NCBI GenBank assembly: GCA_013334525.1
Contig: JAAXXK010000008.1
Location: 3,614-67,613, forward strand
Direction: 5' to 3'
Source: Chlorobiaceae bacterium
GTDB taxonomy: Bacteria > Bacteroidota > Chlorobiia > Chlorobiales > Chlorobiaceae
Length of the DNA: 64,000 bases
Shown: positions 1-64,000 of the stretch, in pieces
Layout of the letters: every line of letters begins with the position of its first letter
Numbering within the stretch: the first letter of the stretch is position 1
The notes under the pieces: model-generated
Seen by the model: only the letters and a program-made list of their open reading frames with translations
Databases searched by the model: none
What the model was told of the DNA's origin: nothing
Made by a program: the position numbers and the translations under genes

Positions 1-2
1 CC

Positions 3-434
3 GCAGTAAAGCCAGAGTCCGCACCCAGGCCCGAGCTCGCCGTGAAGTCCGAGCCCACAGCGAAGCCAGAGTCTGCAGTAAAGCAGGAGCCCGTCTCGAA
101 GCCAGAAACTTTAGTAAAGCCAGAGTCCGCACCCAAGCCAGAATCTGCTGCGAAGTCTGAGCCCGCCACCAAGCCGGAGCCCGCCACCAAGCCGGAGCCT
201 GCCGCGAAGCCGGAGTCCACAGCGAAGCCCGAGTCCATAGCGAAGCCGGAGTCCGCCGTGAAGTCCGAGCCCACCGCGAAGCCGGAGTCCGCAGCCAGGC
301 AGGAGCCCCTGGTGAAGTCGGAGAGCGAAACAAAGCCTGAGTCCGCATCAGCGTCTTCGCCCATGGCAGAGTCTGCGCCTGCACCATCACCAGGGCCGTT
401 GCCGGTGCAGCCCGCTTCGCCACCGCTTAAATGA
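3..434 (+). CDS. Lys/Pro/Glu/Ser-repeat protein, C-terminal part (partial at window edge)
   Basis: The reading frame is open to the left edge, so the real start lies upstream; an in-frame GTG at 42 is only the first start-like codon inside the window. The visible 143 residues are almost wholly a six-residue repeat of the KPESA / KSEPT / KQEPV type, followed by a Ser/Ala/Pro-rich tail ending in PPLK. The composition (alternating Lys and Glu between prolines) predicts an extended, charged, unfolded linker or tail. No enzymatic domain is visible and I do not recognise the gene. The DNA is an imperfect 18-bp tandem repeat, so length variation between strains is likely. No terminator hairpin is evident after the stop; the intergenic repeat begins about 10 bp later. 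Confidence 0.6.
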   Translation, partial: AVKPESAPRPELAVKSEPTAKPESAVKQEPVSKPETLVKPESAPKPESAAKSEPATKPEPATKPEPAAKPESTAKPESIAKPESAVKSEPTAKPESAARQEPLVKSESETKPESASASSPMAESAPAPSPGPLPVQPASPPLK

Positions 435-445
435 ACGCACCGAAG

Positions 446-573
446 CTGGATGCCGATTTTATTAAAGCCACGGTAAAGAGCTTTTGAAATGCTTATATTT
501 TTTCAGTTGATCGTTTAACCTGCGGCCAACTGAAATCGGTTTTATGACGATTTGGCAATCAGGTTACGGCATG
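446..573 (+). repeat. Intergenic repeat, copy 1
   Basis: Positions 446-506 match 5681-5741 over 61 bp with one mismatch, and weaker similarity continues to about 573 (matching to about 5812). The core includes TAAAGCCACGGTAAAGAGC and ends GCTTATATTTTTTCAG. A related 3' end recurs at 50160-50181. The two full copies are in the same orientation and flank the 1188-5222 gene. Its nature is unknown: it could be a leftover of a duplicated segment, or a shared promoter or leader element. Confidence 0.8.
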
Positions 574-1187
574 AGGCTCTGCAACACCGATGTGACCCTG
601 TCAACGGCATTTAAAAAAAAACTTCTTAAGCTCATGTTCTCTGGGATTTTACAGCTGTTCCTGCCCTGTTTGCCATCTGATCGCCCTGCCCATCTATAAC
701 GCCAATCAACGTTGCGCCTGCAGTGCCGGGCTCCTTTTCCGACAACCAATCTGTTTCAGTGGCAATCCATTTGTCGGAACGTCATTGTCTGATACCGTCT
801 TGCCGTTTATGGACTGATCGCTCCAGGCTCCAAAGTTTTAAAAAAATATGATCTGCGTCCTGCTTTTTACTGATGGCAGTACCCTGGAACTGGGCTTGCC
901 TTCAATACAGGCCCGGTAATGGTTTTATCGACCATGAATCAGCCTGCCTGCATAACGGATTGCTCGTCGTTTATGATATCTCATATCAGGAAAAGGAATT
1001 CCACTCTTTTTGCGGCATGTCGGAAACCCTGCATTTGTTTACCACATAGACAAATAAAAGCATGATTTGATTTTTCAAATATGTTGCCAACTGTTGACGC
1101 CCGCTTCATAATCGTATCGATTTACGATCGTATTCTTGGGTTACTGCTTTTGCCATGGTTTCAAAAATCCATAACAGGAATCCCGTA
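574..1187. other. Non-coding stretch before the giant gene
   Basis: About 610 bp in which I see no convincing gene: the only open frame of note (minus strand, 564-749) lacks a ribosome binding site and resembles no family. The last 100 bp are AT-rich and contain two close ATCGTAT copies (about 1113-1133). The region presumably holds the promoter of the next gene. Confidence 0.4.
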
Positions 1188-4100
1188 ATGGCTAACTTAT
1201 CCCTCATCAATGCGAGCGTCGATGGTCTGGGCAATATCGTGACCCTTTATTTCAGTGAGGTTCTCGATACCGTCCACCTTCCATCAATTTCACAGTTTGT
1301 CGTCGATAACAGCGGCAGCAAGACTATCAGTGGTCTGCAGGTTGTCAACAATCAGGTGATCCTGAATCTTGATTCTCCCCTGAATACCGCGTTGCCCGTT
1401 ACGGTTTCGTACACCGATCCCACAGGGGGCAACGATACAAATGCAATTCAGGGCATTGCCGGTATTGATCTCGCTTCATTCTCCAACGTTGTAGTCAACA
1501 ACGCTCTTGAGTTGACGCCCAGTTTATCGGAAACCTTTTCGCTGGGTTCTTCGATTGCGCTTCCATACGGTGCCGAAATATCAGCTTTCGATGAGGCTAG
1601 CGGACGACTGTTTGTTACTTCGCCGAACTCAGGGCTTCAGGTTGTCCAGGTTGATTCCCAGTATCATATGACGCTTCTCGGTACCATTTCACTGGGGAGC
1701 AACGATGTGAACAGCGTTGCGGTCAAAAACGGCATTGTCGCCGTTGCTGTTGCCGCTGCAGACAAGACACAGCCAGGGAGCGTCTATTTTCTGGATGCTG
1801 ACGGCACGGTCGGCAACAGCTCGATGATCATCGGCAGCGCCACGGTCGGTGCCCTTCCCGATATGCTGACTTTCAGCGCAGACGGAAGCAAGGTTCTTGT
1901 GGCCAACGAAGGTGAGCGCAACACTCCTGCAGATATAACCGCGCTCAAGTCTGCCATTGATCCGGATGGTTCGGTCAGCATCATAGATATAAGCGACCTT
2001 AACCACATATCTGTCACGACAGCATCGTTTGATCCTTCAATTGTCGGCACCATAGCCGATCTCAAAGCTGAAGGTGTGCGCCTGTTTGCCGGAAATACTG
2101 GTTTTGAGACCACGACACTTGCCCAGGACCTCGAACCGGAATACATAAGCATTTCACCTGACGGGGCAAAGGCATTTGTCACCCTTCAGGAGAACAACGC
2201 CATCGGGATTCTCGATCTCGATACGGCAAGTCCTACCTACGGCAAATTCACCGATATCGTCCCATTAGGCCTGAAAAGCTTCCTTGGCCTGCCATTCGAC
2301 GGAAGTGACAAGGACGGCGGCATAAACCTGCAGACTGACCAGCCTGTATTTGGCCAGCGCATGCCGGATGGCATCAGTTCCTTTACAGGTTCTGATGGAA
2401 AAACCTATTACGTTATCGCAAACGAAGGTGATGACCGTAATGATTTCCTTTCCTCCAGCACACCTGAAGCTGTTCGGTTGTCGACACTCGATCTTGACAA
2501 TACCGCATTCCCGAATGAAGCCGCATTGAAGACAAATGCAGAAATTGGTCGTCTGACGGTCTCCAATGCCTCCGGCAACAACGGCGATACCAATGGCGAT
2601 GGAGATATTGACCAGATCCTGACTTACGGTTCCCGCTCTTTCAGCATCCTTGACGAGCATGGAACCCTGGTTTTTGACAGCGGATCCCACATAGAACAAT
2701 TCGTGGCTGGAACGGGTGCCTTTAATTCGCAGGATCCGGCCAATTCAGGCCTTTTTATCGATACTCGCTCCGACAATAAAGGTCCGGAGCCGGAGGGTGT
2801 CTCAATCGGGCAGGTTGACGGAAGAACCCTTGCTTTCATAGGACTCGAACGTGCAGCCGGCGCGATACTCGTCTATGATGTCACCAATCCTCTGGATGTC
2901 ACCTTTGTCCAGTGCCTCCAGAATCCCGATGAATCCCAAAGCCTTGTCGGTGCCGACGGTGCTGCCTATGGTGCTGGTCCCGAAGGGCTGAATTTTGTGA
3001 CCTTTAATCAGCAGAACCTTCTGTTTGTTTCCAACGAATACTCGAAAACCGTAAGTCTTTACCACCAGAACAGTGCGCCGACGGTTGATCAGGCGATCAG
3101 CGATGTTTCAAAGGGGGAGAACACTCCTTTCACATTCATGGTCCCTGCCGGAACTTTCCAGGATCTGGATACCGGCGACAGCCTGACTTATACGGCAACG
3201 CTTGCTGATGGTTCTGCCCTGCCGTCATGGCTCCATTTTGACGGGGAACTTCAGGGTGCGCTGAACTATACCTCTTCCGCCATGGATTCCTACTTTTCAC
3301 TTGGTACATGGGCGGGGAACGTTGCAACAGATTCCGCATCGGCTGCAACGGCAATGTCTACGGGGGTGAAAACCGACGGCGGCAATATTTGCTGGCTGAG
3401 CGGTGATCCTGTCAATGGCTCGCTCACGACTATTGCTGAAACCCTGAAGGCCGATCTCGGTTATGCAATCGGTGTCGTGACAACGGTACCTTTCTCACAT
3501 GCCACCCCTGCCGGTTTTGTCAGCCACAACGTCAGTCGCAGCAATTATCAGGATATAGCCCATGAAATCCTGTTCACGACGGAGCCGGATGTCGTGATCG
3601 GAGGCGGCCTTGATTCACTTTTTGCAAAAGCGGTCAAAAATTCTGCGGGTCAGAGCACCGATCTCGACGGAAACGGATACAACGATGACTATGATGTGTT
3701 CAGGGATGCGAATCCTGACAACAATAACGGCTACTCATTTGTTCAGCGGGAAACGGGTGTCGACGGAGGAACAGCACTTGCGGCAAAAGCCGCTGAAGTG
3801 GACATTACGAACGGAGACAAGCTATTTGGCCTCTTCGGTACGTCGGGCGGTAACTTCGAGTATTACAACGTATCAGACACCCCAGGCACTCCGACCATTA
3901 CACGGAGCACGACGGACAGTACTCCGGCAGTGGATGAAGATCCTACTCTGGCCGAAATGACCTTGACAACCCTGTCGGTACTGAACAAGGACCCGCAGGG
4001 ATTTTTCGTGATGTTCGAGCAGGGAGACATCGACTGGAGCAATCACGCCAACGATTACGAGAATATGGTCGGCGGCACATACGATCTCGAGCAGGCCGTT

Positions 4101-5222
4101 ACAGCAGCAGAGACCATGGTTGGTTCCAGCGTGAACGGAATGGACTGGTCGAACACACTGATGATTGTCACGAGCGATCACTCGAACAGCTACATGCGTC
4201 TCCAGCAGGAGGCGGGTCTCGGCAATCTGCTCGACAAGGCTGCCGGGGAGGTAACCTACAGTTCAGTCAACCATACGAATGAGCTGGTAACCCTCCAGGC
4301 AAGAGGTGCAGGCGCGCAGCTCTTCAGTGAGTATGCCGGTCGCCTTTATGCAGGAACGGACATCGTAGACAATACAGACATCTACAATGTGATGAAGTCG
4401 GCAGCAGAAGATCTCGGCGTTGACCACATCATCCTGTTTATCGGTGACGGCATGAACATCGAGCATGAAATTGCCGCCAGCCAGTATCTCTACGGAAAGG
4501 ATTTCGGACTGACCTGGCAAGACTGGGGCCAGCTTGAAGATGGATGGGCCGGGTACGCGAGTACATGGGATGTCACCTCCTACAACACCTATGCAGCCAA
4601 AGCAGGTGTGGCGGCTTACAGCCCGAGCACATTCGATCCAGCAATAGGATACAATACTGCGCTGGGTGGCGAAACACCCCTGCCGATCGGGGTGACGTTC
4701 AGCGGCACGGCGGACCACTCGGATGTTGGCTCGCTGGAGATACTGGTAACGGCTACAGACGAGAGCGGCGCCACGTCAAGCGATACGTTTAACCTTACGG
4801 TGACGGACAGCACGGCACCGACCGTAACGGCATTCAATCCTGTCGATGGGGCGACAGGGGTTGCGATCGACAGCACTATCCAGCTCACCTTCAGCGAGAA
4901 TGTCGAGCTGCACGAAGGTACGATCGCAATCCACAGCGGTTCGGTAACGGGATTGACTGTAGCGTCGGACATATCGGTTTCGGGCAATACCCTCACGCTT
5001 GACCCGACCGGATTGCTTTCCAACGATACAGAGTACTTTGTGACCTTCTCTGATGGAAGTCTTGCTGACTTGTCAGGAAATCATTACGGTGGGACATCTT
5101 CGTTTAATTTCAGCACGGTGGCGGCAGCTCATGCAATTTCCGGTTCAGGCGATGGCGGCAGTGCCACCGGAGTGCTTGTCGGAGCCGGTGCGCTTGGCCT
5201 GCTTGCTATGCTGATATTCTGA
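1188..5222 (+). CDS. Choice-of-anchor-I / Ig-like protein with an inserted, circularly permuted alkaline phosphatase domain
   Basis: Residues are numbered from the upstream in-frame ATG at 1155 (1355 aa); the ATG at 1188 is the likelier start because AGGA lies 8 bp before it. Order: N-terminal SwmB-like beta domain (about 12-110); choice-of-anchor-I beta-propeller-like region (about 115-650); Ig-like (He_PIG type) domain starting about 660 and interrupted after FDG (697); phosphatase insert (698-1179); rest of the Ig-like domain from VTFSGT (1180); a Big_5/SbsA-type Ig domain (about 1225-1325); and a hydrophobic C-terminal tail. In the insert the Ser727 region (TDSAS), E955/D960/H964, D1008/H1009 and H1040 come first; the usual N-terminal strand with D1098 (FIGDGMN) follows at about 1090. 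This is a circular permutation with all catalytic and zinc ligands kept. No N-terminal signal peptide is apparent, so the export route is unclear; a surface or periplasmic role in phosphate release is inferred. Confidence 0.85.
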   Translation: MANLSLINASVDGLGNIVTLYFSEVLDTVHLPSISQFVVDNSGSKTISGLQVVNNQVILNLDSPLNTALPVTVSYTDPTGGNDTNAIQGIAGIDLASFSNVVVNNALELTPSLSETFSLGSSIALPYGAEISAFDEASGRLFVTSPNSGLQVVQVDSQYHMTLLGTISLGSNDVNSVAVKNGIVAVAVAAADKTQPGSVYFLDADGTVGNSSMIIGSATVGALPDMLTFSADGSKVLVANEGERNTPADITALKSAIDPDGSVSIIDISDLNHISVTTASFDPSIVGTIADLKAEGVRLFAGNTGFETTTLAQDLEPEYISISPDGAKAFVTLQENNAIGILDLDTASPTYGKFTDIVPLGLKSFLGLPFDGSDKDGGINLQTDQPVFGQRMPDGISSFTGSDGKTYYVIANEGDDRNDFLSSSTPEAVRLSTLDLDNTAFPNEAALKTNAEIGRLTVSNASGNNGDTNGDGDIDQILTYGSRSFSILDEHGTLVFDSGSHIEQFVAGTGAFNSQDPANSGLFIDTRSDNKGPEPEGVSIGQVDGRTLAFIGLERAAGAILVYDVTNPLDVTFVQCLQNPDESQSLVGADGAAYGAGPEGLNFVTFNQQNLLFVSNEYSKTVSLYHQNSAPTVDQAISDVSKGENTPFTFMVPAGTFQDLDTGDSLTYTATLADGSALPSWLHFDGELQGALNYTSSAMDSYFSLGTWAGNVATDSASAATAMSTGVKTDGGNICWLSGDPVNGSLTTIAETLKADLGYAIGVVTTVPFSHATPAGFVSHNVSRSNYQDIAHEILFTTEPDVVIGGGLDSLFAKAVKNSAGQSTDLDGNGYNDDYDVFRDANPDNNNGYSFVQRETGVDGGTALAAKAAEVDITNGDKLFGLFGTSGGNFEYYNVSDTPGTPTITRSTTDSTPAVDEDPTLAEMTLTTLSVLNKDPQGFFVMFEQGDIDWSNHANDYENMVGGTYDLEQAVTAAETMVGSSVNGMDWSNTLMIVTSDHSNSYMRLQQEAGLGNLLDKAAGEVTYSSVNHTNELVTLQARGAGAQLFSEYAGRLYAGTDIVDNTDIYNVMKSAAEDLGVDHIILFIGDGMNIEHEIAASQYLYGKDFGLTWQDWGQLEDGWAGYASTWDVTSYNTYAAKAGVAAYSPSTFDPAIGYNTALGGETPLPIGVTFSGTADHSDVGSLEILVTATDESGATSSDTFNLTVTDSTAPTVTAFNPVDGATGVAIDSTIQLTFSENVELHEGTIAIHSGSVTGLTVASDISVSGNTLTLDPTGLLSNDTEYFVTFSDGSLADLSGNHYGGTSSFNFSTVAAAHAISGSGDGGSATGVLVGAGALGLLAMLIF

Positions 5223-5297
5223 TGATTTTGTTTGCCTTTGTTGCGTAAGCTTTATCTCTGAAAGAAGAAACTTGCACCACTGAATGCAGCTTTACTG

Positions 5298-5359
5298 TTC
5301 CGGCAGAAAACGACAAGATAATCAGCACCATTAGCAAGTCGTCTTCTGCCGGATTTTTC
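5298..5359 (+). terminator. Hairpin with T-run after the phosphatase gene
   Basis: TCCGGCAGAAAACGAC (5299-5314) pairs with GTCGTCTTCTGCCGGA (5338-5353) with one G-U pair, and TTTTT follows. The loop is long (23 nt), but position and tail fit a rho-independent terminator 75 bp downstream of the stop. Confidence 0.6.
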
Positions 5360-5680
5360 GGTTTTTAACCTGAAAATGCCAATCAGTGTTCCCCCGAGAG
5401 AAAACCTGATTTGCGACAAGTTCTTCAAACTATATTGTTCTGCACTCCCGTCCCTCTCCGAGAAGCCTTGTTGCTGATATCCGGTTCCTCGCCTCTGGTA
5501 TTTCACTTTGGAGGTTTGAGTCCGGATCGTAAATAACCGCAAATACCAGCTCCTTCTGATGCTTTTGTTCATGATTTCCTGAGGTGAAAGCCTCATGCAT
5601 GAGATCGAGAACGCCATTGAAGGTCCGAATCGATGGATTTCTGCCGTCCTCTTCGCCAAAGCTTTGATGACCGTGCCGGT
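5360..5680. other. Gene-free stretch between terminator and repeat copy 2
   Basis: No gene is supported. An open minus-strand frame (5252-5659) spans the terminator hairpin and has a composition unlike the real proteins here. The start of the stretch carries a small element with arms TTTTCGGTT and AACCTGAAAA (5355-5376) that recurs in the pscA leader. Confidence 0.4.
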
Positions 5681-5812
5681 CTGGATACCGATTTTATTAA
5701 AGCCACGGTAAAGAGCTTTTGAAATGCTTATATTTTTTCAGATGACCGTTTAACCTTCGGTCAGCAGATAATCGGCTTATATGGCGAATTTGTGATCGGT
5801 TTGCGGCATGTG
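5681..5812 (+). repeat. Intergenic repeat, copy 2
   Basis: Second full copy of the 446-573 repeat: 60 of 61 positions identical in the core (5681-5741), then diverging similarity with shared GTTTAACC and CGGCATG blocks up to about 5812. It ends about 55 bp before the mutL start, so it forms part of the mutL upstream region. Confidence 0.8.
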
Positions 5813-5868
5813 GTTTTTCAAAAGCCCATGTGAGATGGTCACTGAAAGAAAATCGTGCTTATCTTTTT

Positions 5869-7746
5869 ATGGCCTCCATTGTAAAACTTCCTGATATTGT
5901 CGCCAATAAAATCTCGGCCGGCGAGGTTGTGCAGCGGCCGGCCTCCGTGGTCAAGGAACTCCTCGAAAACTCCATCGATTCCGGAGCATCCCGCATTACC
6001 GTCGTTATCCGTGATGCCGGCAAGCAGCTTATCCAGATCATCGACAACGGTTGCGGTATGGGGAGCGAAGATGCCCTGCTCAGCATGGAGCGGTTCGCCA
6101 CCAGCAAGATTACCGGTGTGGACGATCTGGATGCCCTGATGACCCTGGGCTTCAGGGGCGAGGCGCTGGCCAGCATCTCTTCGGTTTCGCATTTCGAGCT
6201 GAAAACCCGCAGGGCGGCCGATCAGCTTGGTACGCTGGTCAGGAGCGATGGCGGAGTGGTTGAAGCTCCCGAGCCGACCCAGTGCGAGGCGGGTACGATG
6301 ATTTCGGTACGGAACCTCTTTTTCAACGTACCGGCCCGGCGCAAGTTCCTCAAATCAAACGCCACGGAGTTCAAACATATCCACGAAACCGTCAAGGCGC
6401 TTGTGCTGGCCTATCCCGAGATCGAGTGGCGCATGATCAACGACGACGACGAGCTTTTTCATTTCCGGACTCCCGATGTACGCGAGCGGCTCAACCTGTT
6501 CTATGGCGAGGGGTTTGGCGACAGCCTCATCGAGGTTACCGAGGATAACGACTACCTCTCTGTCGGAGGATACCTCGGCAAACCAGGCATGATGGCCCGG
6601 CAGAAGCACGACCAGTATTTCTACATCAACCGGCGCATCGTCCAGAACCGGATGCTGGTGCAGGCTGTCCAGCAGGCATACGGCGAACTGCTCGAAGAGC
6701 GCCAATCCGCATTTGTGCTGCTGTTTCTTGGAATCGATCCGTCAAAGGTCGACGTGAATGTGCATCCCGCGAAACTTGAGGTGCGGTTCGAGGATGAACG
6801 AAGCGTAAGGAACATGGTCTATCCGGTCATCAAACGCGCGATACAGTTGCATGATTTTTCTCCCGAGGCCGCTTCGGTTAATGCCGGTTCGACTTTTTCG
6901 GAAGTGAGCGGCTTCAGCGGCGGAGCCGACAGAAGACTCGGTTTTCCCTCGTTTTCCGGCAAGGCGTCAACCACCGGGGATCTCTACAGGAACTACAGCC
7001 AGGGTGCGTTCAACTATGCCGATTCCAGGGATCGGCAGCTTCCCGTGGAGCTTTTTCCGGAGAAGGTCTCCGCAGAAAATCCGGTCGAGGAGCGTTATAC
7101 GGTAAACGAAGCAGGCCTGACTCCCGCATCCGGACAGCCGGCCATCGACGACGATGCGGCAAGGGTCACAGCGGACAAGGAGCCGAAAATCTGGCAGTTG
7201 CACAACAAGTACATCGTTTGCCAGATCAAGACGGGCCTGATGATCATAGACCAGCACGTCGCACATGAACGGGTGCTTTATGAACGCGCCATCGACGTGA
7301 TGAACGAGGAGGTTCCCAACTCCCAGCAGCTTCTGTTTCCGCAGAAAATCGATCTCAAGGCATGGCAGTACGAGGTCTATGAAGAGATCAGCGAAGAGAT
7401 CTACCGGCTCGGCTTCAATATCAGGCCGTTCGGCGGCATGAGCGTCATGATCGAGGGAGTCCCGCCCGATGTGCGTGATGGCACCGAGTCGACGATCCTG
7501 CAGGATATGATCGCCGAGTACCAGGAAAACGCCTCGAAACTGAAACTCGAAAAGCGGGACAACCTGGCCAAGTCATACTCCTGCCGCAATGCCATCATGA
7601 CCGGGCAGAAGCTCAACGTCGACGAGATGAGGATGCTGATCGACAGGCTTTTCGCGACCCGGATGCCATACGTATGCCCCCACGGGCGGCCGGTCATCAT
7701 CCGGTTGTCGCTGGACGAGTTGGACAGGATGTTCGGTCGGAAGTAG
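5869..7746 (+). CDS. mutL: DNA mismatch repair protein MutL
   Basis: Mismatch-repair ATPase that couples MutS recognition to strand incision. The start at ATG 5869 gives MASIVKLPDIVANKISAGEV, the conserved MutL N-terminus; an upstream in-frame GTG (5830) would add 13 unsupported residues. The protein is 625 aa. The GHKL ATPase domain shows ENSIDSGAS, DNGCGM and GFRGEAL. The C-terminal dimerisation domain has DQHVAHERVLYE, SCRNAIMTGQ and CPHGRP, close to the DQHA(X)2E(X)4E and CPHGRP motifs of MutL proteins with intrinsic nicking endonuclease activity, so this is probably a nicking MutL rather than the MutH-dependent E. coli type. A low-complexity linker lies between them. It appears monocistronic. 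Confidence 0.97.
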   Translation: MASIVKLPDIVANKISAGEVVQRPASVVKELLENSIDSGASRITVVIRDAGKQLIQIIDNGCGMGSEDALLSMERFATSKITGVDDLDALMTLGFRGEALASISSVSHFELKTRRAADQLGTLVRSDGGVVEAPEPTQCEAGTMISVRNLFFNVPARRKFLKSNATEFKHIHETVKALVLAYPEIEWRMINDDDELFHFRTPDVRERLNLFYGEGFGDSLIEVTEDNDYLSVGGYLGKPGMMARQKHDQYFYINRRIVQNRMLVQAVQQAYGELLEERQSAFVLLFLGIDPSKVDVNVHPAKLEVRFEDERSVRNMVYPVIKRAIQLHDFSPEAASVNAGSTFSEVSGFSGGADRRLGFPSFSGKASTTGDLYRNYSQGAFNYADSRDRQLPVELFPEKVSAENPVEERYTVNEAGLTPASGQPAIDDDAARVTADKEPKIWQLHNKYIVCQIKTGLMIIDQHVAHERVLYERAIDVMNEEVPNSQQLLFPQKIDLKAWQYEVYEEISEEIYRLGFNIRPFGGMSVMIEGVPPDVRDGTESTILQDMIAEYQENASKLKLEKRDNLAKSYSCRNAIMTGQKLNVDEMRMLIDRLFATRMPYVCPHGRPVIIRLSLDELDRMFGRK

Positions 7747-7753
7747 AGGAAGA

Positions 7754-7798
7754 AATGGAGAAAATGGACAAAATGGACTTTATGGACGGTATGGACAA
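7754..7798 (+). repeat. 9-bp tandem repeat ATGGACnnn, five units (site A)
   Basis: Five consecutive 9-bp units starting ATGGAG/ATGGAC with variable third triplets begin 7 bp after the mutL stop. The unit is the same as in the larger inverted repeats at 17592-17737 and 48530-48692. Confidence 0.75.
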
Positions 7799-7875
7799 CA
7801 GCAGGACTTGCCTTGAGAGTTTTCGTTCATTAAGTTCATTCGTCGCCATCCATCGACTGCCTGTTGTCGTGGAAT

Positions 7876-7904
7876 TTGTTTCTTTGAGGTCTTGTTTGTA
7901 CATT
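7876..7904 (+). promoter_or_regulatory. Putative sigma-70-type promoter for tRNA-Arg
   Basis: TTGTTT (7876-7881), a 17-bp spacer and TACATT (7899-7904), about 20 bp upstream of the mature tRNA 5' end. Inferred from spacing only. Confidence 0.4.
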
Positions 7905-7923
7905 AACGCCGAAAGGACGGTAT

Positions 7924-7996
7924 ACCCTTGTAGCTCAGAGGATAGAGCAGCAGTTTCCTAAACTGTTGGTCGGCAGTTCGAGTCTGCCCAAGGGTA
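7924..7996 (+). tRNA. tRNA-Arg (anticodon CCU)
   Basis: A complete cloverleaf can be drawn: acceptor ACCCTTG with CAAGGGT, D stem GCTC/GAGC, anticodon stem GCAGT/ACTGT with loop TTCCTAA, T stem GGCAG/CTGCC with loop TTCGAGT. The anticodon CCT reads AGG. CCA is not encoded. A terminator hairpin follows about 40 bp downstream. Confidence 0.95.
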
Positions 7997-8034
7997 CTCC
8001 TCACCACACATGAGCCCGAGCACACGGGAAAAAC

Positions 8035-8060
8035 AGCAGGGTTTGTCCCTGCTTTTTTTT
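8035..8060 (+). terminator. Terminator after tRNA-Arg
   Basis: AGCAGGG, a 5-nt loop, CCCTGCT, then a run of eight T. Confidence 0.85.
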
Positions 8061-8096
8061 ATGTCCGGATGCGATTTATCGAACTGTTTCGAACGC

Positions 8097-8558
8097 TTAT
8101 TTCTGGATGCATTCGCCTTTTCCTGCACCCTGGCCGGCTCCCGATCCGGGCCTCATTGTCCCACTGGTATTCTGGTCCCAAACCCATGCGGCAACCGCAT
8201 TCAGTTCAGCTTCGTTGAGCGTAACGGGCGGCATCATTCCGAAGCGTACAATTGCCTGAGGATCGGCCAGTACCTTTTCCTTGGATGGAGATTTGATGAA
8301 GGCCGCCATTCGACTGATTCCCTCGGTTCGCGAAGAAATCTTCTGATGATAGCGGGCTGAAATCGGTACGATGGGTGGAGCCAGCTTTGGCGGAGGTGAT
8401 ATCGAATGGCAAACGCTGCAGTTTTTGTCGAAAACGGCTTTACCGTCGACGGCTGCCGAGGCGGTTTGGGGGAAGGTACCGGTCACTGACCCTGAAAGGC
8501 CTATAACAAGGCCGGTCAGGATAATTTTTTCTGCATTGTTCATGGTTCGTTCATTCAT
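8097..8558 (-). CDS. Small mono-haem c-type cytochrome, exported
   Basis: The protein has a hydrophobic N-terminal segment (IILTGLVIGLSG) ending in a signal-peptidase-like TASA-AVDG site, then one CXXCH haem motif (CSVCH) about 20 residues into the mature chain. A methionine in GMMPP further on is the likely sixth haem ligand, and the helix NAVAAWVW follows. The mature size is about 120 aa, typical of class I cytochromes c, with an extra Gly/Lys-rich tail. The start at 8558 (MNERTMNN) is chosen to place the signal peptide at the N-terminus; ATG 8543 is equally possible, and upstream ATGs would add an implausible leader. It probably carries electrons in the periplasm, but it does not look like the short soluble cytochrome c-555, and its partners are unknown. 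It is divergent from mtgA. Confidence 0.85.
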   Translation of the reverse strand: MNERTMNNAEKIILTGLVIGLSGSVTGTFPQTASAAVDGKAVFDKNCSVCHSISPPPKLAPPIVPISARYHQKISSRTEGISRMAAFIKSPSKEKVLADPQAIVRFGMMPPVTLNEAELNAVAAWVWDQNTSGTMRPGSGAGQGAGKGECIQK

Positions 8559-8768
8559 GGGTTTCTCAAAAAGGAGACTATTCCTTTCGATATCATCACG
8601 AAGGAAAATATAACCAATAAAAGGGTTCATCGCGCTGTCGATAAGGTTGGCAGGAATAACCCATCGAAGATGATACGCTTTTTCGGAAGGTATTATTGTT
8701 TTCATGGGGAGTCCTAAATAATTATACTTTCAGGACAGTATCGTCTTCAGGAACCGGACATTACCCCT

Positions 8769-9605
8769 ATGAAATTTCTCAGGAACGCCATTCTTCTTCT
8801 CGTGCTTTTTCTGGTTGTCGATGTGGCCAGATATGCTGTTTATCCAGACGTTTCGAGACTGGTCAAAACCAATCCCGGCAAAACCGCATTCATGGAGTAC
8901 CGGGAGGCCGAGTGGCGCAAGGAGGGCCTTGACAAGACCATCAGCCAGCGATGGGTGCCGCTGAAAAAGGTTTCGCCCGCGCTGGTCAAGGCGATCCTTA
9001 TCTCTGAGGACGACAAGTTCTGGAAGCATGATGGATTCGACTACGAGGCTATCGAGAGCGCCGTCGAAAAAAACATGAAAGCGGGAAAATTCAAGTTCGG
9101 GGGTAGCACCATCAGCCAGCAGCTTGCCAAGAACCTCTATCTTTCGCCCTCGAAGAATCCGATCCGGAAGGTCAAGGAGGCCATTCTTACCTGGCGTATC
9201 GAGCGTACGCTCTCCAAACGGCGCATTCTCGAACTCTATGTCAACATCGCCGAATGGGGTGATGGCATTTTCGGAATCGAGGAGGCCGCCCACCATTACT
9301 ACGGCACCAGTGCAGCCGGACTTTCCGCCGGCCAGGCCTCAAAGCTTGCGGCCGTGCTCCCGAATCCGATACGCTATATCCCGACCGGTTCGTCCCGTTT
9401 TGTGACAGCCCGTTCAAACCGTATTTATTCCATCATGGTGAAACGGGGGGTCGTTGTTCCCGATTTTCAGGAGGTGATGTCACCTGCCGATGGTCAGGGG
9501 GGCGCGCCTGCCGATTCCGTAGTCATAGGTATACCGCTCGATATGATCGACGCGGCAACAAAGCCTGACAGTACCAAAGGGGCAAAAAGCGAACCCGGCA
9601 ACTGA
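8769..9605 (+). CDS. mtgA: Monofunctional biosynthetic peptidoglycan transglycosylase
   Basis: Polymerises lipid II into glycan strands at the outer face of the inner membrane (GT51 family). There is one N-terminal membrane segment (FLRNAILLLVLFLVVDVARY) followed by the GT51 domain, with the family motifs EDDKFWKHDGFD (catalytic Glu), GGSTISQQLAKN, RKVKEAILTWRIE and ELYVNIAEWGDGIFGIEEAA. There is no transpeptidase domain, so it is MtgA rather than PBP1. It is 278 aa, slightly longer than typical MtgA because of a C-terminal tail of about 30 aa rich in Ala, Asp and Lys. It is followed by the convergent rubredoxin gene. Confidence 0.95.
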   Translation: MKFLRNAILLLVLFLVVDVARYAVYPDVSRLVKTNPGKTAFMEYREAEWRKEGLDKTISQRWVPLKKVSPALVKAILISEDDKFWKHDGFDYEAIESAVEKNMKAGKFKFGGSTISQQLAKNLYLSPSKNPIRKVKEAILTWRIERTLSKRRILELYVNIAEWGDGIFGIEEAAHHYYGTSAAGLSAGQASKLAAVLPNPIRYIPTGSSRFVTARSNRIYSIMVKRGVVVPDFQEVMSPADGQGGAPADSVVIGIPLDMIDAATKPDSTKGAKSEPGN

Positions 9606-9618
9606 TGGTCGCCGGGTT
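9592..9618 (+). terminator. Weak hairpin overlapping the mtgA stop
   Basis: AACCCGGC pairs with GCCGGGTT over an 11-nt loop that contains the mtgA stop codon. No T-run follows, so it is a weak candidate. Confidence 0.3.
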
Positions 9619-9686
9619 GATGCGAGTGGCATAAATCTTTTGTTCCGGCAGCAGCTTTTATTCTGCAGGTTCCGGCATGAACAGGT

Positions 9687-9845
9687 TTATGCTGGTTCGA
9701 AAAACGATTTGTCGACGCCGCAGACCGGACAAACCCAGTCATCAGGCAGATCTTCGAAAGCCGTTCCCGGCTCTATGCCGTTTTCTGTATCGCCGGAAGC
9801 GGGATCGTACTCATATCCACAAGGAACGCAGACCCATTTGCCCAT
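9687..9845 (-). CDS. Rubredoxin (52 aa)
   Basis: Small single-iron electron-transfer protein. Reading the minus strand from ATG at 9845 gives 52 residues starting [15 protein letters not shown] and containing VCPVCGVD, i.e. the two CXXC-G knuckles that ligate one Fe(Cys)4 centre, with the conserved aromatic core (YEYDP and DDWVCP). GAGGAG lies 8 bp before the start. The length is exactly that of classic rubredoxins. Green sulfur bacteria carry several rubredoxins, used in electron transfer and oxygen or peroxide detoxification; the neighbours here do not show which partner this one serves. Confidence 0.93.
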
Positions 9846-10055
9846 AATAGAATCTCCTCAATAAAGTTGATTTGGAAAGCCATTAACATGAAGAACATGA
9901 AGGATGTGCATCAATGAACCTCTTTCATGGGGAACATTTGTACACCTCGCCGTACTGTACTCATTAAAAGCATCATAGAGATAAAAAGTTCATTGATGCG
10001 GATTCCTCGTTAAAGATATGGAATCGAAGATTCCCAAAAAAAGCAGGAAAACAGG

Positions 10056-10466
10056 ATGAAATGGACACGTGCATTATCGGCATGGTTTGCGATCATGTCA
10101 CTCGAATCGGTAAGCGGAACCCTTCGCAGGCTTTATCTCGTGCCCGCGGCAGGTGAGCTTCGGGCGCATCAGATCGGCATGACGGTCGGTTGCGTCATTA
10201 TTTTTACCATCACCTGGTTCACCATCGACTGGATCGGGAGCTGTTCTTTCCGCACTCAGTTCAGGGTTGGCTTGCTATGGGTGTTTCTTACCATACTTTT
10301 TGAATCCGGCCTGGGGATTTTGTTTGGTTACGGTCCCGATCGAATCATTGCCGACTATGACCTTTCCCGTGGTGGCCTGATGGGGCTTGGCCTGATCTTC
10401 CTGCTCTTCGCTCCAGCGCTGGCGGCCTCATGGCGCGGCCATCTTCGAAACCGGAAACCAGTTTGA
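10056..10466 (+). CDS. Hypothetical four-helix membrane protein
   Basis: Not recognised as a named family. The 136 residues contain about four hydrophobic segments (ALSAWFAIMSLES; MTVGCVIIFTITWFTIDWIG; VGLLWVFLTILFESGLGILFG; GLMGLGLIFLLFAPALAASW), so it is an integral inner-membrane protein. An AGGAAAAC stretch before the ATG could be the ribosome binding site. It is flanked by the rubredoxin gene and the end of amrB, with no operon partner. Confidence 0.7.
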   Translation: MKWTRALSAWFAIMSLESVSGTLRRLYLVPAAGELRAHQIGMTVGCVIIFTITWFTIDWIGSCSFRTQFRVGLLWVFLTILFESGLGILFGYGPDRIIADYDLSRGGLMGLGLIFLLFAPALAASWRGHLRNRKPV

Positions 10467-10611
10467 GCGGTTGTTTATTTTGTTTGAATAATGAGGATGC
10501 TTCCATGATGTGCATGGTGCATCTGCAAGGTCGATCCCGATTACCAGTGCGGGTGGCAAGGAAATGAAGGCTTTACCGATGCGATCGAAAAGTGCAGGAG
10601 GCGTTTTCGTG

Positions 10612-11460
10612 TTAATGGAATGCGATCGCCCCGTATCCTACAACTGCAGAACGGTCGTCATGGTCGGCATCTCCGCTGTTCTGGTACGAAATCTCTTCTG
10701 CCACCCATCCGAACCTTCTGCCGATTTCGAGTACGGTTTTGACGGCATCGGGGCTGCAGTATGTAGAGATGGCTCCGTTGATACCCCTTTTCCTTACATC
10801 CTTTTCATGTTGTTCAAGCCCGTCGATATCCATTTTCACCATATGGTCGAGCGTTGTCCGGTCGATGCTCCTTGCATCAAGGTACGAAGGGTAGTGCGAA
10901 AGGTCGGTGCTTGCCACGACAAGGTCTTCGGTGGTCATGACCGATAGCAGGTAATCTGCGGCCCTGCGGCAGACGTCCGGCTTGTTCCGCCCGAAAAGTA
11001 CCGGCAGGATTGAAAAGCCCGGTTTGAGCGAGTGCTGAAGGAACGGAAGCTGGACTTCAAGGACATGGTCGCAGTGGTGGGCAATGTCGAGTTTGTGGAA
11101 CAGCCCAGGGTCGAGATCGATCAACCGGCTTCCCATAGCATGGTCAACGGGAACCGTTCCGAAGGGTGAGTGCCATGATTCGTGCAGATCGATGGTGATG
11201 CCTTCGAACAGGTAGGAGTGGGCGTTTCCAAGGAGGATTACCGTCCGGAAGCTGCGTCCTTCGATGGATTTGAACGCATCTGCGGATACGGTGCCGCTGT
11301 ACCGGTATGCGGCATGAGGCACAATGAGCGCCCTGGGGGTGTTCATTCCCGGACGCTGGTGCGCATTATGGAAAAGATCTGTGAGCATGGCATTGAGTTC
11401 CCCGGCATCAGACGGGTAGAACTCTTCAGCAACAGCGGGATAACGGACTCTTTTATTCAT
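10612..11460 (-). CDS. amrB: AmmeMemoRadiSam system protein B (MEMO1 family)
   Basis: Memo-like protein, structurally related to extradiol dioxygenases, part of the poorly understood AmmeMemoRadiSam set. The start at 11460 gives MNKRVRYPAVAEEFYPSDAGEL, the expected N-terminus (RxPAVAGxFYP type); the 17 extra upstream residues are unsupported. Family signatures visible are PRALIVPHAAYRYSG, ILLGNAHS, ATDLSHYPSYLDA and YCSPDAVKTVLE; the histidines are candidate metal ligands. It starts 11 bp after the amrS stop, so it is the last gene of dapF-amrS-amrB. The third usual partner, AmrA (AMMECR1 family), is not in the window. Confidence 0.9.
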   Translation of the reverse strand: MNKRVRYPAVAEEFYPSDAGELNAMLTDLFHNAHQRPGMNTPRALIVPHAAYRYSGTVSADAFKSIEGRSFRTVILLGNAHSYLFEGITIDLHESWHSPFGTVPVDHAMGSRLIDLDPGLFHKLDIAHHCDHVLEVQLPFLQHSLKPGFSILPVLFGRNKPDVCRRAADYLLSVMTTEDLVVASTDLSHYPSYLDARSIDRTTLDHMVKMDIDGLEQHEKDVRKRGINGAISTYCSPDAVKTVLEIGRRFGWVAEEISYQNSGDADHDDRSAVVGYGAIAFH

Positions 11461-11471
11461 GGTTAACGGGC

Positions 11472-12479
11472 TCAGTCTTTTATGGGTGAAAGTGCTTTGC
11501 ATGAAGGGCATGCCCCTGTCGCATCGTACCTCACTGCAGAAGGATGACCGAGCATTTTACGTCTGGATACCAGCTTTTTGCCACAATACCTGCAGACGGT
11601 GTCATCTTGAGCAGTTCCTGAATATACATATAACAATCCTGCGTTTCGACCAATGGTTCCTGCAGACGCAAGTGCGGCGGCATTTGAGGCTGGGCTCTCC
11701 TCCGGTTTCCCTGAAATCCGAGGGTGAAACGGGATCGGGTGCCAGGGGATTTCAGGGCCGAGATCCCGGGCAATAAACCCGGCAAGCCGTTCGAGCATGG
11801 CCGGACTGTCCGAATGGCCGGCAGTGATCGGAGTCGTGATTTCAAGGTGAACTCCGTTTGCGTAGATATACCGGAGGTTTTCGAGTACCGGTTCCACGCG
11901 GGCTCCACAGATTCGCCGGTAATAAGCATCGTCCATCGACCTGAGATCGATGTTGATCGCGTCGAGCCATGGTAAAATTGCATCCAGGCAGTTTGTCGAC
12001 ATGTATCCGTTGCTCACCCAGATGTTTCTGAGCCCGGCATTTCTGGCCAGCCTCATGATTTCAAGCGCATATTCAGCAAAGATGGTCGGTTCGGAACGGG
12101 AGCAGGAGATCGAAGAGCATCCTGCCTTAATGGCGTTTTCGACAATCTGCCCGGGAGAGGTGAAGGGGATGTCAACCTCGTCCCGGCCGGATCGGCTTGA
12201 CTCCAGGTTCAGGCAGTCGGCAGAGGTGAAGTTGCAGCCGGGAGTACCGAACGCCCATGTACTGGTGCCCGGCTTGAAATGGTAGAGGGGCAGTTGCTCG
12301 ACAGGCTCGCCCGTCTGGGCGAGAGCATGGCCGAAACTCAGCGAACAAAGCCGGCCATCGACGATCCTGCGCACCCGGCACAGGCCGCTCCGATCCGGCC
12401 TGATGCGGCAGTAGTGCCGGCAGAGGTCGCACTGGAGCGTCCCGTCCGAAGCTTCATGATAGAATCCTGCCGCGTGCAT
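11472..12479 (-). CDS. amrS: AmmeMemoRadiSam system radical SAM protein, cluster motif altered
   Basis: The 335-aa protein has the AmrS layout: an N-terminal cysteine region (CDLCRHYCRIRPDRSGLC, residues 17-34) and a radical SAM barrel. The CX3CX2C motif that binds the [4Fe-4S] cluster reads C82-NFT-S86-AD-C89: the middle cysteine is Ser (codon TCT at 12222-12224). The next residues (CLNLE) also differ from the usual CQNWE, and a usual SIAYTYNEP-like stretch reads SISCSRSEP. Radical SAM chemistry is therefore probably impaired unless C85-C90-region residues or another ligand substitute. It sits 12 bp downstream of dapF and 11 bp upstream of amrB. A sequencing error could explain S86 but not the neighbouring drift. 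Confidence 0.85.
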   Translation of the reverse strand: MHAAGFYHEASDGTLQCDLCRHYCRIRPDRSGLCRVRRIVDGRLCSLSFGHALAQTGEPVEQLPLYHFKPGTSTWAFGTPGCNFTSADCLNLESSRSGRDEVDIPFTSPGQIVENAIKAGCSSISCSRSEPTIFAEYALEIMRLARNAGLRNIWVSNGYMSTNCLDAILPWLDAINIDLRSMDDAYYRRICGARVEPVLENLRYIYANGVHLEITTPITAGHSDSPAMLERLAGFIARDLGPEIPWHPIPFHPRISGKPEESPASNAAALASAGTIGRNAGLLYVYSGTAQDDTVCRYCGKKLVSRRKMLGHPSAVRYDATGACPSCKALSPIKD

Positions 12480-12491
12480 CCCGTATAATTC

Positions 12492-13286
12492 CTAAATGGT
12501 TATCGTCCCCTGGTAAACCGTTCTGGCAGGGCCTTCGAGATAAATTTCATCCATTTCGTCGTTGAACCCGACTTCGAGGATGTCTCCGCTCCTGACCTTC
12601 ACACTGACAGGGGAAGATGCGACCAGCCCCAGCCGGTGGCTCATCAGCGCACAGGCGACCGCTCCTGTTCCGCAGGCGAGGGTCTCGTCTTCCACGCCGC
12701 GTTCGAAAGTCCTTACGCTGATGCTGTCAGGTGCCGTTACCTGAACGAAATTAACGTTTGTGCCTTCGGGAAAATAGTCCTTTCTGTGCCGGATTGATTT
12801 ACCTTCGCCGTAGACGTCCACTTCGTCGAGCCCTTCGGTATAAATGATCACATGCGGCGATCCGGTATTGACAAAATGGCAGGGCCAGTCACCGATCTGC
12901 AGGCCGCTTCTGAAGTCGGAAGGGGGAAGCATGTGTAGCCTGACGGTCTCCTCGTCGGTCACGTCGGCTTCGTAGCGACCTGAACCGGCTTCGAAAACAT
13001 AACGCTCTCCGAAAGGCGTGATGCCTATCATGAATGCGAAGTAGACGGCGCACCGGCCGCCGTTGCCGCACATCGATCCGGGAAAACCGTCGGCGTTGTG
13101 GTAATTCATCCTGAAGTCGCCGTTATCGGTATTTTCGATGAGGATCAGTCCATCGGCCCCGATCCCTGTCCTTCTGGTGCACATGGCACGGATCTGCTCA
13201 TGGTCGAGGTTTATTCGACCCCTCAGGTTGTCGATAACGATGAAATCGTTTCCTGCACCCGACATTTTTGTGAAATTGATTTGCAT
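12492..13286 (-). CDS. dapF: Diaminopimelate epimerase
   Basis: Converts LL- to meso-diaminopimelate for lysine and peptidoglycan synthesis, in the cytoplasm, without a cofactor. The start at 13286 (MQINFTKMSGAGNDF) is the conserved N-terminus; the frame runs 13 codons further upstream without support. The protein is 264 aa. Both catalytic cysteines are visible: SMCGNGGRCA and TLACGTGAVACA. First gene of the minus-strand operon with amrS and amrB; the link to those two genes is positional only. Confidence 0.97.
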   Translation of the reverse strand: MQINFTKMSGAGNDFIVIDNLRGRINLDHEQIRAMCTRRTGIGADGLILIENTDNGDFRMNYHNADGFPGSMCGNGGRCAVYFAFMIGITPFGERYVFEAGSGRYEADVTDEETVRLHMLPPSDFRSGLQIGDWPCHFVNTGSPHVIIYTEGLDEVDVYGEGKSIRHRKDYFPEGTNVNFVQVTAPDSISVRTFERGVEDETLACGTGAVACALMSHRLGLVASSPVSVKVRSGDILEVGFNDEMDEIYLEGPARTVYQGTITI

Positions 13287-13632
13287 AGTGTTTTTCTGAA
13301 CCCTGTTTATTCTGTTAATTACCACAATTGCCGGAGTGCCGGGTGCGGTGGCGCAAAAGAGCGCAATGTCTGTAATGCCCTTCTTGCGGCGGTGATAGAG
13401 GGCAAAAAACTTTACTATTAAATAAATTTTCTTATTTTATTTACTACTGTTGCAGGGTAATTATTTTACTAAATTATCATGTAAGACTGTTTTTTCCGGA
13501 ATGTCTCCTGCCTCATCAGCAACAGATAAACGTTGCGGATGAGTGTTGAATGGTCGTGATTGATGGAGACGCGTTACCGGTTTTTTCGGTTTCTTCAACC
13601 TGAAAATACGTCCAAACAAAGGAGAGAATACA
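13287..13632. other. Divergent intergenic region dapF / pscA with pscA leader
   Basis: No gene is seen. The middle (about 13410-13490) is very AT-rich and should hold the pscA promoter. The pscA leader contains an imperfect stem with arms TTTTCGGTT and AACCTGAAAA (about 13584-13606), similar to 5355-5376. A Shine-Dalgarno AAAGGAGAG precedes the pscA ATG. Confidence 0.5.
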
Positions 13633-15828
13633 ATGGCTGAACAAGTGAATCCCGCAGGGGTCAAGCCGAAGGGGACGGTACCTCCTCCAAAGGGGAATGT
13701 ACCAGCTCCAAAGGCAAATGGCGCGCCAGGCGGAGCATCGGTCATTAAAGAGCAGGATGCCGCCAAGATGAGACGTTTTCTGTTCCAGCGAACAGAAACA
13801 CGCTCGACGAAGTGGTACCAGATTTTTGATACCGAAAAAGTCGATGACGAACAGGTGGTGGGTGGCCATCTCGCCCTGCTCGGAGTGCTCGGCTTCATCA
13901 TGGCGATTTACTACCTTTCGGGCATCCAGGTTTTTCCCTGGGGAGCTCCCGGTTTCCACGACAACTGGTTTTATCTGACCATCAAGCCGCGAATGGTTTC
14001 GCTTGGAATTGATACTTACAGTACCAAAACCGACGATCTCGCATTTGCCGGCTCCAAGCTCATCGGTTGGGCGCTGTTTCACTTTATTTCCGGTTCCATC
14101 CTGCTCTTCGGCGGTTGGCGCCACTGGACTCACAACCTGACCAACCCGTTCACCGGTCGTGCAGGTAACTTCCGTGATTTCAGGTTCCTTGGTGTGTTCG
14201 GTGACGCGGTTTTCAGCGGTACCAGCGCCAAGTCCTACAAAGAAGCGCTTGGGCCACACGCCGTCTACATGTCGCTGCTTTTCCTTGGCTGGGGCCTTCT
14301 GATGTGGCTTGTGCTCGGGTTTGCTCCGATTCCAAACTTCCAGACGATCAACTCCGAAACCTTCATGTCATTCGTGTGGTTCGTGGTTTTCTTCGCCCTG
14401 GGTATCTACTGGTGGAACAATCCCCCGAATGCGGCCATTCACCTGAACGACGACATGAAAGCCGCTTTCTCGGTCCACCTGACCGCAATCGGCTACATCA
14501 ACATCGCTCTCGGTGTCATCGCTTTCGTGGCCTTCCAGCAGCCGTCGTTCGCTCCTTACTACAAAGAGCTCGACAAGCTTGTATTCTACATTTATGGCGA
14601 GCCTTTCAACCGCGTAAGCTTCAACTTCGTTGAGCAGGGCGGCAAAGTAATCTCAGGATCGAAAGAGTTTGCCGAGTTCGCTCCCTATGCCATTCTGCCA
14701 AGGAACGGTGAAGCTTTCGGTATGTCGAGGGTTGTGACCAACCTTATTACCTTCAACCACATCATCTGCGGTGTGTTGTATGTGTTTGCCGGTGTCTACC
14801 ATGGTGGTCAGTACCTCCTCAAGATCCAGCTCAACGGCATCTACAACCAGATCAAGTCGATCTGGATCACCAAGGGCCGCGACCAGGAAGTCCAGGTCAA
14901 GATCCTCGGTACCGTTATGGCTCTCTGCTTCTCGACGATGCTTTCCGTTTATGCTGTTATCGTATGGAACACGATCTGCGAGCTGAACCTTTTCGGAACG
15001 AACATCATGATGTCGTTCTACTGGCTGAAACCTCTGCCGATATTCCAGTGGATGTTTGCCGACCCGAGTATCAACGACTGGGTTATGGCCCACGTTATTA
15101 CCGCCGGTTCGCTCTTCTCGCTGATCGCGCTTGTCCGTATCGCTTTCTTCGCACACACATCTCCGCTGTGGGATGATCTCGGCCTCAAGAAGAACTCCTA
15201 CTCGTTCCCGTGCCTCGGTCCGGTATACGGTGGTACCTGCGGCGTGTCCATTCAGGATCAGCTCTGGTTTGCCATGCTCTGGGGTGTCAAGGGTCTTTCC
15301 GCAGTCTGCTGGTACATTGACGGCGCATGGATTGCCTCGATGATGTACGGTGTGCCTGCTGCCGATGCAAAGGCCTGGGATTCGATCGCGCATCTGCATC
15401 ATCACTATACGTCGGGTATCTTCTACTACTTCTGGACTGAGACGGTGACGATCTTCTCGAGCTCGCACCTGTCGACCATCCTCATGATCGGTCACCTGGT
15501 GTGGTTCATCAGCTTCGCTGTATGGTTCGAGGATCGCGGTTCCCGTCTTGAAGGTGCTGACGTCCAGACCCGCACCGTCCGCTGGTTGGGCAAGAAGTTC
15601 CTCAACAGGGATGTGTCGTTCAGGTTCCCGGTTCTGACGATTTCGGACTCCAAGCTTGCCGGTACGTTCCTGTACTTTGGCGGTACCTTCATGCTGGTGT
15701 TCCTGTTCATTGCCAACGGCTTCTATCAGACCAACTCGCCACTGCCTCCGCCAGTCAGCCACGCAGCTGCATCAGGGCAGCAGATGCTGGCCCAGGTGGT
15801 TGATATGCTGATGAAACTGATTGCGTAA
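13633..15828 (+). CDS. pscA: Photosystem P840 reaction-centre core protein PscA
   Basis: Core polypeptide of the homodimeric type I reaction centre of green sulfur bacteria; it binds the P840 special pair, the accessory chlorins and, shared across the dimer, the FX iron-sulfur cluster. It is 731 aa, with a Lys/Pro-rich N-terminal tail (about 1-40) and then many hydrophobic membrane helices (11 in the family). The FX motif CLGPVYGGTC is at residues 527-536 (Cys527 and Cys536), so each monomer supplies two ligands. His-rich helices such as HLHHHYTSG are candidate pigment ligands. Preceded by AAAGGAGAG and followed by pscB after a strong hairpin. Confidence 0.98.
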   Translation: MAEQVNPAGVKPKGTVPPPKGNVPAPKANGAPGGASVIKEQDAAKMRRFLFQRTETRSTKWYQIFDTEKVDDEQVVGGHLALLGVLGFIMAIYYLSGIQVFPWGAPGFHDNWFYLTIKPRMVSLGIDTYSTKTDDLAFAGSKLIGWALFHFISGSILLFGGWRHWTHNLTNPFTGRAGNFRDFRFLGVFGDAVFSGTSAKSYKEALGPHAVYMSLLFLGWGLLMWLVLGFAPIPNFQTINSETFMSFVWFVVFFALGIYWWNNPPNAAIHLNDDMKAAFSVHLTAIGYINIALGVIAFVAFQQPSFAPYYKELDKLVFYIYGEPFNRVSFNFVEQGGKVISGSKEFAEFAPYAILPRNGEAFGMSRVVTNLITFNHIICGVLYVFAGVYHGGQYLLKIQLNGIYNQIKSIWITKGRDQEVQVKILGTVMALCFSTMLSVYAVIVWNTICELNLFGTNIMMSFYWLKPLPIFQWMFADPSINDWVMAHVITAGSLFSLIALVRIAFFAHTSPLWDDLGLKKNSYSFPCLGPVYGGTCGVSIQDQLWFAMLWGVKGLSAVCWYIDGAWIASMMYGVPAADAKAWDSIAHLHHHYTSGIFYYFWTETVTIFSSSHLSTILMIGHLVWFISFAVWFEDRGSRLEGADVQTRTVRWLGKKFLNRDVSFRFPVLTISDSKLAGTFLYFGGTFMLVFLFIANGFYQTNSPLPPPVSHAAASGQQMLAQVVDMLMKLIA

Positions 15829-15834
15829 CATAAC

Positions 15835-15862
15835 GGTCGAAGGGGCAAATGCCCCTTCGACC
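15835..15862 (+). promoter_or_regulatory. Strong intercistronic hairpin between pscA and pscB
   Basis: GGTCGAAGGGGC pairs perfectly with GCCCCTTCGACC across a 4-nt loop, 7 bp after the pscA stop. Only TTCTT follows, so it is more likely an RNA stabiliser or partial terminator setting the pscA:pscB ratio than a full terminator (inference). Confidence 0.75.
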
Positions 15863-15912
15863 TTCTTGAGCAATAACGTTTACCACGTAAAAAATTAGAG
15901 AGGGGGGTTTTT

Positions 15913-16692
15913 ATGGCCGAACCTGTAGAAAATAAAAACCAGGTACCTGAACCGGCGGCTAAAGCGGCTCCTAAAGGCGCTCCACCTGCACCGAAAGCCG
16001 GCGGGCCGGTAGCTCCGAAAGCGGGAGCTCCAGCAGCGCCGAAAGCTCCGGCTGCACCGAAAACGGCGGCTCCGGCTGCCAAACAGTCCGGAAAGGGCAG
16101 GCTTGAACCGTTGAATGTAACGCTTGGACGTTCAGGCGTCAGGCAGGAATCTGCTCTTCCTTATGTCAAGCCGGCCGCTGCCAAACCAGCTCCTGGCGCT
16201 GCACCTGCAGCCAAGGGTGCTCCGGCCGCGAAAGGCGCTCCAGCAGCGAAAGGTGCTCCAGCCGCCAAGGGTGCTCCGGCACCAGCAGCAAAAGCTGCTC
16301 CTGGCGCTCCTGCAGCAACCGCGCCAAAGGCAGCACCAGCAGTCGCCGCTGCTCCTGTAGCAAAAAAAGCAGAGCCACGCGCCAAGAAGCATTACTTCAT
16401 TCTTGAAAATCTTTGTGTAGGCTGCGGCCTTTGCCTCGACAAGTGTCCGCCCAAGGTCAATGCCATAGGATACAAGTTCTATGGTGACGTTCAGGAAGGC
16501 GGGTTCCGATGCTACATCGACCAGGTTGCATGCATTTCATGTTCAGCATGTTTCTCTGGTGATGAATGTCCTTCGGGTGCTCTTCTGGAGGTTCTCCCTG
16601 ATGGAGAGGTCCTTGACTTCAGCTTCACTCCTCCTGAAAGACTTGATTTCGATCTTCGATTCCTGCACAGATTCCATCGTGAGGTCAGGTAA
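15913..16692 (+). CDS. pscB: Reaction-centre iron-sulfur protein PscB (FA/FB)
   Basis: Cytoplasmic-side subunit that carries the two [4Fe-4S] clusters FA and FB and passes electrons from FX to ferredoxin. The 259-aa protein has a long Ala/Pro/Lys-rich N-terminal half (about 1-155), including four APAAKG units, then a bacterial ferredoxin-like domain with CVGCGLCLDKCP and CISCSACFSGDECP. The start is fixed by an AGAGAGGGGGG Shine-Dalgarno sequence. It lies 84 bp after pscA, in the same operon, and is followed by a strong terminator. The basic N-terminal extension is typical of Chlorobi PscB and is expected to anchor the subunit on the complex. Confidence 0.97.
   Translation: MAEPVENKNQVPEPAAKAAPKGAPPAPKAGGPVAPKAGAPAAPKAPAAPKTAAPAAKQSGKGRLEPLNVTLGRSGVRQESALPYVKPAAAKPAPGAAPAAKGAPAAKGAPAAKGAPAAKGAPAPAAKAAPGAPAATAPKAAPAVAAAPVAKKAEPRAKKHYFILENLCVGCGLCLDKCPPKVNAIGYKFYGDVQEGGFRCYIDQVACISCSACFSGDECPSGALLEVLPDGEVLDFSFTPPERLDFDLRFLHRFHREVR
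16201..16272 (+). repeat. 18-bp tandem repeat in pscB (APAAKG x4)
   Basis: Four consecutive 18-bp units, each encoding Ala-Pro-Ala-Ala-Lys-Gly, differing mainly at third codon positions. A likely site of slippage-driven length variation in the PscB N-terminal extension. Confidence 0.8.
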
Positions 16693-16722
16693 GCAAAACC
16701 TGTCGATCTGGTCAATTGAGAC

Positions 16723-16758
16723 AAAAAAGCATTGCTTTTTCCGAAGCAATGCTTTTTT
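16723..16758 (+). terminator. Terminator of the pscAB operon
   Basis: AAAAAAGCATTGCTT (16723-16737) pairs with AAGCAATGCTTTTTT (16744-16758) around a 6-nt loop: a long stem with A and T tails on both sides. Confidence 0.9.
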
Positions 16759-16839
16759 TATTGTGCAGATAATTCAGCCCAAATAAATAGAAAGAGAGTG
16801 TACAATCACAGCATCCAACCACAAGACCGCCATGTAGCG

Positions 16840-17565
16840 ATGTCCGACAGGACACTGGTCATTGTACCCACCTACAACGAGGCGGATAATGTAGAAAGGT
16901 TGCTGGGTGCAATTCTGGAAAGGTATGTCGAAAACCTTGATATACTGGTTATCGATGACAACTCTCCGGATGGAACGGCATCGATCGTAAAACGGATCAA
17001 GGCGAATGAACTTCGAGTGAACCTGCTTGAACGGCCGAGTAAGCTTGGTCTCGGTACAGCATATCTGATGGGGTTCCGTTATGCGCTTGATCGTGGATAT
17101 GGTCACATCATTGAAATGGACGCCGATTTTTCGCATGATCCGGCATCGATATCATTGCTGCTTGAGGCAATGCAAAATGCCGACCTTGTCATTGGTTCAC
17201 GATACATGAACAATACGGTTAATGTGGTCAACTGGCCATTGTCGAGGCTTATTCTTTCAAAGGCAGCAAGCATTTATACCAGATTGATCACTGGAATGCC
17301 TGTCTATGATCCAACCGGCGGTTTTAAATGTTTCAGCGCAAGGGTGCTTGAGTCTATCGATCTAGACAGGGTTCATTCACAGGGGTACTCATTCCAGATT
17401 GAAATGAATTACCGGACCTGGAAAAAACAGTTTCTCATTAAAGAGGTACCGATCGTATTCGTGGACAGAAGCGTCGGCAAGTCGAAGATGACACGCAAGA
17501 ATATTGTTGAAGCCGTATGGATGGTCTGGTGGCTTAAAATCCTTTCGATAGCCGGCCAGTTGTAG
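16840..17565 (+). CDS. Polyprenol monophosphomannose synthase-like glycosyltransferase (GT2)
   Basis: Transfers a sugar from a nucleotide donor (GDP-mannose in characterised relatives) to a polyprenyl phosphate at the cytoplasmic membrane face. The start at 16840 gives MSDRTLVIVPTYNEADNVERL; the frame upstream runs through the pscB terminator. The 241-aa single-domain protein shows the GT2 motifs VPTYNE, DDNSPDGT, EMDADFSHDP (metal-binding Asp) and GSRYMNN, and lacks C-terminal membrane helices, so it is the soluble DPM1-like form. It could feed surface glycan or protein glycosylation. Convergent with the EF-G-like gene across the TGGAC repeat. Confidence 0.88.
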   Translation: MSDRTLVIVPTYNEADNVERLLGAILERYVENLDILVIDDNSPDGTASIVKRIKANELRVNLLERPSKLGLGTAYLMGFRYALDRGYGHIIEMDADFSHDPASISLLLEAMQNADLVIGSRYMNNTVNVVNWPLSRLILSKAASIYTRLITGMPVYDPTGGFKCFSARVLESIDLDRVHSQGYSFQIEMNYRTWKKQFLIKEVPIVFVDRSVGKSKMTRKNIVEAVWMVWWLKILSIAGQL

Positions 17566-17591
17566 GAGAATGTGGGAATGGGAGAATCGGG

Positions 17592-17737
17592 AATGGACGG
17601 AATGTAAGAATGGACTTAATGGACGTTATGGACGTTATGGACGAGTGAGGGTAAACTTTCTGGATACAGGCAGAAAATCTTCTCCTGTCCATAACGTCCA
17701 TCTCCCACATTTGTCCATTCAGTCCATAACGTCCATT
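17592..17737. repeat. Inverted array of 9-bp TGGAC repeats (site B)
   Basis: Left arm (about 17593-17645): ATGGAC units followed by GGA, TTA, GTT, GTT and GAG triplets. Right arm (about 17688-17737): the reverse complement, GTCCAT units including GTCCATAAC twice. The arms could pair into a long hairpin. The array fills the gap between two convergent genes. An AATGTGGGA / TCCCACATT pair is also embedded, as in site C. Confidence 0.8.
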
Positions 17738-17753
17738 TTCTTCTTCCCCCCTC

Positions 17754-19835
17754 TCAGTGCTCCTTTTTCTCTTTTTCTGCGATCAGCTGGTTGGCAACTT
17801 CAACCGGGGCCTCTTCATAGTGGTCAAAGGTGTAGCTGTAACGGGCACGGCTCTGGGTCAGTCTTGTCAGTGCGTGGTGGAACAAGGACAGCGCAGCCTG
17901 CGGTATGAGGGCGTTGATGATCTGGAACCTCGAATCAGCGTCCATGCCAAGTATTTTTCCCCGTTTGCTCGAAATATCACCTACAATTTCACCCGTAAAC
18001 TGGTCTGGAGTCTGTACGGTAAGAAGATAGATTGGCTCGAGAATCAACGGTTTCGCTTTTTCGCTGGCGGCTTTGAATGCCATTCCGGCTGCAATTTTAA
18101 ATGCGAATTCTGAACTGTCGACGGGATGGAACGAGCCGTCATAGACAACAGCCTTCATATCGACAACAGGGTATCCTGCAAGGGATCCTTCGATGATCGA
18201 TTCACGCAGGCCTTTTTCCACTGCTGGGATATAACGGGTTGGAACGACGCCGCCTACCACTTCACTTGCAAATTCGAATCCGGAGTCGCGTGGCTTTGGT
18301 TCAATACGAACCCATACATCTCCATACTGGCCGCGTCCGCCTGACTGCTTCTTGTATTTCCCTTGTGCAGATGCGGCTATCCTGATGGTTTCGCGGTAAG
18401 GTATCCTGATGGGCGCTATATCGACCTTGACGTTGAACTTGTTCAGGAGACGGCTGATGATAATGTCAAGATGGGTTTCACCAAGCGTTTTCAGGATAGT
18501 CTGGTTGAACTCGACGTCATGCTCGATTGCGAAACTGGGGTCCTCTTCATGGAGATGGTGAAGCCCGGCGGAGATTTTTTCCTCATCTCCCTGGGCGACA
18601 GGGACAATAGCTGAAGAGAGTACCGGTTCAGGGAAAATAATGGGACTGATACGGCAGTCGACACCTTTGTCCGCAAGAGTGTCGTTCGTATGCGAATCCT
18701 TGAGCTTGACCACCATTCCAATGTCACCGGCAAGCAGTTTGTCGACCGGTATCTTTTTCTGGCCAAGCATGGTATATACCTGCCCGAGTTTTTCGACCTG
18801 CCCGGTCTGGGCGTCGACCAGCTCATGGCCGCTTTCGATATGTCCGGAATAGACGCGGATATAGGATATCTCACCAACCCTGGGTTCTGACATTGTCTTG
18901 AAAATGAAGGCTATCGTCGGTCCGTCCGGATCAGGCTGCAGCAGCTTCTCGTCGTTATTGACCGTACAGTATGCATGTTCGGGACCACGCTCAATTGGTG
19001 AAGGGCAGAGGTTTACGATGGCGTTCAGGAGGCGTTCGGTGCCGATGAGGTGCAGGGGAGAGGAACAGAAAACAGGGAAAATCGTTCTGGTTACCAGTGC
19101 AGACTTGATGCCTGCCCTTAGTTCGTCTTCGGTAAGGTTTCCGATTTCGAAGAACCTGTTCATCAGCTCCTCGTCGGTTTCGGCAACCGCTTCTACAAGC
19201 TGCTGGTGAAGATCTTCAGCCTGTTTCCGGTAAAGGTCGTGTATCTCGGTAACCACCATGTTCCCGGGTTTGTCGGGGCTGAATTCGAGCTGCTTCATCA
19301 AAAGCACATCAATCAGGATATGGTGCCCGAGCCCCTGGTCAACAGGGAACTGGATCGGAGTGACCATGTGGCCGAAATGGTCGCGAAGCGATTCAAGGGT
19401 CGAATTGAAGTCGGCACGTTCGGCATCGAGCCTGGTCAGCACGAACATGGTCGGCTTGTAATACTCCTGCGTATACTCCCAGACAGTATCGGTTCCGACT
19501 TCAACGCCGGCTGCCGCATTGACCGTGACCAGCACGGTATCTGCTACACGCATGGCCGATTTGACATCGCCGTGGAAATCGAGCAGTCCGGGGGTATCGA
19601 TGATATTTATTTTTTTCTCGTTCCACATGCCGTGGATGAGACTGGTGTTGAGGCTGTGTTTTCTTTCAGTTTCGTCTGCTGCATAATCGGACAGGGTCGA
19701 GCCTTCGTCGATGCTGCCGAGTCGGTTGATGGCGCCCATGCTCAGTGCGAGCGATTCGCAAAGCATGGTTTTTCCTGTCCCGGAATGGCCGGTAACGACA
19801 ATGTTCCTTAATTGATCCGTTGGAACAACTTGCAT
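17754..19835 (-). CDS. EF-G-like translational GTPase
   Basis: Paralogue-type elongation factor G of 693 aa. The start at 19835 (MQVVPTDQLRNIVVTGHSG) has AGGAG 8 bp upstream; an upstream in-frame start would add 17 residues without support. GTPase motifs: G1 GHSGTGKT, G3 DTPG, and a divergent G4 reading TRLD instead of NKxD. The EF-G domains follow in order (domain II about 300-390; domain IV with SGGRGQYGDVWVRIEP; domain V with PDQFTGEIVGDISSKRG). The GHSGxGKT loop and altered G4 are features of the EF-G-like subfamily, whose role (recycling, stress or other) is not settled. The canonical EF-G is not in the window. Confidence 0.88.
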   Translation of the reverse strand: MQVVPTDQLRNIVVTGHSGTGKTMLCESLALSMGAINRLGSIDEGSTLSDYAADETERKHSLNTSLIHGMWNEKKINIIDTPGLLDFHGDVKSAMRVADTVLVTVNAAAGVEVGTDTVWEYTQEYYKPTMFVLTRLDAERADFNSTLESLRDHFGHMVTPIQFPVDQGLGHHILIDVLLMKQLEFSPDKPGNMVVTEIHDLYRKQAEDLHQQLVEAVAETDEELMNRFFEIGNLTEDELRAGIKSALVTRTIFPVFCSSPLHLIGTERLLNAIVNLCPSPIERGPEHAYCTVNNDEKLLQPDPDGPTIAFIFKTMSEPRVGEISYIRVYSGHIESGHELVDAQTGQVEKLGQVYTMLGQKKIPVDKLLAGDIGMVVKLKDSHTNDTLADKGVDCRISPIIFPEPVLSSAIVPVAQGDEEKISAGLHHLHEEDPSFAIEHDVEFNQTILKTLGETHLDIIISRLLNKFNVKVDIAPIRIPYRETIRIAASAQGKYKKQSGGRGQYGDVWVRIEPKPRDSGFEFASEVVGGVVPTRYIPAVEKGLRESIIEGSLAGYPVVDMKAVVYDGSFHPVDSSEFAFKIAAGMAFKAASEKAKPLILEPIYLLTVQTPDQFTGEIVGDISSKRGKILGMDADSRFQIINALIPQAALSLFHHALTRLTQSRARYSYTFDHYEEAPVEVANQLIAEKEKKEH

Positions 19836-20067
19836 GTCAATACTCCTTTTTTGATTGGCTGTGACAAAGCAGTCTGCATTAACCATTTCACATTACCGTT
19901 TGCTCATGCAGTGAATCACCCTCAGGCTGCTTTCAAAAAATTACATAAAAAAACTTGCATTCAGAGCTGATGCGGTCAGGAAAAGGTGCTTTGGGGGTTA
20001 TTAAATGCGCTATCGTTGTCCGAATTATGCACACCATTCTGTATCTTTTGTTACTGTTTTTCATTAA

Positions 20068-21399
<1,332 letters not shown>

Positions 21400-21523
21400 C
21401 CTTGCGGTTTTGGCTTTTCCGTCAATAAAGTTAATAAAGGGAAGCTGGCACGTCGATTGATTGCTCATTGAGTCCAACGATTCAAACGACGTGCCACCGG
21501 TCCAACCTTACCCGATCAGCATC

Positions 21524-21829
21524 ATGACAAGATATCTCTCCGAGATATGGGTCTATATCCGGTCGAATCCGAAGAAATTCGCGATTCAGGCTGGCCTTGT
21601 CGTGTTGGCGCTCGGTTTCATCTTTGGTGATTTCGGACTGGTTACCCGCATCAGCATGGAGGTGGAACATCGCCAGCTGGAGAAGCGTCAGGCCGAGCAG
21701 CAGAAGAAAATCGTTGCGGAGCAGGGTATGATCATGCATGCCGCACATCCCGACAGCATAGAGAAAGCTGCACGGGAGAAGTACAATTTCCGGAAGAAAG
21801 GGGAGACCGTTTTCATCATAAAGCAGTAG
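21524..21829 (+). CDS. DivIC/FtsB-like septum formation initiator
   Basis: Small bitopic division protein: one membrane helix (FAIQAGLVVLALGFIFGDFG, about residues 20-40) then a periplasmic coiled coil rich in Glu, Gln and Lys (about 48-70) and a short terminal domain with EKAAREKYNFRKKGETVF, the conserved end of the FtsB/DivIC family. The start at 21524 (MTRYLSEIWVY) is chosen because upstream residues look random. It is 101 aa. FtsB-family proteins bridge FtsL and FtsQ in the divisome. Confidence 0.85.
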   Translation: MTRYLSEIWVYIRSNPKKFAIQAGLVVLALGFIFGDFGLVTRISMEVEHRQLEKRQAEQQKKIVAEQGMIMHAAHPDSIEKAAREKYNFRKKGETVFIIKQ

Positions 21830-21883
21830 CCCCGTTCCCGTGGTGTCGGATCGACAGAGCTGGGCGGCCAGCAGGGGAGCCTG

Positions 21884-21925
21884 TACCGGACCGCTTTTTG
21901 CATAAACAGGGTTCCGGTATTTTCT
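21884..21925 (+). terminator. Probable terminator after divIC-like gene
   Basis: TACCGGACC (21884-21892) pairs with GGTTCCGGTA (21910-21919), with one bulge, followed by TTTTCTTT. Confidence 0.5.
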
Positions 21926-22080
21926 TTGTGCCTCTCTCCGTGGCGTTCAATGTTTGCCTTTCTTTGTACCCACGCCTGTCCTGAAAAGTCCGGATCCCTG
22001 CCGGCTTTTTTTTGTGCCGCTCTTTGCCTACCTTCAAAAACATTGTGCCTTCTTGCTTTTCAATATCAACAAGCGACCTC

Positions 22081-24165
22081 ATGACCGTAGACATCAGTAA
22101 GGCTGGTCATAGCATTGATTATCCCGTACCGGTATATAGTTATCGCCGACGCTATACACGGGAGGTGGCTTTTGGCGACATCGCCCTCGGCGGATACCAG
22201 CCGATCAGGGTAGAGTCCATGACCACAACCCACACCATGGATACCGTTGCGACGGTCGCCCAGTGCCGGCGGCTCTACGAAGCCGGCTGCGAGATTATCC
22301 GTCTTACGGTTCCGACCGAGAAGGATGCGGAAAACCTGAGGAATATCCGTGATCAGCTCCGCAGGGACGGGATCAGGACGCCTCTGGTGGCCGATATTCA
22401 TTTTTCGCCCAAAGCGGCCATGAAAGCTGTTGAGTTCGTTGAAAACATTCGCGTCAATCCGGGCAACTATGCCACCGGGGCCAAGTTCTCCAGCGATGAC
22501 TATACCGATGAGCAGTACCGGGCGGAGCTGGACAAGGTTCGTACCGAGTTTACGCCGCTGGTCAGGAAGGCCGCTGAACTGGGCGTTTCGATGCGCATCG
22601 GCACGAACCACGGCTCCCTGTCGGACCGTACCGTCAGCCGGTTCGGGAACTCCCCCGAGGGTATGGTCGAAGCGGCGCTCGAGTTCGCCAGGATATGCGA
22701 GGACGAAGCTTACCATGACGTGCTCTTTTCCATGAAATCGTCGAACGTCAGGGTGATGATCCAGGCTTACCGGAGGCTGGTGGCCAGGGCCGATGCCGAA
22801 CTGCGCTACGCCTATCCGCTGCATCTCGGTGTGACCGAAGCTGGTGACGGTGACGAAGGTCGTATCAAGTCGGCCATGGGTATCGGTGCGCTGCTCGAAG
22901 ACGGGCTTGGCGACACCATTCGCGTTTCGCTTACCGAGGATCCGGTCAATGAGGTCCCTGTAGGGTTCGCCATTGTCAGGAAGTACAACGACTACCATCT
23001 GGTCAGGGGCGACCGGGCGCATCTTCCGGTCAAGCACATCGTTGAGCATGGCCTCAAGCCGGTGGTGCACTCGATGCTGCCGTTCGAACCGTTCAGCTAT
23101 TCCAGGAGGGCATCGTGCCGGGTCGATGGCGCAGGCGAGCCCATAGGTGGAGATACCCTGCCGAGGGTTGAAACTGCCGCAGTCGCCTCTATCGCCGATC
23201 CGGAAGCGCTCAGGACGGAAATCCTCCAGAGGCTTGATCCGGAAAAGCCGGCCGATTCGATCCGCTCGGAATTTGTGGGTATCAGCGTCGGCAGCGTCGA
23301 GGATCTTCCGGCACTCGAAGGGCTTCTGGTGTCGCTTGGCGGGCTTCGTGACCGGATTGCGGTTTCCACGGCCGATACCCTCCTCTATCCGAAACTGCTG
23401 TCGCTTGTTTCGAGGGCCAGGCTCGATATAGTCGAGGGCGAGAGCCTCGGTACCGATCTTTTCGCAACGCTTCATGATAGCGGTGCTGCCGTTGAGTTTT
23501 GCTTTGTCCACGAGAACTCCTCTGAAACCGTGCCGGCCGAGGTGCTTGCCCGTCTGGCCGAAAAGCTCAGGGCAAAAGGGCTGAAACGCGTCTTGCTTTC
23601 CATCGTATCGACCCAGCCGCTCTATCCGGTCAGGAAGCTGGTGCTTGAACTGAAAAAATCGGGTATCGACTATCCTGTGGCTGTGCGTTACCGCCACAAA
23701 TCCGAAGGGCGATCGGGAGTGCTGATCGAAAGCGCGATTCAGGCCGGAACGCTTTTCTGCGACGGGATAGGCGACCTGCTTGCGCTCCAGACCGACCTGC
23801 CGGCCGAACAGGAGGTCGGCATTGCGTTCAACATCCTTCAGGCGGCCAGGATACGCATGTCGAAAACCGAGTTCATTTCCTGCCCCGGTTGCGGCAGGAC
23901 CTATTTCGAGCTCGAAAAAACCACGGCCCTGATCAAGCAGCGGGTTTCCCACCTGAAAGGCTTGAAGATCGGCATAATGGGTTGCATCGTCAACGGACCG
24001 GGTGAGATGGCCGACGCCGATTTCGGATACGTCGGCTCCGGCAAGGGGCGGGTGAGCCTCTATGTCGGAAGGGAGTGCGTCGAGGAGAACATGCTCGAAG
24101 CGGCGGCTCTGGAGCGCCTTATCGAATTGATACGGCAGAACGGAAAATGGGTTGATCCGATATGA
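22081..24165 (+). CDS. ispG: (E)-4-hydroxy-3-methylbut-2-enyl-diphosphate synthase, long form
   Basis: Iron-sulfur enzyme of the MEP isoprenoid pathway; it reductively converts MEcPP to HMBPP and feeds carotenoid, quinone and (bacterio)chlorophyll side-chain synthesis. The start at 22081 (MTVDISKAGHS) is preferred over the upstream frame. At 694 aa it is nearly twice the length of the E. coli enzyme. The N-terminal TIM barrel (about 25-290, RVESMTTTHTMDTVATVAQ) is separated from the C-terminal cluster domain (SCPGCGRTYFE and GCIVNGPGE cysteines) by an extra domain of about 280 aa, the three-domain architecture known from plants, Bacteroidetes and Chlorobi. The stop overlaps the next start (ATGA). 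Confidence 0.95.
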   Translation: MTVDISKAGHSIDYPVPVYSYRRRYTREVAFGDIALGGYQPIRVESMTTTHTMDTVATVAQCRRLYEAGCEIIRLTVPTEKDAENLRNIRDQLRRDGIRTPLVADIHFSPKAAMKAVEFVENIRVNPGNYATGAKFSSDDYTDEQYRAELDKVRTEFTPLVRKAAELGVSMRIGTNHGSLSDRTVSRFGNSPEGMVEAALEFARICEDEAYHDVLFSMKSSNVRVMIQAYRRLVARADAELRYAYPLHLGVTEAGDGDEGRIKSAMGIGALLEDGLGDTIRVSLTEDPVNEVPVGFAIVRKYNDYHLVRGDRAHLPVKHIVEHGLKPVVHSMLPFEPFSYSRRASCRVDGAGEPIGGDTLPRVETAAVASIADPEALRTEILQRLDPEKPADSIRSEFVGISVGSVEDLPALEGLLVSLGGLRDRIAVSTADTLLYPKLLSLVSRARLDIVEGESLGTDLFATLHDSGAAVEFCFVHENSSETVPAEVLARLAEKLRAKGLKRVLLSIVSTQPLYPVRKLVLELKKSGIDYPVAVRYRHKSEGRSGVLIESAIQAGTLFCDGIGDLLALQTDLPAEQEVGIAFNILQAARIRMSKTEFISCPGCGRTYFELEKTTALIKQRVSHLKGLKIGIMGCIVNGPGEMADADFGYVGSGKGRVSLYVGRECVEENMLEAAALERLIELIRQNGKWVDPI

Positions 24166-24947
24166 AATACTACACGTTGATCACCGGTGCCTCAACAGGT
24201 ATCGGTAAGGCACTTGCTGCCGATTTCGCCGCATCCGGCGACAACCTTGTCCTTGTGGCCCGATCCGGGCAGAAACTTGAAGAGCTGGCTGGAGAGCTGA
24301 GGCGATCCTGTGGCGTCGATGTCCGCGTCTGCAGCCAGGACCTTGGCCAGCAGGAGGGCCCTGCGAGCGTATTCGGCTTTTGTTCGGCAGAGGGGCTTGC
24401 CGTTGACCGACTTGTCAATTGCGCCGGTTTTTCGGTCGCGGGCAGTTTTGCGGGTATGCCGGAGGAGGAGCTGTTGCAGATGGCGATGGTCAATATGGTC
24501 GCCGTTGCGGCGTTGACCCGTTTATTCCTGCCGTCAATGATCGGGCGCCGCAGGGGGGTGGTGGTCAACATCGCATCGCTGGCTGCATTCCAGGGGGTTC
24601 CCGGAATGGCATACTACTCCGCGACGAAGGCCTTCGTGTTACGGCTCACCGAGGCGATCTTCGAGGAGCTTCGCGGTTCCGGTGTCCGCATTTGTGCCGT
24701 ATGTCCCGGATTCATCGACAACGACCAGTTCTACAACAGGGCAGGCCATGACCGGCGCCGGATTCACGGGCCCATATCGAGCCTCGAAGTTGTGGTCGCG
24801 GCGGTTCGTCGTGCAGTTTCCGGCAGATCCATCCAGGTGCTGCCGACTCTGTTGGATCGGATGATGGTATTTTCCCAGCGTTTCCTGCCGAGAACCCCGA
24901 TAATAAAGATTGCCGGATTTTTTGCAGGAGCGAAAGAAAAAATATAA
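24162..24947 (+). CDS. Short-chain dehydrogenase/reductase
   Basis: Classical SDR of 261 aa: TGASTGIGKALA nucleotide-binding loop at the N-terminus, NCAG motif (VNCAGFS), catalytic Ser in NIASLA and YXXXK (YYSATK), then a hydrophobic C-terminus. The cofactor and substrate cannot be read from the sequence. The ATG overlaps the ispG stop by 4 bp, so the two are translationally coupled. A lipid or isoprenoid-linked substrate is possible from context but unproven. Confidence 0.88.
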   Translation: MKYYTLITGASTGIGKALAADFAASGDNLVLVARSGQKLEELAGELRRSCGVDVRVCSQDLGQQEGPASVFGFCSAEGLAVDRLVNCAGFSVAGSFAGMPEEELLQMAMVNMVAVAALTRLFLPSMIGRRRGVVVNIASLAAFQGVPGMAYYSATKAFVLRLTEAIFEELRGSGVRICAVCPGFIDNDQFYNRAGHDRRRIHGPISSLEVVVAAVRRAVSGRSIQVLPTLLDRMMVFSQRFLPRTPIIKIAGFFAGAKEKI

Positions 24948-24976
24948 ATTCAGGGTCTTTTGGTACATTTTTTTCT

Positions 24977-25004
24977 TTGCTTTAATCAAGCCGGAAATTA
25001 TATT
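24977..25004 (+). promoter_or_regulatory. Putative promoter of the tRNA-secE-nusG-rpl-rpo operon
   Basis: TTGCTT (24977-24982), a 16-bp spacer and TATATT (24999-25004), about 25 bp before the first tRNA. Inferred from consensus match and position. Confidence 0.45.
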
Positions 25005-25028
25005 ACCAGCCCTGTATTTTTATGAGCT

Positions 25029-25101
25029 GCTGGTGTAGCTCAATTGGTAGAGCAGCTGATTTGTAATCAGCAGGTTGCGGGTTCGAGTCCCATCACCAGC
25101 T
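25029..25101 (+). tRNA. tRNA-Thr (anticodon UGU)
   Basis: Acceptor GCTGGTG/CACCAGC, D stem GCTC/GAGC, anticodon stem GCTGA/TCAGC with loop TTTGTAA. First tRNA of a four-tRNA cluster. Confidence 0.95.
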
Positions 25102-25115
25102 CATAGTACATGCAT

Positions 25116-25198
25116 GGGTAGGTAGCGAAGCGGTCAAACGCAGCAGACTGTAAATCTGTCGACAATTGTCTTCGGAGGTTCGAATCCCCCCCTACCCA
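25116..25198 (+). tRNA. tRNA-Tyr (anticodon GUA)
   Basis: Acceptor GGGTAGG/CCTACCC, anticodon stem GCAGA/TCTGT with loop CTGTAAA, and a long variable arm, as expected for a class II tRNA of 83 nt. Confidence 0.95.
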
Positions 25199-25218
25199 CT
25201 GTTTTTTGTTGGTGACAA

Positions 25219-25291
<73 letters not shown>

Positions 25292-25314
25292 CCGGTTCCT
25301 GGAGGAGTGGTTAT

Positions 25315-25387
25315 ACGTCAGTAGCTCAATTGGTAGAGCAGCGGTCTCCAAAACCGCAGGTTGGGGGTTCGATTCCCTCCTGGCGTG
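25315..25387 (+). tRNA. tRNA-Trp (anticodon CCA)
   Basis: Acceptor ACGTCAG/CTGGCGT (one T-G pair), anticodon stem GCGGT/ACCGC with loop CTCCAAA. It lies about 50 bp before secE and is probably cotranscribed with it. Confidence 0.95.
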
Positions 25388-25439
25388 CAGGTAGACTGCT
25401 TTCGAATGTTGTTCACGATTTTTACCGCGTTGGTTTATC

Positions 25440-25631
25440 ATGAAGAAATACATAGATATTGTCGGAAAGTACTATCGTGACGTCTTGGGCGAGATGCGCA
25501 AGGTGTCATGGCCGACGCAGGAAGAGGTGAAGGATATGACGGTTGTGGTGTTGACGGTTTCCGGGATACTTGCGTTGTTTACCTTCGCAGTGGACTGGGT
25601 TATCAACGCGACGATGGGGAAAATATTGTAA
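25440..25631 (+). CDS. secE: Preprotein translocase subunit SecE
   Basis: Essential small subunit of the SecYEG channel in the inner membrane. The 63-aa short form has the conserved amphipathic segment YRDVLGEMRKVSWPTQEEV followed by a single membrane helix (VVVLTVSGILALFTFAVDWV). It sits directly upstream of nusG, the near-universal arrangement. Confidence 0.95.
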   Translation: MKKYIDIVGKYYRDVLGEMRKVSWPTQEEVKDMTVVVLTVSGILALFTFAVDWVINATMGKIL

Positions 25632-25656
25632 GACTAAGGACTTCAAGGTATTGCAG

Positions 25657-26232
25657 ATGAGCGCCAAAAAAAAGGTGATTGAAGAGCAGGGTCCCCCACA
25701 ACTCCACTGGTATGCCCTCAGGATCTATTCCGGCCATGAGCGTAAGGTCAAGGAGGGGATCGAGATGGAGGCGGAGCGTCAGGGACTGACTGAGAAGGTC
25801 AAGCAGGTCTATATTCCCTACGAACGCTTTGTCGAAGTAAAAAACGGCAAGAAGAGGAGCCTGACCAAGAACGCATTTCCTGGTTATGTGCTGCTTGAGG
25901 CTGTTCTTGACAAGCAGACCAGGAACCTGATCATGGATATTCCATCGGTCATGGGATTCCTTGGCGTAGACGATAATCCGACTCCGCTTCGTCCTGACGA
26001 GGTCGAAAAAATTCTCGTGCCGGAAGGTACGATAGAGCACCGCTCCGTGGTCGAGGCCCCATTCAGGGTCGGCGACTCGGTCAAGGTTATAGACGGGCCG
26101 TTCAGCTCGCTTACCGGAATTGTTCATGATGTCTGCACCGAAAGGATGAAGGTCAAGGTCATGATCAACTTCTTCGGAAGAAGCACTCCGACCGAGCTGG
26201 ATTTTTCACAGGTCAAGTCGGTTTCGCAATAA
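25657..26232 (+). CDS. nusG: Transcription termination/antitermination factor NusG
   Basis: RNA polymerase elongation factor that links transcription to Rho or the ribosome. The start at 25657 (MSAKKKVIEEQG) is 25 bp after the secE stop; a longer frame overlaps secE and is unlikely. It is 191 aa: NGN domain with WYALRIYSGHERKV and PGYVLLEA, then a KOW domain with VGDSVKVIDGPFSSLTG. First of the factors preceding the L11-L1 genes. Confidence 0.97.
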   Translation: MSAKKKVIEEQGPPQLHWYALRIYSGHERKVKEGIEMEAERQGLTEKVKQVYIPYERFVEVKNGKKRSLTKNAFPGYVLLEAVLDKQTRNLIMDIPSVMGFLGVDDNPTPLRPDEVEKILVPEGTIEHRSVVEAPFRVGDSVKVIDGPFSSLTGIVHDVCTERMKVKVMINFFGRSTPTELDFSQVKSVSQ

Positions 26233-26276
26233 CAGGGTTAAAGTTTTCATTCAAGCTGTTGAAAGAGAGATAGAAT

Positions 26277-26702
26277 ATGGCAAAAAAGGTAGTAGGGTTC
26301 ATCAAGTTGCAAATTCCTGCAGGAGCCGCGAATCCTGCTCCCCCCGTAGGTCCGGCACTGGGCCAGAAAGGGGTCAACATCATGGAGTTCTGCAAGCAGT
26401 TCAACGCCAAGACCCAGGGTGAGGCGGGAATGATCACGCCGGTCGTGATCACGGTCTATTCCGACAAATCGTTCACCTTTGTCACCAAGACTCCTCCGGC
26501 TGCAGTGCTTCTCCTCAAGGAGGCAAAGCTCCAGAAGGGTTCAGGCGAACCGAACCGCAACAAGGTCGGTACGGTCACGATGGAACAGGTTCGCAGGATC
26601 GCCGAGCTGAAAAGGCCCGATCTCAATGCCATCGACATCGACGGCGCAGCCCAGATGGTCATGGGTACCGCCCGCAGCATGGGCATCATCGTCGAAGGCT
26701 GA
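26277..26702 (+). CDS. rplK: 50S ribosomal protein L11
   Basis: Binds the GTPase-associated centre of 23S rRNA. It is 141 aa, with the N-terminal [17 protein letters not shown] signature and the C-terminal rRNA-binding domain ending [13 protein letters not shown]. Preceded by GAGAGATAG. Confidence 0.98.
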
Positions 26703-26765
26703 CAGACGAAAAGTTTTTTTACCGTGGGAGGCCTGACAAGCCGCTTTCATAACCACTAATATATA

Positions 26766-27461
26766 ATGTCAATGGCAGGAAAGAATTACAAGAGTGCTAC
26801 CGCAAAGGTAAACCGTACCCAGGAGTACGACGTTGCGGAAGCCGTAGAGAAAGTGAAAGAGATCACTACCGCAAAATTTGATGCGACGATCGATATCGCC
26901 ATGAAGCTGGGAGTCGATCCCCGTCATGCCGACCAGGTTGTCCGTGGTACCGTCATGCTTCCGCATGGTACCGGCAAAACCGTTTCCGTACTCGTGGTCT
27001 GCAAGGATGCGAAGGCTGAAGAGGCCCGCGAAGCAGGTGCCGATTTCGTCGGATTCGAAGAGTACATCGAAAAAATCCAGGCTGGATGGACCGGTGTTGA
27101 CGTGATTGTAGCTACCCCTGACGTCATGGGTCAGCTCGGCAAGGTTGCCAAGATCCTCGGCCCACGCGGCCTTATGCCGAACCCGAAATCTGGTACGGTC
27201 ACCATGGACGTCGCCAAGGCGGTTCGCGAGGTGAAAGCCGGTAAAATCGAGTTCAGGGTTGACAAGGCAGGCAATGTCCACGCACCCGTCGGAAAAGTAT
27301 CGTTCGACAGCGACAAGCTGGTAGGAAATATCAACAGCTTCATCAAAGAGGTTGTTCGCCTGAAACCGTCGGCAGCAAAAGGCCAGTACGTTCAGGGTAT
27401 TACCGTTTCGAGCACCATGTCCCCGGGCGTTAAGGTGAAAAGGGAAAAATTTGTTGCCTAA
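26766..27461 (+). CDS. rplA: 50S ribosomal protein L1
   Basis: Component of the mobile L1 stalk of the large subunit; in many bacteria it also represses its own L11-L1 operon. It is 231 aa, with [27 protein letters not shown] and [15 protein letters not shown]. Met3 (26772) is an alternative start. Confidence 0.98.
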
Positions 27462-27482
27462 CAATAAACGATTTTACACGAT

Positions 27483-28004
27483 ATGATGAAGCGAGATAAA
27501 AAAGAGCAGATTGCTCAGGAAATAGCTGGTAAGATCGAGAGGTCGCAGGGTATCTATTTCACCGAGTTCCAGGGGCTGAACGTTGCCAAGATGGGACAGT
27601 TGCGCGGCGAATTCAGGAAAGCCGGCATCGAATACAAGGTTGTCAAGAACACCCTGATCAGGAAGGCACTCAATAACATCGCAGAGGCAGACAAGCTCGT
27701 CAGCGGTCTCAAGAACACCACTGCCGTGGCTTTCAGCTACGATGATCCGGTCGCTCCTGCAAAGATCATCAAGAAGTTCAGCAAGGACAATGAGGCGCTC
27801 AAGTTCAAGATGGCTACCATCGATGGTGTCGTCTTCGGTCCCGATGCCCTTCCGCTGCTTTCCGAAATGCTCAGCAAGACGGAGAACGTTGGTCGTGCAG
27901 CAGGCCTGATCAACAACGTGATCAGTTCTGTTCCGATGGTTGTCAATGCGGTCATGCGGAACCTCGTGTCCGTCATCGACCAGGTCGGCAAGCAGAAACA
28001 ATAA
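27483..28004 (+). CDS. rplJ: 50S ribosomal protein L10
   Basis: Base of the L7/L12 stalk. It is 173 aa, with the N-terminal rRNA-binding domain (GIYFTEFQGLNVAKMGQLR, YKVVKNTLIRKAL) and a C-terminal helix for L7/L12 binding. It lies 21 bp after rplA and 51 bp before rplL; ATG 27486 is an equal start choice. Confidence 0.97.
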   Translation: MMKRDKKEQIAQEIAGKIERSQGIYFTEFQGLNVAKMGQLRGEFRKAGIEYKVVKNTLIRKALNNIAEADKLVSGLKNTTAVAFSYDDPVAPAKIIKKFSKDNEALKFKMATIDGVVFGPDALPLLSEMLSKTENVGRAAGLINNVISSVPMVVNAVMRNLVSVIDQVGKQKQ

Positions 28005-28055
28005 ATTACGCACTCAAGCTTCAATATTATTTAATTCAAACAGAGAGAGGAAATA

Positions 28056-28433
28056 ATGTCATCTATCGCAACCCTTGTAGAAGAGATTGGTAAACTTACG
28101 CTTACCGAAGCTTCCGAGTTGGTGAAAGCACTTGAAGAGAAATTCGGTGTGAGCGCTGCTCCTGCCGTATTCGCCGGTGCCGCTGCCGCTGCTCCTTCTG
28201 ACGCAGCTCCAGTCGAAGAGAAGACTGAGTTCGACGTCATCCTGAAAGCAGGCGGCCCGAACAAGATCAACGTCATCAAGGTTGTCCGCGCTCTTACCGG
28301 CCTGGGCCTGAAAGAAGCCAAGGATCTCGTTGACGGTGCTCCGAAGACCGTTAAGGAAGCCGTTTCAAAGGACGAAGCTGAAAAGATCGCAAAAGAACTG
28401 AAGGACGCCGGCGCAGAAGTCGAGCTTGCGTGA
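28056..28433 (+). CDS. rplL: 50S ribosomal protein L7/L12
   Basis: Multimeric stalk protein that recruits translation GTPases. It is 125 aa: N-terminal dimerisation helices ([20 protein letters not shown]), an Ala-rich hinge, and a C-terminal domain with [31 protein letters not shown] precedes the ATG. Confidence 0.98.
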
Positions 28434-28459
28434 TCTTTAGCAAGGCCAAATAGCAGACG

Positions 28460-28490
28460 AGCTCCGTGTCGATCCGGGACGGAGCTTTGT
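28460..28490 (+). terminator. Attenuator-like hairpin between rplL and rpoB
   Basis: AGCTCCGT pairs with ACGGAGCT over an 11-nt loop, followed by only TTTG. In E. coli a partial terminator sits at the same place to lower rpoBC expression relative to ribosomal proteins; the same role is inferred here. Confidence 0.6.
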
Positions 28491-28628
28491 CCATTTCTGG
28501 AAATTAATTACGATGTCTTCCGGACGGTTGATTTACAGCCGACCGGTTGTTCAATTCGGTATGAGTATTTACGGATCCCCTGTTAAGACTTAAACTGTTA
28601 AGTACTCCCTGCAATAGATAAAAGCGAG

Positions 28629-31600
28629 GTGCATGTGAAAGTGGCTCAAGCAACACCAACACCCTGTATTGACTTTTCAAAGATCCAGAGTATCATAGAA
28701 CCCCCCGATCTTCTTAAAGTACAGTTAGACTCATTTCATAATTTTATACAGGATAGCGTTCCGCTTGCCAAGCGCAAGGATCAGGGTCTTGAAAAAGTGC
28801 TCAGGAGCGCATTTCCCATTACCGACACCAGAGGTCTTTATCTTCTGGAATATATCTCGTACAGCTTCGACAAGCCGAAATACACGGTTGAAGAGTGCAT
28901 CGAGCGCGGACTGACCTACGATGTTTCGCTCAAGATCAAGCTGAAGCTCTCCTACAAGGACGAAGCCGATGAGGCCGACTGGAAGGAGACCATCCAGCAG
29001 GAGGTTTACCTCGGCAGGATTCCATATATGACTGAACGCGGCACATTCATCGTCAATGGCGCCGAACGTGTCGTTGTGGCCCAGTTGCACCGCTCTCCGG
29101 GCGTTGTGTTCAGCGAGGCGGTTCACCCGAACGGCAAGAAGATGTACTCGGCAAAGATTGTGCCGACCCGCGGTTCGTGGATTGAGTTCCAGACGGATAT
29201 CAATAACCAGATTTACGTCTATATCGACCAGAAGAAGAACTTCCTGGTCACAGCCCTGTTGCGAGCCATCGGTTTTGCGAAGGATGAGGACATCCTTGGT
29301 CTGTTCGACATGGTCGAAGAGGTCGAGATCTCATCAAAAAGCTCGAAGCGTGAGCAGCTCATCGGCCAATATCTTGCTTCCGATATCATCGACATGCAGA
29401 CCGGCGAAGTTGTCAGTGCCCGCTCGGCCATCACCGAAGATATCATGGACCAGATCGTGGCTGCAGGCTACAAGAAGGTCAAGTTGATCAAGGCCGTCAA
29501 CCCCGAGAAGGGAATCGACAAGTCGGTCATCATCAACACGATCCTCAACGACAGTTCGGCTACAGAGGAGCAGGCACTCGAAATCGTCTATGAAGAGCTT
29601 CGTGCAAACGAGGCGCCGGATATCGATGCTGCCAGAAGCTTCCTCGAACGTACCTTCTTTAACCAGAAGAAGTATGATCTCGGCGATGTGGGACGTTACC
29701 GCATCCAGAAGAAGCTGCAGAACGAGATAACCGAATTCAACGCCTATCTTCCTGGAAAGCCGGAACTCAAGGAGCTTTCCGATTCCATTTACGAGCGCAT
29801 CCTCCAGACGATCCGCACCTATTCCGAAGAGCCTATCGGTGACGATATCCTTGTGCTGACCCACTACGATATCATTGCGGTCATCAACTACCTGATCAAG
29901 CTGGTCAACGGAATGGCGGAGGTTGACGACGTCGATCACCTCGCCAACCGCCGAGTCCGCTCGGTAGGCGAGCAGCTTGCTGCTCAGTTCGTGATCGGCC
30001 TTGCAAGGATGGGCAAGAACGTCCGCGAAAAACTCAACTCCCGCGACTCCGACAAGATCGCACCGGCCGACCTCATTAACGCCAGGACCGTGTCGAGCGT
30101 GGTTTCGAGCTTCTTTGCCACCAGCCAGCTCTCGCAGTTCATGGACCAGACCAACCCTCTGGCCGAAATGACCAACAAGCGCAGGGTTTCTGCCCTTGGC
30201 CCTGGCGGTCTTACCCGTGAGCGTGCAGGCTTCGAAGTTCGTGACGTCCACTATACCCACTACGGGCGCCTCTGCCCGATCGAAACCCCTGAAGGCCCGA
30301 ACATCGGCCTTATCTCGTCGTTGTCGGTTTATGCCGAAATCAACGACAAGGGTTTCATACAGACCCCTTACCGCGTCGTCGAGAAGGGACTGGTCACCGG
30401 ACAGGTGGTCATGCTCTCCGCCGAGGACGAAGAGAACAAGATCACGGTGCCTGTCAGCATTCAGCTGGATGCAAACAACAGGATTGCTGCCGAATCGGTG
30501 CAGGCCAGGACCAAGGGCGATTATCCGCTCGTCATGGCCGAAGATGTCAATTACATGGACGTCTCCCCGGTTCAGATCGTCAGTGCGGCTGCCGCGCTGA
30601 TTCCGTTCCTTGAGCACGATGACGGTAACCGAGCCCTGATGGGTGCGAACATGCAGCGCCAGGCGGTGCCGTTGCTCATCTCCGATGCCCCCGTTGTTGG
30701 CACGGGCATGGAGGCAATGGTTGCCCGCGACTCTCGTGCGGTCATTCTGGCCGAAGGCCCTGGAATCGTACAGTGCGTTACGGCCGAGCGCATCGAGATC
30801 CGTTACGATCTCGATCCCGAAAATGCAACAGTATCGCTTCTGGATCCTGACGAAGGCGTCAAGGTCTACAAGCTTATAAAATTCAAGCGTTCAAACCAGG
30901 ATACCTGCATTTCGCAGCGTCCGCTGGTGCGCAACGGCCAGAGGGTAGACAAGGGCGATGTCCTTGCAGACAGCTCTTCGACCGATAACGGCGAACTGGC
31001 TCTCGGCAAGAACGTGCTGGTGGCTTTCATGCCATGGCGCGGGTACAACTTCGAGGATGCCATCGTGCTGAGCGAAAGGCTCGTGTACGACGATGTCTTC
31101 ACTTCGATCCACGTGCACGAGTTCGAATCGAACGTGCGCGACACCAAGCGTGGCGAAGAGCAGTTCACCCGTGATATCTACAACGTCAGCGAGGATGCCC
31201 TCAGGAACCTTGACGAAAACGGCATTGTCCGCATCGGTGCAGAGGTCAAGGAGCGCGACATCCTGGTCGGAAAGATCACACCGAAAGGCGAAAGCGATCC
31301 GACTCCCGAAGAGAAGCTGCTTCGCGCAATCTTCGGCGACAAGTCCAGCGACGTCAAGGATGCTTCAATGCATGTGCCTGCCGGAATGAAGGGTATTGTC
31401 ATCAAGACCAAGCTTTTCAGCCGCAAGAAAAAGGTCGGCATGGACGTCAAAGAGAAACTGGAGGCAGTCGACAAGCAGTTTGAAATCAGGGAGGCCGATC
31501 TTCGCAGGCGCTTCGCGCGCTGGATGAAACAGCATCTCGACGGTAAGAAGAGCGCAGCCATACAGACAGACAAGGGCAAGGTGCTTGTTCCTGAGGGAAC

Positions 31601-32546
31601 GGTCATCGACGACGCATTGCTCGCAAAATTCAACGGACTTCCGTTCCTTGAGTCGATCGATGTCACCAAAGGCCTGGTTTCAGGCGCAAAAGCAAACGAA
31701 AGCGTCGTTCGCCTGATCAGGGAGTACCGCCTGAAGCTGAAGGACCTGTCCGACGAGCGCGAGAACGAGAAGTACAAGATCAATGTAGGCGACGAACTGC
31801 CCCCAGGCATCGAGGAGCTTGCAAAGGTCTATATCGCACAGAAGAGAAAGATCCAGGTCGGTGACAAGATGGCCGGTCGTCACGGAAACAAGGGTGTTGT
31901 AGGCAAGATCCTGCCGATTGAGGACATGCCGTTCATGGAAGATGGAACCCCGGTCGATATCGTGTTGAACCCGCTTGGTGTGCCTAGCCGTATGAACATC
32001 GGCCAGCTTTACGAAACCTCGCTCGGATGGGCAGGCAAGAAACTGGGCGTCAAGTTCAAGACACCTATCTTCAACGGTGCAACCTATGCCGAGGTTCAGG
32101 AGCAGCTGGTGAAGGCTGGTCTGCCCGGTCACGGTAAAGTAAAGCTGTTTGACGGACGTACCGGCGAGCAGTTCCATGATGAGGTGACGGTCGGATACAT
32201 CTATATGCTGAAGCTGAGCCACCTTGTTGATGACAAGATCCATGCCAGGTCGATCGGGCCATACTCCCTTATCACCCAGCAGCCGCTTGGCGGCAAGGCC
32301 CAGTTCGGTGGCCAGAGGTTCGGTGAAATGGAGGTATGGGCTCTTGAGGCATACGGTGCAGCCAATATTCTTCGCGAGATGCTCACGGTAAAATCCGATG
32401 ACGTCGTCGGCAGGAACAAAACCTATGAAGCGATCGTCAAGGGCCAGAACCTTCCTGAGCCGGGAACGCCTGAATCATTCAACGTTCTTGTCAGGGAGCT
32501 GCAGGGACTCGGCCTTGAGATCAGAATAGACGACAGAGTGCCTTAG
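28629..32546 (+). CDS. rpoB: DNA-directed RNA polymerase subunit beta
   Basis: Catalytic-core subunit of RNA polymerase; 1305 aa from a GTG start at 28629. GTG at 28635 is an alternative that is better spaced from GCGAGG. The start region lacks an ATG in frame. Recognisable blocks: [18 protein letters not shown] (the rifampicin-pocket region), [36 protein letters not shown], and the C-terminal [20 protein letters not shown]. The 195-bp leader after rplL carries the attenuator-like hairpin. Confidence 0.98.
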
Positions 32547-32567
32547 TAGATAAAAAACTGGGAACCG

Positions 32568-32601
32568 GGGCGCCTCGATCTAACAATCGACCGGGGCGCC
32601 C
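32568..32601 (+). promoter_or_regulatory. GC-rich hairpin between rpoB and rpoC
   Basis: GGGCGCCTCGAT can pair with ATCGA...GGCGCCC, with a 4-nt bulge, and no T-run follows. It lies in the 114-bp rpoB-rpoC spacer and probably affects RNA processing or stability rather than terminating transcription. Confidence 0.5.
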
Positions 32602-32660
32602 TGACGAGCGTAAATAAGTATCAAGGCTAATTTCAAGGTTGTTTAACAGGGATATCGACC

Positions 32661-37145
<4,485 letters not shown>

Positions 37146-37185
37146 GCCCTGAGCCCTGTACTCCAGAGCCAAACGGTAAAAGTAT

Positions 37186-37225
37186 AAGCCGCCTCATCCC
37201 ACAAAGACGAGGCGGCTTTTTTTTG
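37186..37225 (+). terminator. Terminator after rpoC
   Basis: AAGCCGCCTC pairs with GAGGCGGCTT over a 13-nt loop, followed by a run of eight T. Confidence 0.93.
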
Positions 37226-37321
37226 GTAGCAATGCCATTAATCCCTCAAGCGCCGGCAATCCGGTGTTACTGGAAAAGTAAATCGGCGCTGTTGCACCAT
37301 ACTTACTTTCTTACCCTTTAT

Positions 37322-37357
37322 GTCCTTTCGGTCCTTTACGTCATTTTGGTCATTGCA
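37322..37357 (-). repeat. Degenerate 9-bp repeat related to TGGAC arrays (site D)
   Basis: Four 9-bp units, GTCCTTTCG, GTCCTTTAC, GTCATTTTG and GTCATTGCA, in the gap between convergent rpoC and accC. Same period and GTCnTT-like core as sites A-C, but decayed. Confidence 0.5.
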
Positions 37358-37371
37358 ATTTTATAAAACGC

Positions 37372-37397
37372 AAAAAGGCTGCCGAAGCAGCCTTTTT
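37372..37397 (-). terminator. Terminator of the efp-accB-accC operon
   Basis: AAAAAGGCTGC - CGAA - GCAGCCTTTTT; perfect stem with T-tails on both strands. Confidence 0.9.
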
Positions 37398-37421
37398 GAA
37401 GAACAGCAATAAAGCCTGTCC

Positions 37422-38765
37422 CTATTTCTTTTCGAACCTGAAGCTTTCAAGGAAGCTGGTATCGAAATCGCCGCTCTGGAAAACCGGATCGTGCATCACC
37501 TGTTTGTGGAACGGGATGGTTGTCTTGATGCCGACGACGATGAATTCATCGAGCGCCCTCGACATCCGGGCGATAGCTTCTTCCCTGGTGTGGGCCGTGA
37601 CGATGAGTTTACCGATCATGGAGTCGTAGTTCGACGGTACGACATAGCTTGCATAGCAATGCGAGTCGACGCGTACGCCCGGTCCGCCAGGAGTGTGGAA
37701 CACCTGCAGTTCGCCAGGCGAAGGCCTGAAGGCGTGCTCGGGATCCTCTGCGTTGATGCGGCACTCGATTGAGTGGCCCCTCGGTACGAAGTTCTTGCCT
37801 GCAAGGCTTCCACCGGCAGCGATAAGGATCTGTTCCCTGACGAGGTCGACGTCATAGCGCTGTTCGGTAACCGGGTGCTCTACCTGGATACGGGTGTTCA
37901 TCTCCATGAAGTAGAACTTCTTGTGCTTGTCTACAAGGAACTCGATTGTGCCGGCGCCTTCGTAGTTGATCGCCTTGGCAGCCGCAACAGCAGCAGCACC
38001 CATTTCAGCCCTGAGCTCCTCACTGACTACAGGAGAGGGGGTCTCTTCGATGAGCTTCTGGTGGCGTCTCTGGACCGTACAGTCGCGTTCACCGAGATGG
38101 ATCACGTTGCCGTGCTGGTCCGCGAGGATCTGGATTTCGATGTGGCGGGGGTTTTCGAGGTACTTCTCGATGTAGACGCCGCTATTGCCGAAAGCCATGC
38201 CAGCTTCGTTCTGGGCTGTCTTGAGGTTCTTCTCGATCTGGCTCTCTTCATGCACCACACGCATACCTTTGCCTCCGCCGCCTGCGGTCGGCTTGATGAT
38301 GACCGGATAGCCGACTTTCTTTGCTATCTCGATTGCGTGGGCAACATCTTCAACGAGTCCGGGACTTCCAGGTACGACAGGAACGCCGGCGGCGATCATG
38401 GTCGCCTTGGCCGTATTCTTGTCGCCCATCTGGTTGATCATTTCGGCCGATGGGCCGATGAATTTGATGTTCGATGAATGGCAGACATCCGAAAAGTCTG
38501 CGTTTTCTGCAAGGAATCCGTAGCCGGGGTGAATGGCGTCGGCATTGGTTACCTCAGCAGCCGCGATGATGCGTGGCATGTTCAGGTAGCTCTCCCTGGA
38601 GAGCGGAGGACCGATGCAGACAGCCTCATCGGCATACTTGACATGCAGAGAGTCAACATCGACGGTCGAGTATACGGCCACCGAAGCTATTCCCATCTCA
38701 CGGCAGGCATGCATGACCCGTAATGCGATTTCCCCGCGGTTCGCTATGAGTATTTTTTTGAACAA
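37422..38765 (-). CDS. accC: Acetyl-CoA carboxylase, biotin carboxylase subunit
   Basis: Carboxylates the biotin of BCCP using ATP and bicarbonate, the first half-reaction of fatty-acid synthesis. It is 447 aa with an ATP-grasp fold: N-terminal [28 protein letters not shown] glycine loop, [16 protein letters not shown], and the [16 protein letters not shown] active site. It follows accB by 20 bp on the minus strand. Confidence 0.98.
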
Positions 38766-38785
38766 GGTATGGTGCGGATTGAATG

Positions 38786-39244
38786 TTATGGCTTGACTCG
38801 GAACAGTACCTGGTTGTATTCGACAGGCTGACCGTTTTCGACAAGGATTTCGACGATGGCGCCGGAGACTTCCGCCTCGATTTCATTCATCAGTTTCATG
38901 GCTTCAATGATGCAGAGCACGTCGCCGTTTTTAACTTTGTCGCCCACCTTGACGAACGGATCGGAGTCAGGGGAAGCTGCACGATAGAATGTGCCGACAA
39001 TGGGTGAGCGTACTTCGAGAAGGTCACTGGCAACAACAGGGGCAGCGACAGGAGCCGGGGCGACAGCCAGGGGCTGACCAACCGGTAAGGCAGGTGCGAA
39101 GGCTGGTGCAGACGGTAATACAGCCTGGACTTTCGAGCTGTTGCGTCTCAGAGTGATTTCTGTCTGGCCCTCCTTGATGATCACTTCGTCAAGAGCCGAA
39201 ACGTTGACGATCTCGATAAGCTGCTGAATTTCCTTGAGGTTCAT
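38786..39244 (-). CDS. accB: Acetyl-CoA carboxylase biotin carboxyl carrier protein
   Basis: Carries the biotin arm between AccC and the AccAD carboxyltransferase. The start at 39244 ([14 protein letters not shown]) is the conserved BCCP N-terminus; the frame extends upstream into the efp 3' end without support. It is 152 aa: N-terminal domain, an Ala/Pro-rich linker (about 55-80), then a biotinyl domain with the modified lysine in EAMKLMNEI. Confidence 0.97.
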
Positions 39245-39296
39245 GATTGTGGTCTTAAAGTTTACGCGCAATTCAGTAAAACAAGAGGCAAAATAA

Positions 39297-39863
39297 TCAC
39301 TTTTTAACTCTTTCCATGTACTCTCCGCTCCGGGTATCGATGCGGATGACGCTGCCGGTCTGTATGAACATAGGAACATTCACTTCAGCCCCTGTTTCAA
39401 CGACTGCAGGCTTGGTGCCGCTGGTTGCGCGGTCGTCCTTGCTCGCCGGGCTTGTCTCGGTTACCTCGAGTTCGACGAAGGTCGGCAGTTCGACTTCGAG
39501 GATGGAGCCGTCGTCAGCGAATACGATGTCGACCATAACCTCCTCCTTGATGAAGCGGGCAGCAGAGCCGAGGGCGATCTCCGGAACGTGGATCTGGTCG
39601 AAGGTGTCATTATCCATCATGACGAAATCGCTGCCGTCACGGTAAAGGTACTGGTATTTTTTTCTTTCGGTGACGATAACGTCAACCTGTTCGCTGGAGC
39701 TGAAACGGTATTCAACGTTACGACCTGTTTTCAGGTTTTTCATATTTGCCTGATAAAAGGCGCGAAGGTTGCCGGGAGTCCGGTGGGTGAGGCTTTCTAT
39801 GCTGTGGGGCTCACCCTTCCAGCGGATTATGGCGCCTCTTGACACATTGCTGATTGATACCAT
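39297..39863 (-). CDS. efp: Translation elongation factor P
   Basis: Relieves ribosome stalling at polyproline stretches. It is 188 aa with the three-beta-barrel layout: KOW-like N-terminus ([19 protein letters not shown]), central OB domain ([13 protein letters not shown]) and C-terminal OB domain ([20 protein letters not shown]). The loop that carries the modified Lys or Arg in other bacteria reads TPGNLRAF: Asn32 occupies the column of E. coli Lys34. First gene of efp-accB-accC; the association with acc genes is common. Confidence 0.96.
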
Positions 39864-40099
39864 GAGCGGACAATTCGGATAAGCGATAAAAAGACTTTTT
39901 GCCTGAATATCGAAGTTGAAAAGATGACGAAGCCCAATATACTAAAGGGGGTTCTGAATAGCAATGATAGGCTGTAACCCCGCGGTACGCTTGTTCAAAA
40001 ACAAATTGGATGTTTGTTTCTCAGTCTTTAAATTGGAATATTGTAGTAATTAGGAATAGACAATTTGTTTTTCCTCCAACTAATAAATCAAGACCTCTT

Positions 40100-40375
40100 A
40101 TGTCAAAAGCTGAATTAGTAGAAAAAATCGCCTCGCAGGCCGGGTTGACAAAAGCTGATGCCGAAAGGGCAGTTAATGCATTCATCAATGTCGTGACATC
40201 GACACTGAAAGGTGGAGACGATGTGACACTGGTGGGTTTTGGCACATTCACGACGGGTGACAGGGCTGCTCGTCAGGGTCGTAATCCCCAGACCGGCAAG
40301 ACGATCACCATTGCTGCAAAAAAAGTGGTCAAGTTCAAGCCTGGCAAAGCACTCAAGGAAGAGGTCGGCGGATAA
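40100..40375 (+). CDS. HU-family DNA-binding protein
   Basis: Nucleoid protein that bends DNA as a dimer. The start at 40100 ([15 protein letters not shown]) gives 91 aa; the upstream frame is unsupported. Signature: [18 protein letters not shown], the beta-arm region with the conserved GRNP, followed by [14 protein letters not shown] rather than IHF from its length and lack of extra N-terminal residues. Confidence 0.96.
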
Positions 40376-40414
40376 TCCGTTATAGGAACAGATCTTCGCA
40401 ATCGTTTTGTTTAC

Positions 40415-40451
40415 AAAGTCCATCATTAGCATTTGCAGTGATGGACTTTTT
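40415..40451 (+). terminator. Terminator after the HU gene
   Basis: AAAGTCCATCA pairs with TGATGGACTTT around a 13-nt loop and is followed by further T's. Confidence 0.9.
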
Positions 40452-40471
40452 TTATCAGGAGCATGCACATT

Positions 40472-41476
40472 ATGGCTGGCAAAGTAGTTCTCGATTTTGA
40501 AAAACCCCTTTTTGAGCTTGAAGAGAAACTCAATGAAATGAGGGTATACCTGAAAACAGCTTCCCTCGACTCATCAAGGGAAGGGGCTGAGGTTTTGAGT
40601 CGTGAGATCGAAACGCTCGAAGTGAAGGTGGATTCGTTGCGCAAAACGATCTACAGGAACCTGACCCGATGGCAGAAGGTGCAACTGGCCCGACATCCCG
40701 AACGGCCCTATACGCTTGACTACATCTACATGATGATGAAGGACTTTGTCGAGTTGTCAGGGGATCGTCATTTCGGCGACGACAAGGCCATCATCGGTGG
40801 ATTCGCCCGTATCGAGGATAGTGGCGCTGGTTTTTCACAAAGCGTTATGGTGATTGGCCACCAGAAAGGGCGCGATACGAAATCCAACCTGTATCGAAAT
40901 TTCGGCATGTCGCAACCCGAAGGATATCGTAAGGCGCTCCGGCTCATGAAGCTTGCCGAGAAGTTCCGCAAGCCGGTCATTACCCTTATCGATACCCCCG
41001 GTGCATTTCCCGGTCTTGAGGCAGAAGAGCGCGGCCAGGCGGAAGCCATTGCCCGGAACCTCTACGAAATGGCCTCATTGAAGGTGCCGATAATCTGTGT
41101 GATCATCGGTGAAGGTGCAAGCGGCGGCGCGATCGGGCTCGGTGTCGGCGACCGGATACTGATGGCCGAGAACGCATGGTACTCGGTAATATCGCCTGAG
41201 AGCTGTTCATCGATTCTCTGGAGGAGCTGGAACTACAAGGAGCAGGCCGCTGAAGCGCTCAAGCTGACAGCGGACGATCTGTTGGGACAGAAAATTATTG
41301 ACAGGATTGTGCCTGAACCGCTTGGCGGTGCACACCGGAACCCGGAGTTGATGGCTACGACACTCAAATCGATTTTGATCGAAGAGCTGCGCGGGCTGCT
41401 GGGAAAAGAGCCCGGCAAGCTGGTCGACGAAAGGGTCGGGAAGTTCTCTTCCATGGGAGTCTGGAATGAGGAGTAG
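40472..41476 (+). CDS. accA: Acetyl-CoA carboxylase carboxyltransferase subunit alpha
   Basis: Transfers the carboxyl group from carboxybiotin to acetyl-CoA together with AccD (not in this window). The start at 40472 ([20 protein letters not shown]) is favoured by AGGAG 10 bp upstream; ATG 40463 is too close to it. It is 334 aa: an N-terminal coiled-coil segment then the carboxyltransferase domain with [29 protein letters not shown] and [15 protein letters not shown]. Separate from the efp-accBC operon but close by. Confidence 0.97.
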
Positions 41477-41502
41477 CATGAACCCGGCTACAGTCAGTCA
41501 AT

Positions 41503-41539
41503 AAAAAAGCAGCCTCATGAAACATGGGGCTGCTTTTTT
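41503..41539. terminator. Bidirectional terminator between accA and korB
   Basis: AAAAAAGCAGCCTCATG pairs with CATGGGGCTGCTTTTTT (one T-G pair) around an AAA loop. A and T tails on both sides allow it to serve accA and the convergent korAB operon. Confidence 0.9.
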
Positions 41540-41639
41540 ATTCTCCTGTCTGCAAGAGCCGTGGCCTCTGATAATTGTCTTACAGGCCCAGGCAGCAGTG
41601 AGGCTGCCTTTTCACGACTTCATACTATCCAACAGATAC

Positions 41640-42686
41640 TTACTTGATGATGTAAGAGTTATCGCCCTTGAGCAGCTCCTCAAGTGTTCCTACTCCGTTT
41701 TCCTGGGCTGCCGCGATCTGGGCTGCCAGTGCATCTTCATAGGTAAGCCTGTCTTCGGCATAGAAAACGCCGAACGGCCTCGGCAGGAAGTTTTCGACCG
41801 TGAGCGGGTCGTCGAAGAAGCGTGCGAGAAGGTTTGCCTTGAAGGTGTCCTTTTCGTCATGGATCCAGAGGTCCTCTTCCGATACGTCTCCCTTGAAGAG
41901 ATCGACGACTGTCGGAGTGGACCCGTCAAGCCGGATACCCTTCTGGCGGAACTTGCCGAATACCAGCGGCATGCCATGCTCGACATACACGGTCGACTCG
42001 TCCTTGTTCTCCTGGCCGGCAAAGGCCTGGAAAGCGCTGTTGTTGAAGATCGGGCAGTTCTGGTAAATCTCCACAAGCGATGTGCCTTTGTGGCCGGCAG
42101 CACGACTCAGGATTGTGCGCAGGAACTTGCCGTCGCGGTCCATGGCGCGGGCAAAGAAGGTGCCACCGGCTCCAAGGGTCAACGTGGCCGTGTTGAACGG
42201 GTGGTCGATGACGCCAGAGGGGGAGGTCACGGTTTTCAGGCCTACTTTGGTCGTCGGCGAGTACTGTCCCTTGGTGAGTCCATAGATCTCGTTGTTGAAA
42301 AGGATGACATTCAGGTCGATATTCCTTCTCAATGTGTGGATGAAGTGGTTGCCGCCGATGGACAGCGCGTCTCCGTCTCCTGTCGCGACCCAGACACTGA
42401 GCTCCGGGCGGGAGGTTTTCAGGCCGGAGGCTATTGGTAAGGCGCGACCGTGGATTCCGTGCACGCCATAGGTCGCCATATAATAGGGCAGGCGGGATGA
42501 GCAGCCGATGCCCGAGATGAAGACGATCTGTTCCGGCGGGATGCCCAGGTCAGGCATCGCATTCTTCAACTGCTGGAGGACGGCATGGTCTCCGCATCCG
42601 GGGCACCATTTCGGTTCCTGGTCCGAGGCGAAATCTTTTGCTGTAAGAACCGGCCGTGAAGCCATTGATGTATCGATATCGGTCAT
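41640..42686 (-). CDS. korB: 2-oxoglutarate:ferredoxin oxidoreductase subunit beta
   Basis: Thiamine-diphosphate and iron-sulfur subunit that, with KorA, carboxylates succinyl-CoA to 2-oxoglutarate using reduced ferredoxin in the reductive TCA cycle of green sulfur bacteria. It is 348 aa. Cluster cysteines start with WCPGCGDH near residue 28 and GCSSRLPYY near 62; the ThDP motif is [12 protein letters not shown] followed by [16 protein letters not shown]. It begins 3 bp after the korA stop. Related pyruvate or branched-chain enzymes share this fold; the Kor call rests on size, the two-subunit form and organism. Confidence 0.9.
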
Positions 42687-42689
42687 GGG

Positions 42690-44570
42690 TCAATGCTCCT
42701 TGATAAGATCAGTGATTTTTTCCAGAATTTCCATTTCGTTGAACGGCAAGCCCTTCACCTTGGTGAAGCTTACCGGGGCGAACAGGTACTTGTCCCTGAT
42801 CAGATGGACGAGTTGCCCATAGTTGTTCTCGGGAATCAGCACTGTTTTGTAGTTGCCCATGAGTTCGCCGAGGTTTTTCGGGAACGGGTTCAGGTAGCGC
42901 AGATGTGCGTGAGCGACGCTAAGGCCCTTGGCGAGCGCCTGTTCGACCGCGGTTTTGATGGCGCCGTAGGAAGAGCCCCATCCGAGGATCAGCAGGTCGC
43001 CTTTCTCCGGCCCGTTGTCAAGGGTCTGCAACGGAATGCTGTCGACGATTTTTTCGATCTTTTCAGCACGGAGCCTGGTCATCAGTTCATGGTTGTCCGG
43101 ATCAGTCGATACATGGCCGGTCTCATGCTGTTTTTCGAGGCCGCCGATGCGGTGTTCGAGTCCTTTGGTCCCGGGGATAGCCCACGGGCGTACATGCCGT
43201 TCGTCGCGCTTGTAGGGAAGGAAGGGCGGATCGTCCGCTTTTCTTTCCGGGGAGAAACGCGGGTTGATATCTCTCAGGTTTCCGACCGATTCCACTTCCC
43301 ATGGTTCGGAGCTGAGTGCGAGGTATCCATCGGTCAGGCACATCACCGGGGTCATATGTTCAATGGCGATCCTTGATGCCTCGTAGGTAGTATAGAAGCA
43401 GTCAACAGGCGAATAGGCGGCCACAATCGGCATTGGGGCTTCACCATGGCGTCCGTACATGGCCATCATCAGGTCAGACTGTTCCGGTTTGGTCGGCAGG
43501 CCGGTCGACGGACCGCCGCGCTGGACGTTGATTACGACCAGAGGCAGTTCGAGCATGACCGCAAGGCCGAGCGCCTCGGTTTTCAGGGCCAGGCCGGGGC
43601 CGGAGGTGTTGGTCGCCGCCAGTGCGCCGCCGTAGGCCGCTCCGATTGAGGTGAGGACGCCCGCGATTTCGTCTTCCGCCTGGAAGGTCTTGACCCCCCA
43701 TTTTTTCATTTTTGCCAGGGTCTGCAGGATCTCGGTTGCCGGAGTTATCGGGTAGGAACCAAGGAAAAGCTCCAGGCCGGCTTTATTTGCGGCAGCGGTC
43801 AGGCCGATTGCGCAGGCTTCATTGCCGGTAACGCGACGGTAGGTTCCATGCTGTTTGGTCGGAGATATATCGAAACGTCCCAGGTTTGCGAATATTTCGG
43901 TTTCGTCACCGAAGAAGTAGCCGCCTTTTATAGCCCTGATATTGGCCTCTGCAATGGTCGCGTTCTTGCCGAATTTGGCATGAAGCATATCGACCGTCGT
44001 TTCGATCGGCAGACTGTAAAGCCAGTAGAGCAGGCCGAGGATGAACATGTTTTTGCAGCGGTCGATCTCCTTGTTGCTCAGGCCGCTCTCCTTGAGAGCT
44101 TCCCTGGTCAACTGGAGCACCGGTACCGGGAACACGATATAGTTGCTCAGCGTACCGTCTTCCAGGGGGTTGGCCCCTTCCTGGTATCCTGAAAGTTTAA
44201 GGTTCTTTTCGTCGAATCCGTCCGTACAGGCGATGATGATGCCGCCGCGGTGCAGGTCCTTGAGGTTTGCTTTCAGTGCCGCGGCGTTCATTGCGACCAT
44301 GACGTCAAACTTTGCGCCGGGAGTATAGACAGGCTTGCTGCCGAACTGGAGCTGGAATCCGGAGACGCCTGCAATGGTGCCTGCAGGGGCGCGGATTTCA
44401 GAAGGAAAGTTGGGGAATGTATTCAGGTCGGCACCGTAGACTGCCACCGTGTTGGCAAACTGGGTGCCGGTCAACTGCATACCGTCGCCGGAATCTCCCG
44501 CAAAAAGAACGGATACGCTGGTTTTGGGCGTGACCGTAAATTTGCTGGTTGAACTGATAGGTTCACTCAT
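42690..44570 (-). CDS. korA: 2-oxoglutarate:ferredoxin oxidoreductase subunit alpha
   Basis: Large subunit of the ferredoxin-linked oxoglutarate synthase. The 626-aa protein is a gamma-alpha fusion: the N-terminal gamma-type domain (about 10-190, [17 protein letters not shown]) is followed by the pyrimidine-binding alpha domain (about 220-460, [48 protein letters not shown]) and a C-terminal domain (about 500-626). Transcribed before korB. Together they fix CO2 in the reductive TCA cycle. Confidence 0.92.
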
Positions 44571-44780
44571 GGCAATATTGTTATTTGCTTGACGAATTAG
44601 TAAACGGCGCTAAACTTCCCCTGCCAATGAAACATCACTTCCTGGAGATCGTAATGTGGCTGATGGAGAAATTTACGGACCGGAGGGTATGAGAAGACAA
44701 TAAGAAACCCAATGCAGTCTTCTGCATTAAATCAATATAATCTTAAGGGCAGGTCGATGCAAGAGGCAGAAGCTTTCAGC

Positions 44781-45038
44781 CTATGATTTTTTTTCGACCA
44801 CGATGTTGTTTTGCTTGAGATATTCCTGCCACTCGCTCTCCTGCCGAACAGGGCACTGGTCGTTCAGGTCGCAGATGTCGCATCGCATCAGGCCGTATAT
44901 CTGGTCCATCCAGCATCCATTGGTGCTTTTGGATACTTCATTGACGTAGTTTGGATTGGCCATCGTCTTTCTGACGCCGATATCCATCAGATCGAGGATA
45001 TCTTTCCTCTTTTTCTCGTTTTCTATTCCCCAGCTCAT
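44781..45038 (-). CDS. Small cysteine-containing protein upstream of korAB, unknown function
   Basis: Not recognised. The start at 45038 gives MSWGIENEKKRKDILDLMDI and 85 residues; an earlier in-frame start would add 26 unlikely ones. Four cysteines lie in the middle: GCWMDQ, then CDICDLNDQC, a spacing that could ligate zinc or an iron-sulfur cluster. It lies about 210 bp upstream of the korA start on the same strand, so it may be cotranscribed or merely adjacent. Confidence 0.6.
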   Translation of the reverse strand: MSWGIENEKKRKDILDLMDIGVRKTMANPNYVNEVSKSTNGCWMDQIYGLMRCDICDLNDQCPVRQESEWQEYLKQNNIVVEKKS

Positions 45039-45342
45039 GGTGCAGTTCCTGTTTGCTGTTGATTGGTGGGCGAATTGGCATCTATTGACCTGGGTCGGGT
45101 GCAACGCACCATTCACAATAAATAAATATAGTTCTTTTTAATAAAGTTCATCGTTCGGCTGTTGTATGACGCTGTTTTCAGCACATCGGGACACGGGCAA
45201 AAATTACTGGCTTCAAGGCCTAAAAAAGATTAAATTTGTGGCCATAAATGCCGTGCGATGCCCGGCGATACCATTATAGACCCGTTCCAACAAAGGCTTA
45301 CCTGACGATGCAGTCGACGGGAGCCGCAAGCATAGTGATCCA
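45039..45342. other. Divergent intergenic region upstream of alaS
   Basis: About 300 bp, AT-rich near 45117-45140, with no gene or clear RNA structure visible. It presumably contains the alaS promoter and that of the small Cys protein. Confidence 0.4.
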
Positions 45343-48000
45343 ATGAATTCAAGAGAAATACGGCAGTCTTTCCTGGACTTTTTTGCGGACAAGGAGCACC
45401 GGATCGTCCGTTCGGCTCCGGTCATACCTGCCGAAGACCCTACCCTGCTGTTCACCAACGCCGGGATGAACCAGTTCAAGGATGTGTTTCTCGGTAAAGG
45501 CACCAGGGAGTATGTGCGAGCGGCAGATACCCAGAAGTGCATCAGGGCCTCCGGCAAGCACAACGATCTCGAAGATGTGGGGCGCGATACATACCACCAC
45601 ACCTTTTTCGAGATGCTCGGCAACTGGTCGTTCGGCGATTACTACAAGCATGAAGCGATCGGCTGGGCATGGGAGCTTCTGACCGAGGTATGGAAACTGC
45701 CGAAGGAGCGGCTTTACGCTACCGTCTACCAGGATGACGATGAGAGTTTCGATATCTGGAAGAAGGAGACCGACATCATTCCCTCCCATATCCTGAAGTT
45801 CGGTGACAAGGACAACTTCTGGGAGATGGGGGAGACCGGCCCGTGCGGACCCTGCTCCGAAATCCATATCGACCTCACGTCTGATGGATCGGGAGGTGAA
45901 CTGGTCAACGTCGGCGACTACAGGGTCATCGAACTCTGGAACCTTGTCTTTATCCAGTACAACCGCGGTGCTGATGGTCGTCTCGAACCGCTTCCCCAGA
46001 AGCATGTCGACACCGGTATGGGATTCGAACGGGTCACGGCCGTCATGCAGGGCAAATCGTCGAACTATGACAGTGACGTCTTCACCCCGCTGTTTGACCG
46101 GATCACCGAATTGACTGGCGTCAGTTATACGGCCTCGCTCGACAGCGCCAGCGACATCGCCATGAGGGTCATCGCCGACCATTCGCGTACCCTGACTTTC
46201 GCCCTTTCCGACGGAGCCATGCCCAGCAACGAGGGGCGGGGATACGTGCTTCGCCGTATCCTGCGCCGTGCGCTGCGCTATGCAGGCACCCTCGGATGCC
46301 ATGAGCCGATCATGTATAAAATGGTTGGTGTGCTGGCCGGGACGATGGGCGAGGTGTTTCCAGAGCTGCTCCGACAGAGGGAAACGGTTGAAAAGATCAT
46401 TCGGGCCGAAGAGGAGAGCTTCCTTGCCACCCTTGGACGCGGAACCGAAATATTCAACGAAGTGGTTGCCGGCATGAAGGCATCCGGAAGCACGGTCATA
46501 ACCGGTGCGGACTCCTTCAGGCTTTACGACACCTTCGGCTTTCCGCTAGACCTGACCAGGCTGATGGCAGCCGAGGTCGGACTGGGTATCGATGAACAGG
46601 GATTCGAGCACTGCATGCAGGAGCAGAAATCGCGTGCACGCCTTGACAGGAAAGACAAAATGCAGGTGCAGGACGATGGGGGATCGTGGCAGTGGTTCAC
46701 GGAGGAGCACCCAACCGTTTTCGTTGGCTACGATTTGCTTGAAACCCGCTCTTCGCTGGCGGCCTTCAGATTCAGCGGCGACAAGCTGCTTCTCGTGCTC
46801 GACAGTACCCCATTCTATGCTGAAAGCGGTGGTCAGGTCGGCGACACGGGTACCATTGAAACCGATGGCTACCTTTTCGACGTTTCCGATACCCGCAAGG
46901 ATGGCGAACTTATCGTTCATGTCGTCTCCGCTGCCCGTGACAAGGTGCGTGACTGTGTCGTTGCCCCCGCCGATGTCGAACTGGCCGGTGCTATCCCTGT
47001 TGAAGCTTCGGTCGACCGTGACGCTCGTGTCGCCACGGAACGGAACCACACGGCCACCCACCTGCTGCATGCAGCTCTCCGCAAAGTGCTTGGCGAGCAC
47101 GTGCAGCAGAAAGGTTCGCTGGTGACGACTGAACGCCTCCGTTTCGACTTCAGCCACTTTTCAAGAGTCAGTGCCGAAGAGCTTGAACAGGTCGAGCATG
47201 AGGTCAACGACCAGATCCGGAAAGCTGCCGGCCTCAACAAGCACGCCGATGTGCCATACGAGGATGCTCTTTCTCTCGGTGCCCTCGCATTTTTCGGCGA
47301 CAAGTACGCCGACCGTGTTCGGGTGATAGAGGTTCCCGGTATTTCGATCGAGCTTTGCGGTGGTACCCATGTCGGCAATATAGGCCAGATCGGCATGGTC
47401 AAGATCGTCGGTGAATCGTCAGTCGCCGCAGGGGTTCGTCGCATTGAGGCCTTGACCGGCCGAGCGGCAGAAGCGCTGCTCTGGAAGGAGTACGGTGAGC
47501 TCCAGGAGATCAGGCATCTGCTCAAGCTCAAGGCCGACGAGGCTCCCGGACCGAAAGTCCACGACCTGCTCGAAGAGAAAAAGACGCTCGAAAAGCAGCT
47601 TCAGGAGAGCCGGCTTGCGAGCCTGCTCGACCGGCTTGCCGCATCGCTTGCCGCCGGTGATGAGATCAACGGGTGCCGCATCATGACCGACAGGCTCGAC
47701 GGTGTCAGTGGAGATGATCTTCGCCAGGCTGCCATGGCGCTTCGTGACCGGGTTCCCTGTGCGGTCGGACTGCTCTGCAGCGTCGACGACGGCAAGGTAT
47801 CCCTTGTAGGTTTCGCTTCCGATGATGCGGTCAAGCTACTTAAACTCGATGCCGGAAAACTGGTGCGCGAAGCGGCTGCCTGCGTCAAGGGAGGGGGCGG
47901 CGGCAAGCCTGAACTGGCGACGGCAGGAGGAAAGGAGCCGGCTGGAGTCGACAAGGCGATCGAAACGTTTGTAAACGCGGTCAAGGCCGTGCTGCATTAA
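45343..48000 (+). CDS. alaS: Alanyl-tRNA synthetase
   Basis: Charges tRNA-Ala and edits mischarged Ser and Gly. It is 885 aa, a normal length. Domains: N-terminal catalytic core ([43 protein letters not shown]), an editing domain with the zinc motif [11 protein letters not shown] and [10 protein letters not shown], and a C-terminal C-Ala domain with [13 protein letters not shown]. No ATG competes with 45343. Confidence 0.98.
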
Positions 48001-48023
48001 TGAAAGCACAGTAACAGACCGTT

Positions 48024-48521
48024 ATGCTTGTACTTGATTGCTTCTTCGGAAGGTGTTCGAAACCCTCATGCGATGGTTGCCTGTTGCGGCCTGTCCGTAA
48101 CATCCGTCTTGCGCTCAAGTCGCGCCGGATGGACCGGTGTGACGATTCGGCCGTCGATACGGCAGGAACATGGAAGAAAGAGGCCGAGCTGACTGCCCCG
48201 GCCGGCAATGCGCCGGTTTCGAACCATGCTTCTGCAAAAAAGCGGAAGCGGCTTCTCGCCCCAAGGGAACAGATTGCCTGGTTCCCGACGATTGAACCTG
48301 GCCTCTGCAATGGATGTGGTGACTGCAAAATCCTTTGCAAACCGGGCGTTTTCGAGCTTGGAGCTCCCGACCCGACAGGTATCCATCGCCCGAAACTGGT
48401 GGTGGCGCACCCCTACAACTGCCTCGTACTCTGTAACCGGTGCGTGCCCATCTGCACCTCCGGAGCGATCAAGCTTCCCCGGAAAGAGGATTTTGAGAAG
48501 TTTGTTGAGTATGTCGAGTAA
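48024..48521 (+). CDS. Ferredoxin-like 2[4Fe-4S] protein
   Basis: Electron-transfer protein of 165 aa with an unusual N-terminal extension. The C-terminal half (about 85-160) has two cluster motifs: [11 protein letters not shown] and [12 protein letters not shown]. The N-terminal part holds further cysteines ([14 protein letters not shown]), but no ribosome binding site precedes ATG 48024, so a later start (for example ATG 48129) may be the real one and the N-terminal cysteines may not be translated. It follows alaS by 23 bp. Its partner enzyme is unknown. Confidence 0.75.
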
Positions 48522-48529
48522 AGGGATGG

Positions 48530-48692
48530 AATGTGGGAATGTAAGAGGGACTGAATGGACGAATGTAAGAGATGGACGTTATGGACGTAATGGACTGAAT
48601 GGACGTCCAGGAGAAGAACGGCGATACTATCTCTTAAATGGTCCATTCTGTCCATTTCCCACATTCGTCCATTTCGTCCATCACGTCCATTA
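48530..48692. repeat. Inverted array of 9-bp TGGAC repeats (site C)
   Basis: Left arm to about 48606: units such as ATGGACGTT, ATGGACGTA, ATGGACTGA and ATGGACGTC. Right arm about 48641-48692: GTCCATTCT, GTCCATTTC, GTCCATCAC. Both arms carry the AATGTGGGA / CCCACATTC block seen at site B. It fills the gap between convergent ferredoxin-like and serB genes. Confidence 0.8.
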
Positions 48693-48701
48693 TTTTTCTT
48701 C

Positions 48702-49925
48702 TCACACCTCCAGCGCATCGCGATCCCTGAACCCCATCAGATAAAGGATGGCATCGAGGCCGAGGGTCGAGATCGCCTGCTTCGCCGTTTCCCGAACGAT
48801 CGGTTTCGCCCTGAATGCGATGCCCAGGCCGGCTTTGCCGAGCATGGGCAGGTCGTTGGCACCGTCGCCGACCGCTACGGTCTGTTCGAGGCGGATGTGT
48901 TCCGCACGGGCGATCTCTTCGAGCAGCTCAGCTTTTTTCCTGCCGTCCACCACCTGGCCGATAACCCTTCCGGTCATTTTACCGTCCACGATTTCCAGTT
49001 CGTTGGCGAAGACGTAATCGATGTTGAGCTTTTGCTGCAGGTAGCGACCGAAATAGGTAAATCCGCCTGACAGGATAGCCGTTTTGAAACCAAGCCGGTG
49101 CAGGTTGTGGAACAGGTGTTCGGTGCCCTCAGTAAGCTGCAACCGATCGGCGACCTTCTGAAGCACCTCTTCTTCAAGACCGGCGAGGGTTGCCACTCTT
49201 TTTTTCAGGCTCTCGGTGAAATCGAGCTGACCGCGCATTGCCTGCTCCGTGACGGCAGAGACCAATTCATCCGATCCCGCCTCTTTTGCCAGCTCGTCGA
49301 TAACTTCCGAGGTGATCAGTGTCGAATCCATGTCGAAGACAACCAGCCGTCGCGTTCTTCTGAAAATATTGTCCTCCTGGAAGGCTATATCCACGCCCAG
49401 GCTGTCTGTGATATCGAGCAGTTCCGCCCTTAACCCATCTTCGTTCTCCGGAGAGCCTCTCAGCGAAAATTCGATGCAGGCCTTGGTCTTTCCGGGGTCA
49501 TGCTCGTCTTCGAGCGGGAGACGTCCGGAGAGCCTGCTGATGTTGTCGATATTGAGGCCATGCTTCGATACCAGGGCTGTTACACGCTCGATATGTTCCG
49601 AGGTGATCTTTCTGCCAAGAAGCGAAAGCAGATAACGAGGTTTGCCCTGCTCTCCGACCCATTTGTGATAGTCGCGCGTTGAAATCGGTGAGAAATCGAT
49701 CTCTATACCGAGGGTGTGGGCCGTGAAAAGCAGGTCTTTAAGAATCGGTGAGGATGCAGATTCCTTCGGCACCTCGATGAGCATACCCAGCGAGAGATGG
49801 TTATGGATTACCGATTGGCCGATATCGAGCACGGGGATGCTGTACCTTGCCAGCACAGAAGTGATTTTTGTCGTCAGGCCCGGCTTGTCCGTGCCTGAGA
49901 TGGTGATCAGCAGCAGTTCTCTCAA
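48702..49925 (-). CDS. serB: Phosphoserine phosphatase with ACT domains
   Basis: Last step of serine synthesis (phosphoserine to serine). It is 407 aa from a TTG start at 49925 with AAGGA upstream. Two N-terminal ACT domains (RELLLITISGTDKPGLTTKI at 2-21; PRYLLSLLGRKITSEH at about 95) bind amino acids for feedback. The HAD phosphatase domain has VVFDMDSTLI (nucleophile Asp), SGGFTYFGRY, and VGDGANDLPML. Long, ACT-bearing SerB as in mycobacteria and some Chlorobi. Confidence 0.96.
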   Translation of the reverse strand: MRELLLITISGTDKPGLTTKITSVLARYSIPVLDIGQSVIHNHLSLGMLIEVPKESASSPILKDLLFTAHTLGIEIDFSPISTRDYHKWVGEQGKPRYLLSLLGRKITSEHIERVTALVSKHGLNIDNISRLSGRLPLEDEHDPGKTKACIEFSLRGSPENEDGLRAELLDITDSLGVDIAFQEDNIFRRTRRLVVFDMDSTLITSEVIDELAKEAGSDELVSAVTEQAMRGQLDFTESLKKRVATLAGLEEEVLQKVADRLQLTEGTEHLFHNLHRLGFKTAILSGGFTYFGRYLQQKLNIDYVFANELEIVDGKMTGRVIGQVVDGRKKAELLEEIARAEHIRLEQTVAVGDGANDLPMLGKAGLGIAFRAKPIVRETAKQAISTLGLDAILYLMGFRDRDALEV

Positions 49926-50361
49926 AGGGGTTCCTTTTTAATGAATTATGGGCAGGCCGGTGAATTACGGCAGAAAGCTTGAGATGACCGCTTTTGAAAA
50001 TTGATCGCATCGTGATTTCGCCCCGGATAAGGCCAACCATAAATTGAACAGGTAACGAAAATAGCCATGTTTCAAGCAAAGTGCAAAAGGTGGCTGCCGA
50101 CTTTCGGACATGCACGGTATCCCGGTCGGCCAGTTGTCAGCCTTTCGAATTTGGTATGGGAAATTGCTTATATTTTTTCAGTATTCTACAACGTTAAGGT
50201 ATTTAAGAATTTATGCTAACGGCCGGATTTGTTTTTTTTCCCTGTTTCGATGGTTGGCAGAACGTTCTTTTATGATAACCACATGTCGTGTTGGATCTCA
50301 TTGAATTATTTTATTCTGTATTATTCCATTAATGATGCCTGAAAATCTTGACAAATAAATC
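49926..50361. other. Intergenic region upstream of the glycan locus
   Basis: About 435 bp with no gene. Bases 50160-50181 repeat the end of the 446-506/5681-5741 element (GAAATTGCTTATATTTTTTC), and AT content rises sharply from about 50160 onward. The region is a candidate promoter and left boundary of the accessory region. Confidence 0.5.
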
Positions 50362-50967
50362 ATGTACGAATCGAGCAAGTCTGTTTTTCATAAATTGCAG
50401 GATTCAAGATACGCAACCCGTTATCTGGTAGGTAATGGAATAGATATTGGAGCAGGGGGAGATCCCCTGGTTCAATATGGCGAACTGTTTCCATTGATGG
50501 CCTCATGCCGTTCCTGGGATTTGCCCGACGGGGATGCAGAACTAATGGAAGGTATTGCTGATAACAGCTTTGATTTTGTCCACTCCTCCCATTGTCTTGA
50601 ACACATGCGTAATGTCAGCAATGCTTTGGAGAACTGGCTGAGGATCCTCAAACCGAACGGTCATTTGATTTGTCTCGTGCCTGATGAAGACTTATATGAG
50701 CAGGGAGTTTTTCCCTCTACCTTCAACGCCGATCATAAACATACATTTACGATATTCAAGAAAACTTCATGGTCGAACCACAGCATAAATGTCCTCGCTC
50801 TTCTTTCAAACCTGCGACAGCCTATTGAAATAAAAAAAATCGAACTTCTTGATGCGACATATCGATATGGTCTGAATACCATGTATGGTAAAAAAAGAAT
50901 CGATCAGACCTGTACTCCAATAGGTGAATGTGCTATAGAGATCATTATCAGGAAAAAAATGCAATAG
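50362..50967 (+). CDS. Class I SAM-dependent methyltransferase
   Basis: The 201-aa protein has SAM motif I in NGIDIGAGGDP, a DFVHSSHCLEHMRN stretch and LKPNGHLICLVPDED, all typical of the Methyltransf_11 fold. The substrate is unknown; the position at the start of a glycan-related set suggests a sugar or lipid acceptor. Codon use is visibly more AT-rich than in alaS or serB, suggesting later acquisition. The start ATG at 50362 lies right after an AT-rich leader. Confidence 0.8.
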   Translation: MYESSKSVFHKLQDSRYATRYLVGNGIDIGAGGDPLVQYGELFPLMASCRSWDLPDGDAELMEGIADNSFDFVHSSHCLEHMRNVSNALENWLRILKPNGHLICLVPDEDLYEQGVFPSTFNADHKHTFTIFKKTSWSNHSINVLALLSNLRQPIEIKKIELLDATYRYGLNTMYGKKRIDQTCTPIGECAIEIIIRKKMQ

Positions 50968-51106
50968 GAGCTTTGCAGAAGATTGACAGGAGGTGCCCAT
51001 TAATCCGCAGATCCTGATTTGGTATGGTTTATACTTGTCAATAGTTTGTTTGTACTGTACGATTTTGATGCGATCATAAATAAAATTATTGCACCCCAAA
51101 ATACCC

Positions 51107-51844
51107 ATGGATCATTACAGTCGCGATACCATAAACCAGGCCTATAATGACAAATGGATTACCCAGCCCTGGAAATCCGATTCGTCAAAGTATTTTCATC
51201 ATCAGGCTTTTCCTCTCGCAACACTCGCGCCATGGTTCGCTGATGCTGAGTTCATGGATCTCTATAATAAAATAAAGCCCTTTACCCTTGTCGATTTATA
51301 TAGATGCTGGGAGCTATGGACAATCGGGATGCAAATGGATGGTGTTGAGGGAGATGTTTTGGAGGTTGGGGTATGGAAGGGAGGAACAGGAGCAATACTT
51401 GCCAGATCCGTTAAGGATTTTGAGGGTAAGAGGGTATATCTGGCGGACACCTTTTCCGGGGTTGTCAAAGCCGGAGTACATGATGACAAATACAGTGGTG
51501 GCGAGCATTCGGAGACTTCAGTTGCTTTGGTGACGGGACTGATGTCTGAACTGTCACTCAATAATGTTGAAGTATTGGAGGGAATCTTTCCTGAAGATAC
51601 CGGTGGAAAGGTTCGTTCAACAATATGTATGCTTCATTGTGATGTAGATGTTTATGAGTCAAGCAAAGATATCGTTGAGTGGTGTTTGCCTAGGTTGTCG
51701 CATGGGGCCGTATTGGTCTTTGATGATTATGGTTTTTATGGCTGTGAAGGAGTGACGAGATTTTGTGATGAGTTTAAACGGCGAAAAGAGTTTCGCTTCA
51801 TCAATAATTTAAATGGCCATGCAATATTCATCAAGGTTGCATAA
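51107..51844 (+). CDS. TylF/MycF-family O-methyltransferase
   Basis: The 245-aa protein resembles sugar O-methyltransferases of the macrocin family (TylF, MycF): GDVLEVGVWKGGTGAILA (SAM loop), KRVYLADTFSG, and HCDVDVYESSKDIVEWCLPRL followed by VLVFDDYGF, which contains the metal-binding acids of this fold. The start is ATG 51107; a TTG at 51089 is the only alternative. AT-rich like its neighbour. A surface-glycan sugar is the likely acceptor (inference). Confidence 0.85.
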   Translation: MDHYSRDTINQAYNDKWITQPWKSDSSKYFHHQAFPLATLAPWFADAEFMDLYNKIKPFTLVDLYRCWELWTIGMQMDGVEGDVLEVGVWKGGTGAILARSVKDFEGKRVYLADTFSGVVKAGVHDDKYSGGEHSETSVALVTGLMSELSLNNVEVLEGIFPEDTGGKVRSTICMLHCDVDVYESSKDIVEWCLPRLSHGAVLVFDDYGFYGCEGVTRFCDEFKRRKEFRFINNLNGHAIFIKVA

Positions 51845-51984
51845 GGTTTAATCGGCATAATATCAACAGGCTCAACGGTAATGTTTTTATGCTGATCTCT
51901 ATATCCCCTGACTTTATGGTTTCCGGCTATTATTCGCAGGATGATTCCGAACTCCTATTCCATTGCTGCTCTACCTAAATACTT

Positions 51985-54378
51985 GTGCTTGTGAATCCAT
52001 CGACACAAAGGGCCGGCGAGCTGTTGAGGCAAGCTCTGGAGTTACATCAGGCAGGGCAACTCGCAAGGGCTCGAGCGATATATGAAGAGATACTGAAAAT
52101 AGAACCGGATCACTTCGAGGCATTGCACCTGCTTGGTGTCCAGGCTTACCAGACAAAAAACTTCCAGCGTGCGGTCGATCTTATCAATCAGGCTATTGAT
52201 ATCTTCCCGCAAAATGCCGCCTGTTATTCCAATCTGGGCCTGGCCCTGCATGAGCTTAAACAGTACGAAGCAGCCATAGAGAGTTATAACAGCGCCATAG
52301 CAATCAGGCCTGATTTTGCTGAAGCCTGGTTTAACAGGGGCAACGCTTTGATCGGGTTGAAAAAGCATGAAGCCGCCGTAGAGAGTTATGACAAGGCCAT
52401 AGCCATAAAACCGGCTTATGGCGAAGCGTGGTCAAATCGAGGCCTCGCTCTGGCAGTGCTCAAAAATTTTGCGGCGGCCATCGTGAGTTATGAAAAGACC
52501 CTGGCACTAAGGCCCGATAATGCTGAAGCCTGGTTCAATCAAGGCAATGCGCTGCAGGAATTCAAAAAGTACGAAGCGGCGACACTCAGTTATGACAGGG
52601 CATTGATGCTGAATCCCGATTATGTCGAAGCCTGGTTCAACCGGGGCAACGCACTGCGGGAGACGGGAAAACATGAAGAAGCGACACTCAGTTATGACAA
52701 GGTCCTTGCACTAAGGCCCGATAATGCCGACGCCTGGTTCAATCGAGGTATGTCGCTGGCGGAGCTTAATAAACATGAAGAGGCGATAAAGAGTTACGAC
52801 AGGGCTATATCGATCAGGCCTGACTGTGTAGAAGCATGGTCGAACCGGGGCAATGCCCTGCAGCAACTCAGAAAGTATGAAGAGGCGATAGAGAGTTACG
52901 AAAGGGCCATATCGATCAGGCCGGAATATGCCGATGCCTGGTCGAATCGGGGACTTGCGCTGGCGGAACTTGAGAAGCATGAAGAGGCGATAGAGAGTTA
53001 CGAAAGGGCCATATCGATCAGGCCGGAATATGTGGAAGCCTGGTCGAACCGTGGGTTGTCGCTGGCGGAACTCAAACGTCATGAAGAGGCGATTGAGAGT
53101 TATGAAAGGGCCATATCGATCAGGCCGGAATACGGCGAAGCCTGGTCGAATCGGGGACTGTTGCTGGCAGGGCTCAAGAAGTACGAAGAGGCGATAAGGA
53201 GTTATGACCGGTCGATATCGCTCAGGCCCGGCAGTGCTGAAGCCTGGTCAAATCGAGGGGTGGCATTGCAGGGGCTTGAAGAGTTTGCAAAGGCTGTTGA
53301 GAGCTATGAAAGGTCCATAGCCATCGATTCCGGTTTTGCCGCGGGTTACCTGAACAGGGGGCTGGTGTTTCAGGAGCTTGACAGGCATGAGGAGGCGATA
53401 GCCGATTACGAAAAGGCCATTACGCTCAACCCAGGGTTTGCGGAAGCCCATTTAAACAAGTCGTTGGCCTTGCTCTCTCGCGGCAATTATACAGAAGGTT
53501 GGGAGCTCTACGAGTGGCGCTGGAAAATGAAAAACTTTTCATCTCCCCGGCGTAACTTTACCCGGCCACTCTGGCTTGGTGATGAATCGATAGAGGGGAA
53601 AACCATTCTGTTACATGGTGAACAGGGGTTGGGAGATACGATTCAGTTTTGCCGTTACGTGAAACTGGTCGCCGATCTTGGTGCAAGGGTGATACTGGAA
53701 GCGGAGCCCCCGCTGGTCGGATTGCTGAAACAGCTGGATGATGTGGCTGAGCTGGTGGCCAAAGGGGAAGAGCTTCCCGGTTTTGACCTGCATTGTCCGT
53801 TGATGAGCCTGCCACTGGCGTTTAAAACTACCATCGACTCCATTCCGTACCCCTCCGGATATCTGACGGCTTATCCGGAAAAGGTGGCCGAATGGGCGCG
53901 CAGGCTGGGTCCGAAGGACAAACCGCGAATCGGGCTGGTGTGGAGCGGGAGCATATTGCATAAAAACGATTTGAACCGCAATGTGTCGCTTGCATCGATG
54001 ATGCGGCAACTAACGCCCGGAATGCAGTACGTGAGCCTCCAGAAAGAGATCAGGGATGTCGACAGGGATGCGCTGAAGGTACATTCAGATATAGTCCATT
54101 ATGGCGATGAGCTGAAGGATTTTACCGATACGGCGGCGCTTTGTTCGCTGGTGGATCTGGTTATCGGCGTCGATACAAGCGTGGTGCACCTGAGTGGGGC
54201 GCTGGGCAGGCCGACCTGGGTGATGCTTCCCTTCATACCCGACTGGCGCTGGCTGCGCGATCGGGATGACAGCCCATGGTACCTAAGCGCAAGACTTTAC
54301 CGGCAAGAAACGAGGGGTGATTGGCAAGGCGTTTTCGCAAGGCTCAGCGCCGATCTGTCTGGTCGTTCATGGTTTTGA
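51985..54378 (+). CDS. TPR protein with C-terminal GT9-like glycosyltransferase domain
   Basis: A 797-aa protein from GTG 51985 (GTG 51991 is also possible). Residues about 10-500 form at least thirteen 34-aa tetratricopeptide repeats of the form EAWSNRG...LKKYEEAIESYDRAIxIRPEY. The C-terminal part (about 525-797) resembles glycosyltransferase family 9 / heptosyltransferase-like domains: ILLHGEQGLGDTIQFCRY, GLVWSGS, LVDLVIGVDTSVVHLSGALGRPTWVMLP. TPR arrays probably bind the acceptor or a partner. It precedes the OGT-like gene by 78 bp. Confidence 0.88.
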   Translation: MLVNPSTQRAGELLRQALELHQAGQLARARAIYEEILKIEPDHFEALHLLGVQAYQTKNFQRAVDLINQAIDIFPQNAACYSNLGLALHELKQYEAAIESYNSAIAIRPDFAEAWFNRGNALIGLKKHEAAVESYDKAIAIKPAYGEAWSNRGLALAVLKNFAAAIVSYEKTLALRPDNAEAWFNQGNALQEFKKYEAATLSYDRALMLNPDYVEAWFNRGNALRETGKHEEATLSYDKVLALRPDNADAWFNRGMSLAELNKHEEAIKSYDRAISIRPDCVEAWSNRGNALQQLRKYEEAIESYERAISIRPEYADAWSNRGLALAELEKHEEAIESYERAISIRPEYVEAWSNRGLSLAELKRHEEAIESYERAISIRPEYGEAWSNRGLLLAGLKKYEEAIRSYDRSISLRPGSAEAWSNRGVALQGLEEFAKAVESYERSIAIDSGFAAGYLNRGLVFQELDRHEEAIADYEKAITLNPGFAEAHLNKSLALLSRGNYTEGWELYEWRWKMKNFSSPRRNFTRPLWLGDESIEGKTILLHGEQGLGDTIQFCRYVKLVADLGARVILEAEPPLVGLLKQLDDVAELVAKGEELPGFDLHCPLMSLPLAFKTTIDSIPYPSGYLTAYPEKVAEWARRLGPKDKPRIGLVWSGSILHKNDLNRNVSLASMMRQLTPGMQYVSLQKEIRDVDRDALKVHSDIVHYGDELKDFTDTAALCSLVDLVIGVDTSVVHLSGALGRPTWVMLPFIPDWRWLRDRDDSPWYLSARLYRQETRGDWQGVFARLSADLSGRSWF
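52879..53184 (+). repeat. Three near-identical 102-bp TPR units
   Basis: Units begin at 52879, 52981 and 53083, each opening GAAGAGGCGAT; they are nearly identical over the first 50 bp and encode EEAIESYERAISIRPEY. Recent amplification within the TPR array of the preceding gene. Confidence 0.85.
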
Positions 54379-54456
54379 CCAGGTGTCGATTTTCCGGTTC
54401 GGCACCATTTGTTTCATTTCCGTCGGGGTTTATCGACATCCAGTAGAATTTCCAAA

Positions 54457-56985
54457 ATGCCCAGATCAAACGCTCTCCCCAAGTCATCGACCGAACGTGC
54501 TGATGAGCTGTTCCGGCAGGCTTTGCAGTTGCATCAACAAGCTCATCTCGAACAGGCGGGCCGGATATATGAACAGATACTGAGAGAGATGCCCGATCAC
54601 TCCGACGCCCTTCACCTGCTTGGCGTTATCTCTTACCAGACGCAGGATTACCGGCGCGCTTCAGATTTGATCGGTCAGGCAATTGCGATTTCTCCATCCA
54701 ATGCCGCCTATTATTCCAATATGGGCCTTGTGTTGCACTGGTCCGGAAATTTTGACGGAGCCATAGCCAGTTATGACAAGGCTATAGCGCTTATGCCGGC
54801 GTATGCCGAAGCCTGGTTCAACAGGGGCAACTCGTTGCAGAAGCTTGACAGGCTCGATGAGGCGGTTGTCAGTTATGACCAGGCGATATCGCTCAGGCCG
54901 ACCTATGCCGAAGCATGGTCCAATCGGGGCTTTGTGCTGAGGAGGTTATTGAAGTCTGACGCTGCCATAGCGAGTTGTGACAGGGCCATTGCGATTAATC
55001 CCGTGTATGCCGACGCGTGGGCCAACCGTGGCAATGCCTTGATTGGGCTTGAACGATACGATGAAGCGATAGCCAGTTACGACAAGGCCATATCGTTCAG
55101 ACCCGAGTATACAGAAGTGTGGATCAATCGAGGCAATGCGCTGCAGGAGCTCAAGGCGTTTGAGGCAGCCATTGCCAGTTATGACCGGTCGATAGCGCTC
55201 GATCCCTCCAATGCTGAAGCCTGGTTGAACCGCGGCAACGCACTGAAGGCGCTGAATCGACCGGAAGCGGCGATAGGCAGTTACGACAAGGCCATATCGC
55301 TCAGGCCGGGGTATGTCGAAGCGTGGTTCAACCAGGCCAATGTGTTGCTCGGGCTCAGGCAATGGGATGCGGCTGTCGATCGTTACGACAAGGTCATATC
55401 GCTCAAACCGGAATATGCCGAAGCCCATTCCGACCGGGGTATCGCGCTGTATGAGCTCAAACAGCCCGAGGCGGCTATAGTCAGCTACGAGAGGGCCATA
55501 TCGCTTAAGCCCGGCCATGCGGAAGCCTACGCCAACCGGGGTGTGGTGTTGAGTGATATCAAGGAGTTCGATGCGGCATTGGCCTGTTATGAAAAAGCGC
55601 TCTCCATAAAACCTGATGGCGATTATTGGTCGGGAGAGTACCTGCATTTGAAAATGATGATCTGCGACTGGGCCGGCTTTGACCAGCTCTTAACTCGGGT
55701 GGTGACGAAGATAGGGAATCATGAAAGAGCCTCAACCCCATTCCCGGTTCTTTCGATGACCAGCTCACTATCAGCAACAAAGCAGGCAGCATTGAGCTAT
55801 GTTGAGGATAGATATCCAAAACAATTGAAGTCCCTTGATATTCCGAAGTCTTCAGGGCATGGAAGGATACGTATCGGATACTGCTCAGCCGATTTTCATG
55901 ATCATGCAACCATGTATTTGATGGCGGAGCTTTTCGAAAAGCACGATCGATCGAAGTTCGAGACTTTTGCATTTTCGTTTGGCCCTGACAGGAAAGAGGA
56001 TTCAATGAGAAAACGGGGTGTTGCCGCATTCGATCACTTCATCGATGTGAGGGCGATGTCGGACAAAGAGGTTGCGCTGATGTCAAGGGAGCTGGAGATC
56101 GATATTGCCGTTGACCTGAAAGGCTTTACCGAAAATGCACGTACGGGTATATTTTCATATCGGGCGGCGCCGATACAGGTGAACTATCTGGGTTATCCGG
56201 GAACCATGGGTGCGGAGTATATGGATTACCTTATCGCAGATCATACGCTGGTGCCGCAACACTCCCGGCAGTTCTATACGGAAAAACTCGTGTACCTGCC
56301 CTACACCTACCAGGTAAATGACGCGAACCGTCAGGTTGCCGACAGGGGCTTTACCCGCGAGGAACTGGGATTGCCGACGACTGGATTCGTCTTCTGCTGT
56401 TTCAACAATAATTATAAAATTACGCCGGAGACCTTCGACTGCTGGATGAGAATCCTTCAGCGTGTGGAGGGAAGCGTTCTCTGGCTTCTTGAGGACAATC
56501 CGCAAGCTTTGGGCAATCTGCGAAGAGAAGCTGCCAAAAGGGGAGTTGATGCCGTCAGGCTGGTATTTGCCCGCAGGATGCCGCTTGCCGAACACCTTGC
56601 GCGGCACCGGTCGGCAGACCTGTTTCTTGACACCCTTCCCTACAACGCCCACACAACGGCAAGTGATGCCCTGTGGACAGGCCTGCCTGTATTGACCCTT
56701 GCCGGGGAATCGTTCGCAGGCAGGGTGGCCGCAAGCCTGCTGAACGCCATTGAATTGCCGGAGCTCGTTACATTTACCCGGCAAGGGTACGAGGCCATGG
56801 CCATAGAACTCGCCACCGATCCTGAAAAGCTGGCCGTAATCAGCCGGAAACTGGAGAAAAACCGTCTATCCGCAGCGTTGTTCGACAGCAGCTTGTTTAC
56901 CCGCCATATCGAAGCGGCGTATGAACTGATGTACCAGCGTTATCATCTTGACCTGCCTCCCGACCATATCGATGTCAAGCCTTGA
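54457..56985 (+). CDS. TPR-containing O-GlcNAc-transferase-like glycosyltransferase (GT41, SPINDLY type)
   Basis: Predicted to glycosylate proteins or small acceptors. The start at 54457 (MPRSNALPKSSTERADELF) is chosen because it matches the N-terminus of the neighbour gene. It is 842 aa: about ten TPR units (residues 10-390), then a GT41 catalytic domain (about 465-830) with RIGYCSADFHDHATMYL, APIQVNYLGYPGTMGAEYMDY, FCCFNNNYKITPE and LFLDTLPYNAHTTASDALWTGLPVLT. This matches bacterial OGT/SPINDLY-like enzymes. Same TPR consensus as the preceding gene, so the two TPR arrays share origin. Followed by a terminator. Confidence 0.92.
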   Translation: MPRSNALPKSSTERADELFRQALQLHQQAHLEQAGRIYEQILREMPDHSDALHLLGVISYQTQDYRRASDLIGQAIAISPSNAAYYSNMGLVLHWSGNFDGAIASYDKAIALMPAYAEAWFNRGNSLQKLDRLDEAVVSYDQAISLRPTYAEAWSNRGFVLRRLLKSDAAIASCDRAIAINPVYADAWANRGNALIGLERYDEAIASYDKAISFRPEYTEVWINRGNALQELKAFEAAIASYDRSIALDPSNAEAWLNRGNALKALNRPEAAIGSYDKAISLRPGYVEAWFNQANVLLGLRQWDAAVDRYDKVISLKPEYAEAHSDRGIALYELKQPEAAIVSYERAISLKPGHAEAYANRGVVLSDIKEFDAALACYEKALSIKPDGDYWSGEYLHLKMMICDWAGFDQLLTRVVTKIGNHERASTPFPVLSMTSSLSATKQAALSYVEDRYPKQLKSLDIPKSSGHGRIRIGYCSADFHDHATMYLMAELFEKHDRSKFETFAFSFGPDRKEDSMRKRGVAAFDHFIDVRAMSDKEVALMSRELEIDIAVDLKGFTENARTGIFSYRAAPIQVNYLGYPGTMGAEYMDYLIADHTLVPQHSRQFYTEKLVYLPYTYQVNDANRQVADRGFTREELGLPTTGFVFCCFNNNYKITPETFDCWMRILQRVEGSVLWLLEDNPQALGNLRREAAKRGVDAVRLVFARRMPLAEHLARHRSADLFLDTLPYNAHTTASDALWTGLPVLTLAGESFAGRVAASLLNAIELPELVTFTRQGYEAMAIELATDPEKLAVISRKLEKNRLSAALFDSSLFTRHIEAAYELMYQRYHLDLPPDHIDVKP

Positions 56986-57061
56986 GGTCGGGCAATGCAG
57001 ATACAGATGCTCTACAGAAACAGAGAGGCCGCGACAGCAAACTGTGCACATAATAAACGAT

Positions 57062-57087
57062 AAAACCCCTTGTTGCGAAGGGGTTTT
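57062..57087 (+). terminator. Terminator after the OGT-like gene
   Basis: AAAACCCCTT - GTTGCG - AAGGGGTTTT, a perfect stem followed by GTC rather than a longer T-run. Confidence 0.8.
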
Positions 57088-57098
57088 GTCATGCCCGT

Positions 57099-57395
57099 GT
57101 GGTTGGCACCCATCCATGGACTCTTACCGATTTTGTGGTTTACCGCAAAGTCGACAAAAGTCCGGTACTTGTCATTGAAGTCGATGGATATGCGTTCCAT
57201 CGCGAAGGAACACGTCAAGCGGAACGTGATGCTCTGAAGGACTCTGTTTTGATGAAATGCGGGTTACCGATACTTCGCCTTTCGACGGTTGGGAGCGACG
57301 AGAGGGGGCTGATCAGGAAAAAGCTGGAGGATGTGGTATCGTTGAACCACGAAAAACACCATGAATCGGAAGATCAAATGTCAGTTTCTCTATAA
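57099..57395 (+). pseudogene. Fragment of a DUF2726-like nuclease-fold domain protein
   Basis: The frame encodes DFVVYRKVDKSPVLVIEVDGY followed by DALKDSVLMKCGLPILRLST, which resembles the C-terminal DUF2726 / restriction-endonuclease-like domain usually attached to helicase-like proteins. Nothing upstream continues it: the terminator at 57062-57087 and the OGT-like gene are directly adjacent. The start codon is not clear (GTG 57099). Probably a truncated remnant; function unlikely, but the nuclease-core D-x-E-x-D-type residues (IEVDG) persist. Confidence 0.6.
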
Positions 57396-57697
57396 AACCA
57401 AGTATAAACAGGACGCGCTCCACTGAATGCGTATTTAAGATTTTAAACAATAAAGGGTTATCTGGTATTTCCATGACTTTCTGCCTATTTTAAGAAGATT
57501 TAACACAATTGTTACAATAGAAGATGAGCCTGAAACAGTCCCGTATTTACGTTTTTATGGAAAATCCAGCGGATGCCAAAAAATGTGTAGAGGGAGGACC
57601 TCACCCCCGTCCCCAATTTCAAACCCTCTTTTTTCCGGAAACAAACCTTCTGGTTTTTCAACTCCCTGCCATGAAAAGATTTTGACCGAAAACTATA
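57396..57697. other. Gene-free AT-rich stretch
   Basis: About 300 bp without a convincing gene; frames here are short and cross the guaA-like remnant. Rich in A and T runs. I see no repeat or RNA. Confidence 0.4.
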
Positions 57698-57795
57698 CTC
57701 CCACTCGATCGTGGTCGGGTTTTGGGATTGATGTCGCAGGCCAGGCGGGTGATACCCCTGAGTTCGTTGATGATGGGGCTCGAAACGCACGGAGT
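57698..57795 (-). pseudogene. Decayed copy of the guaA 3' end, part 1
   Basis: Aligns to 61872-61970 (last codons of guaA) with roughly 80 percent identity by eye, including CTCCCACTCGATCGTGG and TTCGTTGATGATG, in the same orientation as the real guaA. It is broken by an indel and is not functional. Confidence 0.75.
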
Positions 57796-57916
57796 GGTCT
57801 CATGGTGCATAATCTATACCTGCGGAGTTTTCTGGCCGCTGAAAGAGGCTGGATTCAGGAAATCAAAAAAATCAGGTCTGTCATTATTAACATTCAGCCA
57901 GCCCATATCTTGTAGT

Positions 57917-59386
57917 ATGAATAAGTTAGTCAGGTACATTTGTTTCTATCTCGCAGGCGTGCTCCTGCTTTTGCCTTTCTGGATATTCGGCACCTTCGGC
58001 AGCGGGGTGACGGTTGAACAGATCATCTTCCACCTCCGTTCGGGCATTGAGGCCGTTGAAGCCATCGACCGCACCCTGAGGATCAGCTTTGCGCAGCACG
58101 TTCTCCTCATGCCGCTCCTCTTCCCGCTCACCGCGGCCATCCTCTCCATAACCGTTTCCCGGTTGGCCAGGGGCAGGTCGGCCATCGTCGAAAAACTGCT
58201 CGGCATCTCCTGCCTGCTGTTGCTTCTGGCCGGATCGGCTACCTTCATATATAAGTTGCACATCCCCCAATACATCGCATCGCGATTCGGGAACGACATC
58301 TTTTCAGGGCTCTATGTCGACCCCTCGAAACAGCGGTTCAAGCCCCCGGCAAAAAAGAAAAACCTGGTGCTGATCTATGTAGAGTCGCTCGAGACCGACC
58401 TTGCTGGTATCAGGCCGGGCAACGTCAACGCCATCAGCGCGATCGAGGAGCTTCCGGGCATCAAGGTGAAGGATTTCCTCCCGGCGCCTGGAACCGGATG
58501 GAGCATCGCCGGCATCTTCTCGAGCCAGAGCGGAGTGCCGCTCAAGCCGTTCTACTACAATCTCAAGGCAGAGGGGAATTTCATGGGCAATTTTGCTCAG
58601 CAGGGCTTATGCCCGAACCTGGTTTGCGTGAGCGACATCCTGTCCAGAAACGGATATACCCAGTACTTCCTGACCGGACCCGACCTCCGGTTCGCTGACA
58701 TGGACAAGTTCTTTTCAAGCCACCATTACAACTTCGCCATCGGTCGCGACGAATGGTTGAAGCGCGGCGTGGACAAGGAGCTGTTCACTACCTGGGGCGA
58801 CGGCATCCAGGATGATACCCTGTTCGATGAGGCTTACAAAATCATCAGCTCCGAAAGGGCCAGGAAACGACCGTTCGTCGTCTCCCTGATCACCGTCGAT
58901 ACCCATTTTCCGGACGGGTTCCCATCGCCAAGGTGCAACAGTGACGAGGCGCATTCGAGCTTTGCCGGAGCTTTCCGCTATACTACGAGGCAACTGGCCG
59001 CCATGGTAGGGAAGCTGATCGCGGATGGCGCCCTCGAGGATACGGAGATCATCATCATGGGAGACCACCTCTTCATGGCAAGCGACGAACAGATCAGGGA
59101 CAACTTCTCGAGCGACCGTCGAGTCTACTTCAAGATGATCACTGCTGGCAACCGCAAGCCGAACCGCGAAACGATGACCCATTTCGACATCGCGCCGACC
59201 ATTCTTGACCTTCTTGGCATGAGGAAGAATCCGGATGAGCATTTCGGCCTTGGCATCTCGCTCTTTTCGAAAATCCCGCCGGAGCAGTACGCTCACCACC
59301 TGAAGCAGGTGATGAGCGACGACATCCTCAGCCCCTCCATCGTCTACGACCGGTTCTGGAAATCGTCCCGTCAGGCAGGCAGGTAA
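57917..59386 (+). CDS. OpgB/MdoB-like phosphoglycerol transferase (sulfatase family)
   Basis: Membrane-anchored alkaline-phosphatase-superfamily enzyme that transfers phosphoglycerol to a periplasmic or surface glycan in the E. coli relative OpgB. The start at 57917 (MNKLVRYICFYLAG) follows an in-frame extension that reads through the guaA remnant. It is 489 aa: three membrane helices (6-28, 60-80, about 95-115), then a sulfatase domain with NLVLIYVESLE, GTGWSIAGIFSSQSGVPL, and IIIMGDHLFMASDE. The GTGWSIAG stretch is close to OpgB rather than LtaS. Acceptor unknown. Lies between the two guaA remnants. Confidence 0.8.
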   Translation: MNKLVRYICFYLAGVLLLLPFWIFGTFGSGVTVEQIIFHLRSGIEAVEAIDRTLRISFAQHVLLMPLLFPLTAAILSITVSRLARGRSAIVEKLLGISCLLLLLAGSATFIYKLHIPQYIASRFGNDIFSGLYVDPSKQRFKPPAKKKNLVLIYVESLETDLAGIRPGNVNAISAIEELPGIKVKDFLPAPGTGWSIAGIFSSQSGVPLKPFYYNLKAEGNFMGNFAQQGLCPNLVCVSDILSRNGYTQYFLTGPDLRFADMDKFFSSHHYNFAIGRDEWLKRGVDKELFTTWGDGIQDDTLFDEAYKIISSERARKRPFVVSLITVDTHFPDGFPSPRCNSDEAHSSFAGAFRYTTRQLAAMVGKLIADGALEDTEIIIMGDHLFMASDEQIRDNFSSDRRVYFKMITAGNRKPNRETMTHFDIAPTILDLLGMRKNPDEHFGLGISLFSKIPPEQYAHHLKQVMSDDILSPSIVYDRFWKSSRQAGR

Positions 59387-59425
59387 ACTCCGTCACCAAT
59401 GTCTGGTAATGGACTCTGGTACTTT

Positions 59426-59515
59426 GATACGCGGGCCAGGATGTCGGACGGCAGTTGAGCCCACAGTCGGGGCCGTCATCCCGCCGGTCGATTCGAGTGC
59501 GCTCACGGCAGGCTC
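59426..59515 (-). pseudogene. Decayed copy of the guaA 3' end, part 2
   Basis: Aligns to about 61958-62045 of guaA, directly continuing part 1 (57698-57795, which aligns to 61872-61970) with a small overlap; shared blocks include GATACGCGGGCCAGGA and TCGGTCGATTCGA-like segments. Same strand as guaA. Confidence 0.75.
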
Positions 59516-59710
59516 GTTCCCGCATCTTCAGTTCCATTGATCGCAATAATTTCTATTTTGATCAAGGATGATCATGATCAAAATATAGCCCTGGCTTTTC
59601 TTCGCATGGCAAGTACAACCTCCCGCCGAATTCACCTCAGCCCCGATGATCGTGTCTGATTATTTTTTCGAAACGATGCATGGGATCGTCATTATTCACC
59701 CGTATATCCG
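59516..59710. other. Intergenic, upstream of the acyltransferase gene
   Basis: About 195 bp with no gene. AT-rich around 59545-59590 with ATTTTGATCAAGGATGATC; a possible promoter for the acyltransferase. Confidence 0.35.
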
Positions 59711-61807
59711 ATGAGGCTCGTTTACCGTCCGGATATTGATGGTCTGCGAGCCATTGCGGTACTCGCTGTATTGTTCTTTCATACCGATATTCCCGGGTTT
59801 GGCGGGGGATTTGTCGGAGTGGATATATTTTTTGTGATATCCGGATTTCTCATTACATCCATTCTCCTCAAAGATTTCGAGGATGGCGATTTCTCCATTG
59901 CCCGCTTCTATGAAAGACGCATCAGGAGGATCTTCCCGGCCCTGTTCCCTGTCATGGCCTTTACCCTGGTCGTGAGCGCATTTTTGTTTGATGCGTCAAT
60001 TTTCAGGGACTATGGCAAGAGCGTCACCATGACAACCCTGTTTTCGTCGAATGTCCTGTTTCGTCGTCAGTCCGGGTATTTCGATCTGCCATCCCTTCAA
60101 AAGCCACTGCTCCATACCTGGTCGCTTTCTGTCGAAGAGCAGTTTTATATCCTGTTTCCCCTTACGCTGCTGTTGGTCAAAAGGTTCTTGAAGAAGCGAT
60201 ACCTGCCATGGTTGCTGGTTATCGCAGGAATATCATTAACGGTCAGCATATTTGGGGTTTACAAGCGCCCGACCTCAGCGTTTTATCTGGTGCAGTACCG
60301 CGCATGGGAGCTGATGGCCGGGGCGATTGTCGCCATGGAGGGATTGCCGGTTCCATCTTCGACCCGGTTGAAGAATCTGCTCTCCATTTCCGGGATCGCC
60401 CTGCTCATCTACAGTATCGGCTTCTACACGGAAACGATGGTGTTTCCCGGATATAACGCGCTGGTGCCGGTGATCGGAGCAGGTTTGATCATTTACAGCG
60501 GCAAGGGCAGCGGTACAACGATCGTAGCAAAACTCCTTGAACTCAGGCCGCTTGTCTTTATCGGGCTCATATCATACTCCCTTTACCTCTGGCACTGGCC
60601 AATGGTCGTGTTTTGCCGGTATCTGTCTCTGGAGCCGTTGAGCGAATGGGAAAGCATCGGCATCATTGCCGTTTCGCTGCTCATGGGAGTGGTTTCATGG
60701 AAATATATCGAGCAGCCGTTCAGGGGGAATCAATCCCTGATTCCTGACAGGAAGCGACTGTTTGCCCTATCCCTGGTCGTGATGATCGTCGCATCGGGGA
60801 TCGGCCAGGTGATTTACCTGAATAGAGGCCTTCCCATCCGTCATGCCTGGTTTTATCCTGGAATGACATCACATCTCCAGAAAGTCCAGCAGGATCCGGA
60901 GTGGGATAAGTACGGTGAATGGGAGAAGGGCACTGAACATATCCATGATGGTCTCATGCCCCACCGTGTTGGTGCCGATAACATCGAGCCGACAGTCGCC
61001 TTGTGGGGTGATTCCCATGCCCGAGCCTTGATACCTGCAATAGATGAACAGTCGAAACGCCATGGGGTGTCATGCTATATCATCACCCGAATCTCCTCGC
61101 CGGCGTTGCTGGGTGTGGATATTATCGTTTCAAAGCATGATAATTCTGTTGATGAGTCGAAATTCAGTGATGATGTATTGCGATTCCTCAAAGATCATCC
61201 AAAAGTGAAAACAGTGATTTTATCGGGCCGGTGGCCAGTGTATGCCAATGGTGACCATGCCGTGCATGAAGATCCCCTGGAGTGCACCCTTAAAGACACC
61301 TATGGAAGGGGCACGGTGAAACGGCAGAACGCAGAGGTCTTCAGGATCGCTCTTGCAAGGACCGTAAATTACCTGTGCGCAACGGGTCACCGGGTCATAT
61401 TGGTAAGCGATGTGCCGGAAGTCGGTTATGATGTTCCGCGATATTACTCCCTGCGTACACGGTTTCCGATGTTGAATGCCGGGATCGATATCCGCCCATC
61501 CCTTGCCGGTTACACGGAACGGAACCGCAAGGTTCGTGCAGTGTTTGACGAGCTCTCGGCACTTTCAGGCGTAACGGTGGCACATCCGGAAAAAATGCTG
61601 TTCGATAGTGAAGGAAGGGGGATGATTATGGTCGGCCAGGAGCTTCTCTATCGCGATGACGACCACTTGTCAACCTACGGAGCTCATTTCGTGGCACCAG
61701 CGTTTAACGAGGCATTTTTTAATATTGCCAGGCCATGGCTGTCGAGCCAGACGCGTGGCGATAGGGCATTCCTGGCAGGTAAAACAGCGAATCCCCTGGT
61801 TCCGTAA
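59711..61807 (+). CDS. OafA-type O-acyltransferase with SGNH domain
   Basis: Acetylates surface polysaccharide or peptidoglycan-related glycans. It is 698 aa. Residues 1-370 form a multi-helix Acyltransferase_3 domain (YRPDIDGLRAIAVLAVLFFH, FVGVDIFFVISGFL, RIRRIFPAL); after a last membrane segment (LFALSLVVMIVASGIGQVIY) comes an SGNH hydrolase-like domain (about 415-690) with VALWGDSHARAL and DDDHLSTYGA. This fusion transfers acyl groups across the membrane. Its stop codon lies in the terminator hairpin. Convergent with guaA. Confidence 0.92.
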   Translation: MRLVYRPDIDGLRAIAVLAVLFFHTDIPGFGGGFVGVDIFFVISGFLITSILLKDFEDGDFSIARFYERRIRRIFPALFPVMAFTLVVSAFLFDASIFRDYGKSVTMTTLFSSNVLFRRQSGYFDLPSLQKPLLHTWSLSVEEQFYILFPLTLLLVKRFLKKRYLPWLLVIAGISLTVSIFGVYKRPTSAFYLVQYRAWELMAGAIVAMEGLPVPSSTRLKNLLSISGIALLIYSIGFYTETMVFPGYNALVPVIGAGLIIYSGKGSGTTIVAKLLELRPLVFIGLISYSLYLWHWPMVVFCRYLSLEPLSEWESIGIIAVSLLMGVVSWKYIEQPFRGNQSLIPDRKRLFALSLVVMIVASGIGQVIYLNRGLPIRHAWFYPGMTSHLQKVQQDPEWDKYGEWEKGTEHIHDGLMPHRVGADNIEPTVALWGDSHARALIPAIDEQSKRHGVSCYIITRISSPALLGVDIIVSKHDNSVDESKFSDDVLRFLKDHPKVKTVILSGRWPVYANGDHAVHEDPLECTLKDTYGRGTVKRQNAEVFRIALARTVNYLCATGHRVILVSDVPEVGYDVPRYYSLRTRFPMLNAGIDIRPSLAGYTERNRKVRAVFDELSALSGVTVAHPEKMLFDSEGRGMIMVGQELLYRDDDHLSTYGAHFVAPAFNEAFFNIARPWLSSQTRGDRAFLAGKTANPLVP

Positions 61808-61822
61808 GGGGATTCGCTGTTT
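61782..61822. terminator. Terminator hairpin at the acyltransferase/guaA junction
   Basis: AAACAGCGAATCCCCT (61782-61797) pairs with AGGGGATTCGCTGTTT (61807-61822) over a 9-nt loop containing the acyltransferase stop. Strong stem, short tails. Confidence 0.8.
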
Positions 61823-61869
61823 GTATAATGGCCGAAGAGGGGAAGGCCGCTCCTGTCAATTATGCCTCC

Positions 61870-63423
61870 TCACTCCCACTCGATCGTGGCCGGTGGTTTG
61901 GATGAGATGTCGTAGGCGACGCGGTTGATGCCCCTGACTTCGTTGATGATGCGGTTCGATACGCGGGCCAGGAAGTCGTGTGGCAACTGGGCCCAGTCGG
62001 CCGTCATGCCGTCGGTCGATTCGACTGCGCGCAGGGCGAGCACGTTCTCGTAGGTTCGCTTGTCGCCCATCACGCCTACCGACTGTACCGGCAGCAGCAC
62101 CGAAAATGCCTGCCATACCTTCTGGTACAGGCCGCTCGATTTGAGCTCCTCGATGTAGATTTCATCGGCGTCACGCAGGATGTCGAGCCTCTCCCTGCTC
62201 AGCGAGCCGAGTACGCGCACGGCAAGTCCGGGGCCGGGGAAGGGGTGTCGCATGAGGATATCCTCAGCGATGCCGAGTTCGCGGCCGACGGCGCGCACTT
62301 CGTCCTTGAAGAGCTCGCGCAGGGGCTCGATCAGCTTGAGCTTCATGCGTTTGGGCAGGCCGCCGACGTTGTGGTGCGACTTGATGGTTTGCGAGGGGCC
62401 ATTGACGCTGACGCTTTCGATGACATCGGGGTAGAGGGTGCCCTGGACGAGGAACTTCTCGTCGTGGATGTTCTGTTCGAACACACGGATAAAGGTGCGG
62501 CCGATGATCTTGCGTTTGTTTTCCGGGGAAGCCACACTTTTAAGGCGGCCGAGAAAGAGGTCAGCGGCGTCGACGAGCGTGACATTCAGCCCGAGCGGCT
62601 TGAGGAAGCTCATCACCTTTTCGGATTCGTTCTTGCGAAGCAGGCCGTTGTCAACGAAGACGCAGTGCAGCTGCTTGCCGATGGCCTTGCTGACCAGCAC
62701 GGCAGCCACGGTGGAGTCCACGCCGCCGCTGATGCCGCACACGACCGTCGATTTTCCGGCCTGCCGCCTGATTTCCTCGATCTGGTGCTCGATGAAGCTT
62801 TTCGGAGACCAGTCCGGCGTAATGCCCGCGATGTCGATGAGGAAGTTCGAAAGGAGCTGCCTGCCGTAGAGCGAGTGCTGCACTTCGGGGTGGAACTGCA
62901 GGCCGTAGACCCTTAAGGCAGCCTTGCTCCCAAAGCTCTCGATGGCGCACATCTCGGCGTTCTCAGTCCCGGCAGTAACCCGAAACCCTTCGGGGAGGCG
63001 CGTCACCTTGTCGCCATGGCTCATCCAAACGTCCGAATCCGGGATGTCGCGGAACAGCGCGCTTTCATGGCCATCATCATGGCTGACCAGCATCCTTGCA
63101 CGGCCGAACTCCTGTTTTGCAGAGCTCTCCACATTGCCTCCGAAATGTTTGGCGATGGCCTGCAGTCCGTAGCAGATGCCGAGCACCGGTACGCCGAGGC
63201 TGAAAAGCGCGGGATCGGGCATCAAGGCCGATTCGTCGTATACGCTGTTCGGTCCGCCGGACAGGATGATCGCCTTCGGCTGGTGTTCCCTTATGGCGTC
63301 AGCGGTCGTGTGGTAGGGAAGAATTTCGGAATAGATGCCTATTTCCCGTATGCGCCGGGCGATCAGCTGGGTGTACTGCGATCCGAAATCGAGGACGATG
63401 ACCGATTGAAGGGATGTTGCCAT
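61870..63423 (-). CDS. guaA: GMP synthase (glutamine-hydrolysing)
   Basis: Aminates XMP to GMP. It is 517 aa. The N-terminal glutamine amidotransferase domain has [12 protein letters not shown] (catalytic Cys), FHPEV (His), and the ATP-pyrophosphatase domain has [13 protein letters not shown], then the C-terminal dimerisation domain ending [18 protein letters not shown]. It starts 30 bp after the PBP1A gene on the same strand. Its 3' end recurs in decayed form at 57698-57795 and 59426-59515. Confidence 0.98.
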
Positions 63424-63453
63424 GATAGTCGTTGAAATCAGGTAATGTATTGC

Positions 63454-64000
63454 TTAATAATTTTTGTCAGGCGATGCCGCGGGGCCCTGAGTTTTTGGAG
63501 TCCCGGTGCTGTCCCTGGGCGCGACTGCACCGAGGTTCACCGGCCTTCCGCCCGTAAACTCGCCGGCCTGATAGCGGGCCAGTCCCTTTGGAGTGAAATA
63601 TTCGACATTGACGTTGCGGCTGAACAGGTCGGCAGGTTCGCTTGCATTGCCCATCGGGACGGCAATGACGTTGTCAGGCATCTGGAAATAGCGGTTTTCC
63701 AGCTTGAGTACCGGGTCTGCGTAGCAGCGTTTCATGAAGTTTGCCCATACCGGCATGGCCGCCCTTGCGCCCTGTCCGTACTCCATCGACGTGAAGTGGA
63801 TCCGCTCGTCGTCGAATCCTGTCCAGACCACGGCAAGCAGTTGGGGCGTGAACCCTGCAAACCATGCGTCTCTCATGTCCTGGGTCGTTCCGGTTTTGCC
63901 GGCCGCCTCGATATCGAAACCGTACCGTGCCCTGAGGCCCACGGCGGTACCCCGGTCTACGACATCCTTGAGCATTGAAACCATGACATAGTTGGTCGTC
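63454..64000 (-). CDS. Penicillin-binding protein 1A, C-terminal part (partial at window edge)
   Basis: Bifunctional peptidoglycan synthase; the frame continues past the right edge. The visible C-terminal 182 residues contain YVMVSMLKDVVDRGTA, the transpeptidase KTG motif in AGKTGTTQDMRDAWFAGFTP, and WTGFDD, then a Pro/Ser-rich tail. The catalytic SXXK and the transglycosylase domain lie outside. The gene precedes guaA in the same operon. Confidence 0.9.
   Translation of the reverse strand, partial: TTNYVMVSMLKDVVDRGTAVGLRARYGFDIEAAGKTGTTQDMRDAWFAGFTPQLLAVVWTGFDDERIHFTSMEYGQGARAAMPVWANFMKRCYADPVLKLENRYFQMPDNVIAVPMGNASEPADLFSRNVNVEYFTPKGLARYQAGEFTGGRPVNLGAVAPRDSTGTPKTQGPAASPDKNY

Follow-up and report, generated by a model that had tools for sequence, protein, structure and literature searches.

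An alkaline phosphatase in circularly permuted order, nested within an Ig-like domain, is real and conserved, and the arrangement is apparently undescribed. We found it in a Chlorobiaceae bacterium, in a 64,000-nucleotide stretch of DNA (the window) where an open reading frame (ORF) of 1355 amino acids at 1155-5222 on the forward strand contains a phosphatase insert of 482 residues (residues 698-1179, window 3246-4691). Judged from its sequence, this insert is a naturally circularly permuted alkaline phosphatase of the PhoA family. We consider it highly probable that the permuted enzyme occupies the turn of a hairpin in a CADG/He_PIG domain, that it originated by tandem duplication and spread as a module, and that it serves in phosphate scavenging at the cell surface. 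The features of the gene and its surroundings are as follows.

1155 to 5222, forward strand: ORF with an SWM repeat, choice-of-anchor I, a He_PIG/CADG host domain that the permuted phosphatase interrupts, Big_5 and a hydrophobic C-terminus (Pfam and NCBIfam)
1569 to 3065, forward strand: choice-of-anchor I domain, residues 139-637 (PF22494, 3.6e-88; NF038117, 1.2e-136)
3075 to 3245, forward strand: host He_PIG/CADG domain before the insert, up to ..LPSWLHFDG (PF05345; a joined-flank model matches uninterrupted domains in L005, L076 and L108)
3246 to 4403, forward strand: phosphatase C-part, first in the chain, with S102, H153, T155, R166, E322, D327, H331, D369, H370 and H412 (PF00245, 2.4e-43; residue table)
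4386 to 4427, forward strand: junction where the former C-terminus meets the former N-terminus, ..NVMKSA-AEDLGVD-H.. (permuted copies aligned against linear relatives)
4404 to 4691, forward strand: phosphatase N-part, last in the chain, HIILFIGDGMN, with D51 as residue 1098 (linear relatives, motif order, residue table, profile alignment)
4692 to 4802, forward strand: host He_PIG/CADG domain after the insert, VTFSGTADHSDVG... (Pfam; joined-flank model)
4806 to 5117, forward strand: Big_5 Ig-like domain (PF13205, 5.1e-22)
446 to 599, no strand: left member of a pair of direct repeats on either side of the gene (154 nt, about 84% identical)
5681 to 5833, no strand: right member of that pair, just upstream of mutL (154 nt, about 84% identical)

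The residue table agrees with the position that a first-pass annotation of this DNA had given for the insert. At the start of the window, positions 1-434 hold the end of an ORF in which a unit of 18 nt (6 aa) with a high content of K, P, E, S and A recurs in register at least 12 times.

Membership in the alkaline phosphatase family was evident from the Pfam profile PF00245, which matched the ORF at E 2.4e-43 (149 bits against a cut-off of 24.4). Along the chain, the catalytic positions run S102 (residue 727), H153 (782), T155 (784), R166 (795), E322 (955), D327 (960), W328 (961), H331 (964), D369 and H370 (1008 and 1009), H412 (1040) and only then D51 (1098); the usual, although not defining, order of the PhoA family has D51 before S102. 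All 11 of the 11 positions that make up the metal ligands, the nucleophilic serine and the arginine are present in the window copy, which bears out the earlier claim that every zinc and nucleophile position is kept, and the aligned rows showed no variation at them in any permuted copy covering them (L039 is cut off before S102). Among the relatives, dN/dS was low in the C-part and the N-part alike, around 0.05-0.35 where dS was unsaturated.

The permuted order, also claimed in the first-pass annotation, was confirmed by natural linear homologues and by profile alignment. By motif order at all loci, the C-part is followed by the N-part, with GDGM last, in all Chlorobiaceae copies in which both parts are covered. 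Relatives in linear order comprise ten different proteins, each free-standing, that come from Rubrivivax, Lamprocystis, a Thiobacillaceae MAG and other bacteria; the GDGM part comes first (N-then-C) in Rubrivivax, Lamprocystis, Thiobacillaceae, L059 and L099-L102, and identity to the window copy is roughly 50% (about 45-56%) across both parts. When the insert was aligned in its native order with distant linear alkaline phosphatases using hhalign, two crossing matches were obtained (19-385 to 93-429, E 7.8e-61; 388-481 to 35-127, E 1.6e-6), whereas the re-linearised insert gave a single collinear match (2-478 to 36-429). The breakpoint had been proposed to lie in a loop, and the linear relatives indeed read through a loop of the form GG..PYPLGPEL.GA..Y (GG..PYPLGPELPGA..Y) at the place where the window copy has both its ends, GGETPLPIG and ELQGALNY. 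Conversely, the old ends are joined via some seven residues (NVMKSA-AEDLGVD-HIILF) in the alignment of permuted copies against linear relatives. We rejected one further candidate line of evidence, a Pfam match starting only at profile position ~56, given that linear relatives start there too; re-linearising the insert did not lengthen the Pfam match. Sequence searches of the re-linearised chain against solved structures gave matches that again start at the C-part, and the assignment of the N-part therefore rests on the natural linear relatives, the profile alignment and the structural model.

Structure prediction, which had been suggested at the outset, gave a confident fold for the insert together with its host. 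AlphaFold2 reached a pLDDT of 68 and a pTM of 0.68 with 18 permuted rows alone, and a pLDDT of 88.2 and a pTM of 0.86 for host and insert with a mixed alignment of 58 rows, composed of more permuted rows and of unaltered (split) pieces of linear relatives. The matches listed by Foldseek for this model were alkaline phosphatases, with target-normalised TM scores of 0.57 to E. coli PhoA and 0.67 to TAB5 at high rmsd; modest TM and high rmsd are what a method that depends on chain order should give for a permuted protein. The model thus predicts an alkaline phosphatase fold for the insert. These data also bear on the possibility that the two parts are truncated fragments left by a decayed tandem duplication, with no working enzyme. 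Although a tandem array does exist, on the contig L049 described below, the 11 invariant active-site positions, the low dN/dS in both parts, the confidently predicted joint fold and the retention of the permuted form across the family make such decay very improbable.

The insert takes the place of a tight turn in the CADG/He_PIG domain, between LPxWLxF and FSGTP. Once it is removed the host domain is continuous, and the joined-flank model matches an uninterrupted CADG/He_PIG domain of a relative (L108, from G020) at 125 bits, in agreement with the earlier claim of an in-frame insert in an Ig-like domain and with He_PIG as that host. The empty insertion site can be seen in L005 and L108; in L108 the uninterrupted sister domain, reading LPGWLSFNAGTRTFSGTPDND, is flanked by two interrupted ones. 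The first-pass annotation had the new ends lying next to each other, which is plausible; such closeness would allow the phosphatase to fit in the hairpin, and it was perhaps the permutation that made the enzyme insertable.

Matches to the permuted phosphatase at E < 1e-20 were found in 26 of the 86 Chlorobiaceae genomes, mostly at 62-78% identity, and two of the carriers are single contigs (G012, 2,289,249 bases; G020, 2,797,276 bases). The source genome is a 79-contig draft, which could favour junctions produced by faulty assembly or binning, but the same order is shared by independent Chlorobiaceae genomes, including G012 and G020, and by a named record that is not a MAG (L041). We therefore regard such an error as ruled out, its remaining probability being negligible. 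The draft carries one phosphatase copy; no second copy, and hence no second complete linear one, was found in this genome. The plasmids searched contain no site that matches over 80% of the query, and the viral contigs searched contain no relative. Sampling of genomes from G110's phylum and order, G111's class and G114's phylum likewise brought up no additional permuted form. The location of the gene is not conserved, since mutL lies far from it in both G014 and G012. Long antisense frames run along the phosphatase gene at L109 (2504-5482, reverse strand, 992 aa) and L145 (8999-12250, reverse strand, 1083 aa), and these are probably an effect of base composition.

Phylogenetic analysis of 51 re-linearised or linear units placed the 28 permuted rows on one side of a branch with support of 95/94; the linear subfamily adjoins these rows, and more distant linear enzymes fall outside. 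This topology fits a single permutation in a linear ancestor. Outside the Chlorobiaceae, a contig of a Chloroflexota-labelled MAG (L049) encodes at 5194-11472 an apparent signal peptide and then a row of three permuted units in head-to-tail arrangement, without any domain between them, followed by BACON_2 and choice-of-anchor I. The units are 57-59% identical to the window copy, and no permuted copy was found in the other genomes sampled from the same phylum or order, so that they may have been acquired by transfer or lie on a mis-binned contig. The inner units of this spacer-less array can be read as linear equally well, and the active site might accordingly be completed between neighbouring units, or between chains by domain swapping, rather than within one chain. 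We consider this improbable, as the majority of the Chlorobiaceae proteins contain just one unit and the monomer is predicted to fold confidently.

For the origin of the permutation, both tandem duplication with trimming and a circular DNA intermediate had been put forward. Permutation by duplication predicts a tandem intermediate form (PMC3320104), and the L049 array has the tandem, end-trimmed shape expected of such an intermediate. This lends indirect support to duplication; we saw nothing that points to a DNA circle. Because its three units group with one another in the tree, the array itself may be a later amplification, not the original intermediate. Under this scheme, tandem duplication would have joined the old ends through a short linker, approximately AEDLGVD, and the chain would have reopened in the loop between the GDGM-bearing N-part and the nucleophile-bearing C-part. 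The resulting CADG[cpAP] module would then have spread and duplicated within the Chlorobiaceae, and the module as a whole is present in duplicate in G020, G006 and G078. At L043/L111 (G078:C49) two CADG[cpAP] modules with equal profile scores lie in one frame, which may stem from a recent duplication, from gene conversion or from a repeat in the assembly. A full account, in which a single origin by tandem duplication left an end-trimmed tandem survivor and the permutation enabled both the nesting of a large enzyme in an Ig-like hairpin and the spread of the module through phosphatase-bearing surface proteins, seems to us evenly poised between right and wrong. The first-pass annotation was correct about the arrangement itself; it took the permutation for an event at the source locus and did not foresee an old, spread module that forms one clade, with members in Chlorobiaceae and on the Chloroflexota-labelled contig.

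As to function, the permuted domain would be a two-zinc/Mg phosphomonoesterase of the Vibrio-like type (H153/W328) that is secreted or held at the surface and, carried in a scaffold with choice-of-anchor I and at times other phosphatase domains, scavenges phosphate from organic phosphates. Metallophos, Phytase-like and 5_nucleotid_C domains were all found in host proteins. One open frame, 3779 amino acids at L107 (G006:C14, ORF 2546-13882), combines a calcineurin-like phosphoesterase, a split choice-of-anchor I with a phytase-like domain, the C-terminal domain of 5'-nucleotidases, two CADG[cpAP] modules and Big_5, and the host protein of G014 has an extra calcineurin-like domain. Some host proteins therefore look like surface multi-phosphatases, by their domain content. 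In G020 and G010 the neighbouring genes include ones for RTX, DUF4347/FG-GAP and outer-membrane efflux proteins and, by eye, L043 ends in apparent RTX repeats at its C-terminus; the RTX and efflux neighbours and these repeats suggest type I secretion of the host proteins. DUF4347/FG-GAP repeat proteins are encoded directly downstream of the phosphatase gene at L108 (10223-13243) and L145 (13821-16688). The RTX, DUF4347/FG-GAP and efflux neighbours in two genomes, together with the absence of any phosphate-regulon genes seen beside the G012 copy, would suit a permuted fold as described here whose main role is other than phosphate scavenging, for example as a phosphodiesterase or in the editing of surface polymers. 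Such a role is possible but rather unlikely, given that the active-site residues are the set typical of alkaline phosphatases and that some host proteins bear other phosphatase domains. Secreted, surface-held phosphate scavenging is our best inference and the most likely role, since metallophosphatase, 5'-nucleotidase or phytase-like domains accompany the enzyme on some host proteins.

Alkaline phosphatase is among the best-studied enzymes, yet we found no description of a natural permuted form in term-match searches of the open-access literature, an absence that is weak evidence. In annotation, the odd order goes unnoticed because the family-profile match covers only the C-part here. Linear, tandem-trimmed, permuted and nested forms occur within one subfamily, which makes the steps of permutation and nesting directly testable with an easy assay.

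Compared with known PhoA-family alkaline phosphatases (PF00245; E. coli, Vibrio, TAB5), the insert has all the zinc, Mg, nucleophile and arginine positions, shares the H153/W328 variant with the Vibrio-type enzymes and matches the family in its predicted fold, but it is permuted, with new ends in the loop before the nucleophile strand, and it is nested inside another domain. The linear sister subfamily (Rubrivivax L053 and L058, Lamprocystis L054 and L056, L055, L059 and L099-L102) shares its motifs and the break-loop sequence PLGPEL.GA, but consists of stand-alone proteins of ~500-590 aa in normal order. A survey of domain insertion architectures found inserted domains to have close termini and typically 50-200 residues (PMC13114784); our insert likewise interrupts its host, but 482 residues in a host of only ~95 is unusual against that range. 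Finally, as in the permutation by duplication described for saposin/swaposin and DNA methyltransferases (PMC3320104), a form with a tandem, end-trimmed shape (L049) exists beside linear and permuted forms; the permuted alkaline phosphatase differs in having also become an insert in another domain.
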